A stretch of 32,213 nucleotides of DNA from contig JAFUWD010000032.1 in assembly GCA_017483645.1 (NCBI GenBank), positions 1-32,213 on the forward strand, in the 5' to 3' direction. Both the position numbers and the translations under genes were made by a program. How positions within the stretch are numbered: position 1 is the first letter of the stretch; each line of letters opens with the position of its first letter. Origin of the DNA: Muribaculaceae bacterium (GTDB lineage: Bacteria > Bacteroidota > Bacteroidia > Bacteroidales > Muribaculaceae). The notes below the pieces were generated by a model. The model had not been told where the DNA came from. It did not search any database and saw nothing but the letters and a program-made list of their open reading frames with translations. This document shows, in pieces, positions 1 through 32,213 of the stretch.

Positions 1-2279
1 CGACAAGCTATGGCTTTTATTTCGACACATCGCTGGGTGCAGGAAAAGTGAAATTGACCATACCCACCAATTATAAAATCACCCGCATATCAGTTGAGTG
101 CCTCAGTGAATACCAGTGTGACGATGTTTTGTTCATAGTTTTCAACCCGGATTCTGATGATTTCGCCACCGGTGCGGGAACAAATATCGGAAGCAATGTC
201 ATGCAGTACACCCCCGCCTTTTCGGGTGTGCGCGAGGTCACTGTCTGCTCATCGTCGAGCGCGAGCGACCTGTCCATCAAAACCCTCAAGGTGGAATACC
301 GTCGCACCGATTATCTGCGGTCGGACTTCAACGACAACGGCATCGTCGACATCAAGGACATCAGGCTGTTTACTACAGCGTATGATGCTTATGGCTATGT
401 TATTGGCGAAGTTCCTTCAGAAGTCCTCGATATTTACGATGTCAACGAAGATGGAGAAATCGATGCACTTGATTACAATTTGGTGAAAGCTGACCTTATA
501 GCATGTGTCAACGCCCGCGGCTCATATTTTAATCAAGTGGCCGACCGCACCGCCATGAGTGCCAACGCCAAGATATTGATTGAAGGCGCTGGAAACCTCG
601 AGTATCTGGAGTTGCTGTTTAATATACCCAATTTTGACAACTACTCCAAGGTCAACATCGCTACCCAAAAAATGAGTAACAATCCCTTCCCCATCTTGTT
701 CGATGGATTTTCACTTTTTCTTCCCAACACATTCACCGATGGAAAACGGGAAATTGAAATCTCGATTCCAAACGAATACGTCGACCCGACCAAGAATCTG
801 GAGATTCTCTATGTGCGTGGCCTCGACACCAACGGCAATTATGTGTCCAACGGCACCGGCGGGTTCAAGGTCAGCTTCTACCACGACCCGGCCGATGAAG
901 CCATCGTCTTCGCCGACGCCCTGACCGAACTGGCATGCGTGGACCGCTTCGACACCAACGGCGACGGCGAGCTGAGCTATCGCGAAGCGGCGGCGGTCAC
1001 CATCACGGCATTGGCCGAGAACAAATTCCAAAGCCTTGACATTGAGACGTTCGACGAATTCAAATATTTCACACAGATAATGGAAATTCCCCAATCCACG
1101 TTCGCCAAATGCGCCAGCCTGACGTCAATCACCCTGCCCGATGGATTGTACAGAGTGGGTGATAATGCTTTCCAGGGCTGCAGCAACCTGTCGCAAGTGA
1201 ACTGTGCCAATCCTTCTTATGGACTATTAGTAGGTGCCTCCGCTTTTTATCGGTGCACCAAGTTGACCGAGTTGCCTTTCGGCGATCACCTTTACAGCAT
1301 TGGCAAAATAGCCTTTGCCTTCAGCGGCATCACCGATGTGGTGCTGCCCGCCAGCGTTCAGAACGTGGGCGAGTTGGCCTTCTCTCAAGCCAAAAGCATC
1401 ACCTCACGCGTGGTGATCCCCCATGCAATCAACAACCCCACCTACTCCAGTGCCGACGGTTTAAACCATGACCAAGAAATGGGACTGCACATGCCGCTGA
1501 TCTACTATGACAATCCCAACAACCGCTTGGTGCTGAACCGCGCCAACTTCAGCGACGCCTACCACAGCATCGTTGACAACTGCTCGGAAGGTTCCCTCTC
1601 GTACATGCTGCCGGCTGCCGACCAGCTGCGACCCTGCATCAATGAGGAGGAATACTACGAAGGCTGCTTCACCACGTTCTGCAGTCCCGTAGCCATCGCC
1701 TTGCCCAGCGGCATGGAGGCTTTCGTGGTCGACAATTTTGACACCGCCACCAGGGAATTCACCGCCAAAAGCATCGGAAATGTTGTGCCCGCGGGCGTGC
1801 CTGTGGTGCTCAAGGACAGCGAGCCGCTGGCCGGACGGTTCATCGAGCTGGACACCTCGGACAGCGAAGGAACCACCATCGAATCCAACCTGCTGCAACC
1901 CATATGGCCCTATTACGAGTATACTCTGATGGAAGTCATGAACTTTACTTCAACCGATGACAATTGCGGCTGGACATTCTCTGAAGTCCCCTACAGCCCC
2001 ACAGGAGGCACCGCCTATATACCCATCGACCGCAACTTGCTGGGCTTTACCGAGTGGGAAGGCATTCCCTGGGGTGAAACCTACTGGACAAGGTTCGAAC
2101 AAAGCTACAAATTGGGCGACGTGAACCGCGACGGAGAAGTCGAGGTAGCCGACCTCACGATGCTCATCAACAAAATCTTGGACGAGGTGGACGACACACG
2201 CTACGACGTCAACGGCGACGGAGAAGTGGGTATGGCCGACATCACCAAGCTCATCAACATCCTGCTCGAAAAAGATTAA
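1..2279 (+). CDS. Secreted leucine-rich-repeat (BspA-type) protein with dockerin-like repeats, 5' partial
   Basis: The reading frame is open from base 3 with no stop, so the gene starts before the window; the GTG at 48 is internal. At least 758 residues are visible. In order they hold a dockerin/EF-hand-like pair (nt 327-495, loops DFNDNGIVD and DVNEDGEID), a single calcium-loop-like DTNGDGE (nt 951-971), about four BspA-type leucine-rich repeats (nt 1096-1420, for example AFQGCSNL and AFYRCTKL), a region of no recognised fold, and a C-terminal dockerin-like pair (nt 2113-2276, DVNRDGEVEVADL and DVNGDGEVGMADI). The family is typically exported and thought to bind ligands or host surfaces; no catalytic motif is visible. 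A hairpin terminator follows. The same type of tail ends the amylase at 3351-6332. Exact role unknown. Confidence 0.85.
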   Translation, partial: TSYGFYFDTSLGAGKVKLTIPTNYKITRISVECLSEYQCDDVLFIVFNPDSDDFATGAGTNIGSNVMQYTPAFSGVREVTVCSSSSASDLSIKTLKVEYRRTDYLRSDFNDNGIVDIKDIRLFTTAYDAYGYVIGEVPSEVLDIYDVNEDGEIDALDYNLVKADLIACVNARGSYFNQVADRTAMSANAKILIEGAGNLEYLELLFNIPNFDNYSKVNIATQKMSNNPFPILFDGFSLFLPNTFTDGKREIEISIPNEYVDPTKNLEILYVRGLDTNGNYVSNGTGGFKVSFYHDPADEAIVFADALTELACVDRFDTNGDGELSYREAAAVTITALAENKFQSLDIETFDEFKYFTQIMEIPQSTFAKCASLTSITLPDGLYRVGDNAFQGCSNLSQVNCANPSYGLLVGASAFYRCTKLTELPFGDHLYSIGKIAFAFSGITDVVLPASVQNVGELAFSQAKSITSRVVIPHAINNPTYSSADGLNHDQEMGLHMPLIYYDNPNNRLVLNRANFSDAYHSIVDNCSEGSLSYMLPAADQLRPCINEEEYYEGCFTTFCSPVAIALPSGMEAFVVDNFDTATREFTAKSIGNVVPAGVPVVLKDSEPLAGRFIELDTSDSEGTTIESNLLQPIWPYYEYTLMEVMNFTSTDDNCGWTFSEVPYSPTGGTAYIPIDRNLLGFTEWEGIPWGETYWTRFEQSYKLGDVNRDGEVEVADLTMLINKILDEVDDTRYDVNGDGEVGMADITKLINILLEKD

Positions 2280-2320
2280 CGTGAAACGGTGCCGCCCCGG
2301 CACACGCCCACACAGATTAT

Positions 2321-2352
2321 TTTAGCCCAGGACACGTCCTGGGCTAATTGTT
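2321..2352 (+). terminator. Rho-independent-type hairpin after the leucine-rich-repeat gene
   Basis: A perfect 10-base inverted repeat, AGCCCAGGAC (2324-2333) and GTCCTGGGCT (2336-2345), lies 44 bp after the stop codon. It is flanked by TTT on the left and AATTGTTT on the right. The central bases must open to form the loop. The T tract is short, so it may be bidirectional or only partly efficient. I see no gene or clear signal between it and about 2440. Confidence 0.7.
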
Positions 2353-2440
2353 TGATGCCCCTGCGGGATTTACCCTTAGAGTGACAGACCCCTCGCTGCC
2401 CGGCACACCGCTCCCTCGCCCACAACACATGCGGAAAAAA

Positions 2441-2627
2441 CGGGGAACTCAACTAATTTTGGATAAAAGAGGCGGCGTCGAGGCATAAAAAATGAAAAAT
2501 TTGCATTTTTCATTTTGTTCTGCGCTCAACTTGCGCTAATTTTATGTCGCTTCGCTTCATGAAATTAGGCTTCGGCTCGGAAAAACTCAAACAAGTTTGG
2601 TTTTTCACTCAACTTGCACTAATTTTG
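2441..2627 (+). repeat. Promoter-bearing intergenic hairpin repeat, array A (one good unit, one diverged, one remnant)
   Basis: The unit next to the SGNH gene (2561-2627) reads GAAATTAGGCTTCGGCTCGG, then a hairpin of AAAAACTCAAAC against GTTTGGTTTTT, then CTCAACTTGCACTAATTTTG. A diverged unit lies at about 2470-2544 with a different hairpin (AAAAATGAAAAATTTGC against GCATTTTTCATTTT) and CTCAACTTGCGCTAATTTT. A remnant, CTCAACTAATTTTGG, is at 2448-2462. The same unit occurs in opposite orientation at 21702-21885. Each unit ends in a -7 box and places TTTG about 20 bp upstream, so the repeat carries a promoter. It makes up most of the 353-bp gap before the SGNH gene. Confidence 0.75.
2596..2627 (+). 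promoter_or_regulatory. Bacteroidetes promoter for the SGNH hydrolase gene, inside the repeat
   Basis: TTTG at 2596-2599 and TAATTTTG at 2620-2627 are separated by exactly 20 bp and match the -33 TTTG / -7 TAnnTTTG consensus. The -33 box sits in the right arm of the repeat hairpin. The start codon at 2633 follows the -7 box by 5 bases, so the transcript should be nearly leaderless. Confidence 0.7.
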
Positions 2628-2632
2628 CTATC

Positions 2633-3310
2633 ATGAAACAGATACTTATCATGCTTGCAGCATTCGTTTTATCGGTAAGCGCCGAAGCCAGTGACTGGGC
2701 TAAAACCGACCGATACGCGGCGGCCAACGACTCGCTGGCTCGTTGTGCCAACGACGGGCACCGCGTGGTGCTCATGGGCAACTCCATCACCGACGACTGG
2801 GTGGACTTTCATCCCCGGTTTTTCACCGACAACCACCTCATAGGCCGCGGGGTATCGGGGCAAACGAGCTCGCAGATGCTGGCGCGGTTCCGCCTCGATG
2901 TGCTGGCATTGAAGCCCCGCGTGGTGGTCATCAATGCCGGTACCAACGACATTGCCGAAAACACAGGCCCCTACAATGAGGACCTGACCATGAGCAACAT
3001 CGTGTCAATGACCGAGCTGGCGCAGCTGCATGGCATCGGCGTGGTGCTCACCTCGGTGCTGCCGAGCAACGGCTTTGTGTGGAACAAAAGCATCACCGAC
3101 GCGGCGGCCAAGATTTCGAGCCTTAACGAGCGCATCAGCCGTTATGCCCACAACAACGGCATCGCCTATGTGGATTACTATCAGCACATGGTAGTGCCTG
3201 CCACCGGGGCGTTGACTGCCCATTACACCTACGACGGCGTGCACCCCACCGCGGCGGGCTACGAGGTGATGGAAGCCTTGCTGCTGCCGGTGGTCACACA
3301 ATTGAGATAA
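2633..3310 (+). CDS. Secreted SGNH/GDSL-family hydrolase (putative esterase)
   Basis: This 225-residue protein has an N-terminal signal peptide (MKQILIMLAAFVLSVSAEA). All four SGNH blocks are present: GNSITDDW with the nucleophile Ser51, the GRGVSG glycine block (about 71-76), NAGTND with Asn105, and DGVHP with Asp201 and His204. Such enzymes remove acyl groups, often acetyl, from sugars; the substrate cannot be read from sequence. ATG 2633 is chosen because it opens the signal peptide and lies just after the -7 box; an in-frame TTG at 2597 lies inside the promoter. The alpha-amylase starts 40 bp downstream, so a shared transcript and a joint role in polysaccharide use are plausible. Confidence 0.88.
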   Translation: MKQILIMLAAFVLSVSAEASDWAKTDRYAAANDSLARCANDGHRVVLMGNSITDDWVDFHPRFFTDNHLIGRGVSGQTSSQMLARFRLDVLALKPRVVVINAGTNDIAENTGPYNEDLTMSNIVSMTELAQLHGIGVVLTSVLPSNGFVWNKSITDAAAKISSLNERISRYAHNNGIAYVDYYQHMVVPATGALTAHYTYDGVHPTAAGYEVMEALLLPVVTQLR

Positions 3311-3350
3311 CTTTAATAAGCACATTGATATTCAACAAAATTCCAACAAA

Positions 3351-6332
3351 ATGAAAAACTCACTGTATCGCCTCATCGTAGCTGCATTGCTGGCAGTGTC
3401 GGCTGTCGGCACACCGGCATGGGCGGCCTTTACGGGCGGACGCACCGACTTCCGCGACGAAACCATCTATTTTGTGCTCACCACACGTTTTTACGACGGC
3501 GACGCCAACAACAACACTTACTGCTGGGATGGCTCGAAAGACGCCGCCAACCACGACCCTGAGTGGCGAGGTGACTTCAAGGGGCTGATTGAACGTCTCG
3601 ACTACATCAAGGCTCTGGGATTCACCGCCGTGTGGATTACTCCTGTGGTGCAAAACGCTTCGGGATTCGACTATCACGGCTACCATGCCATGGATTTCAG
3701 CACCGTGGAGCGGCGACTGGAGAGCGACGATGCCAAGTTTCAGGACCTGATTGACGCGGCACACGCCCGGGGCATGAAGATTGTGCTCGACGTGGTGCTC
3801 AATCACACGGGAAATTTCGGCGAGGAAAATCTGTGCAAACTCTTCAACCGCGACTATAGCAAGCCGCAGAGCGATCTGAAACAGTGCATGGTGCCCTTCA
3901 CCCTGTCGCAGGGCGGCAAGCTCAAGGACAACTACTTGAACTTACCCGGGACCCAGCAATATAGCGACCGTCTTACCAAGATGAAAAACACCGACGGCGT
4001 GAATCACGACAGCCACAACCTGTGGCACCACTACGGCAACTTCAACTGGGATGAGCCCAACCGCTGGTGGGCACAGATTGCGGGCGACTGCGTGGACCTG
4101 AACACCGAAAACCCACAGACCTATCAATACCTCATCGACTGCTACGGCACGTTCATCAAAATGGGGGTGGACGCATTCCGCATCGACACCGGCGGACACA
4201 TCAGCCGCCTCACGTTCAACAAAGCGTTTGTGCCGGCCTTCATGGCGCTGGGCGAGCAATACAAAAGCCGACGACTGGACAACTGCCCCTTCTATATGTT
4301 TGCCGAGGTGTGCGCGCGATTCAGCGACGTGACCTATCGCAGCCAGCCGGCGCTGTCACCCTACTTCTACACGTGGCAGAGCGACGAGGCACTGCTCGGC
4401 CAGTGGAATGAAACGAGCGATTACTGGAATGGCGTGGAGGTCTACGAGTCGACCGACCCGGCCACGCTGGCCAACCAGTCGCTCTGCCTCCAGGAAGAAG
4501 CCGCCAACCGCAGCGAAAGTTCCCAACCGCGAAGCAACAACGCCCTGCTCATCGGCAACGATTACCATGCCCCCGACTACAGCCGGGCAAGCGGGCTGGG
4601 GGTGATTGACTTCACGGCGCACTGGAATTTCCAGAACGCGGGCAGGCTGTGGGGCATCCTCGACAAGGACAACCTCTACAACGACGCCACCTACAACGTG
4701 GTTTACGTCGACAGCCACGACTATGGCCCCGACAGTTTTGAGCGCTTCAACGGCGGCACCGACCAGTGGGCCGAGAACATGTCGCTCATGTTCACCATGC
4801 GCGGCATCCCGTGCCTGTACTATGGCAGCGAGATTGAGTTCCGCAAGGGCATCGTCATCGACAAGGGCACCGACCTGGCACTGAAAGACACAGGCCGGGC
4901 TTACTACGGCGGCTACCTCAAGGGCGATGTGACCGTCACCGACTTCGGGAAAGTGGCGTCGGCCAGCGGTAACGTGGCCGCCACGCTGAGCCATCCGCTC
5001 GTGCATCACTTGCAACGGCTCAACGCCATCCGCGCTGCCGTGCCGGCACTGCGCAAGGGACAATACTCCAAGCAAGGTTGTTCCAGCAGCGGCGGCTACG
5101 CGTTCAAACGCCGCTACACGGCCGGCAACATCGACAGCTACGCTCTGGTGGCGCTCAATGGAACGGCCACCTTCACCGGCGTGCTGAACGGCACCTACCG
5201 CGACTGTGTTACCGGTCACGAGATAGTGGTCACCGGCGGCACGCTCACCACCCCGTCGTTCTCGGGCAAGGGCAACCTGCGCGTCTATGTACTTAACGGA
5301 CCCGGAAAAGTGGGCGATGACGGTCCCTATCTCTACGGTGCGACCAAGCACACCCCCACCCTGCTCCCCTACGACGGCACCGAGGAAGAGGGTGACCCGA
5401 ACACGCAGTATGTCACCGGCGGCGGAAGCGGTAGTGGAACAGAAATCAACCTCGACGACTTGGAGGTTTATGAGCCCACCGTGGACGACCCCAGCGAAAT
5501 GTGCGTCTTCTACGAGGCCGACCCGTCGCGAAATGAGGTCACCGTGTGGGCGTGGAGCAGTGGCAAGAACTTCACAGGTGGATCTTGGCCGGGACAAAGC
5601 GCCACACTCAAAGGCAAAACGCCACAGGGCGACCGCCTTATCTACAAGTGGACCGGCAACGTGGCCTACGGCGGCAGTAACAAGCCCACAGGGCTAATTT
5701 TCAGCTCTTACGGCAACCAGCAGACCGAAGATTTGGCCTATGTGAACCACGGATATTATATTGACGGAGTGTTTGACCACAAAGTGGGACCCGACAGCCC
5801 CGATGTGGAGCCCGACACCACGCAGACCGTCACCAGCCACGCCACCATCTACCTGAAAGACCCAACGCCGGCGCCCGACTCATGGAGCAAGGTTTATTTC
5901 TACGCTTGGGACGACAATGGGCAACTGCTGGGCGGCTGGCCGGGAAAGCTCATGACCGATACCAAAGTGGTGAAAGGCCAAAAATTCTATTATCACACGT
6001 TCGACATTGCCAACAGCGACTATACATTCAACATCATTTTCAATCAGGGCGACGGCAGTCATCAGACCGAGGACATCAAGGGTCTGAACCGCGACACCTA
6101 CTTCGAGATTGCCACCACGACCAACAAATATGCCGTGCGCGACATCACCGACCAGTTTGCCTCCCTCACAGGCGATGTGAACGGTGACGGCGAGGTGAGC
6201 ATTGCCGATGTCACCGCACTGGTGGCTCTGGTGCTGGACGATGCGAGCAACGACAACAGCGATGTGAACGGCGATGGCGAGACTTCGATTGCCGATGTCA
6301 CCACCCTTGTGGGCTTGCTGTTGGCACAGTGA
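3351..6332 (+). CDS. Secreted GH13 alpha-amylase with two CBM26-like modules and a dockerin-like tail
   Basis: The 993-residue protein should hydrolyse alpha-1,4 links in starch or glycogen outside the cytoplasm. It has a signal peptide (about 1-25, ending AWA). A GH13 catalytic domain (about 30-540) carries DVVLNH (Asp147-His152), FRID (nucleophile Asp279), FAEVC (acid/base Glu319) and VDSHD (His456-Asp457). A C-terminal beta domain follows (to about 660). A Gly/Ser linker near 690 leads to two related starch-binding modules (about 716-810 and 830-930), each with a WPG motif (GGSWPGQ, GGWPGK) and a conserved QTED. The tail (about 940-993) has paired DVNGDGE repeats, as in the protein ending at 2279. 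No SusC/SusD pair is in the window. No terminator was seen before the next gene. Confidence 0.93.
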   Translation: MKNSLYRLIVAALLAVSAVGTPAWAAFTGGRTDFRDETIYFVLTTRFYDGDANNNTYCWDGSKDAANHDPEWRGDFKGLIERLDYIKALGFTAVWITPVVQNASGFDYHGYHAMDFSTVERRLESDDAKFQDLIDAAHARGMKIVLDVVLNHTGNFGEENLCKLFNRDYSKPQSDLKQCMVPFTLSQGGKLKDNYLNLPGTQQYSDRLTKMKNTDGVNHDSHNLWHHYGNFNWDEPNRWWAQIAGDCVDLNTENPQTYQYLIDCYGTFIKMGVDAFRIDTGGHISRLTFNKAFVPAFMALGEQYKSRRLDNCPFYMFAEVCARFSDVTYRSQPALSPYFYTWQSDEALLGQWNETSDYWNGVEVYESTDPATLANQSLCLQEEAANRSESSQPRSNNALLIGNDYHAPDYSRASGLGVIDFTAHWNFQNAGRLWGILDKDNLYNDATYNVVYVDSHDYGPDSFERFNGGTDQWAENMSLMFTMRGIPCLYYGSEIEFRKGIVIDKGTDLALKDTGRAYYGGYLKGDVTVTDFGKVASASGNVAATLSHPLVHHLQRLNAIRAAVPALRKGQYSKQGCSSSGGYAFKRRYTAGNIDSYALVALNGTATFTGVLNGTYRDCVTGHEIVVTGGTLTTPSFSGKGNLRVYVLNGPGKVGDDGPYLYGATKHTPTLLPYDGTEEEGDPNTQYVTGGGSGSGTEINLDDLEVYEPTVDDPSEMCVFYEADPSRNEVTVWAWSSGKNFTGGSWPGQSATLKGKTPQGDRLIYKWTGNVAYGGSNKPTGLIFSSYGNQQTEDLAYVNHGYYIDGVFDHKVGPDSPDVEPDTTQTVTSHATIYLKDPTPAPDSWSKVYFYAWDDNGQLLGGWPGKLMTDTKVVKGQKFYYHTFDIANSDYTFNIIFNQGDGSHQTEDIKGLNRDTYFEIATTTNKYAVRDITDQFASLTGDVNGDGEVSIADVTALVALVLDDASNDNSDVNGDGETSIADVTTLVGLLLAQ

Positions 6333-6342
6333 GCGACGGCCA

Positions 6343-6374
6343 TTTGCATCAATGAAAATGATTTAGTAAATTTG
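6343..6374 (+). promoter_or_regulatory. Promoter for the flavin reductase-glyA unit
   Basis: TTTG (6343-6346) and TAAATTTG (6367-6374) are spaced by exactly 20 bp, a full match to the Bacteroidetes consensus. The ATG at 6383 begins 8 bases after the -7 box, so the leader would be only a few bases. Confidence 0.75.
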
Positions 6375-6382
6375 CAAGTGCA

Positions 6383-6961
6383 ATGAAACAAAACTGGAGA
6401 CCCGGCACCATGATTTACCCCTTGCCAGCGCTGCTGGTGAGTTGCGGGGCAACACCCGACGAATACAATCTCTTCACCGCGGCGTGGGTCGGCACCATCT
6501 GCAGCGACCCGGCCATGTGCTACGTCTCCATCCGCCCCGAGCGCCACAGCCACGACATCGTGGAGCGCAACATGGCTTTCACCCTCAACCTGACCAACCG
6601 GGAACTGGCCCGCGCCACCGACTGGTGCGGTGTGCGCAGTGGGCGTGATTGCGACAAGTGGCACGAGATGGGCCTCACGCCCGTCAAGGGGGTCACCGTG
6701 CCGGCGCCCTACATCGAGCAGTCGCCCATGAGCATCGAATGTCAGGTGCGCGACATCATGCGGCTCGGCACCCACGATATGTTCATCGCCCAGGTGACCA
6801 ACGTCATTGCCGACGACCGTTACATCAATCCCGACACCGGCACGTTCGACATGGAAGCCGCCCAACTCATCACCTACTGCCACGGGCACTATTACACTCT
6901 GGGAGAGGAGCTGGGACACTTCGGCTGGACTGTGCGCAAGCGAAACAAGAGTAATCATTAA
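6383..6961 (+). CDS. Flavin reductase family protein (FMN-binding)
   Basis: This 192-residue cytoplasmic protein fits the flavin reductase-like, FMN-binding split-barrel family. It opens with the PGTMIYPLPALLVSCG stretch seen in Bacteroidales members. Next comes the FTAAWVGTICSDP segment, and then YVSIRPERHSHDIV, which in the family contacts FMN phosphate. Members reduce flavin with NAD(P)H or carry out flavin-dependent redox steps; the physiological substrate is unknown. The first ATG is kept because related proteins share residues from the start. glyA follows 23 bp after the stop with no terminator or promoter between, so the two are probably co-transcribed, although no functional link is evident. 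Confidence 0.85.
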   Translation: MKQNWRPGTMIYPLPALLVSCGATPDEYNLFTAAWVGTICSDPAMCYVSIRPERHSHDIVERNMAFTLNLTNRELARATDWCGVRSGRDCDKWHEMGLTPVKGVTVPAPYIEQSPMSIECQVRDIMRLGTHDMFIAQVTNVIADDRYINPDTGTFDMEAAQLITYCHGHYYTLGEELGHFGWTVRKRNKSNH

Positions 6962-6984
6962 CTAATTAACCCAATATCATCATT

Positions 6985-8265
6985 ATGTTAAGAGACCAAG
7001 AAATTTTCAACATGATTGAGCGCGAGCACGAGCGCCAGCAACACGGCATCGAGCTCATAGCCAGCGAAAACTTTGTGAGCGACCAAGTGATGCAAGCCAT
7101 GGGCAGTTGCCTCACCAACAAATATGCCGAGGGCTACCCTGGCCATCGCTACTACGGCGGATGCCAATGTGTGGACGAGGTGGAAACGCTGGCCATTGAG
7201 CGCATCAAGAGCATCTTCGGGGCTGAATATGCCAACGTGCAGCCTCACAGCGGCGCACAGGCCAACATGGCCGTGTTCATGGCATGCCTCAAACCGGGCG
7301 ACAAGTTCATGGGACTGAACCTGGCCCACGGCGGACACCTGTCGCACGGCAGCCCGGTGAACTTCTCGGGACTGATGTTCCAGCAGTGTGAGTACAACGT
7401 GCGGCCCGATGATGGACGGGTCGACTACGACATGATGGAGGAAGTGGCACTGCGTGAGCGGCCACGCCTCATCGTGGGCGGAGCCAGCGCCTACAGCCGC
7501 GAGTGGGACTATGCACGCATGCGCCGCATCGCCGACCAGGTGGGCGCCATCCTGATGATTGACATGGCCCACCCCGCCGGACTCATCGCTGCCGGACTGC
7601 TCGAAAACCCGCTCAAATATGCCCACATCGTCACCAGCACCACCCACAAGACATTGCGCGGCCCGCGTGGCGGCATCATCCTCATGGGCAAGGACTTCGA
7701 CAACCCCTGGGGCAAGACCACCAAGAAAGGCGTCATCCGCAAGATGTCGTCGCTGCTCGACAGCGCCGTCTTCCCCGGTGTGCAGGGCGGACCGCTGGAG
7801 CACGTCATCGCCGCCAAGGCAGTGGCCTTCGGCGAAATTCTGCAGCCGTCGTGGAACGACTATGCCACCCAGGTGCGCACCAACGCGCAAGCCATGGCAC
7901 AGGCCCTCATCGACAAGGGCTACAAGATTTGCTCGGGCGGCACCGACAACCACTGCATCCTCGTCGACCTGCGCACCAAGTTCCCCGAGCTCACCGGCAA
8001 GGTGGCCGAGAACGCACTGGTGGCGGCCGACATCACCGCCAACAAGAACATGGTGCCCTTCGACGACCGATCGGCATTCCAAACCTCGGGCCTGCGACTG
8101 GGCACACCTGCCATCACCACACGCGGCGTGAAGCAGGACATGATGGGACCCATCGTGGAACTCATCGACACGGTGCTCCATGCTCCCGAGGACGAAACGG
8201 TCATCGCTGCCGTTCGCGCCAAGGTGAACGCCATGATGAAGGAATATCCCATGTTCGCATGGTAA
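6985..8265 (+). CDS. glyA: Serine hydroxymethyltransferase
   Basis: GlyA interconverts serine and glycine while moving a one-carbon unit to or from tetrahydrofolate, using pyridoxal phosphate in the cytoplasm. The 426 residues match the usual bacterial length. The signature [13 protein letters not shown] contains the PLP lysine Lys222. [13 protein letters not shown] (48-59) and the [10 protein letters not shown] segment with the PLP-contacting aspartate (Asp193) are also present. Conservation runs over the full length with no breaks. It sits 23 bp after the flavin reductase gene and is closed by a strong terminator. Confidence 0.97.
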
Positions 8266-8334
8266 CTAATAACTACCGTGTAAGCCACCACAGTGAAATG
8301 AATGCCTGCGCCCCCGCAGCGCGCTGAAACAAGT

Positions 8335-8376
8335 CGCCCATTCACCCCATGGCGGGTGGATGGGCGATTCGTTTTA
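8335..8376 (+). terminator. Strong terminator after glyA
   Basis: CGCCCATTCACCC (8335-8347) pairs with GGGTGGATGGGCG (8354-8366) as a 13-bp stem with one G-T pair and a 6-base loop. It is followed by ATTCGTTTTA. Confidence 0.85.
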
Positions 8377-8417
8377 TGGGCAGAATTTGCCCATGTCAGC
8401 CGAAATGATTAACTTCG
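8377..8417 (+). promoter_or_regulatory. fabG promoter with an overlapping inverted repeat
   Basis: TTTG (8386-8389), a 20-bp spacer and TAACTTCG (8410-8417) give a slightly degenerate promoter. The inverted repeat TGGGCA-GAATT-TGCCCA (8377-8393) overlaps the -33 box and is placed like a repressor operator. The leader before the fabG ATG would be about 38 bases. Confidence 0.5.
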
Positions 8418-8460
8418 CCATCCGAAAGCATAAAATCAACATTATAACAATATTCAACAC

Positions 8461-9207
8461 ATGAAACTTCTTGAAGGAAAAGTCGCTTTGATCACAGGTG
8501 CCGCACGAGGCATCGGCAAAGCCATCGCGCTGAAGTTTGCCAGCGAAGGTGCAGACATCGCATTCACCGACCTCGTCATCGACGAGAACGGAAAACAAAC
8601 CGAGCAGGAAATCCAAGCCCTCGGTGTCAAGGCCAAAGGCTATGCGTCGAATGCCGCCAATTTTGCCGAGACCGAGCAGGTCGTGGCACAAATCAAAGAG
8701 GAGTTCGGACACATCGACATCCTGGTCAACAACGCCGGCATCACCAAGGACTCCCTCATGCTCCGCATGACCGAGGCACAATGGGACGCCGTGATTGCTG
8801 TGAACCTGAAGAGCGCGTTCAACTTCATCCACGCCCTCGTGCCCGTCATGATGCGCCAGCGTGCAGGCTCCATCATCAACATGGCCAGCGTGGTGGGCGT
8901 GCACGGCAACGCCGGACAGGCCAACTACGCCGCCTCCAAGGCCGGACTCATCGCCCTGGCCAAGAGCGTGGCCCAAGAGATGGGCAGCCGCGGCATCCGT
9001 GCCAATGCCATCGCACCGGGCTTCATCGAGACGGCCATGACGGCCGCCTTGCCCGAGGACATCCGCAAGCAGTGGGTCGAGAAAATTCCGCTGCGCCGCG
9101 GAGGCACCGTCGACGACATCGCTGCCGTGGCCACCTTCCTGGCCAGCGACATGTCGAGCTACGTCACCGGCCAGGTCATCCAGGTGGACGGCGGCATGAA
9201 CATGTAA
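8461..9207 (+). CDS. fabG: 3-oxoacyl-[acyl-carrier-protein] reductase
   Basis: FabG reduces 3-oxoacyl-ACP to 3-hydroxyacyl-ACP with NADPH in fatty-acid elongation. The 248-residue short-chain dehydrogenase has the cofactor motif TGAARGIG (12-19), the NNAG structural motif (90-93), and a complete catalytic tetrad: Asn115, Ser143, and Tyr156/Lys160 in YAASK. The C-terminal VTGQVIQVDGGMNM is characteristic of FabG. The ATG is followed directly by the standard KLLEGKVALITG opening. It is a single-gene unit with its own promoter and terminator and no other fatty-acid genes nearby; a different short-chain reductase is less likely given the close family match. Confidence 0.94.
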   Translation: MKLLEGKVALITGAARGIGKAIALKFASEGADIAFTDLVIDENGKQTEQEIQALGVKAKGYASNAANFAETEQVVAQIKEEFGHIDILVNNAGITKDSLMLRMTEAQWDAVIAVNLKSAFNFIHALVPVMMRQRAGSIINMASVVGVHGNAGQANYAASKAGLIALAKSVAQEMGSRGIRANAIAPGFIETAMTAALPEDIRKQWVEKIPLRRGGTVDDIAAVATFLASDMSSYVTGQVIQVDGGMNM

Positions 9208-9229
9208 AATACACCGCATCACTAAAACC

Positions 9230-9269
9230 AACGTGGGTGGGGCCAAGCGCTCCACCCACGTTTGCTTTT
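9230..9269. terminator. Bidirectional terminator between fabG and the convergent secreted-protein gene
   Basis: AACGTGGGTGG (9230-9240) and CCACCCACGTT (9252-9262) form a perfect 11-bp stem. TTTGCTTTT follows on the plus side and a GGTTTTAG run on the minus side, so it can serve both converging genes. Confidence 0.85.
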
Positions 9270-9289
9270 CCGGTGCCGAACCGCGTGCC

Positions 9290-10066
9290 TCAGCGCACGA
9301 TGACCTTGCGGCCGTTCACGATGTAGATGTTCGGAACGAGGTTGTTGACATCGGCGGCACGCACTCCGCTGGCCACCTTCATGCCCTGGATGTTGTACAC
9401 GTCCACCACGTCGCCGCCGGCCACGATGTCGGTGATGCCAGTCACCTCATTGGCGCCCAGGTGGCGGGCCACCATGGTGAGGGGCTGCTGGGTGGAGGTG
9501 GTGATGTAACAGCGAGTGGCATAAAAGACATTGTTCTCGCTGTCGACGTGGGTGAAGCGCGCCTCGGCGTTATTCAGGGCCAGGATGCCGTATTTGCCCT
9601 TTCCCTGGGCCTTGAGTGCGGCTCCGCTCATGGTCACCTGCACACCTGCCTCGGTGGTGAAGGTGAGCGATGCGTCGGCAGCGGTGAGCTGGGTGTTCAC
9701 GAGAAATTTCTTCGTTCCCGTCTCGCCGGCATAATACAGGATGTAGGGCACGCCAGCCTTCACGCCCTCGGCCTTGCAGTCCTGGAAGCAAAGTTCCACA
9801 ACGTTGCCCTGCTGGTTCACGCCCACCAGGCGCTCCAGCTGCCATCCCTGCCCGAGAACCGCGTCGAGATCCTGCTCGCTCAAGTCGAACGGCAGCGCCA
9901 CGGTGTTCCATCCGGTGAACAGGTAGCGGTTCATCGTCACGTCGCATTGCATGCCTGCATACTTGTCGACCGCTGTGCCGCTGTAGGTGTTCAGGGTCAC
10001 TTTTGTCTGTGCGCTGGCCGTTATCACCATAGCGGCCACTGCGATAATCGAGAAGATTTTTTTCAT
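9290..10066 (-). CDS. Secreted protein of unknown function with a sorting-domain-like C terminus
   Basis: The 258 residues begin with a clear signal peptide (MKKIFSIIAVAAMVITASAQ). A GWNTVALPFDL segment follows, a phrase common in large Bacteroidales secreted proteins. The last 40 residues or so (VDVYNIQGMKVASG to YIVNGRKVIVR) resemble the beta-strand C-terminal tails of type IX-secreted or 'secretion system C-terminal sorting' proteins. No enzymatic motif is visible. It converges on fabG and lies behind its own promoter, after the terminator of the O-acyltransferase cluster, so it is a single-gene unit. Export is well supported; use of a type IX system is only suggested by the tail. Confidence 0.75.
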   Translation of the reverse strand: MKKIFSIIAVAAMVITASAQTKVTLNTYSGTAVDKYAGMQCDVTMNRYLFTGWNTVALPFDLSEQDLDAVLGQGWQLERLVGVNQQGNVVELCFQDCKAEGVKAGVPYILYYAGETGTKKFLVNTQLTAADASLTFTTEAGVQVTMSGAALKAQGKGKYGILALNNAEARFTHVDSENNVFYATRCYITTSTQQPLTMVARHLGANEVTGITDIVAGGDVVDVYNIQGMKVASGVRAADVNNLVPNIYIVNGRKVIVR

Positions 10067-10106
10067 AATGATATATTTTTAGAGTTAGGTATCACATGAT
10101 TTCTCA

Positions 10107-10137
10107 CAAAATTACGAAAATTATTCGTTCTTGTCAA
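10107..10137 (-). promoter_or_regulatory. Promoter for the secreted protein gene 9290-10066
   Basis: On the minus strand, TTG (10137-10135) and TAATTTTG (10114-10107) are spaced by 20 bp. The predicted leader is about 35-40 bases. Confidence 0.7.
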
Positions 10138-10149
10138 CAATCACGGCCG

Positions 10150-10175
10150 AAAAAATCGGGAGACACGACTTCCCG
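10150..10175 (-). terminator. Terminator after the MBOAT gene
   Basis: Read on the minus strand, CGGGA and TCCCG form a short G+C stem around a 9-base loop, followed at once by ATTTTTT. It ends the minus-strand cluster 3 bases after the MBOAT stop codon. Confidence 0.6.
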
Positions 10176-10177
10176 GG

Positions 10178-11662
10178 TCAGAACTGGGCATAGATGAACG
10201 GCTGCACGTCGGCCGCTGCGAAGTGGATGACGAGCTGCACCACAACGATGAAAATGAGCAGCTTGAAAATCCAAAACGAGTCGATGAACATCTGCCTCAG
10301 GTCGGCCACGATGCGCTTGGGCACAAAGTGGGCCGCGAAAGCCAGCGCCATCATGATGCACCAGGTGGAGCGCACGCTTGCAAAGACCGGGAAATAAGCC
10401 GGGTCGAAGCGCGAGAACGTGCCGGCAATCACTTGCCACGCCGTAGTAAAGCTGTCGGCACGGAAAAACACCCACAACAGCGACACCACCACAAAGGTGG
10501 TCAGCCACGACAAAAACTTCACGGGCCAGCTGTCGGGGATTTTTTTGAGCGACGGCAGCAGCGCCTTGTGAGCGCACAGCGCCAAGCCGTGCCCCGCCCC
10601 CCAGAAGACGAATGTCCAGGCTGCTCCGTGCCACAGGCCTCCCACCAGCATGGTGGTCATCAGGTTCACATACTGGCGCGCCTTACCGCGGCGGTTGCCG
10701 CCCAGGGAGATATAAACATAGTCGCGCAGCCAGAACGAAAGCGACATGTGCCAACGCCGCCAGAACTCGGTGACACTGCGCGAGCGGTAAGGCAAATCAA
10801 AGTTCACACCCAGGTCATAGCCCATGACCGAGCCCAAACCGATGGCCATGTCGCTGTAGCCCGAGAAGTCGCAATAAATCTGCATCGTGTAGCCCAAAAT
10901 GGCCATGAGCAGCTCCACGCCGCTGTAGCCGGTGGGGTTGCCGTAGGCGATGTTGACGTATTGCGCAATGTAGTCGGCTACAACGGCTTTTTTTAGCACA
11001 CCTATCATGAAAAGCCACAAGCCGCCGTAAATCATTTGAGCGTCGGTCCGCTTATTGGCCCGAAGCTGCGGCATAAACTCGGAAGCCCGGACGATGGGGC
11101 CTGCCACCAGGCAGGGGAAGAACGACAGGAAGAACAAATATTCCAGATAGCTGTCGGTGGGCTGCAGCTTGCCCTTGTACACATCCACCACATAGCTGAT
11201 GGTGCGGAAGGTGTAGAACGAGATGCCGATGGGCATCACGATGTCGAGGGGCTGGAAATTGCTCTGGACGAGAGCACTCAGATTGGCCAGTGCAAAGTTG
11301 GTGTACTTGAAGGCCAGCAGCGTGCCGGCCGACAGCACCAGCGACAGCCACAACAGCCCCTTGCGGATGGCGGGCGTGTTGCTGGTGTGGATGCGGCGCG
11401 CCACCCACCAGTCGACGAGCGACGTGGCCACCAGCAGCAGAAAATACCAGCCACTGGATTTGTAGGAGAAAAACAGCGAGAAGGCGATGACAAAGAGCAT
11501 CATCTGCGTGCGACGGCTCTTCAGCAGGCCATAAAGCGGCAAGAAGACGATGGCCAGCACCCAAAACAGGCCACTGGAGAACATCAACGGCTCACCGGGG
11601 GTGTAGCTCAGCTGCTCCAGCACATGGTGCCATAAAGTGGAAAAATCGTAACTCAAATCCAT
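10178..11662 (-). CDS. MBOAT family membrane O-acyltransferase (AlgI/PatA-like)
   Basis: This 494-residue polytopic membrane protein belongs to the membrane-bound O-acyltransferase family that moves acetyl or other acyl groups across the membrane onto extracellular glycans. Many hydrophobic helices span the sequence. The family hallmarks are WRRWHMSLSFWLRDYVYISLGG in the central region (His305) and GGLWHGAAWTF with the expected catalytic His345. Length and motifs match AlgI, PatA and DltB relatives. The SGNH gene ends 13 bp upstream, echoing PatA/PatB and AlgI/AlgJ pairs in which an SGNH partner completes acetyl transfer. The acceptor could be peptidoglycan, given the neighbouring genes, or a surface polysaccharide; sequence alone does not decide. 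Confidence 0.92.
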   Translation of the reverse strand: MDLSYDFSTLWHHVLEQLSYTPGEPLMFSSGLFWVLAIVFLPLYGLLKSRRTQMMLFVIAFSLFFSYKSSGWYFLLLVATSLVDWWVARRIHTSNTPAIRKGLLWLSLVLSAGTLLAFKYTNFALANLSALVQSNFQPLDIVMPIGISFYTFRTISYVVDVYKGKLQPTDSYLEYLFFLSFFPCLVAGPIVRASEFMPQLRANKRTDAQMIYGGLWLFMIGVLKKAVVADYIAQYVNIAYGNPTGYSGVELLMAILGYTMQIYCDFSGYSDMAIGLGSVMGYDLGVNFDLPYRSRSVTEFWRRWHMSLSFWLRDYVYISLGGNRRGKARQYVNLMTTMLVGGLWHGAAWTFVFWGAGHGLALCAHKALLPSLKKIPDSWPVKFLSWLTTFVVVSLLWVFFRADSFTTAWQVIAGTFSRFDPAYFPVFASVRSTWCIMMALAFAAHFVPKRIVADLRQMFIDSFWIFKLLIFIVVVQLVIHFAAADVQPFIYAQF

Positions 11663-11675
11663 GACGGCACAGTTT

Positions 11676-12515
11676 TTATTTGGCAGGTTGCAGAACGATG
11701 GTGCGAGTGCGGGCTTTGGCCTCGGCGGGCACGTTCAGCTTGATGGGGTGAGCGCCGGTGGTCATCACCCAGCGGCACACACGGTCGCACCACGCCGCAG
11801 CGCTGGTGCGCGTGGGATGGGCGCCGTCCTTGGCCCGGTCAAAATGCTGGCCGTTGCTCAGGAAGAAACTGCCGTCGGCACACGAAGCCTCAAGCATGTC
11901 GTTGATGCCGGTGTCGGGCTTCCAGTTGGGCGGACCTATCCACACATAGGGGATATTGCCTATCTGCGACAGCATATTGTCGAGATAGCGCTGGCGTTTC
12001 TTCTTGATGTCGCTCACAAAAAGCTCATTGGCACCCAGGCACACAAACACATAGTTGGGCTTGAACTGGTTGATGTACTCCTTGAGCTTGGTGGTCCTGC
12101 CCCACACCTCGGTGGTGCTGCTGTACCAGATGACGTTGACCAGTGTGTGGCCGTTGTGCTTGGCATAGGCTGCCAGCCGTGGTCCCAGCCCCTCGAGCAT
12201 CGAGTCGCCGATAAAGAGAATGGTCTTGCTGGTGGTGTCCATGGGAGCGCGCCATCCCTTGGGATGTGCAGGCGCAGCTGTAGCCGGTGCGGCAGAGGTG
12301 ACTTTGCCGCCCTTTCCACTGGTTGCTGTTTTGCGAGTTGCCACACGCTTGGGATTCTCACTGGCCTGCACCGGGCTGAACAGCGTTTCGGCAAACGAGG
12401 CGGTTTTGAGTGTGGATGCACCCATTTCCAGCCCGTCGGTGTTGACCGACAAGGCCGCGAAAATAGCAAGCGCAATTATCAAGATGGCCAGCAGGCCACC
12501 CAACGGTTTGTTCAT
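11676..12515 (-). CDS. Membrane-anchored SGNH protein, probable acetyl-transfer partner of the MBOAT enzyme
   Basis: The 279-residue protein has an N-terminal hydrophobic anchor (about 5-24), a low-complexity Ala/Pro/Lys linker (about 50-90) and a periplasmic SGNH domain. Its blocks are FIGDSMLEG with nucleophile Ser105, CLGANEL with Asn163, and KDGAHPT with Asp230 and His233. The anchored architecture and the 13-bp gap to the MBOAT gene suggest a PatB- or AlgJ-like acyltransferase, or an esterase acting on the same polymer. It starts 30 bp after the epimerase stop codon with no separate promoter seen, so it is probably carried on the epimerase transcript. Confidence 0.85.
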   Translation of the reverse strand: MNKPLGGLLAILIIALAIFAALSVNTDGLEMGASTLKTASFAETLFSPVQASENPKRVATRKTATSGKGGKVTSAAPATAAPAHPKGWRAPMDTTSKTILFIGDSMLEGLGPRLAAYAKHNGHTLVNVIWYSSTTEVWGRTTKLKEYINQFKPNYVFVCLGANELFVSDIKKKRQRYLDNMLSQIGNIPYVWIGPPNWKPDTGINDMLEASCADGSFFLSNGQHFDRAKDGAHPTRTSAAAWCDRVCRWVMTTGAHPIKLNVPAEAKARTRTIVLQPAK

Positions 12516-12545
12516 AGACGATAGTTAGTTGATATTCCTATTCTA

Positions 12546-13700
12546 TTATTTGCCGGCAAGCAGTTTGATGCCGATGCCGGGAATGTCGTGCAGTGTGATT
12601 TTTCCGTTCTCCACGGTCATGCCCGAGAAACGGTCGTTGGCAATGAGCAGGTTGCCGTCGAGGTCGGCATAGTCGACCAGCGGCGACAGGTTGGCGGCGG
12701 CCGTCACACCACACGATGTCTCGGTCATGCAGCCCACCATCACCTTCATGTCGAGTGCGCGGGCCAGAGTCACCATTTTATAGGCCTCGTGCAGGCCGGT
12801 GCTCTTCATCAACTTGATGTTGATACCGTCGTACACACCCTTGAAGCGCACAATGTCGGGCAAGCGCTGGAAGGCCTCGTCGGCGATGATGGGCAGTGGC
12901 GAGCGCTCACGCAGCCAGGCCGTCTCGTCAATCATCTCCTTGTCGAAGGGTTGCTCCACAAACCAGCAGTTGCGCTCGGCCAGCCAGTGGCACATCTCCA
13001 GTCCGTGCTCCTTGCTTTTCCAGCCCTGATTCACATCGACACAGATGGGCACATCGGGCATCATCTCGCGGATGATGTTGATGGTTTCCTGATCTTTGTC
13101 AAGGCCCATCTTCACCTTGATGAGCTTGAAGCCGCGGCACTCCTCCACCTTCTGACGTACTTTCTCCTCAGTGTCGATGCCGATGGTCATGCTGGTGACC
13201 GGCGTTTTTTCGGGATTCAGACCCCAAATCTTATACCAAGGCTGACCCATGATCTTGCCCAGCAGGTCGTGCAGGGCGATGTCCACACTGGCCTTGGCAG
13301 CGCGGTTGTTGGGAGCCACATTGTCCACATAGGTGAGAATATCTTCGATGCGGAAGGGGTCGGTGAACTGCTCCAGATCGAGCGACGACAGGAACTTGGT
13401 CACGCTCTCCACACTCTCGCCCAGATAGGGAGGCATCGAGGCTTCACCGTAGCCCACAATTCCGTCGTACTCGAGCTTCACCTGCACATCGGGCGTGGTG
13501 GTGCGGCTGTAACGAGCCAGATTGAAGGCGTGGCGCAACTTCAGTTCATAGGGTTCAAACGACAATTTCAGTTTGCCCGATTTTCCCCGATGGTTCACAT
13601 TGATGCGTTTGCCGCGCTTGTTGGCGGCATCGAGCGAGATGGGTGAAGCGGCGGCCAGTGCCGTGAGTCCGGCTCCCACAATAAATTTACGTCGGTCCAT
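12546..13700 (-). CDS. Enolase-superfamily dipeptide epimerase (probable L-Ala-D/L-Glu epimerase)
   Basis: The 384-residue protein fits the muconate-lactonizing subgroup. It has the KxK motif (LIKVKMG, Lys195/Lys197), metal ligands Asp222 (VDVNQGW), Glu249 (EQPF) and Asp274 (ADEA), and the opposite-face Lys296 (NIKLMK). A DLDG motif (Asp346, Asp348) matches the DxD that binds the dipeptide amino group in Ala-Glu epimerases. These enzymes convert L-Ala-D-Glu from peptidoglycan into L-Ala-L-Glu for ordinary peptidases. The N terminus, DRRKFIVGAGLTALAAASP, is twin-arginine-like and implies export. An NlpC/P60 endopeptidase that could release the dipeptide lies directly upstream. Relaxed specificity for other dipeptides is possible. 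Confidence 0.9.
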   Translation of the reverse strand: MDRRKFIVGAGLTALAAASPISLDAANKRGKRINVNHRGKSGKLKLSFEPYELKLRHAFNLARYSRTTTPDVQVKLEYDGIVGYGEASMPPYLGESVESVTKFLSSLDLEQFTDPFRIEDILTYVDNVAPNNRAAKASVDIALHDLLGKIMGQPWYKIWGLNPEKTPVTSMTIGIDTEEKVRQKVEECRGFKLIKVKMGLDKDQETINIIREMMPDVPICVDVNQGWKSKEHGLEMCHWLAERNCWFVEQPFDKEMIDETAWLRERSPLPIIADEAFQRLPDIVRFKGVYDGINIKLMKSTGLHEAYKMVTLARALDMKVMVGCMTETSCGVTAAANLSPLVDYADLDGNLLIANDRFSGMTVENGKITLHDIPGIGIKLLAGK

Positions 13701-13746
13701 TATGTGTTGTTTTGTTTAAAGTTATGTGTTTTGTTCTACTAATCCA

Positions 13747-13776
13747 CAAAGATAATCATTTTTTCAGAAATACCAA
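13747..13776 (-). promoter_or_regulatory. Internal promoter upstream of the epimerase gene
   Basis: On the minus strand, TTG (13776-13774, inside the NlpC/P60 3' end) and TATCTTTG (13754-13747) are 19 bp apart. The 63-bp gap here is the widest in the cluster, which supports a secondary start giving a leader of about 40 bases. Confidence 0.55.
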
Positions 13777-14903
13777 GGATGACGCTTCACCGCTGTGATG
13801 CCCTTGGTGCCAATCTGCCCGTCGATGCGGCTGATGGAGAGCGGGGAATACAGGTAATCGGGGGCTGTGGGTTCCAGACTGTTGATTTTCACCTGTCCCG
13901 AGCAGTGGATGTAGCGCCCGTCGCGCAGGTAGATGCCCACGTGGGTCACACGGCCGGTCTTGCTGTTGCCGAAGAATAGCAAGTCGCCCAGACGTGCCTG
14001 ATGCCAGTCGGAGATTTTCTCACCCGTGAGGGCCTGCTGTGAGGCGTCGCGCTGCACAATGATGCCATTGGCCAGATAGCACACTTTCACCAGGCCCGAG
14101 CAGTCGGTAACCTTGGTACTGGTGCCTCCCCACAGATAGCCCGAGCCCATCATCCTGCGCGCCACACGCTCAATGAGTGCGCTGTCAAAGGTCTGTTCGG
14201 CCCAGCCGGCCAGCTCGGCGACCTCGGCCTTGAGCACATAGCCCTCACGACCGTCGGGTGTGGCCAGCTTCAGCCACTTGCCGCTCTCGCCACGCCACTC
14301 CAGGATGTTGCCCATCACCAGGTCGCTCACAGTTTCATCGTTCTTCGGCTCGGTCACCAGCCGCGTGCAGTATTCCGTCACGATGTAGCGCCGGGCGGCA
14401 CGCCAGGTTGCCATCTCGGCCTCGGTCTTATAGGCCAGCGAGCTCACTGGCACCCAGGCGATATAGTCATCGGGCATCTGCACCCGCGCCCAGTCGTCGT
14501 CAATATCCAGCACACACACGGGCTGGCCCATCAGTCCCTGAGTGGCCACCTCGGCACTGTGCTTGCCCTGCGTGCGCAGTGTGGCCACCGACAGTTTCAC
14601 TTGGGCCCAGTGTTTACTTGCCGGGACTGAGCTTTCAAGCACCACCAAATGATTTTTGAAGTCCTTGACGCCGTGCGCACGCAGTCCCGCCTCGATGGCC
14701 GCACTCTGCTGCATCGTACCCACGGTGCCCACCAGCACCGAAGTGCCACGCTGGCTGACCATGCGCACGTCCCAGATGGCCGTGCGGCTATCGGGGGCCA
14801 GTTCCTTCTTCATCTGGTCCAACACATTGTTCATTTTCACTTGGGCGGTCATTGCGCCCGTCAGCAGCAACGCGGCTGCCATGATGGTGAGTATTCGTTT
14901 CAT
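13764..14903 (-). CDS. Secreted NlpC/P60 endopeptidase with SH3-like domains
   Basis: The 379 residues comprise a signal peptide (MKRILTIMAAALLLTGAMTAQ), about 220 residues containing bacterial SH3-like segments (for example GQPVCVLDIDDDWARVQ and SGKWLKLATPDGREGYV), and a C-terminal NlpC/P60 papain-fold domain. The catalytic triad is present: Cys268 in TDCSGLV, His321 in THVGIYL and His333 in YIHCSG. Such enzymes cut D-gamma-Glu-diaminopimelate bonds in peptidoglycan stems, leaving L-Ala-D-Glu, the substrate expected for the epimerase encoded next. It starts 15 bp after the transglutaminase-like gene stops, so the two are co-transcribed. Confidence 0.93.
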   Translation of the reverse strand: MKRILTIMAAALLLTGAMTAQVKMNNVLDQMKKELAPDSRTAIWDVRMVSQRGTSVLVGTVGTMQQSAAIEAGLRAHGVKDFKNHLVVLESSVPASKHWAQVKLSVATLRTQGKHSAEVATQGLMGQPVCVLDIDDDWARVQMPDDYIAWVPVSSLAYKTEAEMATWRAARRYIVTEYCTRLVTEPKNDETVSDLVMGNILEWRGESGKWLKLATPDGREGYVLKAEVAELAGWAEQTFDSALIERVARRMMGSGYLWGGTSTKVTDCSGLVKVCYLANGIIVQRDASQQALTGEKISDWHQARLGDLLFFGNSKTGRVTHVGIYLRDGRYIHCSGQVKINSLEPTAPDYLYSPLSISRIDGQIGTKGITAVKRHPWYF

Positions 14904-14918
14904 GTTTTAATGAATATA

Positions 14919-16346
14919 TTACTTAATGAGATGGGACACCGGGGTGATGCCTTGCACCGTGAGGTGTGAGTGCCAGTGGTCGTAGTAGAGGTTGCCGCCA
15001 CGCCACTCCACCTCGCCGGGCTGGAAGTCGACGGTCTCGCTGCGGATGTAGGTCTTGGGCGGGCTCAGGCGGTCGCCCACCCCCTCGTTGCTGGCCATGC
15101 GATAAAGGTCAAGGCCGCTGATGTAGTAGTTCTCAAGCGGAGAGTCCATCGTGCCGCGACCGAACGACGGGTCGGTGGGAACCCATCCCACACCTTCAAA
15201 ATAAGTTTCGGCCCAGTCGTGCCAGCCCTCGTCACCTGGGTTGATGACCCAACCGCTTTCCCAGCGTGCAGGAATGCCCAGCGAGCGCACCAGCGTGATG
15301 TAGAGCAATCCCACCTGGCCACAGTCGCCGTGGCCATTGTCGAGCACATACTGCGGAATATTGGCCAGCGTGCTGTACTCGCGGGCGCCGGCCCAGGGAT
15401 AAGCCCGGGAAATCCATTTGTAAATCATCGAGGCTTGCAGCACAGGATTGGTCTCATTGCCCACAATTTGTCGTGCCAGGGCACGCATCTCGTCGGTGAT
15501 GATGATGTGGCGCGGTTCGCTGGCCGTGAAGCGGCGATACAGCTCACTGTCGGTCTTATAGGGCCGCACCAGTGCCAGCAGGTCGTCTTGCGCGATGTGC
15601 CGCTCGCCCACCTCGTAGGAAAATGAATATTCAAAATGCGTGGGCTTGCCTTTCTCGGCCACGGCCTCCATGTAAACGGTGTGGTGCTTGCTGCCCTCAC
15701 TCATCACCACGGGGCGGTTGCCGCCGTCGAGCTGGATGCGGCGCTGGCGCAGATTTTGGTAGGGGAAGGGCATCCACACACGCAGCGTCTCGCCGGCCGG
15801 TACGGCATCGGCATCCACATCGAGGGTGAACGTGGCGTTCACACGCCGCCAGTCGCGTACGCCCTGCGGGTCGGCCGGTGTGCGCATGGCTTCGCGCAGA
15901 TAGCGCAGGCGCTCCTTGTAGCTCGCTTCGTCGTCCTGACCGGTGCGCTCCTGAAACTCGTCGGCCAGCAGCCACAGGTTGCGCACGCTCTTGCGGAACC
16001 ACCACTCCTGTCCATCAATGACCATGTACTCGATTTTCTTACCTTTTTTCCAAGCCGATATTTGTTCATCGGTGGCTTGAGGCTCTCGCTCTCGTATCAA
16101 TTTGGCTCCCTGCTCGGGTGTCATGTTGAAATCCTTGCGGATGCGCTGCATAATGGTTTGCAACGAGTCGATGCGCACGGCGTCGGCACGACGCACCTTC
16201 TTGGGCAGCGATTTCATGATTTTCTCAGCACGGGCAAACTCGCCCTGCGCAATGCATTGGTCCACCTGGGGCTGCCAGTCGGCATCAGCGGCCATGAGCG
16301 CCACGAAGCTCACCCAACACATCATAAGCAACAATACTTTTCTCAT
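14919..16346 (-). CDS. Secreted transglutaminase-like cysteine protease
   Basis: The 475-residue protein has a signal peptide (MRKVLLLMMCWVSFVALMAA). About 170 residues without a recognised fold are followed by a beta-rich segment (170-250) and a transglutaminase-like core with Cys342 (GHGDCGQVG), His376 (GWHDWAETYF) and Asp392 (TDPSFG). In bacteria this core usually acts as a peptidase or amidase rather than a cross-linker. As first gene of a cluster with an NlpC/P60 endopeptidase and a dipeptide epimerase, a role in trimming peptidoglycan peptides is likely. ATG 16346 is chosen because it begins the signal peptide; the in-frame GTG at 16373 lies in the promoter. Confidence 0.87.
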   Translation of the reverse strand: MRKVLLLMMCWVSFVALMAADADWQPQVDQCIAQGEFARAEKIMKSLPKKVRRADAVRIDSLQTIMQRIRKDFNMTPEQGAKLIREREPQATDEQISAWKKGKKIEYMVIDGQEWWFRKSVRNLWLLADEFQERTGQDDEASYKERLRYLREAMRTPADPQGVRDWRRVNATFTLDVDADAVPAGETLRVWMPFPYQNLRQRRIQLDGGNRPVVMSEGSKHHTVYMEAVAEKGKPTHFEYSFSYEVGERHIAQDDLLALVRPYKTDSELYRRFTASEPRHIIITDEMRALARQIVGNETNPVLQASMIYKWISRAYPWAGAREYSTLANIPQYVLDNGHGDCGQVGLLYITLVRSLGIPARWESGWVINPGDEGWHDWAETYFEGVGWVPTDPSFGRGTMDSPLENYYISGLDLYRMASNEGVGDRLSPPKTYIRSETVDFQPGEVEWRGGNLYYDHWHSHLTVQGITPVSHLIK

Positions 16347-16372
16347 TTTTTCGTCTTTTCTGGTTTTATGCA

Positions 16373-16405
16373 CAAATTTAACGAATTTATCCGATTTTGA
16401 ACCAA
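16373..16405 (-). promoter_or_regulatory. Promoter for the muropeptide/O-acylation cluster
   Basis: On the minus strand TAAATTTG (16380-16373) is a perfect -7 box. TTG at 16405-16403 lies 22 bp upstream, slightly longer than usual. The leader to ATG 16346 would be about 20-25 bases. The intergenic stretch 16381-16462 also has to hold the divergent nitroreductase promoter, for which no good match was found. Confidence 0.6.
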
Positions 16406-16462
16406 TTGTGATGAAATAATCCTCACAAATCTTCGTTTTTCAATAAAAAACACCCATTACTC

Positions 16463-17131
16463 ATGACACTTCTCGACGCCATAGCCCAGCGCCACAGTGT
16501 GCGCCGCTACACCGACCAACCTCTGACGGCCGACCAAATCGACCGCCTGAACGCGCTCATCGACACCTGCAACCAAGAAGGCTGCCTGCATCTGCAACTC
16601 GTCACCGACGAGCCACGGGCATTCAGCAGCTGGATGGTGCACTACGGGGCGTTCAGCGGGGTGCGCAACTACATCGCACTGGTGGGGGCCAAGGCCGACG
16701 ACCTCGACGAGCGCATCGGATACTACGGCGAGCGATTGGTGCTCGAAGCGCAGCGCATGGGACTGCACACTTGCTGGGTGGCACTCACCTACCGCAAGGT
16801 GGCCGACGCCTTCACCGTCAATCCCGGAGAGCGCTTGCGCAGCGTCATCACCATCGGGCAGGGTGTGGATGGAGGCCATGGGCACAAAGTAAAAACCATT
16901 GACAAGGTGGCACGCTGGCAGGGCACCATGCCCCAATGGTTCAGGCAAGGTGTGGAGGCCGCCTTGCTGGCACCCACTGCCATCAACCAGCAGAAGTTCC
17001 GGTTCACGCTGCACGACGGCGATGTGGTCGAGGCCACTCACGGCCTGGGGCCTTACGCCGCCATCGACCTGGGCATCGTCAAATTACATTTTGAACTTGG
17101 CGCAGCCCCCCACCCCTTCACCTGGCAATAA
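16463..17131 (+). CDS. Nitroreductase family protein (putative TM-nitroreductase type)
   Basis: This 222-residue protein begins AIAQRHSVRRYTDQPL, the N-terminal FMN-phosphate-binding Arg signature of nitroreductases. It continues with GYYGERLVLEAQRMGLHTCWVAL and a C-terminal LLAPTAINQQKFRF segment that also contacts flavin. The layout fits the compact 'putative TM nitroreductase' family of single-chain, fused-repeat-like proteins rather than classical NfsA/NfsB. The likely chemistry is FMN- and NAD(P)H-dependent reduction; the substrate is unknown. It is transcribed away from the transglutaminase cluster and ends in a hairpin terminator, so it is a single-gene unit. Confidence 0.85.
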   Translation: MTLLDAIAQRHSVRRYTDQPLTADQIDRLNALIDTCNQEGCLHLQLVTDEPRAFSSWMVHYGAFSGVRNYIALVGAKADDLDERIGYYGERLVLEAQRMGLHTCWVALTYRKVADAFTVNPGERLRSVITIGQGVDGGHGHKVKTIDKVARWQGTMPQWFRQGVEAALLAPTAINQQKFRFTLHDGDVVEATHGLGPYAAIDLGIVKLHFELGAAPHPFTWQ

Positions 17132-17238
17132 ACCGGCATCCGCATACCATATTGCGCGGTGCAGAGCCGCAGGAATGCACCAACCATTCCAAGGTCTCAC
17201 ATGTTGTTTTGACAAATAAATAGTTAAACGAACTGGGT

Positions 17239-17266
17239 GAGGGCACCTATTCATGTCCTCTTTTTT
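17239..17266 (+). terminator. Terminator after the nitroreductase gene
   Basis: GAGGGCA (17239-17245) pairs with TGTCCTC (17254-17260), including one G-T pair, around an 8-base loop and is followed by six T residues. Confidence 0.75.
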
Positions 17267-17324
17267 AAGAGTTTTGGCACAGATTTTGTTATAGTTCTGC
17301 TGTTCCTAATTCTGTTCTTTTTGC

Positions 17325-17699
17325 ATGATAGCACGGATATTCGACATGACTGCACAATGGTTGCTCACAACAAGCCAAAAGCTGCACCTAACCTACAATG
17401 AAATGAACATTGTGGTTTATTACATGATGGTGCCGCTCACCTGGCTCATCATGCTCGATGCCATCATCGGCAGCTGGCCCTGGCTCTCTGTTGCATGGTG
17501 TGCCGCCTGCTTGATTGCCGTGACTGCGCATCGCAAAAACTTCGGGCCGTGGTGCGACTCGGTGTTTCAACGCTCGGTCGATTTCTTACTGTGGTTCCGG
17601 CGGGTGGGTTGGGATTACACCCTGGCGTCGGTTATCATTTGCGTGGCAGTTCCGCTACTCATCTATGCTATTTTAACCATTTTACTAATCATTTTATAA
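17325..17699 (+). CDS. Small integral membrane protein, function unknown
   Basis: The 124 residues contain three likely membrane segments (about 29-50, 51-68 and 100-124) separated by a basic, aromatic loop (HRKNFGPWCDSVFQRSVDFLLWFRR). I do not recognise a family. An alternative ATG at 17346 would remove seven residues without losing any segment; the first ATG is listed because nothing decides between them. A weak promoter candidate, TAATTCTG at 17307-17314 with TTG at 17286-17288, lies upstream. The lipoprotein gene starts 14 bp after the stop, so the pair is probably co-expressed at the envelope. Confidence 0.6.
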   Translation: MIARIFDMTAQWLLTTSQKLHLTYNEMNIVVYYMMVPLTWLIMLDAIIGSWPWLSVAWCAACLIAVTAHRKNFGPWCDSVFQRSVDFLLWFRRVGWDYTLASVIICVAVPLLIYAILTILLIIL

Positions 17700-17713
17700 C
17701 ATTCCATTTTCTC

Positions 17714-18532
17714 ATGAAACATTTTCACCTCATTGTGCTGCTGGCCTGTCTGCTTTGCTTTGCTTGTAACCAGAAGCCTCCAAAAAATCACAACGCCCGA
17801 ACAGCCGTGACCTTGCCCGAAGGTCTTCGTCCGCAAGACACCACTGAATTTATCAATGTTTTCCGCTCCTTCCTTCAGGGACCGCGCAAGAACATTGACT
17901 CGCTGGCAAAAATTTCGGCTGCCTTCACTTCGGCTACAGGAGAGCAGCTGAGCCAACAACAAATGAAAGAGTACCTCACCGGCATCACCGCGCATGTGGA
18001 TTCGGTTATGTGCCTGTGCATCGACATGACCTTGAGTGGCGATTACAACAACCTGATGGACGTGCTGGAGCAAGAACGAGTGAATGTGTTTGAACATCCG
18101 GCTTGCACCACCGAAGGGATTCTGATGTACGACGCCGTGCTCATGACTCTGTACCAAACACTGCTCGACACAAACGGACAGCCGTCGGAGGAACACAAGC
18201 AAAAAACCCTTCACCTTTACGAAACCGAGGAAGTTTTGCTGGCATTGCGCATGTATATGGACAACGGAACCGACGACATGGAATACGTGATGGATGAGTA
18301 CGGCCAAATACTTAATGACTTACTCAATGTGTACCGACAAATGGGCAACAAAGAAAAAGCCATTTTCACAGCCAATAAAATCAACGATTTTAATGAGTTG
18401 CGCTTCGGCCGTGATGACGAGCTTTACACCCAATCGATCAAACAGCTGGGCGATATCTATGGCGAATACCAGATGACAGCGCAACGCGACAGCTGCTACC
18501 GCATCTACGACAAACTGAGCGGCACCAAATAA
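17714..18532 (+). CDS. Lipoprotein of unknown function
   Basis: This 272-residue protein has a lipoprotein signal peptide ending LLCFACNQ, with Cys20 as the probable lipidated residue. The mature part is mostly helical, acidic and without recognisable catalytic motifs; helix pairs in the C-terminal third could be TPR-like (for example VYRQMGNKEKAIFTANKI), but this is weak. ATG 17714 was chosen because it starts the signal peptide; the frame stays open upstream through the preceding gene. It sits 14 bp after the small membrane protein gene and before a GC-rich hairpin. Confidence 0.75.
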   Translation: MKHFHLIVLLACLLCFACNQKPPKNHNARTAVTLPEGLRPQDTTEFINVFRSFLQGPRKNIDSLAKISAAFTSATGEQLSQQQMKEYLTGITAHVDSVMCLCIDMTLSGDYNNLMDVLEQERVNVFEHPACTTEGILMYDAVLMTLYQTLLDTNGQPSEEHKQKTLHLYETEEVLLALRMYMDNGTDDMEYVMDEYGQILNDLLNVYRQMGNKEKAIFTANKINDFNELRFGRDDELYTQSIKQLGDIYGEYQMTAQRDSCYRIYDKLSGTK

Positions 18533-18553
18533 GCGGGCGCAACCGCACAACAC

Positions 18554-18597
18554 GGGCCGGCAGCATCCCAGTGGAGGATAACTGCCGGCCCGCTTAT
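18554..18597. terminator. GC-rich hairpin between the lipoprotein gene and glmM (convergent)
   Basis: GGGCCGGCAG (18554-18563) and CTGCCGGCCC (18582-18591) form a perfect 10-bp stem with an 18-base loop. GCTTATTT follows on the plus side. The T tracts are poor, so it is best seen as a shared but imperfect terminator. Confidence 0.65.
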
Positions 18598-18619
18598 TTC
18601 AAAATGTGGCTGATGATGG

Positions 18620-20005
18620 TCAGCACAACTTCATCACGATTTGCTTCACATTTACGCCCAGTTGTTGCGCCTCTTGCATAGTGTGCGCCTCGCTGTAGAT
18701 GCGAATGATGGGCTCGGTGTTGCTTTTGCGCAGATGCACCCACGAGTTGTCGAAGTCGATTTTCACGCCGTCAATGGTAGTCACGCGCTCGCCGGCATAG
18801 TGCTGCTTCACGGCCTCCAGAATGGCGTCCACATCCATCTCGGGACGCAGTTCCAGCTTCGTCTTGGCGATGGCGTACTGCGGATAGGTCTGCTTCAGTT
18901 CGCTCACCTTCATGCCGCTGTGAGCCAGCAGCGACAGGAAGAGCGCCACACCCACCAGTGCGTCGCGGCCATAGTGCAATTCGGGATAAATGACACCGCC
19001 ATTGCCCTCACCGCCTATCACAGCACCGGTGCGGCGCATCTCGGTGGTGACGTTCACCTCACCCACGGCGGCAGCCGTATAGGAACACCCACGGCGCTCG
19101 GTCACATCGCGCAGCGCGCGCGACGACGACAGGTTGCTCACCGTGGCACCCGGCGTGTGGGCCAGCACATAGTCGGCCACAGCCACCAGCGTGTACTCCT
19201 CGACAAAGAACTCACCATTCTCCATCACGATGGCCAGGCGGTCCACATCGGGGTCGACGACAAAGCCCACATCGGCACGTCCCTGACGCATGAAATCACT
19301 GATAGCCGTCAGGTTCTCGGGAATGGGTTCTGGCGTGTGGCCAAAGTTTCCCGTGGGGTCGCAAAAAAGTTTTTCCACCTTTTTCACACCTAAGGCCTCA
19401 AGCAGCATGGGGATGGCAACACCGCCCACCGAGTTCACGGCATCCACAGCCACGGTGAATTGCGCCTTGCGGATGGCTTCCACGTCGACCAGCGGCAGGG
19501 CCAACACTGCGTCGATGTGGCGACGCAGATAGGTGTAGTTCTTCTGCTCACGACCCAGATGGTCCACATCGGCATAGTCGAAATCCTCGGCATCGGCCAG
19601 CCGGAGCACTTCTTTGCCCTCGGCATCGGTAAGAAACTCGCCGTTGTGATTGAGTAGTTTCAGGGCATTCCACTGCTTGGGATTGTGTGAGGCGGTGATG
19701 ATGATACCGCCACAAGCCTTCTCGCCCACCACGGCCAGTTCGGTTGTCGGTGTGGTGGCCAACCCGATGTTTACAACGTCGAACCCCATGCCCGTGAGGG
19801 TTCCCACTACCAAGTTGAGCACCATCCGGCCCGACACACGAGCATCGCGGCCCACCACGATAACATCCGACTGGACGGGACTGTTGCGCCGCATAAAGGT
19901 GGCATAGGCCGAGGTGAATTTCACAATGTCAAGTGGCGACAAGCCATCGCCTGCACGGCCCCCGATGGTGCCGCGAATTCCTGAAATAGATTTAATCAGT
20001 GACAC
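18620..20005 (-). CDS. glmM: Phosphoglucosamine mutase
   Basis: GlmM converts glucosamine-6-phosphate to glucosamine-1-phosphate on the path to UDP-GlcNAc, needed for peptidoglycan and lipopolysaccharide. The 461 residues follow the phosphohexomutase plan: TASHNP with the phosphoserine Ser106, the metal loop DPDVDR (Asp251, Asp253, Asp255), the sugar loop GEGNGG and the phosphate loop RKSNTEPIIRIY. The start is GTG at 20005, supported by the conserved opening MSLIKSISGIRGTIGG and by the absence of a later start that keeps it. It is the last gene of nrnA-lipoprotein-glmM, 33 bp after the lipoprotein. Phosphomannomutase activity is an alternative, but family resemblance favours GlmM. Confidence 0.9.
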   Translation of the reverse strand: MSLIKSISGIRGTIGGRAGDGLSPLDIVKFTSAYATFMRRNSPVQSDVIVVGRDARVSGRMVLNLVVGTLTGMGFDVVNIGLATTPTTELAVVGEKACGGIIITASHNPKQWNALKLLNHNGEFLTDAEGKEVLRLADAEDFDYADVDHLGREQKNYTYLRRHIDAVLALPLVDVEAIRKAQFTVAVDAVNSVGGVAIPMLLEALGVKKVEKLFCDPTGNFGHTPEPIPENLTAISDFMRQGRADVGFVVDPDVDRLAIVMENGEFFVEEYTLVAVADYVLAHTPGATVSNLSSSRALRDVTERRGCSYTAAAVGEVNVTTEMRRTGAVIGGEGNGGVIYPELHYGRDALVGVALFLSLLAHSGMKVSELKQTYPQYAIAKTKLELRPEMDVDAILEAVKQHYAGERVTTIDGVKIDFDNSWVHLRKSNTEPIIRIYSEAHTMQEAQQLGVNVKQIVMKLC

Positions 20006-20038
20006 GATTGTAGAATTTTGAAGATTATTTTGGCTATT

Positions 20039-20617
20039 TTAGATGTGGCTGTGGAAATACCTGATGTGGTACAGATAGGGCTGCACATAGGAAATCTCCG
20101 CCGTGAGGCCGAATTGCGACTTAATAAGCAACTTCACTTCACTTTCCACGCCAATAAATTCCAATGGCATCTGCAGTCCGTAGCCCCATTGCGACGACAC
20201 CGGCAGGGTGTAGTCCGAATAGTTGAAATAGGTGGCTGCGACACTCATGTCGGTGGCATTTCCTTCAAAGGCGGTGAGTTTACCGGTGTCGTACCACTGA
20301 TTGATGTTGTAGCGTGTGTAGCGGAAGTAGATGGTTTGCCCTTTCTTGGCGCGGTCGGCCTTTCGGGGTGTGTACTTTATCACCTGCATATACACGTTTC
20401 CATCGGGGTTGATGCGATAGAATGGCGCATCTTCGCCGGTCTCAAACACCGTGTCGGCAGGAATTTCATTCACCACACGCTTGGTGGTGAGGAATGAATT
20501 GCACGAGTTTCGCTCTGTATTCAGGCGATTGGCGTAGCTCTCACTGTCGCCACACGACGCGCACACGGCCACCAACGCCGTTGCAAGAGCCATCACCACT
20601 GTTTTTGTCATGTTCAT
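20039..20617 (-). CDS. DUF4827-like lipoprotein
   Basis: The 192-residue protein has a lipoprotein signal ending AVCASCGDS (lipidated Cys22). The mature region (TERNSCNSFLTTKRVVNEIPADTVFE, then PFYRINPDGNVYMQVI) resembles the DUF4827 family of Bacteroidales lipoproteins, which I recall as FKBP-like in fold; neither the family assignment nor the fold could be tested here. Its start overlaps the nrnA stop as ATGA, so translation is probably coupled, and glmM follows 33 bp downstream. That position between nrnA and glmM is, from memory, a recurring arrangement in the order. No catalytic residues can be named. Confidence 0.7.
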   Translation of the reverse strand: MNMTKTVVMALATALVAVCASCGDSESYANRLNTERNSCNSFLTTKRVVNEIPADTVFETGEDAPFYRINPDGNVYMQVIKYTPRKADRAKKGQTIYFRYTRYNINQWYDTGKLTAFEGNATDMSVAATYFNYSDYTLPVSSQWGYGLQMPLEFIGVESEVKLLIKSQFGLTAEISYVQPYLYHIRYFHSHI

Positions 20618-21678
20618 TGTTCTATATTATTGTTTGTTTTGTCATCATCACAGGGGGCACTTCCCTTCATTTCCTCAAGGATAGAGTGAAATGTGTTCAC
20701 AGCCTCCTCTATGGTGCCATAAAACTCGCCGCCGGCAGCATTGAGATGGCCACCACCATTAAAGTATTTCTCACAAATGGTGTTCACCGCAAAATCACCT
20801 TCCGAACGGCACGACACTTTCACATAGTCCTGCTCCTCGCGGAAGTATACCACCCAGTTCACCTCGGGTATCGACAAGGGCTTGTTCACCAGCCCCTCGG
20901 TGTCGCCACGACGGTAGTTATATTGAGCAAGCTCAGCTCGAGTAAGCACTATCAGCGCCACCTTCATATCAGGAAAAAGTTCCATTTTCTGGCTCAACGC
21001 ATACCCTTGCAGACGCACGCTGTCGGCGCTGAAGGTGTTCATCGCCAGTTTGTAGAGACGGTTCCGGTCGGGATGGCGCCGCATGAGCGCCGCCACAATC
21101 TCGTAGACCTCGGCACTGTCGTTGCCATAAGTGAAATTGCCCGTGTCGGTCATCATGCCGGTATAAAGGCACTGCGCGGCAAAGCGGTCGAGCAGATTGA
21201 GGCACCCCATCTGCATAAACACGCGGAACACGAGTTCACACGTCGACGAGGCATCGGGTTCCGACACCATCACGTCAAACACCCCTTCCTCGGGCGACAA
21301 ATGGTGGTCGATAAGCACCCGCTGTGCCGACGACTGCTTGATGATTTCACCCACCTTGTCAACACGATGCAGACGGTTGAAATCAAGGCAGAAAATCAAG
21401 TCGGCATGCTCCAGAGCATAGCGAGCGCGCAATTCAGTTTTAGTGAAGACCACCACCGTGCGCACACCCGGCACAAACGCCAACGAACGAGGCACCATGT
21501 CGGGGGTCACCACCTGCACCTCTTTGCCCAGCCGGCCCAGCATGTGGGCCAAAGCCGACGACGACCCGATTGCATCACCGTCGGGCGACAGATGACAAGT
21601 CACCACAATGCTCTTGGCTCCGTCAATCATCGTCCGCAAGCGCGCAATCACACGGTTGTCTATGATATTACTTATCAT
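20614..21678 (-). CDS. nrnA: DHH-family phosphoesterase, NrnA-type oligoribonuclease/pAp phosphatase
   Basis: NrnA-type enzymes degrade very short RNAs and dephosphorylate 3'-phosphoadenosine 5'-phosphate in the cytoplasm. The 354 residues have the DHH domain metal ligands His29, Asp33 and Asp35 (CHLSPDGDA), Asp99 (FCLDFN) and the signature Asp124-His125-His126. A fourth motif with Asp178 (MMTDTGNF) follows, and the DHHA1 substrate loop GGGHLNAAGG lies at 308-317. Length matches the family. The promoter is supplied by a unit of the intergenic hairpin repeat. Its stop codon overlaps the start of the next gene by 4 bp. Confidence 0.9.
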   Translation of the reverse strand: MISNIIDNRVIARLRTMIDGAKSIVVTCHLSPDGDAIGSSSALAHMLGRLGKEVQVVTPDMVPRSLAFVPGVRTVVVFTKTELRARYALEHADLIFCLDFNRLHRVDKVGEIIKQSSAQRVLIDHHLSPEEGVFDVMVSEPDASSTCELVFRVFMQMGCLNLLDRFAAQCLYTGMMTDTGNFTYGNDSAEVYEIVAALMRRHPDRNRLYKLAMNTFSADSVRLQGYALSQKMELFPDMKVALIVLTRAELAQYNYRRGDTEGLVNKPLSIPEVNWVVYFREEQDYVKVSCRSEGDFAVNTICEKYFNGGGHLNAAGGEFYGTIEEAVNTFHSILEEMKGSAPCDDDKTNNNIEQ

Positions 21679-21701
21679 TTCGCTTCAATCGGTTTAATCG
21701 A

Positions 21702-21733
21702 CAAAATTAGTGCAAGATGAGAGAAAATGCAAA
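21702..21733 (-). promoter_or_regulatory. Promoter for nrnA-lipoprotein-glmM, inside repeat unit B1
   Basis: On the minus strand TTTG (21733-21730) and TAATTTTG (21709-21702) are exactly 20 bp apart. The layout is the same as in the repeat unit before the SGNH gene at 2633. The predicted leader is about 20 bases. Confidence 0.75.
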
Positions 21734-21885
21734 TTTATTTGCAATTTTCCGAGTCGCCGCCTAATTTGGCCGCGTTCAGCGGCAACATTAGTGCAAACTA
21801 AGCGAAAAACCAAAGTTTAGTTTGAGTTTTTCCGAAGTGAAGCCTAATTTATCTGAAATCAGTACAGGATGAGAGAAAATGCAAA
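21702..21885 (-). repeat. Promoter-bearing intergenic hairpin repeat, array B (two good units, one truncated)
   Basis: Read on the minus strand, unit B1 (21767-21702) and unit B2 (21850-21783) each run AAATTAGGC, a short GC-rich piece, TCGGAAAA, an A/T hairpin, TTTTC, then TTGCACTAAT-TTG. Unit B3 (about 21885-21854) keeps only the right part, with a decayed -7 box TGATTTCA. All three keep TTTG exactly 20 bp before the -7 position (TTTG at 21733-21730, 21814-21811, 21885-21882). Hairpin sequences differ between units but both arms change together. A separate small hairpin, GCCGCGTTCAGCGGC, lies between B1 and B2. The rest of this 335-bp gap (21886-21978) shows nothing recognisable before the dsbD promoter. 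Confidence 0.8.
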
Positions 21886-21978
21886 AGATATGCACAACGA
21901 ATTCAATTATGAACAAATTTGCCAACAGAAGAACGTCGCGCAGCAGTGGCATCTCGGCATGATTTCCCATGGGCAGGC

Positions 21979-22009
21979 TTGGGCATTTGGCGGGATTGTT
22001 GTAAATTTG
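21979..22009 (+). promoter_or_regulatory. Promoter for dsbD
   Basis: TTG (21979-21981), 20 bp, and TAAATTTG (22002-22009) match the consensus. The dsbD ATG begins 4 bases after the -7 box, so transcription should start at or within a few bases of the start codon. Confidence 0.7.
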
Positions 22010-22013
22010 CAAT

Positions 22014-23990
22014 ATGAAACGACGAATTACCTCATTGATAATGTTTGTGCTGGCGCTCACCGTGGTTGCTCAGATGGTGAATCCTGTGCATTGGAGCAAG
22101 TCGGTGAAAATGACCGACGACCACCACGGCGTTGTCACACTCACTGCCACCATCGAGCCGGGCTGGCACCTATACGGCACCAATTTGCCGGCCGACGGCC
22201 CCATCCCCACCACCGTGGAGTGGAAAAAACTGGATGGTGTGAAGCTCGAAGGCACGCTCAAGCCATCAACAAAACCCCACGAGCAGCACGACGACACCTT
22301 CGACATGACTCTGCAGTGGTGGACTGGAAAAGTCACACTCACTCAGGCGTTCACTGCCACAGCCCAACAATTCTCCCTTGAAGGTCAGGTGCGCTTCATG
22401 GCTTGCAACGACGCCACATGCACAGCTCCCACCACCGAACCTGTCTCTCTTAAGGGTAACGCACCCGGTCTGCAAGCCGACAAGGAGCAAGCGACACAAG
22501 CGACCGATTCGGCCACGACAGCCCAGCCTGCCGACACAGCAACCACCACGTTGCCCGCGGAACCGGCACCTGACATCTGGGCGCCCGTCACGCCGCTCCA
22601 TGCCCGGGGGAAAGGAGAAACGGCCGGAAACTCACTCTGGTGGATTTTCTGGGCATGCTTTGGTGGTGGATTGCTGGCGCTTCTCACGCCCTGCGTGTGG
22701 CCCATCATTCCCATGACGGTGAGTTTCTTCCTCAAGAAAAGCGAGTCGCAAGCGTCGGCGGTGCGCAGTGCAGCGGTCTACGGTTTGTCGATTATCGTAA
22801 TCTATGTGGCGCTCGGCCTGGCTCTCACTGCTGCGTTCGGAGCCAGCACGCTCAACGCCATTGCCACCAACGCCGTGGCCAACATCGTGTTTTTCCTCTT
22901 GCTGGTGGTGTTTGCCATCTCTTTCTTCGGGGCATTCAGCCTCGAACTGCCGGCATCATGGAGCAGCCGCCTCGATAAGGCCGCCACCAACACTACGGGC
23001 CTGCTGAGCATCTTCTTCATGGCATTCACTCTGGTGATTGTGTCGTTCTCCTGCACCGGCCCCATTATTGGCACCCTGCTGGTGGAAGCCGCCGGGCAGG
23101 GCAGTCGCGTAGGCCCGGCGGTGGGCATGCTGGCTTTCTCGCTGGCATTGGCCATACCCTTCACCCTGTTTGCCCTGTTCCCGTCGTGGCTCAAGGGACT
23201 ACCCAAGTCGGGTGGCTGGCTCAACACAGTGAAAGTGGTTCTCGGCTTCTTGGAGTTGGCGCTGTCCCTTAAGTTTCTATCGGTGGCCGACTTGGCTTAT
23301 GGGTGGCACATCCTCGACCGTGAAGTGTTCTTGGCGCTGTGGATTGCCATCTTCGGGCTGCTGGGGCTTTATCTGCTGGGAATTTTCCGCTTTAAAAGCG
23401 ATGGCGAGAAGCAATGCCGGGGCATTGGTGTCGTCCGCTTTTTCTTGGCGCTGGCATCACTGGCATTCACTGCCTATCTGATTCCGGGTTTGTGGGGTGC
23501 TCCGCTGCGAGCCACAAGCGCTTTCGTGCCGCCACTCTCCACTCAGGACTTCAATCTGGCGGGCGACCAAATGACGCACTTCGACGACTACGACGAGGGA
23601 ATGGCCACCGCGGCAAGAGTTGGGAAGCCGGTGTTTCTCGACTTTTCGGGCTATGGATGCGTGAATTGCCGCAAGATGGATGGCGCCGTGCTCAGCACCG
23701 ACCCGGTGCAACAACTGCTGGCCGACGAGTTTGTCACCATCGAGCTGATGGTCGACGACAAGCATGCACTGCCCTCGCCTCGCTATGTGGTGGAAAACGG
23801 CCACCAGGTGGAACTATCCACGCTCGGCGACTTATGGAGTTATCTGCAGCGGCACAAGTTCGGGGCCAATTCCCAACCTTATTATGTAGTGCTCGACCCA
23901 CAGGGACGACTGCTTTCGGGCCCGTTTGTCTACAAAGAGAGTGTTCCCGAGTTCATCAATTTCCTGAAAGAAGGACTCAACAAAAAATAA
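22014..23990 (+). CDS. dsbD: Protein-disulfide reductase DsbD (thiol:disulfide interchange protein)
   Basis: DsbD carries electrons from cytoplasmic thioredoxin across the inner membrane to reduce periplasmic disulfides. The 658 residues follow its three-part plan. A signal peptide (MKRRITSLIMFVLALTVVAQ) leads into an N-terminal periplasmic domain (to about 200). A multi-helix membrane domain has the conserved cysteines Cys227 (LLTPCVWPIIPM) and Cys347 (SFSCTGPIIG). A C-terminal thioredoxin domain has CVNC (Cys549, Cys552). The start is the first ATG after the promoter and opens the signal peptide. mazG follows after 17 bp, and the run dsbD-mazG-queH has short gaps and no terminators. Confidence 0.93.
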   Translation: MKRRITSLIMFVLALTVVAQMVNPVHWSKSVKMTDDHHGVVTLTATIEPGWHLYGTNLPADGPIPTTVEWKKLDGVKLEGTLKPSTKPHEQHDDTFDMTLQWWTGKVTLTQAFTATAQQFSLEGQVRFMACNDATCTAPTTEPVSLKGNAPGLQADKEQATQATDSATTAQPADTATTTLPAEPAPDIWAPVTPLHARGKGETAGNSLWWIFWACFGGGLLALLTPCVWPIIPMTVSFFLKKSESQASAVRSAAVYGLSIIVIYVALGLALTAAFGASTLNAIATNAVANIVFFLLLVVFAISFFGAFSLELPASWSSRLDKAATNTTGLLSIFFMAFTLVIVSFSCTGPIIGTLLVEAAGQGSRVGPAVGMLAFSLALAIPFTLFALFPSWLKGLPKSGGWLNTVKVVLGFLELALSLKFLSVADLAYGWHILDREVFLALWIAIFGLLGLYLLGIFRFKSDGEKQCRGIGVVRFFLALASLAFTAYLIPGLWGAPLRATSAFVPPLSTQDFNLAGDQMTHFDDYDEGMATAARVGKPVFLDFSGYGCVNCRKMDGAVLSTDPVQQLLADEFVTIELMVDDKHALPSPRYVVENGHQVELSTLGDLWSYLQRHKFGANSQPYYVVLDPQGRLLSGPFVYKESVPEFINFLKEGLNKK

Positions 23991-24007
23991 TTCTCATCAC
24001 CCTAATT

Positions 24008-24826
24008 ATGCCAAACAACAGCAAAGAACAAAAACTGCAGGCTTTTAGCCGTCTGCTCGACGTGCTCGACATCCTGCGCACCCGCTGTCCCTGGGATTCA
24101 GTCCAGACCAATGAAAGCCTGCGCCCCAACACCATCGAAGAAACCATGGAGCTGGCCGATGCCATCATGGCCAGCGACAACGATAAAATCCGCAAAGAAC
24201 TGGGCGACGTGCTGCTGCACGTCATCTTCTACGCAAAAATCGGTGACGAAAAGGGGGCTTTCGACATTGCCGACGTTTGCCAATCGCTGATTGAGAAACT
24301 CATCTTCCGCCACCCGCACATCTTCGGCAACGACAAAGCCGACACCAAAGAGCAAGTGCTCCAAAACTGGGAAGTCCTCAAAATGAAGGAAAAAGGCGGC
24401 AACAAAACCATCCTGAGCGGCGTGCCCCGCTCACTGCCCTCACTCATCAAGGCCGAACGCGTGCAGGAAAAAGCTGCCAATGTGGGCTTCGACTGGCAGA
24501 AGAAAGAAGACGTTTGGGACAAGGTGCGTGAGGAACTGGCCGAGGTGGAAACCGAAATGCGAAACGGCACAGCAAGTGACCTCGAAAAAGAGTTCGGTGA
24601 CTTGATTTTCGCAATTGTGAACGCTGCCAGGCTCTATGGTGTCAGGCCCGACAATGCCCTGGAACGCACCAACCGCAAATTCATCGCGCGCTTCAACCAT
24701 ATCGAGGCTCGCGCGGCTCAGCAGGGACGACATCTCAACGATATGACCCTTGCCGAAATGGACGAGCTGTGGGACGAAGCGAAGTCCATGAAACTGGGTG
24801 AATCGGACACCGAATCACCACAATAG
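24008..24826 (+). CDS. mazG: Nucleoside triphosphate pyrophosphohydrolase MazG
   Basis: MazG hydrolyses (d)NTPs to the monophosphate and pyrophosphate, clearing damaged or surplus nucleotides in the cytoplasm. The 272-residue protein has the usual two tandem MazG domains. The first carries TIEETMEL (Glu44, Glu45, Glu48) and KELGDVLLHV (Glu64, Asp67) for Mg2+; the second carries REELAEVETEM and KEFGDLIFAI. The N-terminal RCPWD motif is typical. ATG 24008 is used because homology begins there; the same frame runs open upstream through dsbD without family similarity. It lies 17 bp after dsbD and 27 bp before queH. Confidence 0.93.
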   Translation: MPNNSKEQKLQAFSRLLDVLDILRTRCPWDSVQTNESLRPNTIEETMELADAIMASDNDKIRKELGDVLLHVIFYAKIGDEKGAFDIADVCQSLIEKLIFRHPHIFGNDKADTKEQVLQNWEVLKMKEKGGNKTILSGVPRSLPSLIKAERVQEKAANVGFDWQKKEDVWDKVREELAEVETEMRNGTASDLEKEFGDLIFAIVNAARLYGVRPDNALERTNRKFIARFNHIEARAAQQGRHLNDMTLAEMDELWDEAKSMKLGESDTESPQ

Positions 24827-24853
24827 CGCAGTACGACTATTCTTCCATCAGGT

Positions 24854-25465
24854 ATGAAACAAAAGTCTACCATCCCGGTTCCTCAAGGAGTGACACAAGT
24901 GTTGCTTCACGCTTGCTGCGCCCCATGCTCCAGTGCCATCGTTGAGTGGATGCTCAACAAGGGCATTCGCCCCACCATTTTCTACTACAATCCAAACATT
25001 TTCCCAAGCGAAGAATACGAAATACGAAAAAACGAGAGCAAGCGGCACGCCGCCGGGCTGGGAATAGACTGGATAGACGCCGATTATGACCACGTATCAT
25101 GGCTGCAGTGTGTGCGAGGAATGGAGCAGGCTCCTGAGCGGGGACCGCGGTGTGAGCTATGCTTCACCATGAGGCTATTGGCCACTGCCCGCCAGGCCCA
25201 GAGCATGGGAATTGAGGTGTTTGCCACCACTCTGGCATCGTCCAGATGGAAAAACCTGCAACAAATCGAACGGGCAGGAAAAGCTGCCGAGACAGCTGTG
25301 CCGGGAACTCGGTTCTGGGCCCAAAACTGGAGAAAAGGCGGGCTGCAAGACCGCCGCAACCAACTGTTGCGGGAATTTGGTTTTTACAACCAGCAGTACT
25401 GCGGATGCGAGTTCAGCATGAGAAGCACCGCCGACTCGCTTGCCAATCTCGCAAAAAATGATTAA
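24854..25465 (+). CDS. queH: Epoxyqueuosine reductase QueH
   Basis: QueH reduces epoxyqueuosine to queuosine in tRNA, the last step of the modification, and is unrelated to QueG. The 203 residues contain the family's conserved cysteines: HACCAPCSS (Cys21, Cys22), RCELCF (Cys100, Cys103) and YCGCEFS (Cys183, Cys185). These bind an iron-sulfur cluster and a second metal site in characterised members. Length matches the family. It is downstream of dsbD and mazG. Its stop codon TAA (25463-25465) forms the first three bases of the -7 box of the next gene's promoter. No other queuosine genes are in the window. Confidence 0.93.
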   Translation: MKQKSTIPVPQGVTQVLLHACCAPCSSAIVEWMLNKGIRPTIFYYNPNIFPSEEYEIRKNESKRHAAGLGIDWIDADYDHVSWLQCVRGMEQAPERGPRCELCFTMRLLATARQAQSMGIEVFATTLASSRWKNLQQIERAGKAAETAVPGTRFWAQNWRKGGLQDRRNQLLREFGFYNQQYCGCEFSMRSTADSLANLAKND

Positions 25466-25470
25466 GTTTG
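25440..25470 (+). promoter_or_regulatory. Promoter for the hybrid regulator gene, overlapping the end of queH
   Basis: TTG (25440-25442), 20 bp, and TAAGTTTG (25463-25470) match the consensus. The first three bases of the -7 box are the queH stop codon. The leader to ATG 25491 would be about 15 bases. Confidence 0.65.
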
Positions 25471-25490
25471 CATAGTGTAACCCCACACCG

Positions 25491-28289
25491 ATGAATATGG
25501 CACGACGAACCCTGGTCCGATATTGTCAATCAGTGGCGCTGGCAATTGTACTGTCGGCGACGCTGACCACGGCGCTGGCCGACAATGTCGAGGTTTATTA
25601 CGCCAACTATCTTCAATCATCACAATCCAACAAGATTACGGCTGCCAACCAGTTCTTCACCGAACTCAAAGATTATACCGACACGATTTACTCTTTCTCC
25701 CCCTCGGCCAACAAATGGGAGGTGGAAGCACAAGTGAATTACTGGATGGCCGACTACTACTATAACGAAGCGCTGTACGACTTGTCAATCAATGCCGGAG
25801 AAAAGGCGATGATTGCCTGCGGGCACCTCAGGGACAAGCAGTTGCAATCCGACGTATTCAGTGTGCTGGGCATCTCACACTACCGCAAGGGGTATTTCGA
25901 GGTGGCGCTTGAGTATTTCCTCAAAGGGTACGACATCGACAAGCAATTGGGCAACGACGAAAACCTGAGTAGCGACCTGAATAGCTTGGCAAGCGTCTAT
26001 CTGGCTCTGAGACAACCAGAAGAAGCAGCAGCCTACATTGACAGAGCCATCGAAATTGAGAGAAAGCTCAACCGGCCCGAAAAGATGGCCATCAGACTCG
26101 GCATGGCCTCCGAAATCTATTTGGGCAAGAAGGATTATGACAAGGCGTTGGAGCTTGCACAGCAGGCCTACGACCTCGACAACAGTCAAGGTCGAAAACT
26201 TAAAGCGGCCATCAGGCAGTCACAACTGGCGGCGGTCTACATCGAAATGAACAAACTCAACGAGGCACAAAAAGCACTCACACAGGCCATCGCACAAATT
26301 GAGCATGACGGGGCAAAAAACTCGTTAGCCATCTGTTATAGGTTGCAAGGCAGAATCTTTGTCGAGCAGCAGCAATGGAATCAAGCGGCACAATACTATA
26401 ATCGTGCCCTCGCTTTGGGCAAGGAGATGGGCAACACTTTCGAGGAGCGTGAAGACGAACGGGGGCTGTGGATGGCTATGCGCAATGTGGCACCCCAAGC
26501 AGCGCTGTCACATTTGGAGCGTTACTCGGCCATCGCCGACTCGATGTTCAAGGCCGAATCAGCGCGCCAAATGGCCATGTTCAGGGCAAAATACCACACC
26601 GACGAGTTGGTGCGTGAGAACAAACAGATTGAAACACGAAACCGTACTATCATTATCGTCGCGGCCATCCTCTTGCTATTTCTACTCGCCGCTATCGTTG
26701 CAGCGGTTTATGCAATCAGGCAAAAGGCCAAAGCAGCACAACTTGCCAACGAAGTCGACACAATCCGCACTAATTTCGTGACCAATATCACCAATGAGTT
26801 TCGAAACCCACTATCAGTAATACTGGGTATTGGCAACCAGCTGAAGGCAGGCAATAATGCCGACGAGCAAAGCAAGGGCGACACCATCGTCAGGCAGGGA
26901 AACGCCTTGCTCGAACTCGTTAATCAATTACTCGACGCCGCACACATTTCAGCAGCGGTTGGAGAACCCGATTGGAGAAGGGGCGACATTGTGGCCTATC
27001 TGCACATGATTGTGGACAACTACCATGACAAGGCAGCCGACAAGGGATTGAGCATTTCGTTCTCATCGTCGGAAAGTAGCATCATGACCGATTTTGTGCC
27101 GTCCTATGTGAGCAAGATGATGCACCACCTGCTCACCAATGCCATCAACTACACACCACGCTCAGGCAATGTGGATGTGACAGTCACTATTCCCGACGCG
27201 ACTCATGTGTCCATTGCGGTGACCGACAATGGTATAGGCATAGCACCGTCTGAGCTACAGCATATTTTCGAGCCTAACTTCCGTGGCTCGAATGTTAAGA
27301 ATGTGCCCGGGTTCGGGCTCGGATTGTCGCTGGTCAAGAATGCGGTGAGCGCCATGAACGGCGATATCGCTGCCCACAGTGTGCAAGGCAACGGGACAAC
27401 GCTCACCATCACATTGCCCACCGAGCAGGTTGCCGTCGTGACACAGCCGTTTGTCACCACATTGCAGCCGACCACTCCGATAGCGACCGATACGTCCAAT
27501 GCTGACAGGGAAACCGAAAGCAACGGGCTGCCCATTGTGCTGATTGTGGAAAGCCACATCGATATGGCTTATTACATCGGAAACCTGCTGCGCCAGCACT
27601 ACAAAGTGTTCTATGCACGAAACGGGGTGGAAGGCTTCGACAAGGTGCAAGACCTTGTGCCATCACTCGTCATCGCGGCGCAGCAGATGCCCGAAATGAA
27701 CGGATATGAGCTGTGCTCCAAGATTCGGGCAACGGAGTCGGTGAGTCATGTGCCGCTGCTCATGGTCACTTCAACAAATAGCAACGAGCAGCGTATCAAG
27801 GGTATTGAGGCCGGTGCCGATGCTTATTTAGCCAAGCCGTTCAGCGACAATGAATTACTTACGCTGGTCGACAATCTGCTGAAACAACGGCAAGTGCTTC
27901 GTGAGAAATTCACCACCACCACTAAATTGGCTGAAGAAAACGAACAAAAAACAGCGTCGAAGACCGACCAAGAGTTTTTGAACAAACTCGTCAATCTCAT
28001 TCATGCGCAGATGAGCAAGGGCGAAATCGACACCGACACCATCGCCACAGCCATGGGAATGAGCCGAAAGCAGCTCAGGACCAAAGTGCAGGCTATCACG
28101 GGCGAGCCCACAGCCAACTATGTGCTGAGGGTGCGAATGGGCAAAGCCAAACGACTGGTGAGAACCACCAGCGCATCCATCGGCGAAGTGGCGGCAAAAT
28201 GTGGATTCCAAGATGTGGCGCACTTCTCAAGGGCATTTAAACAATTCTTCGGAGTCACCCCATCACAATACAGAAAAAACGTAGACTGA
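25491..28289 (+). CDS. TPR-sensor hybrid two-component regulator with lost phosphoacceptor residues
   Basis: The 932 residues comprise a signal peptide (about 1-30), periplasmic TPR-like helices (about 40-375), one membrane helix (386-409), a HisKA-like helix, an ATPase domain, a receiver and a C-terminal AraC-type DNA-binding domain (about 830-932, ending HFSRAFKQFFGVTPSQYRKN). The layout matches Bacteroidetes hybrid regulators that sense in the periplasm and bind DNA directly. In the H-box, NITNEFRNPL has Asn435 where family members have the phosphorylated His. In the receiver, LVIAAQQMPEMNG has Ala730 in place of the Asp, and the acidic pair is reduced to Glu687-Ser688, while Lys782 remains. 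The ATP site looks intact (LLTNAINYTP, DNGIGI, GFGLGLSL). Signalling without phosphotransfer is inferred. Likely targets are the two secreted proteins just downstream. Confidence 0.88.
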   Translation: MNMARRTLVRYCQSVALAIVLSATLTTALADNVEVYYANYLQSSQSNKITAANQFFTELKDYTDTIYSFSPSANKWEVEAQVNYWMADYYYNEALYDLSINAGEKAMIACGHLRDKQLQSDVFSVLGISHYRKGYFEVALEYFLKGYDIDKQLGNDENLSSDLNSLASVYLALRQPEEAAAYIDRAIEIERKLNRPEKMAIRLGMASEIYLGKKDYDKALELAQQAYDLDNSQGRKLKAAIRQSQLAAVYIEMNKLNEAQKALTQAIAQIEHDGAKNSLAICYRLQGRIFVEQQQWNQAAQYYNRALALGKEMGNTFEEREDERGLWMAMRNVAPQAALSHLERYSAIADSMFKAESARQMAMFRAKYHTDELVRENKQIETRNRTIIIVAAILLLFLLAAIVAAVYAIRQKAKAAQLANEVDTIRTNFVTNITNEFRNPLSVILGIGNQLKAGNNADEQSKGDTIVRQGNALLELVNQLLDAAHISAAVGEPDWRRGDIVAYLHMIVDNYHDKAADKGLSISFSSSESSIMTDFVPSYVSKMMHHLLTNAINYTPRSGNVDVTVTIPDATHVSIAVTDNGIGIAPSELQHIFEPNFRGSNVKNVPGFGLGLSLVKNAVSAMNGDIAAHSVQGNGTTLTITLPTEQVAVVTQPFVTTLQPTTPIATDTSNADRETESNGLPIVLIVESHIDMAYYIGNLLRQHYKVFYARNGVEGFDKVQDLVPSLVIAAQQMPEMNGYELCSKIRATESVSHVPLLMVTSTNSNEQRIKGIEAGADAYLAKPFSDNELLTLVDNLLKQRQVLREKFTTTTKLAEENEQKTASKTDQEFLNKLVNLIHAQMSKGEIDTDTIATAMGMSRKQLRTKVQAITGEPTANYVLRVRMGKAKRLVRTTSASIGEVAAKCGFQDVAHFSRAFKQFFGVTPSQYRKNVD

Positions 28290-28325
28290 CTTTCAGTAAA
28301 TACTATTCACTTAATACTTATAACA

Positions 28326-29153
28326 ATGAAACAACTGATTTTAAGAACAATGATTGCCGCAACTGTGATGACACTGACCATGCAGGCCAGCGCACAGTTC
28401 GGTGGACTGGGCAACGCTCTCAAGCAGCGTGCCAAGAGTAAAGTGGAACAGAAGGTACGCCAAACGGTGTATCAAACCACCAACCCCAGCAATATTGCAG
28501 AAGAGATTTCGAGTGCCATACCCGAAAAGGGCGATGCGCAAGACAAACTGGAATGTAACGTGGCCGGAAGCAGCTACAAGATGAAGGGCAAGATCAACCA
28601 CGAGCGTTGGTCGAAGCACCAAAGCAGCACCATCACCTTTGAACGGATTCCAGCCACACTCGATGAGTTCAAACAAGTGCAAAAAGTGCTCGGAACCGAG
28701 CCACAAGGCGCTGTGCCCCTGCAGGTGATGGCATTCGAGATGTTCAGGCGAGACCCGGCACTGGGCACCGAAGCGCTGAAGTTGAACAACACCAGCACCA
28801 ATCTTTCATCTACCGTGCGCAGGCTTAAAGAAATTCTTGGCAACGACGACAGCTACAACCGCCCCTACCTGCCCGCTGCACTGATGCAGGGTGCCAAGCC
28901 CACCAACGCCTACACACCCGACTATCCCTATCAGGTGAAGATGAAAGTTGACCCCGTCAAGAAATATCAAGAGAGCGAGCTGCTCGAAGGCATTGTCATC
29001 TATTTGCTCATCGACAGTGAGGGATGGGACACCAATTGGCGCGGTGTGGAGCTGGTCAGGCCCGAGGGCGAACCTTACTACCTGGTGAGCAACTGCCCGG
29101 CCATGTACACGCAGTGCAAGAAAATCAAGGGACAATACGCAGGACTCAAATAA
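28326..29153 (+). CDS. Secreted protein of unknown function (possibly DUF6935-like)
   Basis: The 275 residues start with a signal peptide (MKQLILRTMIAATVMTLTMQASAQ). A basic, helix-prone stretch (about 30-60) precedes a globular domain containing PLQVMAFEMFRRDPALGTEALKL, RPYLPAALMQGAKP and VELVRPEGEPYYLVSNCPAMYTQCKKIKG. The central layout reminds me of DUF6935 proteins, but I could not test this and give no function. The gene lies 36 bp after the hybrid regulator with no promoter match or terminator between, so it is probably co-transcribed and may be part of the regulated function. The next gene starts 12 bp downstream. Confidence 0.7.
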   Translation: MKQLILRTMIAATVMTLTMQASAQFGGLGNALKQRAKSKVEQKVRQTVYQTTNPSNIAEEISSAIPEKGDAQDKLECNVAGSSYKMKGKINHERWSKHQSSTITFERIPATLDEFKQVQKVLGTEPQGAVPLQVMAFEMFRRDPALGTEALKLNNTSTNLSSTVRRLKEILGNDDSYNRPYLPAALMQGAKPTNAYTPDYPYQVKMKVDPVKKYQESELLEGIVIYLLIDSEGWDTNWRGVELVRPEGEPYYLVSNCPAMYTQCKKIKGQYAGLK

Positions 29154-29165
29154 CGTGTGCACTCC

Positions 29166-29654
29166 ATGAAAACTATTGGATTTATCGTGGTGGCTCTGCT
29201 CACTCTGGCGATTATCGCCGGACTGGTGAGTTGCTCATCGAGTAAAAACAACAAAATCATGCCGCCCACAGGACAACTCAAGTCCTACTCCTATTCCCAT
29301 TCAGGAACTATGGCACAGCCGTTCCGAAGTTATGAACTCCAAGAGCTCGCTCCCGACACTGTGCAACTGGCCGTTTCAGGCCTATCGGTCGAATTGGCCG
29401 ACACCATCATAGTTCCCCACGAGGTACTCGACGAAGTGGCGCGAATCATCATCAAGAGCAAAATGTACGAGTACAAGGACAACTATCGGCCCGCTTTTGA
29501 GGTGCTCGATGGTGAAGGGTGGAGTTTCTTTGCCACATACGACGACGACAAGTACATCAGTTCCGGCGGTTCGAATGCATGGCCCCCCGACGCGTCGGGG
29601 CTGTTCACTATCACCAATTATCTCGACAGTTGCCTGGTGAAATACCGCAAATAA
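29166..29654 (+). CDS. Small lipoprotein of unknown function
   Basis: This 162-residue protein has a lipoprotein signal peptide (MKTIGFIVVALLTLAIIAGLVSC) with a lipobox LVSC and probable lipidated Cys23. The mature domain (SYSHSGTMAQPFRSYELQEL, then GWSFFATYDDDKYISSGGSNAWPPD) is a compact, tyrosine-rich domain with no motif I recognise. ATG 29166 is preferred over an upstream GTG at 29157 because it begins a typical positively charged lipoprotein leader. It follows the previous secreted protein by 12 bp and is closed by the bidirectional terminator, making it the last gene of the unit that begins with the hybrid regulator. Confidence 0.72.
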   Translation: MKTIGFIVVALLTLAIIAGLVSCSSSKNNKIMPPTGQLKSYSYSHSGTMAQPFRSYELQELAPDTVQLAVSGLSVELADTIIVPHEVLDEVARIIIKSKMYEYKDNYRPAFEVLDGEGWSFFATYDDDKYISSGGSNAWPPDASGLFTITNYLDSCLVKYRK

Positions 29655-29674
29655 GCCACCGCACTTTCACAACA

Positions 29675-29718
29675 TAAAAAGATAGCCATGAGTCAATAGA
29701 CTCGCGGCTATCTTTTTA
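29675..29718. terminator. Bidirectional terminator between the lipoprotein gene and tRNA-Cys
   Basis: TAAAAAGATAGCC (29675-29687) pairs with GGCTATCTTTTTA (29706-29718). An inner stem GAGTC/GACTC closes an AATA loop. The outer A and T tracts give a run of T on either strand, so it should stop the regulator unit on the plus strand and the tRNA transcript on the minus strand. Confidence 0.88.
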
Positions 29719-29723
29719 TTGAG

Positions 29724-29795
29724 AGGTCGGTAGCGGACTCGAACCGCTGTGCCCGGTTTTGCAGACCGATGACTAAACCACTCATCCAACCGACC
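29724..29795 (-). tRNA. tRNA-Cys (anticodon GCA)
   Basis: On the minus strand the 72 bases fold as a standard cloverleaf. The acceptor stem pairs GGTCGGT with ACCGACC, followed by U73, the discriminator base typical of tRNA-Cys. The anticodon loop CTGCAAA gives anticodon GCA. The T arm has GGTTCGAGTCC. No CCA is encoded. The gene stands alone between topB and a bidirectional terminator, with its own promoter. Confidence 0.95.
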
Positions 29796-29816
29796 GTATT
29801 CGCTCGTTAGCGACTG

Positions 29817-29846
29817 CAAAAATACAAAATTCCTGATAACTGACAA
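29817..29846 (-). promoter_or_regulatory. Promoter for tRNA-Cys
   Basis: On the minus strand TTG (29846-29844) and TATTTTTG (29824-29817) are 19 bp apart, which places the transcript start about 15 bases before the mature tRNA 5' end. Confidence 0.6.
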
Positions 29847-29892
29847 TGGATAAACAAAAAATATTTTCATCCATGTGTCTTTTTTGTTGGTT

Positions 29893-31977
29893 TTAGGCTT
29901 TATTGCCGGTTAAATAATTGCGAGCGATGGCACTGCGCAGGCGTGCCGGTGTCAAATCGGCGGGATATGTGTCGAACGGAAGGCGAAGCGAACAACCACT
30001 GCGATACTCGCTGCAGCCATAGGCGGTGCGGCCTTTCACAATATGCCCTTTTCCACATAGCGGACATACGATTTGGTCTATCGAGCGAATGCGCGGAGCC
30101 CGGGGTTTACGGGGCTTCTCTGTTGCCGCACCGGCAGGGGCTTTGGGTTTCGACGGGCGCTCTTGCTCCACTACAATGCTCCCCCCGCTGTTGTCGCGCA
30201 GCACATTGAGCACCACCTCACCCACCATCTGCTTGAGCTCGTCGATAAACTGTGCGGCGCTGTACTGGCCACGCTCAATTTGGCGCAGCTTGCTCTCCCA
30301 CAATCCGGTGAGCTTGGCACTTTTAAGCAGCGGTTCATGAATGGTGTCGATGAGCTGCACACCGGCCAATGTGGCGCTCAGGCTCTTGCGCTCCTTGCGA
30401 ATGTAACGTCGCTTGAACAAGGTCTCGATAATGGCTGCACGCGTCGACGGACGGCCGATACCGTTTTCTTTCATTGCATCGCGCAGTTCATCGTCATCCA
30501 CAAGCTTGCCAGCCGTTTCCATGGCACGGAGCAAGGTTCCTTCTGTGTAGGGTTTTGGCGGCTGGGTCGTTTTTTTCAGCAGCGAGGGCTCATGAGGGCC
30601 GCTCTCCCCCACTGCGAAGGCGGGCATGATGCCGTTGTCGTCATCGGCTTGGCCAGCTTTTTCTTCTTCGGCAAGAGGACGCTCACGCTTGTAGACTTCG
30701 CGCCAGCCTTCTTTCACTATCACCTTGCCTGTGGCTTTGAATTCAAACTGGCCAATCATGGCCATCACCGTGGTGGTGGCAAACTCGCAGTCGGGATAAA
30801 AGGCTGCGATAAAACGCTTGGCCACCATGTCGTAGACCAACTTCTCATCTCGGCTCAGCCCAACCGAGCGCGGGTCAACATCGGTGGGAATGATGGCATG
30901 GTGGTCGGTCACCTTGCTGTTGTCGAACACCTTCTTTGATTTTGGCAGCTTCGACTGTCCGAGCAAAGGCTCTGTGAGCGGGGCATAGGGCACCATGGCA
31001 CGCAGGATGCCGGGCACTTTAGGATAAATGTCGTCGGTGAGAAACGTGGTGTCAACGCGCGGATAAGTGGTCACTTTCTTCTCATAAAGTGATTGGATTA
31101 TCCGCAGCGTTTCATCGGCTGTGAACGACAATTTTTTGTTGCACTCCACTTGCAAGCTCGTCAGGTCGAACAAACGTGGTGGTGCCTCATGTCCGTTTTT
31201 CTTCTCAATGCTTGTCACCTCCAGGGGCAACTGCCCGATGGCTGCAATCACCTCACCGGCTTCGCCTTGCGTTTTATAGCGGCCGCGAGTGGAATTGAAC
31301 GTCACACCACGATACAAAGTTTTTATCTCCCAATAATCCTCAGGCACGAAGTTCTCGATTTCGCGCTGCCTATTCACTATAAGTGCCAGCGTCGGGGTTT
31401 GCACACGCCCTATCGACAGCACACTCCGTGACTGGGAATACTTCAGCGTATAGAGGCGAGTGGCGTTCATGCCAAGCACCCAGTCGCCTATGGCACGCGA
31501 CAAGCCGGCATAGTACAGATTATCGAAATCCGTCGCGGGCTGAAGATTGGTGAAACCGTCGCGGATGCTGGCATCGGTGAGCGATGATATCCACAAACGC
31601 TTCACAGGCTTCTGACAATGGGCTTTCTGATATACCCAGCGCTGGATGAGCTCGCCCTCTTGGCCGGCATCACCGCAGTTAATCACTTCATCGGCACCGG
31701 CTATCAGTGTTTCGATGACATGAAACTGCCGCTGGATGCCTTCATCATCAATGAGTTTGATGCCAAAGCGTTCCGGAATCATGGGCAGAGAGCCCAAGCT
31801 CCAACGCTGCCACTGGCTGGTATAGTCAGCCGGCTCCTTGAGGGTGCACAAGTGGCCAAAGGTCCACGTCACCTGATAACCGTTACCCTCATAGTATCCG
31901 TCGCGTTTTGCATTGGCGCCAACTATCGCGGCAATGTCTCGGGCCACACTGGGTTTCTCTGTCACACAAACTTTCAT
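29893..31977 (-). CDS. topB: DNA topoisomerase III
   Basis: This type IA topoisomerase relaxes and decatenates DNA through a 5'-phosphotyrosine link. The 694 residues open with the Toprim domain (CVTEKPSVARDIA; metal residues in CGDAGQEGE, Asp103 and Glu107). The type IA core has SIGRVQTPTLALI, and the active-site motif TTYPRVDT has catalytic Tyr305 and Arg307. The C-terminal tail holds a basic linker and one zinc-ribbon-like module (VCPLCGKGH, then YGCSEYRSGC). Length and motifs fit TopB rather than TopA. It has its own promoter; the partial group II intron lies about 100 bp upstream on the same strand. Confidence 0.95.
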   Translation of the reverse strand: MKVCVTEKPSVARDIAAIVGANAKRDGYYEGNGYQVTWTFGHLCTLKEPADYTSQWQRWSLGSLPMIPERFGIKLIDDEGIQRQFHVIETLIAGADEVINCGDAGQEGELIQRWVYQKAHCQKPVKRLWISSLTDASIRDGFTNLQPATDFDNLYYAGLSRAIGDWVLGMNATRLYTLKYSQSRSVLSIGRVQTPTLALIVNRQREIENFVPEDYWEIKTLYRGVTFNSTRGRYKTQGEAGEVIAAIGQLPLEVTSIEKKNGHEAPPRLFDLTSLQVECNKKLSFTADETLRIIQSLYEKKVTTYPRVDTTFLTDDIYPKVPGILRAMVPYAPLTEPLLGQSKLPKSKKVFDNSKVTDHHAIIPTDVDPRSVGLSRDEKLVYDMVAKRFIAAFYPDCEFATTTVMAMIGQFEFKATGKVIVKEGWREVYKRERPLAEEEKAGQADDDNGIMPAFAVGESGPHEPSLLKKTTQPPKPYTEGTLLRAMETAGKLVDDDELRDAMKENGIGRPSTRAAIIETLFKRRYIRKERKSLSATLAGVQLIDTIHEPLLKSAKLTGLWESKLRQIERGQYSAAQFIDELKQMVGEVVLNVLRDNSGGSIVVEQERPSKPKAPAGAATEKPRKPRAPRIRSIDQIVCPLCGKGHIVKGRTAYGCSEYRSGCSLRLPFDTYPADLTPARLRSAIARNYLTGNKA

Positions 31978-31989
31978 AAAGACGTCTTT
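31978..31989. promoter_or_regulatory. Perfect 12-bp palindrome directly before the topB start codon
   Basis: AAAGACGTCTTT is a complete palindrome touching the topB ATG and lying between the predicted transcript start and translation start. It could be a protein-binding site or affect initiation; chance is also possible. Confidence 0.35.
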
Positions 31990-31998
31990 ATTTGACTA

Positions 31999-32029
31999 CA
32001 AATTTACGAAAAACTCATGAATATATCAA
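31999..32029 (-). promoter_or_regulatory. Promoter for topB
   Basis: On the minus strand TTG (32029-32027) and TAAATTTG (32006-31999) are exactly 20 bp apart. The predicted leader is about 15 bases. Confidence 0.7.
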
Positions 32030-32038
32030 TATATCACA

Positions 32039-32074
32039 TTTGCCCCATTTGTCTTATTGCTCCTATTTGCCCTA
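32039..32074. repeat. Four-copy degenerate 9-bp tandem repeat next to the group II intron
   Basis: The units TTTGCCCCA, TTTGTCTTA, TTGCTCCTA and TTTGCCCTA run head to tail (minus-strand consensus TAGGRCAAA). The array ends exactly where the group II intron begins at 32075, so further copies may lie on the other side of the intron. Confidence 0.6.
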
Positions 32075-32127
32075 ATCGAGTAGGTCGGGGAGCGTGAGCG
32101 ACAGGTTTGCGCTCCCTTTCCTCTCAC

Positions 32128-32159
32128 ACCACCGTACGTGCCGTTCGGCATACGGCGGT
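32128..32159 (-). ncRNA. Group II intron domain V
   Basis: The 32-base hairpin has stem arms CCGCCGTATGCC and GGCACGTACGGTGG capped by a GAAC loop. It shows the catalytic triad in its CGC form opposite the conserved G-U wobble, and the two-base AC bulge. These are the defining features of domain V. Confidence 0.85.
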
Positions 32160-32213
32160 TTAATTTGTTTTCAAAGAATGCCTAATCTCATAGTAGTCAA
32201 GAACACTGACCAG
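32160..32213 (-). CDS. Group II intron reverse transcriptase/maturase, last 17 codons (partial)
   Basis: On the minus strand the frame runs in from the window edge and reads LVSVLDYYEIRHSLKTN before a TAA stop at 32162-32160. The stop lies directly before domain V, as expected for a maturase gene in domain IV. The tail resembles the ends of group II intron proteins (aromatic DYY motif), but with so few residues the call rests mainly on position. Confidence 0.65.
   Translation of the reverse strand: MVSVLDYYEIRHSLKTN

Follow-up and report, generated by a model that had tools for sequence, protein, structure and literature searches.

A promoter-bearing hairpin repeat, probably mobile, at −7 boxes of Muribaculaceae and other Bacteroidales

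Results

Two arrays of one unit precede an SGNH hydrolase gene and nrnA

The window, meaning the whole 32,213-nt stretch of DNA analyzed here, comes from a Muribaculaceae genome (G000; 2.1 Mb, 79% complete) and holds four clear units and two remnants split over two arrays, as judged by sequence reading and a covariance model (R1). In agreement with the original prediction, array A on the plus strand and array B on the minus strand are built from one common unit, as both sequence reading and the model scores indicate. The two remnants were called by eye, and R1 lists neither of them. The features are as follows.

2446..2461, plus: remnant A1, the right end of an older unit (AACTCAACTAATTTTG); by eye, absent from the R1 output
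2465..2544, plus: unit A2, a diverged type with a longer hairpin apex; R1 27.8 bits, E 2.9e-6
2545..2561, plus: linker between A2 and A3, TGTCGCTTCGCTTCATG; sequence reading
2562..2627, plus: unit A3, gene-proximal; R1 87.0 bits
2596..2599, plus: putative −33 motif TTTG in the 3′ arm of the A3 hairpin; sequence reading, consensus as outlined in PMC7366714
2620..2627, plus: putative −7 box TAATTTTG of A3; sequence reading, consensus as outlined in PMC7366714
2633..3310, plus: SGNH/GDSL hydrolase gene behind array A; Pfam PF13472, E 6.5e-25, on ORF 2597-3310, start at 2633 by eye
20614..21678, minus: nrnA (DHH/DHHA1) behind array B, 23 nt from −7 box to ATG; Pfam PF01368, PF02272
21702..21767, minus: unit B3, gene-proximal, with the −7 box TAATTTTG as its 3′ end; R1 85.4 bits
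21768..21782, minus: linker between B2 and B3, CCGCTGAACGCGGCC, in which a small hairpin is possible; sequence reading
21783..21850, minus: unit B2, terminal bases TAATGTTG; R1 76.0 bits
21851..21853, minus: linker GAT between B2 and the remnant, the most frequent linker among the compared loci; sequence reading
21854..21886, minus: remnant of array B at the native −7 position, box TGATTTCA, the right half of a decayed unit or of the old promoter; by eye against the native −7 box of relatives

The units contain both TAnnTTTG at −7 and TTTG near −33, which is the pattern of the Bacteroidota primary sigma promoter as its consensus is outlined in PMC7366714. Counting confirmed the predicted spacing from TTTG to the TA of the −7 box, with 20 bases in A3, B3, B2, and the B remnant and 19 in A2. 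Unit A2 ends in TAATTTTA where TAATTTTG is expected; the relative G012 also has A2, and there its box reads TAATTTTG. Relative to a dinucleotide-shuffled expectation, TTGCACTAATTTTG (up to two mismatches) occurs four times in the window (0.30 expected) and the left half of the unit three times (0.01 expected). Tandem Repeats Finder reported no repeat in the window, and Rfam at the gathering score placed no family on the units; its matches across the window were limited to a tRNA and a domain of a group II intron. The latter (RF00029, 44.8 bits for a cut-off of 40) lies at 32075-32160 on the minus strand, near the window end and close to a topoisomerase gene.

With regard to the genes of the window, the ATG of the SGNH gene (2633) lies just 5 nt past the −7 box of A3 (window 2628-2633); the transcript could be leaderless, or translation could begin at another ATG further downstream. 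Dockerin type I domains are present in two genes (48-2279 and 3351-6332), one of them an alpha-amylase with CBM26 (Pfam); as a guess, these genes hint at a cellulosome-like or surface starch system.

The unit, −7 box included, is one hairpin with covarying arms

In an alignment of 33 units from the source and related genomes, the unit is 66-70 bases long (70-85 bases being the overall size given for the element), and its ends read AAAT(T/C)AG and CTAATTTT(G/A). The whole unit, −7 box included, is one end-to-end hairpin, whose stem comprises, from the outside in, AAATTAG/CTAATTT (the −7 box), GC/GC, a variable triplet and its complement, and an A/T-rich stem closing in CAAA/TTTG (the −33 motif). 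The boxes had been described as fixed and separate from the hairpin, which proved wrong: the −7 box itself forms the 3′ arm, its CTAATTT pairing with AAATTAG, and both arms change together, the terminal arms covarying as AAGATAG/CTATCTT, AAGATAC/GTATCTT, and, in one copy, AAGGTTG/CAACCTT. Among 43 non-canonical matches, 242 of 301 terminal-arm positions are paired, compared with at most 206 in 2000 shuffles, and in 25 of these 43, whose right arms are of other types, at least 6 of the 7 positions are paired. Changes on both sides of a pair, as expected from the covarying arms of the original prediction, occur in 47 cells of the 33-unit alignment (13.8 expected from shuffles), in 330 cells of 137 distinct model matches (76.7 when shuffled; 22 of 23 pairs changed on both sides), an alignment fitted to the model and hence leaning toward it, with slid controls reaching at most 54, and in 81 cells in other families (25.1 when shuffled; 34 matches, 30 distinct, from 20 stretches). 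In some copies the stem is longer by two pairs through matching two-sided insertions (columns 26-27 and 43-44). Units are separated by GAT (12 cases), by AAT, or by longer linkers of 12-20 bases, and most of the long ones can, by eye, fold a second small hairpin with variable arms.

Selection on structure had been suggested from this variation; the covarying arms agree with it, but not as their sole reading, because hairpin-templated repair is able to make arms covary without selection and gives the same pattern. Arm covariation may thus reflect selection or hairpin-templated repair. The choice bears on an alternative in which the unit is an immobile host regulatory structure (a cruciform, a regulator site, or a read-through RNA from a distal promoter), rarely copied and kept by selection. 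The compensatory changes at nearly all pairs speak for such a structure, whereas the arms vary too much for one sequence-specific regulator, and templated repair would dispense with the selection that it invokes.

Copies are dispersed over the genome and found across the order

The covariance model gave 68 matches in the source genome at E ≤ 1 and 61 at E ≤ 0.001, one of the 61 being an antisense echo. The repeat had been proposed to be dispersed and to form tandems, and both properties are supported, with 61 copies in the source genome rather than only the two loci of the window. Copies were found in at least 94 of 101 genomes of the genus (E ≤ 0.001), in at least 117 of 297 genomes and 23 of 30 genera of the family, and in at least 29 of 247 genomes and 23 of 174 genera of the order (both at E ≤ 1e-6), the best 51, 17, and 21 candidates per genome, respectively, having been scored, so that copy numbers and zeros are lower bounds. 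Over named genomes, a strict pattern matched at least 115 stretches, and the 80 strict-pattern matches listed are MAGs titled Bacteroidales, Muribaculaceae, Bacteroidaceae, Prevotellaceae, Porphyromonadaceae, or Prevotella, many with ruminant titles. The element is a real, widespread, and structured repeat that bears a promoter pattern.

Carriage by phages or plasmids was considered and rejected, the strict pattern giving 0 matches in the viral contig collection (viral_contigs) and plasmid sequences showing no match to array A. Strong unit matches, including a tandem pair on one scaffold, are found on two unverified and unannotated scaffolds of a human-faecal phage collection (L257, MT835658, and L258, MT836839), which may themselves be of cellular origin. 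In the distant genome G575 (L264-L267) the unit lies inside a repeat of ~240 bp whose ends resemble inverted repeats (GTCTGTCCATAAAGTC / GACTTTATAGACGGAC), and no gene start was found after four of the five copies, as if the unit had been captured by a MITE in that lineage.

Most arrays face the next gene, and the proximal −7 box is probably the better kept

Placement was assessed in 79 of the 115 loci, with 144 matches (141 without antisense echoes) in 101 arrays, 72 of which have a single detected unit; the loci were chosen by a pattern requiring an intact box, which may favor live promoters. With echoes removed, 79 of the 95 classifiable arrays are followed by a gene on their own strand and 7 by one on the opposite strand; the other 9 fall within simple ORF calls, several of which seem to have starts extended too far. 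A further 6 arrays were unclassifiable. The distance from array to gene has a median of 30 nt and is at most 150 nt in 71 of the 79 same-strand arrays. The gene-ward orientation noted originally for the two arrays of the window is therefore a general one, with units placed just upstream of genes. Independently of gene annotation, the start of RNase P RNA is found 12 nt downstream of one unit's −7 box (L026; Rfam) and that of a tRNA-Gly 11 nt downstream of another's (L275).

The proximal unit had been expected to be the better promoter, and its −7 box is indeed the better kept: in G000, G012, and G013, it is intact in 42 of 47 gene-proximal units compared with 14 of 37 distal units (p 1e-6), a comparison to be read with the caveats that the G000 loci are the top matches of a model that prefers intact boxes and that orthologous loci are non-independent. 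For arrays of at least two units, the numbers are 24 of 25 proximal versus 14 of 37 distal; removal of five strict-pattern loci leaves 38 of 43 versus 13 of 33 (p 1e-5); and among loci fetched by gene orthology alone, the least biased subset, the difference (18 of 21 versus 8 of 14) is not significant (p 0.11). Constraint on the proximal −7 box is thus partly demonstrated, that is, likely but not settled. Judging by sequence, we infer that the unit fires, and probably functions, as a promoter.

Unit content differs between orthologous promoters

The promoters of nrnA were read by eye in the 30 best-scoring of 94 orthologue-bearing genomes, most of which have one native −7 box in one place. In G000, two units separate the native leader from a decayed box, and this point is occupied by a single unit in each of G028 and G008; G012 and G013 have a single native box. 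At E ≤ 0.01, 26 of the 30 loci have no model match ahead of the gene; there is also a partial match at a contig end (L207) and one on the other strand, away from nrnA (L202). The G012 promoter itself scores 17.8 bits (E 0.036) and may be a decayed unit. With many orthologues free of units, nrnA is the best-polarized gain, subject to this weak G012 score, and the only one backed by a many-species outgroup.

Sixteen hand-chosen G000 arrays, for all of which orthologues were found in G012, were compared side by side; the genes that we take to be relA, mreB, surE, pyrG, maf, dnaX, and fur were named from their translated starts. Ahead of the SGNH gene, G012 has A2 but is without exactly 83 bp of linker and A3 (2545-2627), the flanking CTATCATGAAACAG being identical. 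Other proximal differences of one unit occur at L044 (one more in G012), L062 (one more in G000), and pyrG (L050 versus L032, one more in G012). Differing units occupy one point in the two genomes at relA, L057, L045, and mreB, the proximal unit is common to both at L046, L051, L060, and L070, and the hairpin tip is altered between them at fur (L067). No model match was found in G012 at L066, where the leader is exact, or at maf, dnaX, and L054, where the leader is unalignable. Among 17 orthologue pairs selected by eye, 14 have a leader that, despite differing unit content, aligns after the −7 box to within 2 nt; the alignment fails in the three pairs just named (dnaX, maf, and L054). Units are thus present or absent precisely at the junction of −7 box and leader.

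These comparisons bear on the immobile regulatory structure raised above. Its site would be just ahead of genes, several of which read as housekeeping genes, as is the case here; on the other hand, units or unit numbers differ at the same promoter in most of the 16 loci, and the 26 nrnA loci without a match also count against it, making this explanation quite improbable.

A different account would confine the process to tandem duplication and gene conversion, with slippage within arrays and spread by recombination through the TTGCACTAATTTTG ends and no transposition. A one-unit difference such as that at the SGNH gene could equally be a deletion between direct repeats, which permit precise deletion; by eye, the three bases between the stem and TTGCA are often identical across the units of an array; and at relA and L057 the flanks are the same in G000 and G012 but the units enclosed by them differ. 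What this account leaves unexplained is the entry into promoters without a strong model match in relatives (nrnA, and L066 with its exact leader), the 72 arrays with a single detected unit, and the nested units with other end sequences described below, and we regard it as unlikely.

Some differences between the two genomes concern the neighborhood of the arrays. The SGNH gene and a gene that we take to be penicillin-binding-protein-like are divergent neighbors in G012 (C10) and lie on separate contigs in G000 (C34 and C94), which may reflect a rearrangement or an assembly break at unit arrays. An ORF near the G000 mreB array (L004 2002-3049) has a start (MKKILGLDLGTSSIGWAMV) that we take to be like that of a type II Cas9.

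A resident −7 box lies at the left end of many arrays

Of 97 arrays, 46 have a TAnnTTT(G/A) box that ends no more than 24 bp to the left of their first unit, compared with 1-8 of 97 in six windows further upstream (echoes removed), and 51 of the 97 first units have no pattern-matching box at their left end. When arrays showing older unit sequence are removed, the box is found in 28 of 64 (1-3 of 64 in control windows); a −33-like TTG ahead of the resident box is seen in 9 of 65 (0-2 in controls, echoes included); and in other families, a resident box lies left of the first unit in 8 of 21 (0-1 of 21 in control windows). A −7 box is therefore found on both sides of the unit, the left one variable and the right one following the unit, and because the letters are the same on both sides, the junction bases can be assigned to target or unit alike. 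The possibility that the target serves as template for the −7 box of the unit was mostly rejected, since CTAATTTTG units follow boxes such as CTATCTTTA or CTACTTTTG; the exceptions are fur and L070, where the unit ends match the local box.

Nested copies are also present, in which a second unit occupies the hairpin tip just past the −33 TTTG, which in many cases now reads TTTA, and supplies TTTG anew (L045, L051, L059, and L067). The terminal arms of nested units differ (AATAATG/CATTATT, AATATTG/CAATATT, and AATGCTG/CAGCATT). Insertion at either promoter box would therefore leave the −33 to −7 spacing intact. Taken as sequence comparisons, these data suggest that the element is probably mobile, with the −7 box as its entry site.

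Search for a mover

Movement by a transposase acting in trans had been raised as a possibility in the original prediction, and movement by a known transposase is not supported. Y1_Tnp genes occur in 87 of the 101 genus genomes, namely in 80 of 94 carriers and in all 7 genomes without unit matches, many of these genomes being incomplete; they were not found in G000 (79% complete) or in 13 other carriers. A scan of 12 Y1_Tnp loci gave one strong unit match, which lies ~1.3 kb from the transposase gene, and a weak match at another locus. A RAYT/Y1 transposase was rejected as the mover on these two grounds, the absence of co-occurrence over the 101 genomes and the single strong match at 12 loci. 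In the scanned loci of at least 2 kb, no long copy with an internal gene was found, and no lone right half lay 150-4000 bp from any of 38 partnerless left half-units; with no fitting pair of half-units, these loci gave no candidate for an autonomous parent element.

The same numbers weigh on the possibility that the units are classical REP/BIME elements moved by RAYT, a Y1 tyrosine transposase. The units resemble such elements as short dispersed palindromes, with large and small hairpins alternating in arrays and no evident target duplication, and Y1_Tnp genes are common in the genus; nevertheless, their lack of association with carriers, the single strong unit match at 12 Y1_Tnp loci, and the lack of the GTAG end in the unit consensus make this the least probable of the alternatives, and a very unlikely one.

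Discussion

The anatomy of the unit, its covariation, its dispersal, its orientation, and its presence or absence at promoter junctions can be read directly from the genomes. The reading that we favor, and hold to be reasonably probable, sees the unit as a mobile, non-autonomous DNA hairpin which restores the promoter it enters, inserting 3′ of a resident −7 box; that the observed changes are transpositions is what we infer from their pattern. The 3′ half of the unit carries the −33 TTTG and a terminal −7 box TAnnTTTG, and the 5′ half is its complement. A unit would enter directly 3′ of a resident −7 box or, sometimes, into the tip of another unit, directly 3′ of its −33 TTTG. Since the entering unit terminates in the same box, the gene would keep a promoter at an unchanged leader distance, whereas the old box would be displaced by ~70-85 bp upstream and be free to decay. 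The new box would be a fresh target, and tandems would therefore build up with the youngest unit closest to the gene. The unit could in this way spread and pile up with little harm, its own box replacing the core box of the resident promoter. Its movement would be by an enzyme acting in trans on single-stranded DNA.

A broader proposal, which we put forward tentatively and which falls a little on the doubtful side, is that these units represent a class of mobile DNA that targets the primary −7 boxes of its host and itself ends in one, so that each insertion hands over both a promoter and the next target, and dozens of promoters per genome have been rewritten in many Bacteroidales. The entry point of such a unit may be DNA made single-stranded in the open transcription bubble, and base pairing with the 5′ arm may match the target to the unit end. 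Compared with the original prediction, the analysis adds the apparent insertion at a resident −7 box, the inclusion of the −7 box in the hairpin, the second hairpin in linkers, the nested units at the −33 TTTG, and the spread across the order.

If this is true, many promoters of gut Bacteroidales, such as those of nrnA, RNase P RNA, and the genes read as surE, mreB, relA, and pyrG, would be mobile DNA, and promoter turnover between related species would gain a mechanism that spares genes. The unit would also be a natural case of an element that curbs its harm by targeting and restoring promoters, and care would be needed at such sites with promoter annotation, repeats, and assembly. From a mechanistic point of view, this makes a testable claim on how small hairpins pick their target.

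Among the titles listed, a description of such an element was not found in the open-licence literature; several known systems share part of its features. Elements of the IS200/IS605 type and REP elements work in a similar way, with a hairpin entering 3′ of a motif through an enzyme acting in trans on single-stranded DNA, and BIMEs consist of alternating hairpins. Palindromic elements derived from IS200/IS605 (PATE) insert 3′ of a short fixed motif, have hairpin ends, make no target duplication, and depend on an enzyme in trans. The unit differs from PATE in that its target motif is a promoter box; no parent element or enzyme was identified in the loci scanned.

REP, BIME, and REPIN sequences are portrayed in PMC3733652 and PMC8049555 as dispersed hairpins with local arrays that form a population within a genome. 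The unit is likewise a short, dispersed extragenic palindrome of high copy number with local arrays; unlike REP as presented there, it bears a whole promoter at one end, sits at promoters, and shows no Y1_Tnp association, and the tetranucleotide end GTAG (or CGTC) that is the hallmark of REP is not conserved at the unit ends in the 33-unit alignment.

The CREE of Neisseria, as described in PMC2649163 and PMC10969869, is a short non-autonomous inverted-repeat element with many copies, often 5′ of genes, which can supply promoters and varies in presence between strains; most copies are 153-157 or 104-108 bp long and the shortest 69-73, the targets are mostly TA and are duplicated, and one promoter has its −10 completed by the insertion site. 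The unit resembles CREE, known here by this description, in being short, non-autonomous, an inverted repeat, of many copies, upstream of genes, and able in principle to supply a promoter, but differs in holding a complete promoter, targeting a −7 box, and forming tandems.

The terminal inverted repeats that characterize MITEs are present in the unit (AAATTAG/CTAATTT and its covarying variants). Within the same order, BrickBuilt of Porphyromonas gingivalis is an intergenic MITE with tandem repeats and promoter activity, which, according to PMC4596501, comprises a leader and a tail with terminal inverted repeats around a 23-nt repeat, lies 49-591 nt from genes, and has bidirectional promoters. 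Both elements are intergenic, tandem-repeat, and promoter-bearing sequences of Bacteroidales, and by that published description BrickBuilt differs from the unit in its plan of leader, 23-nt repeat, and tail, its distance from genes, and its bidirectional promoters.
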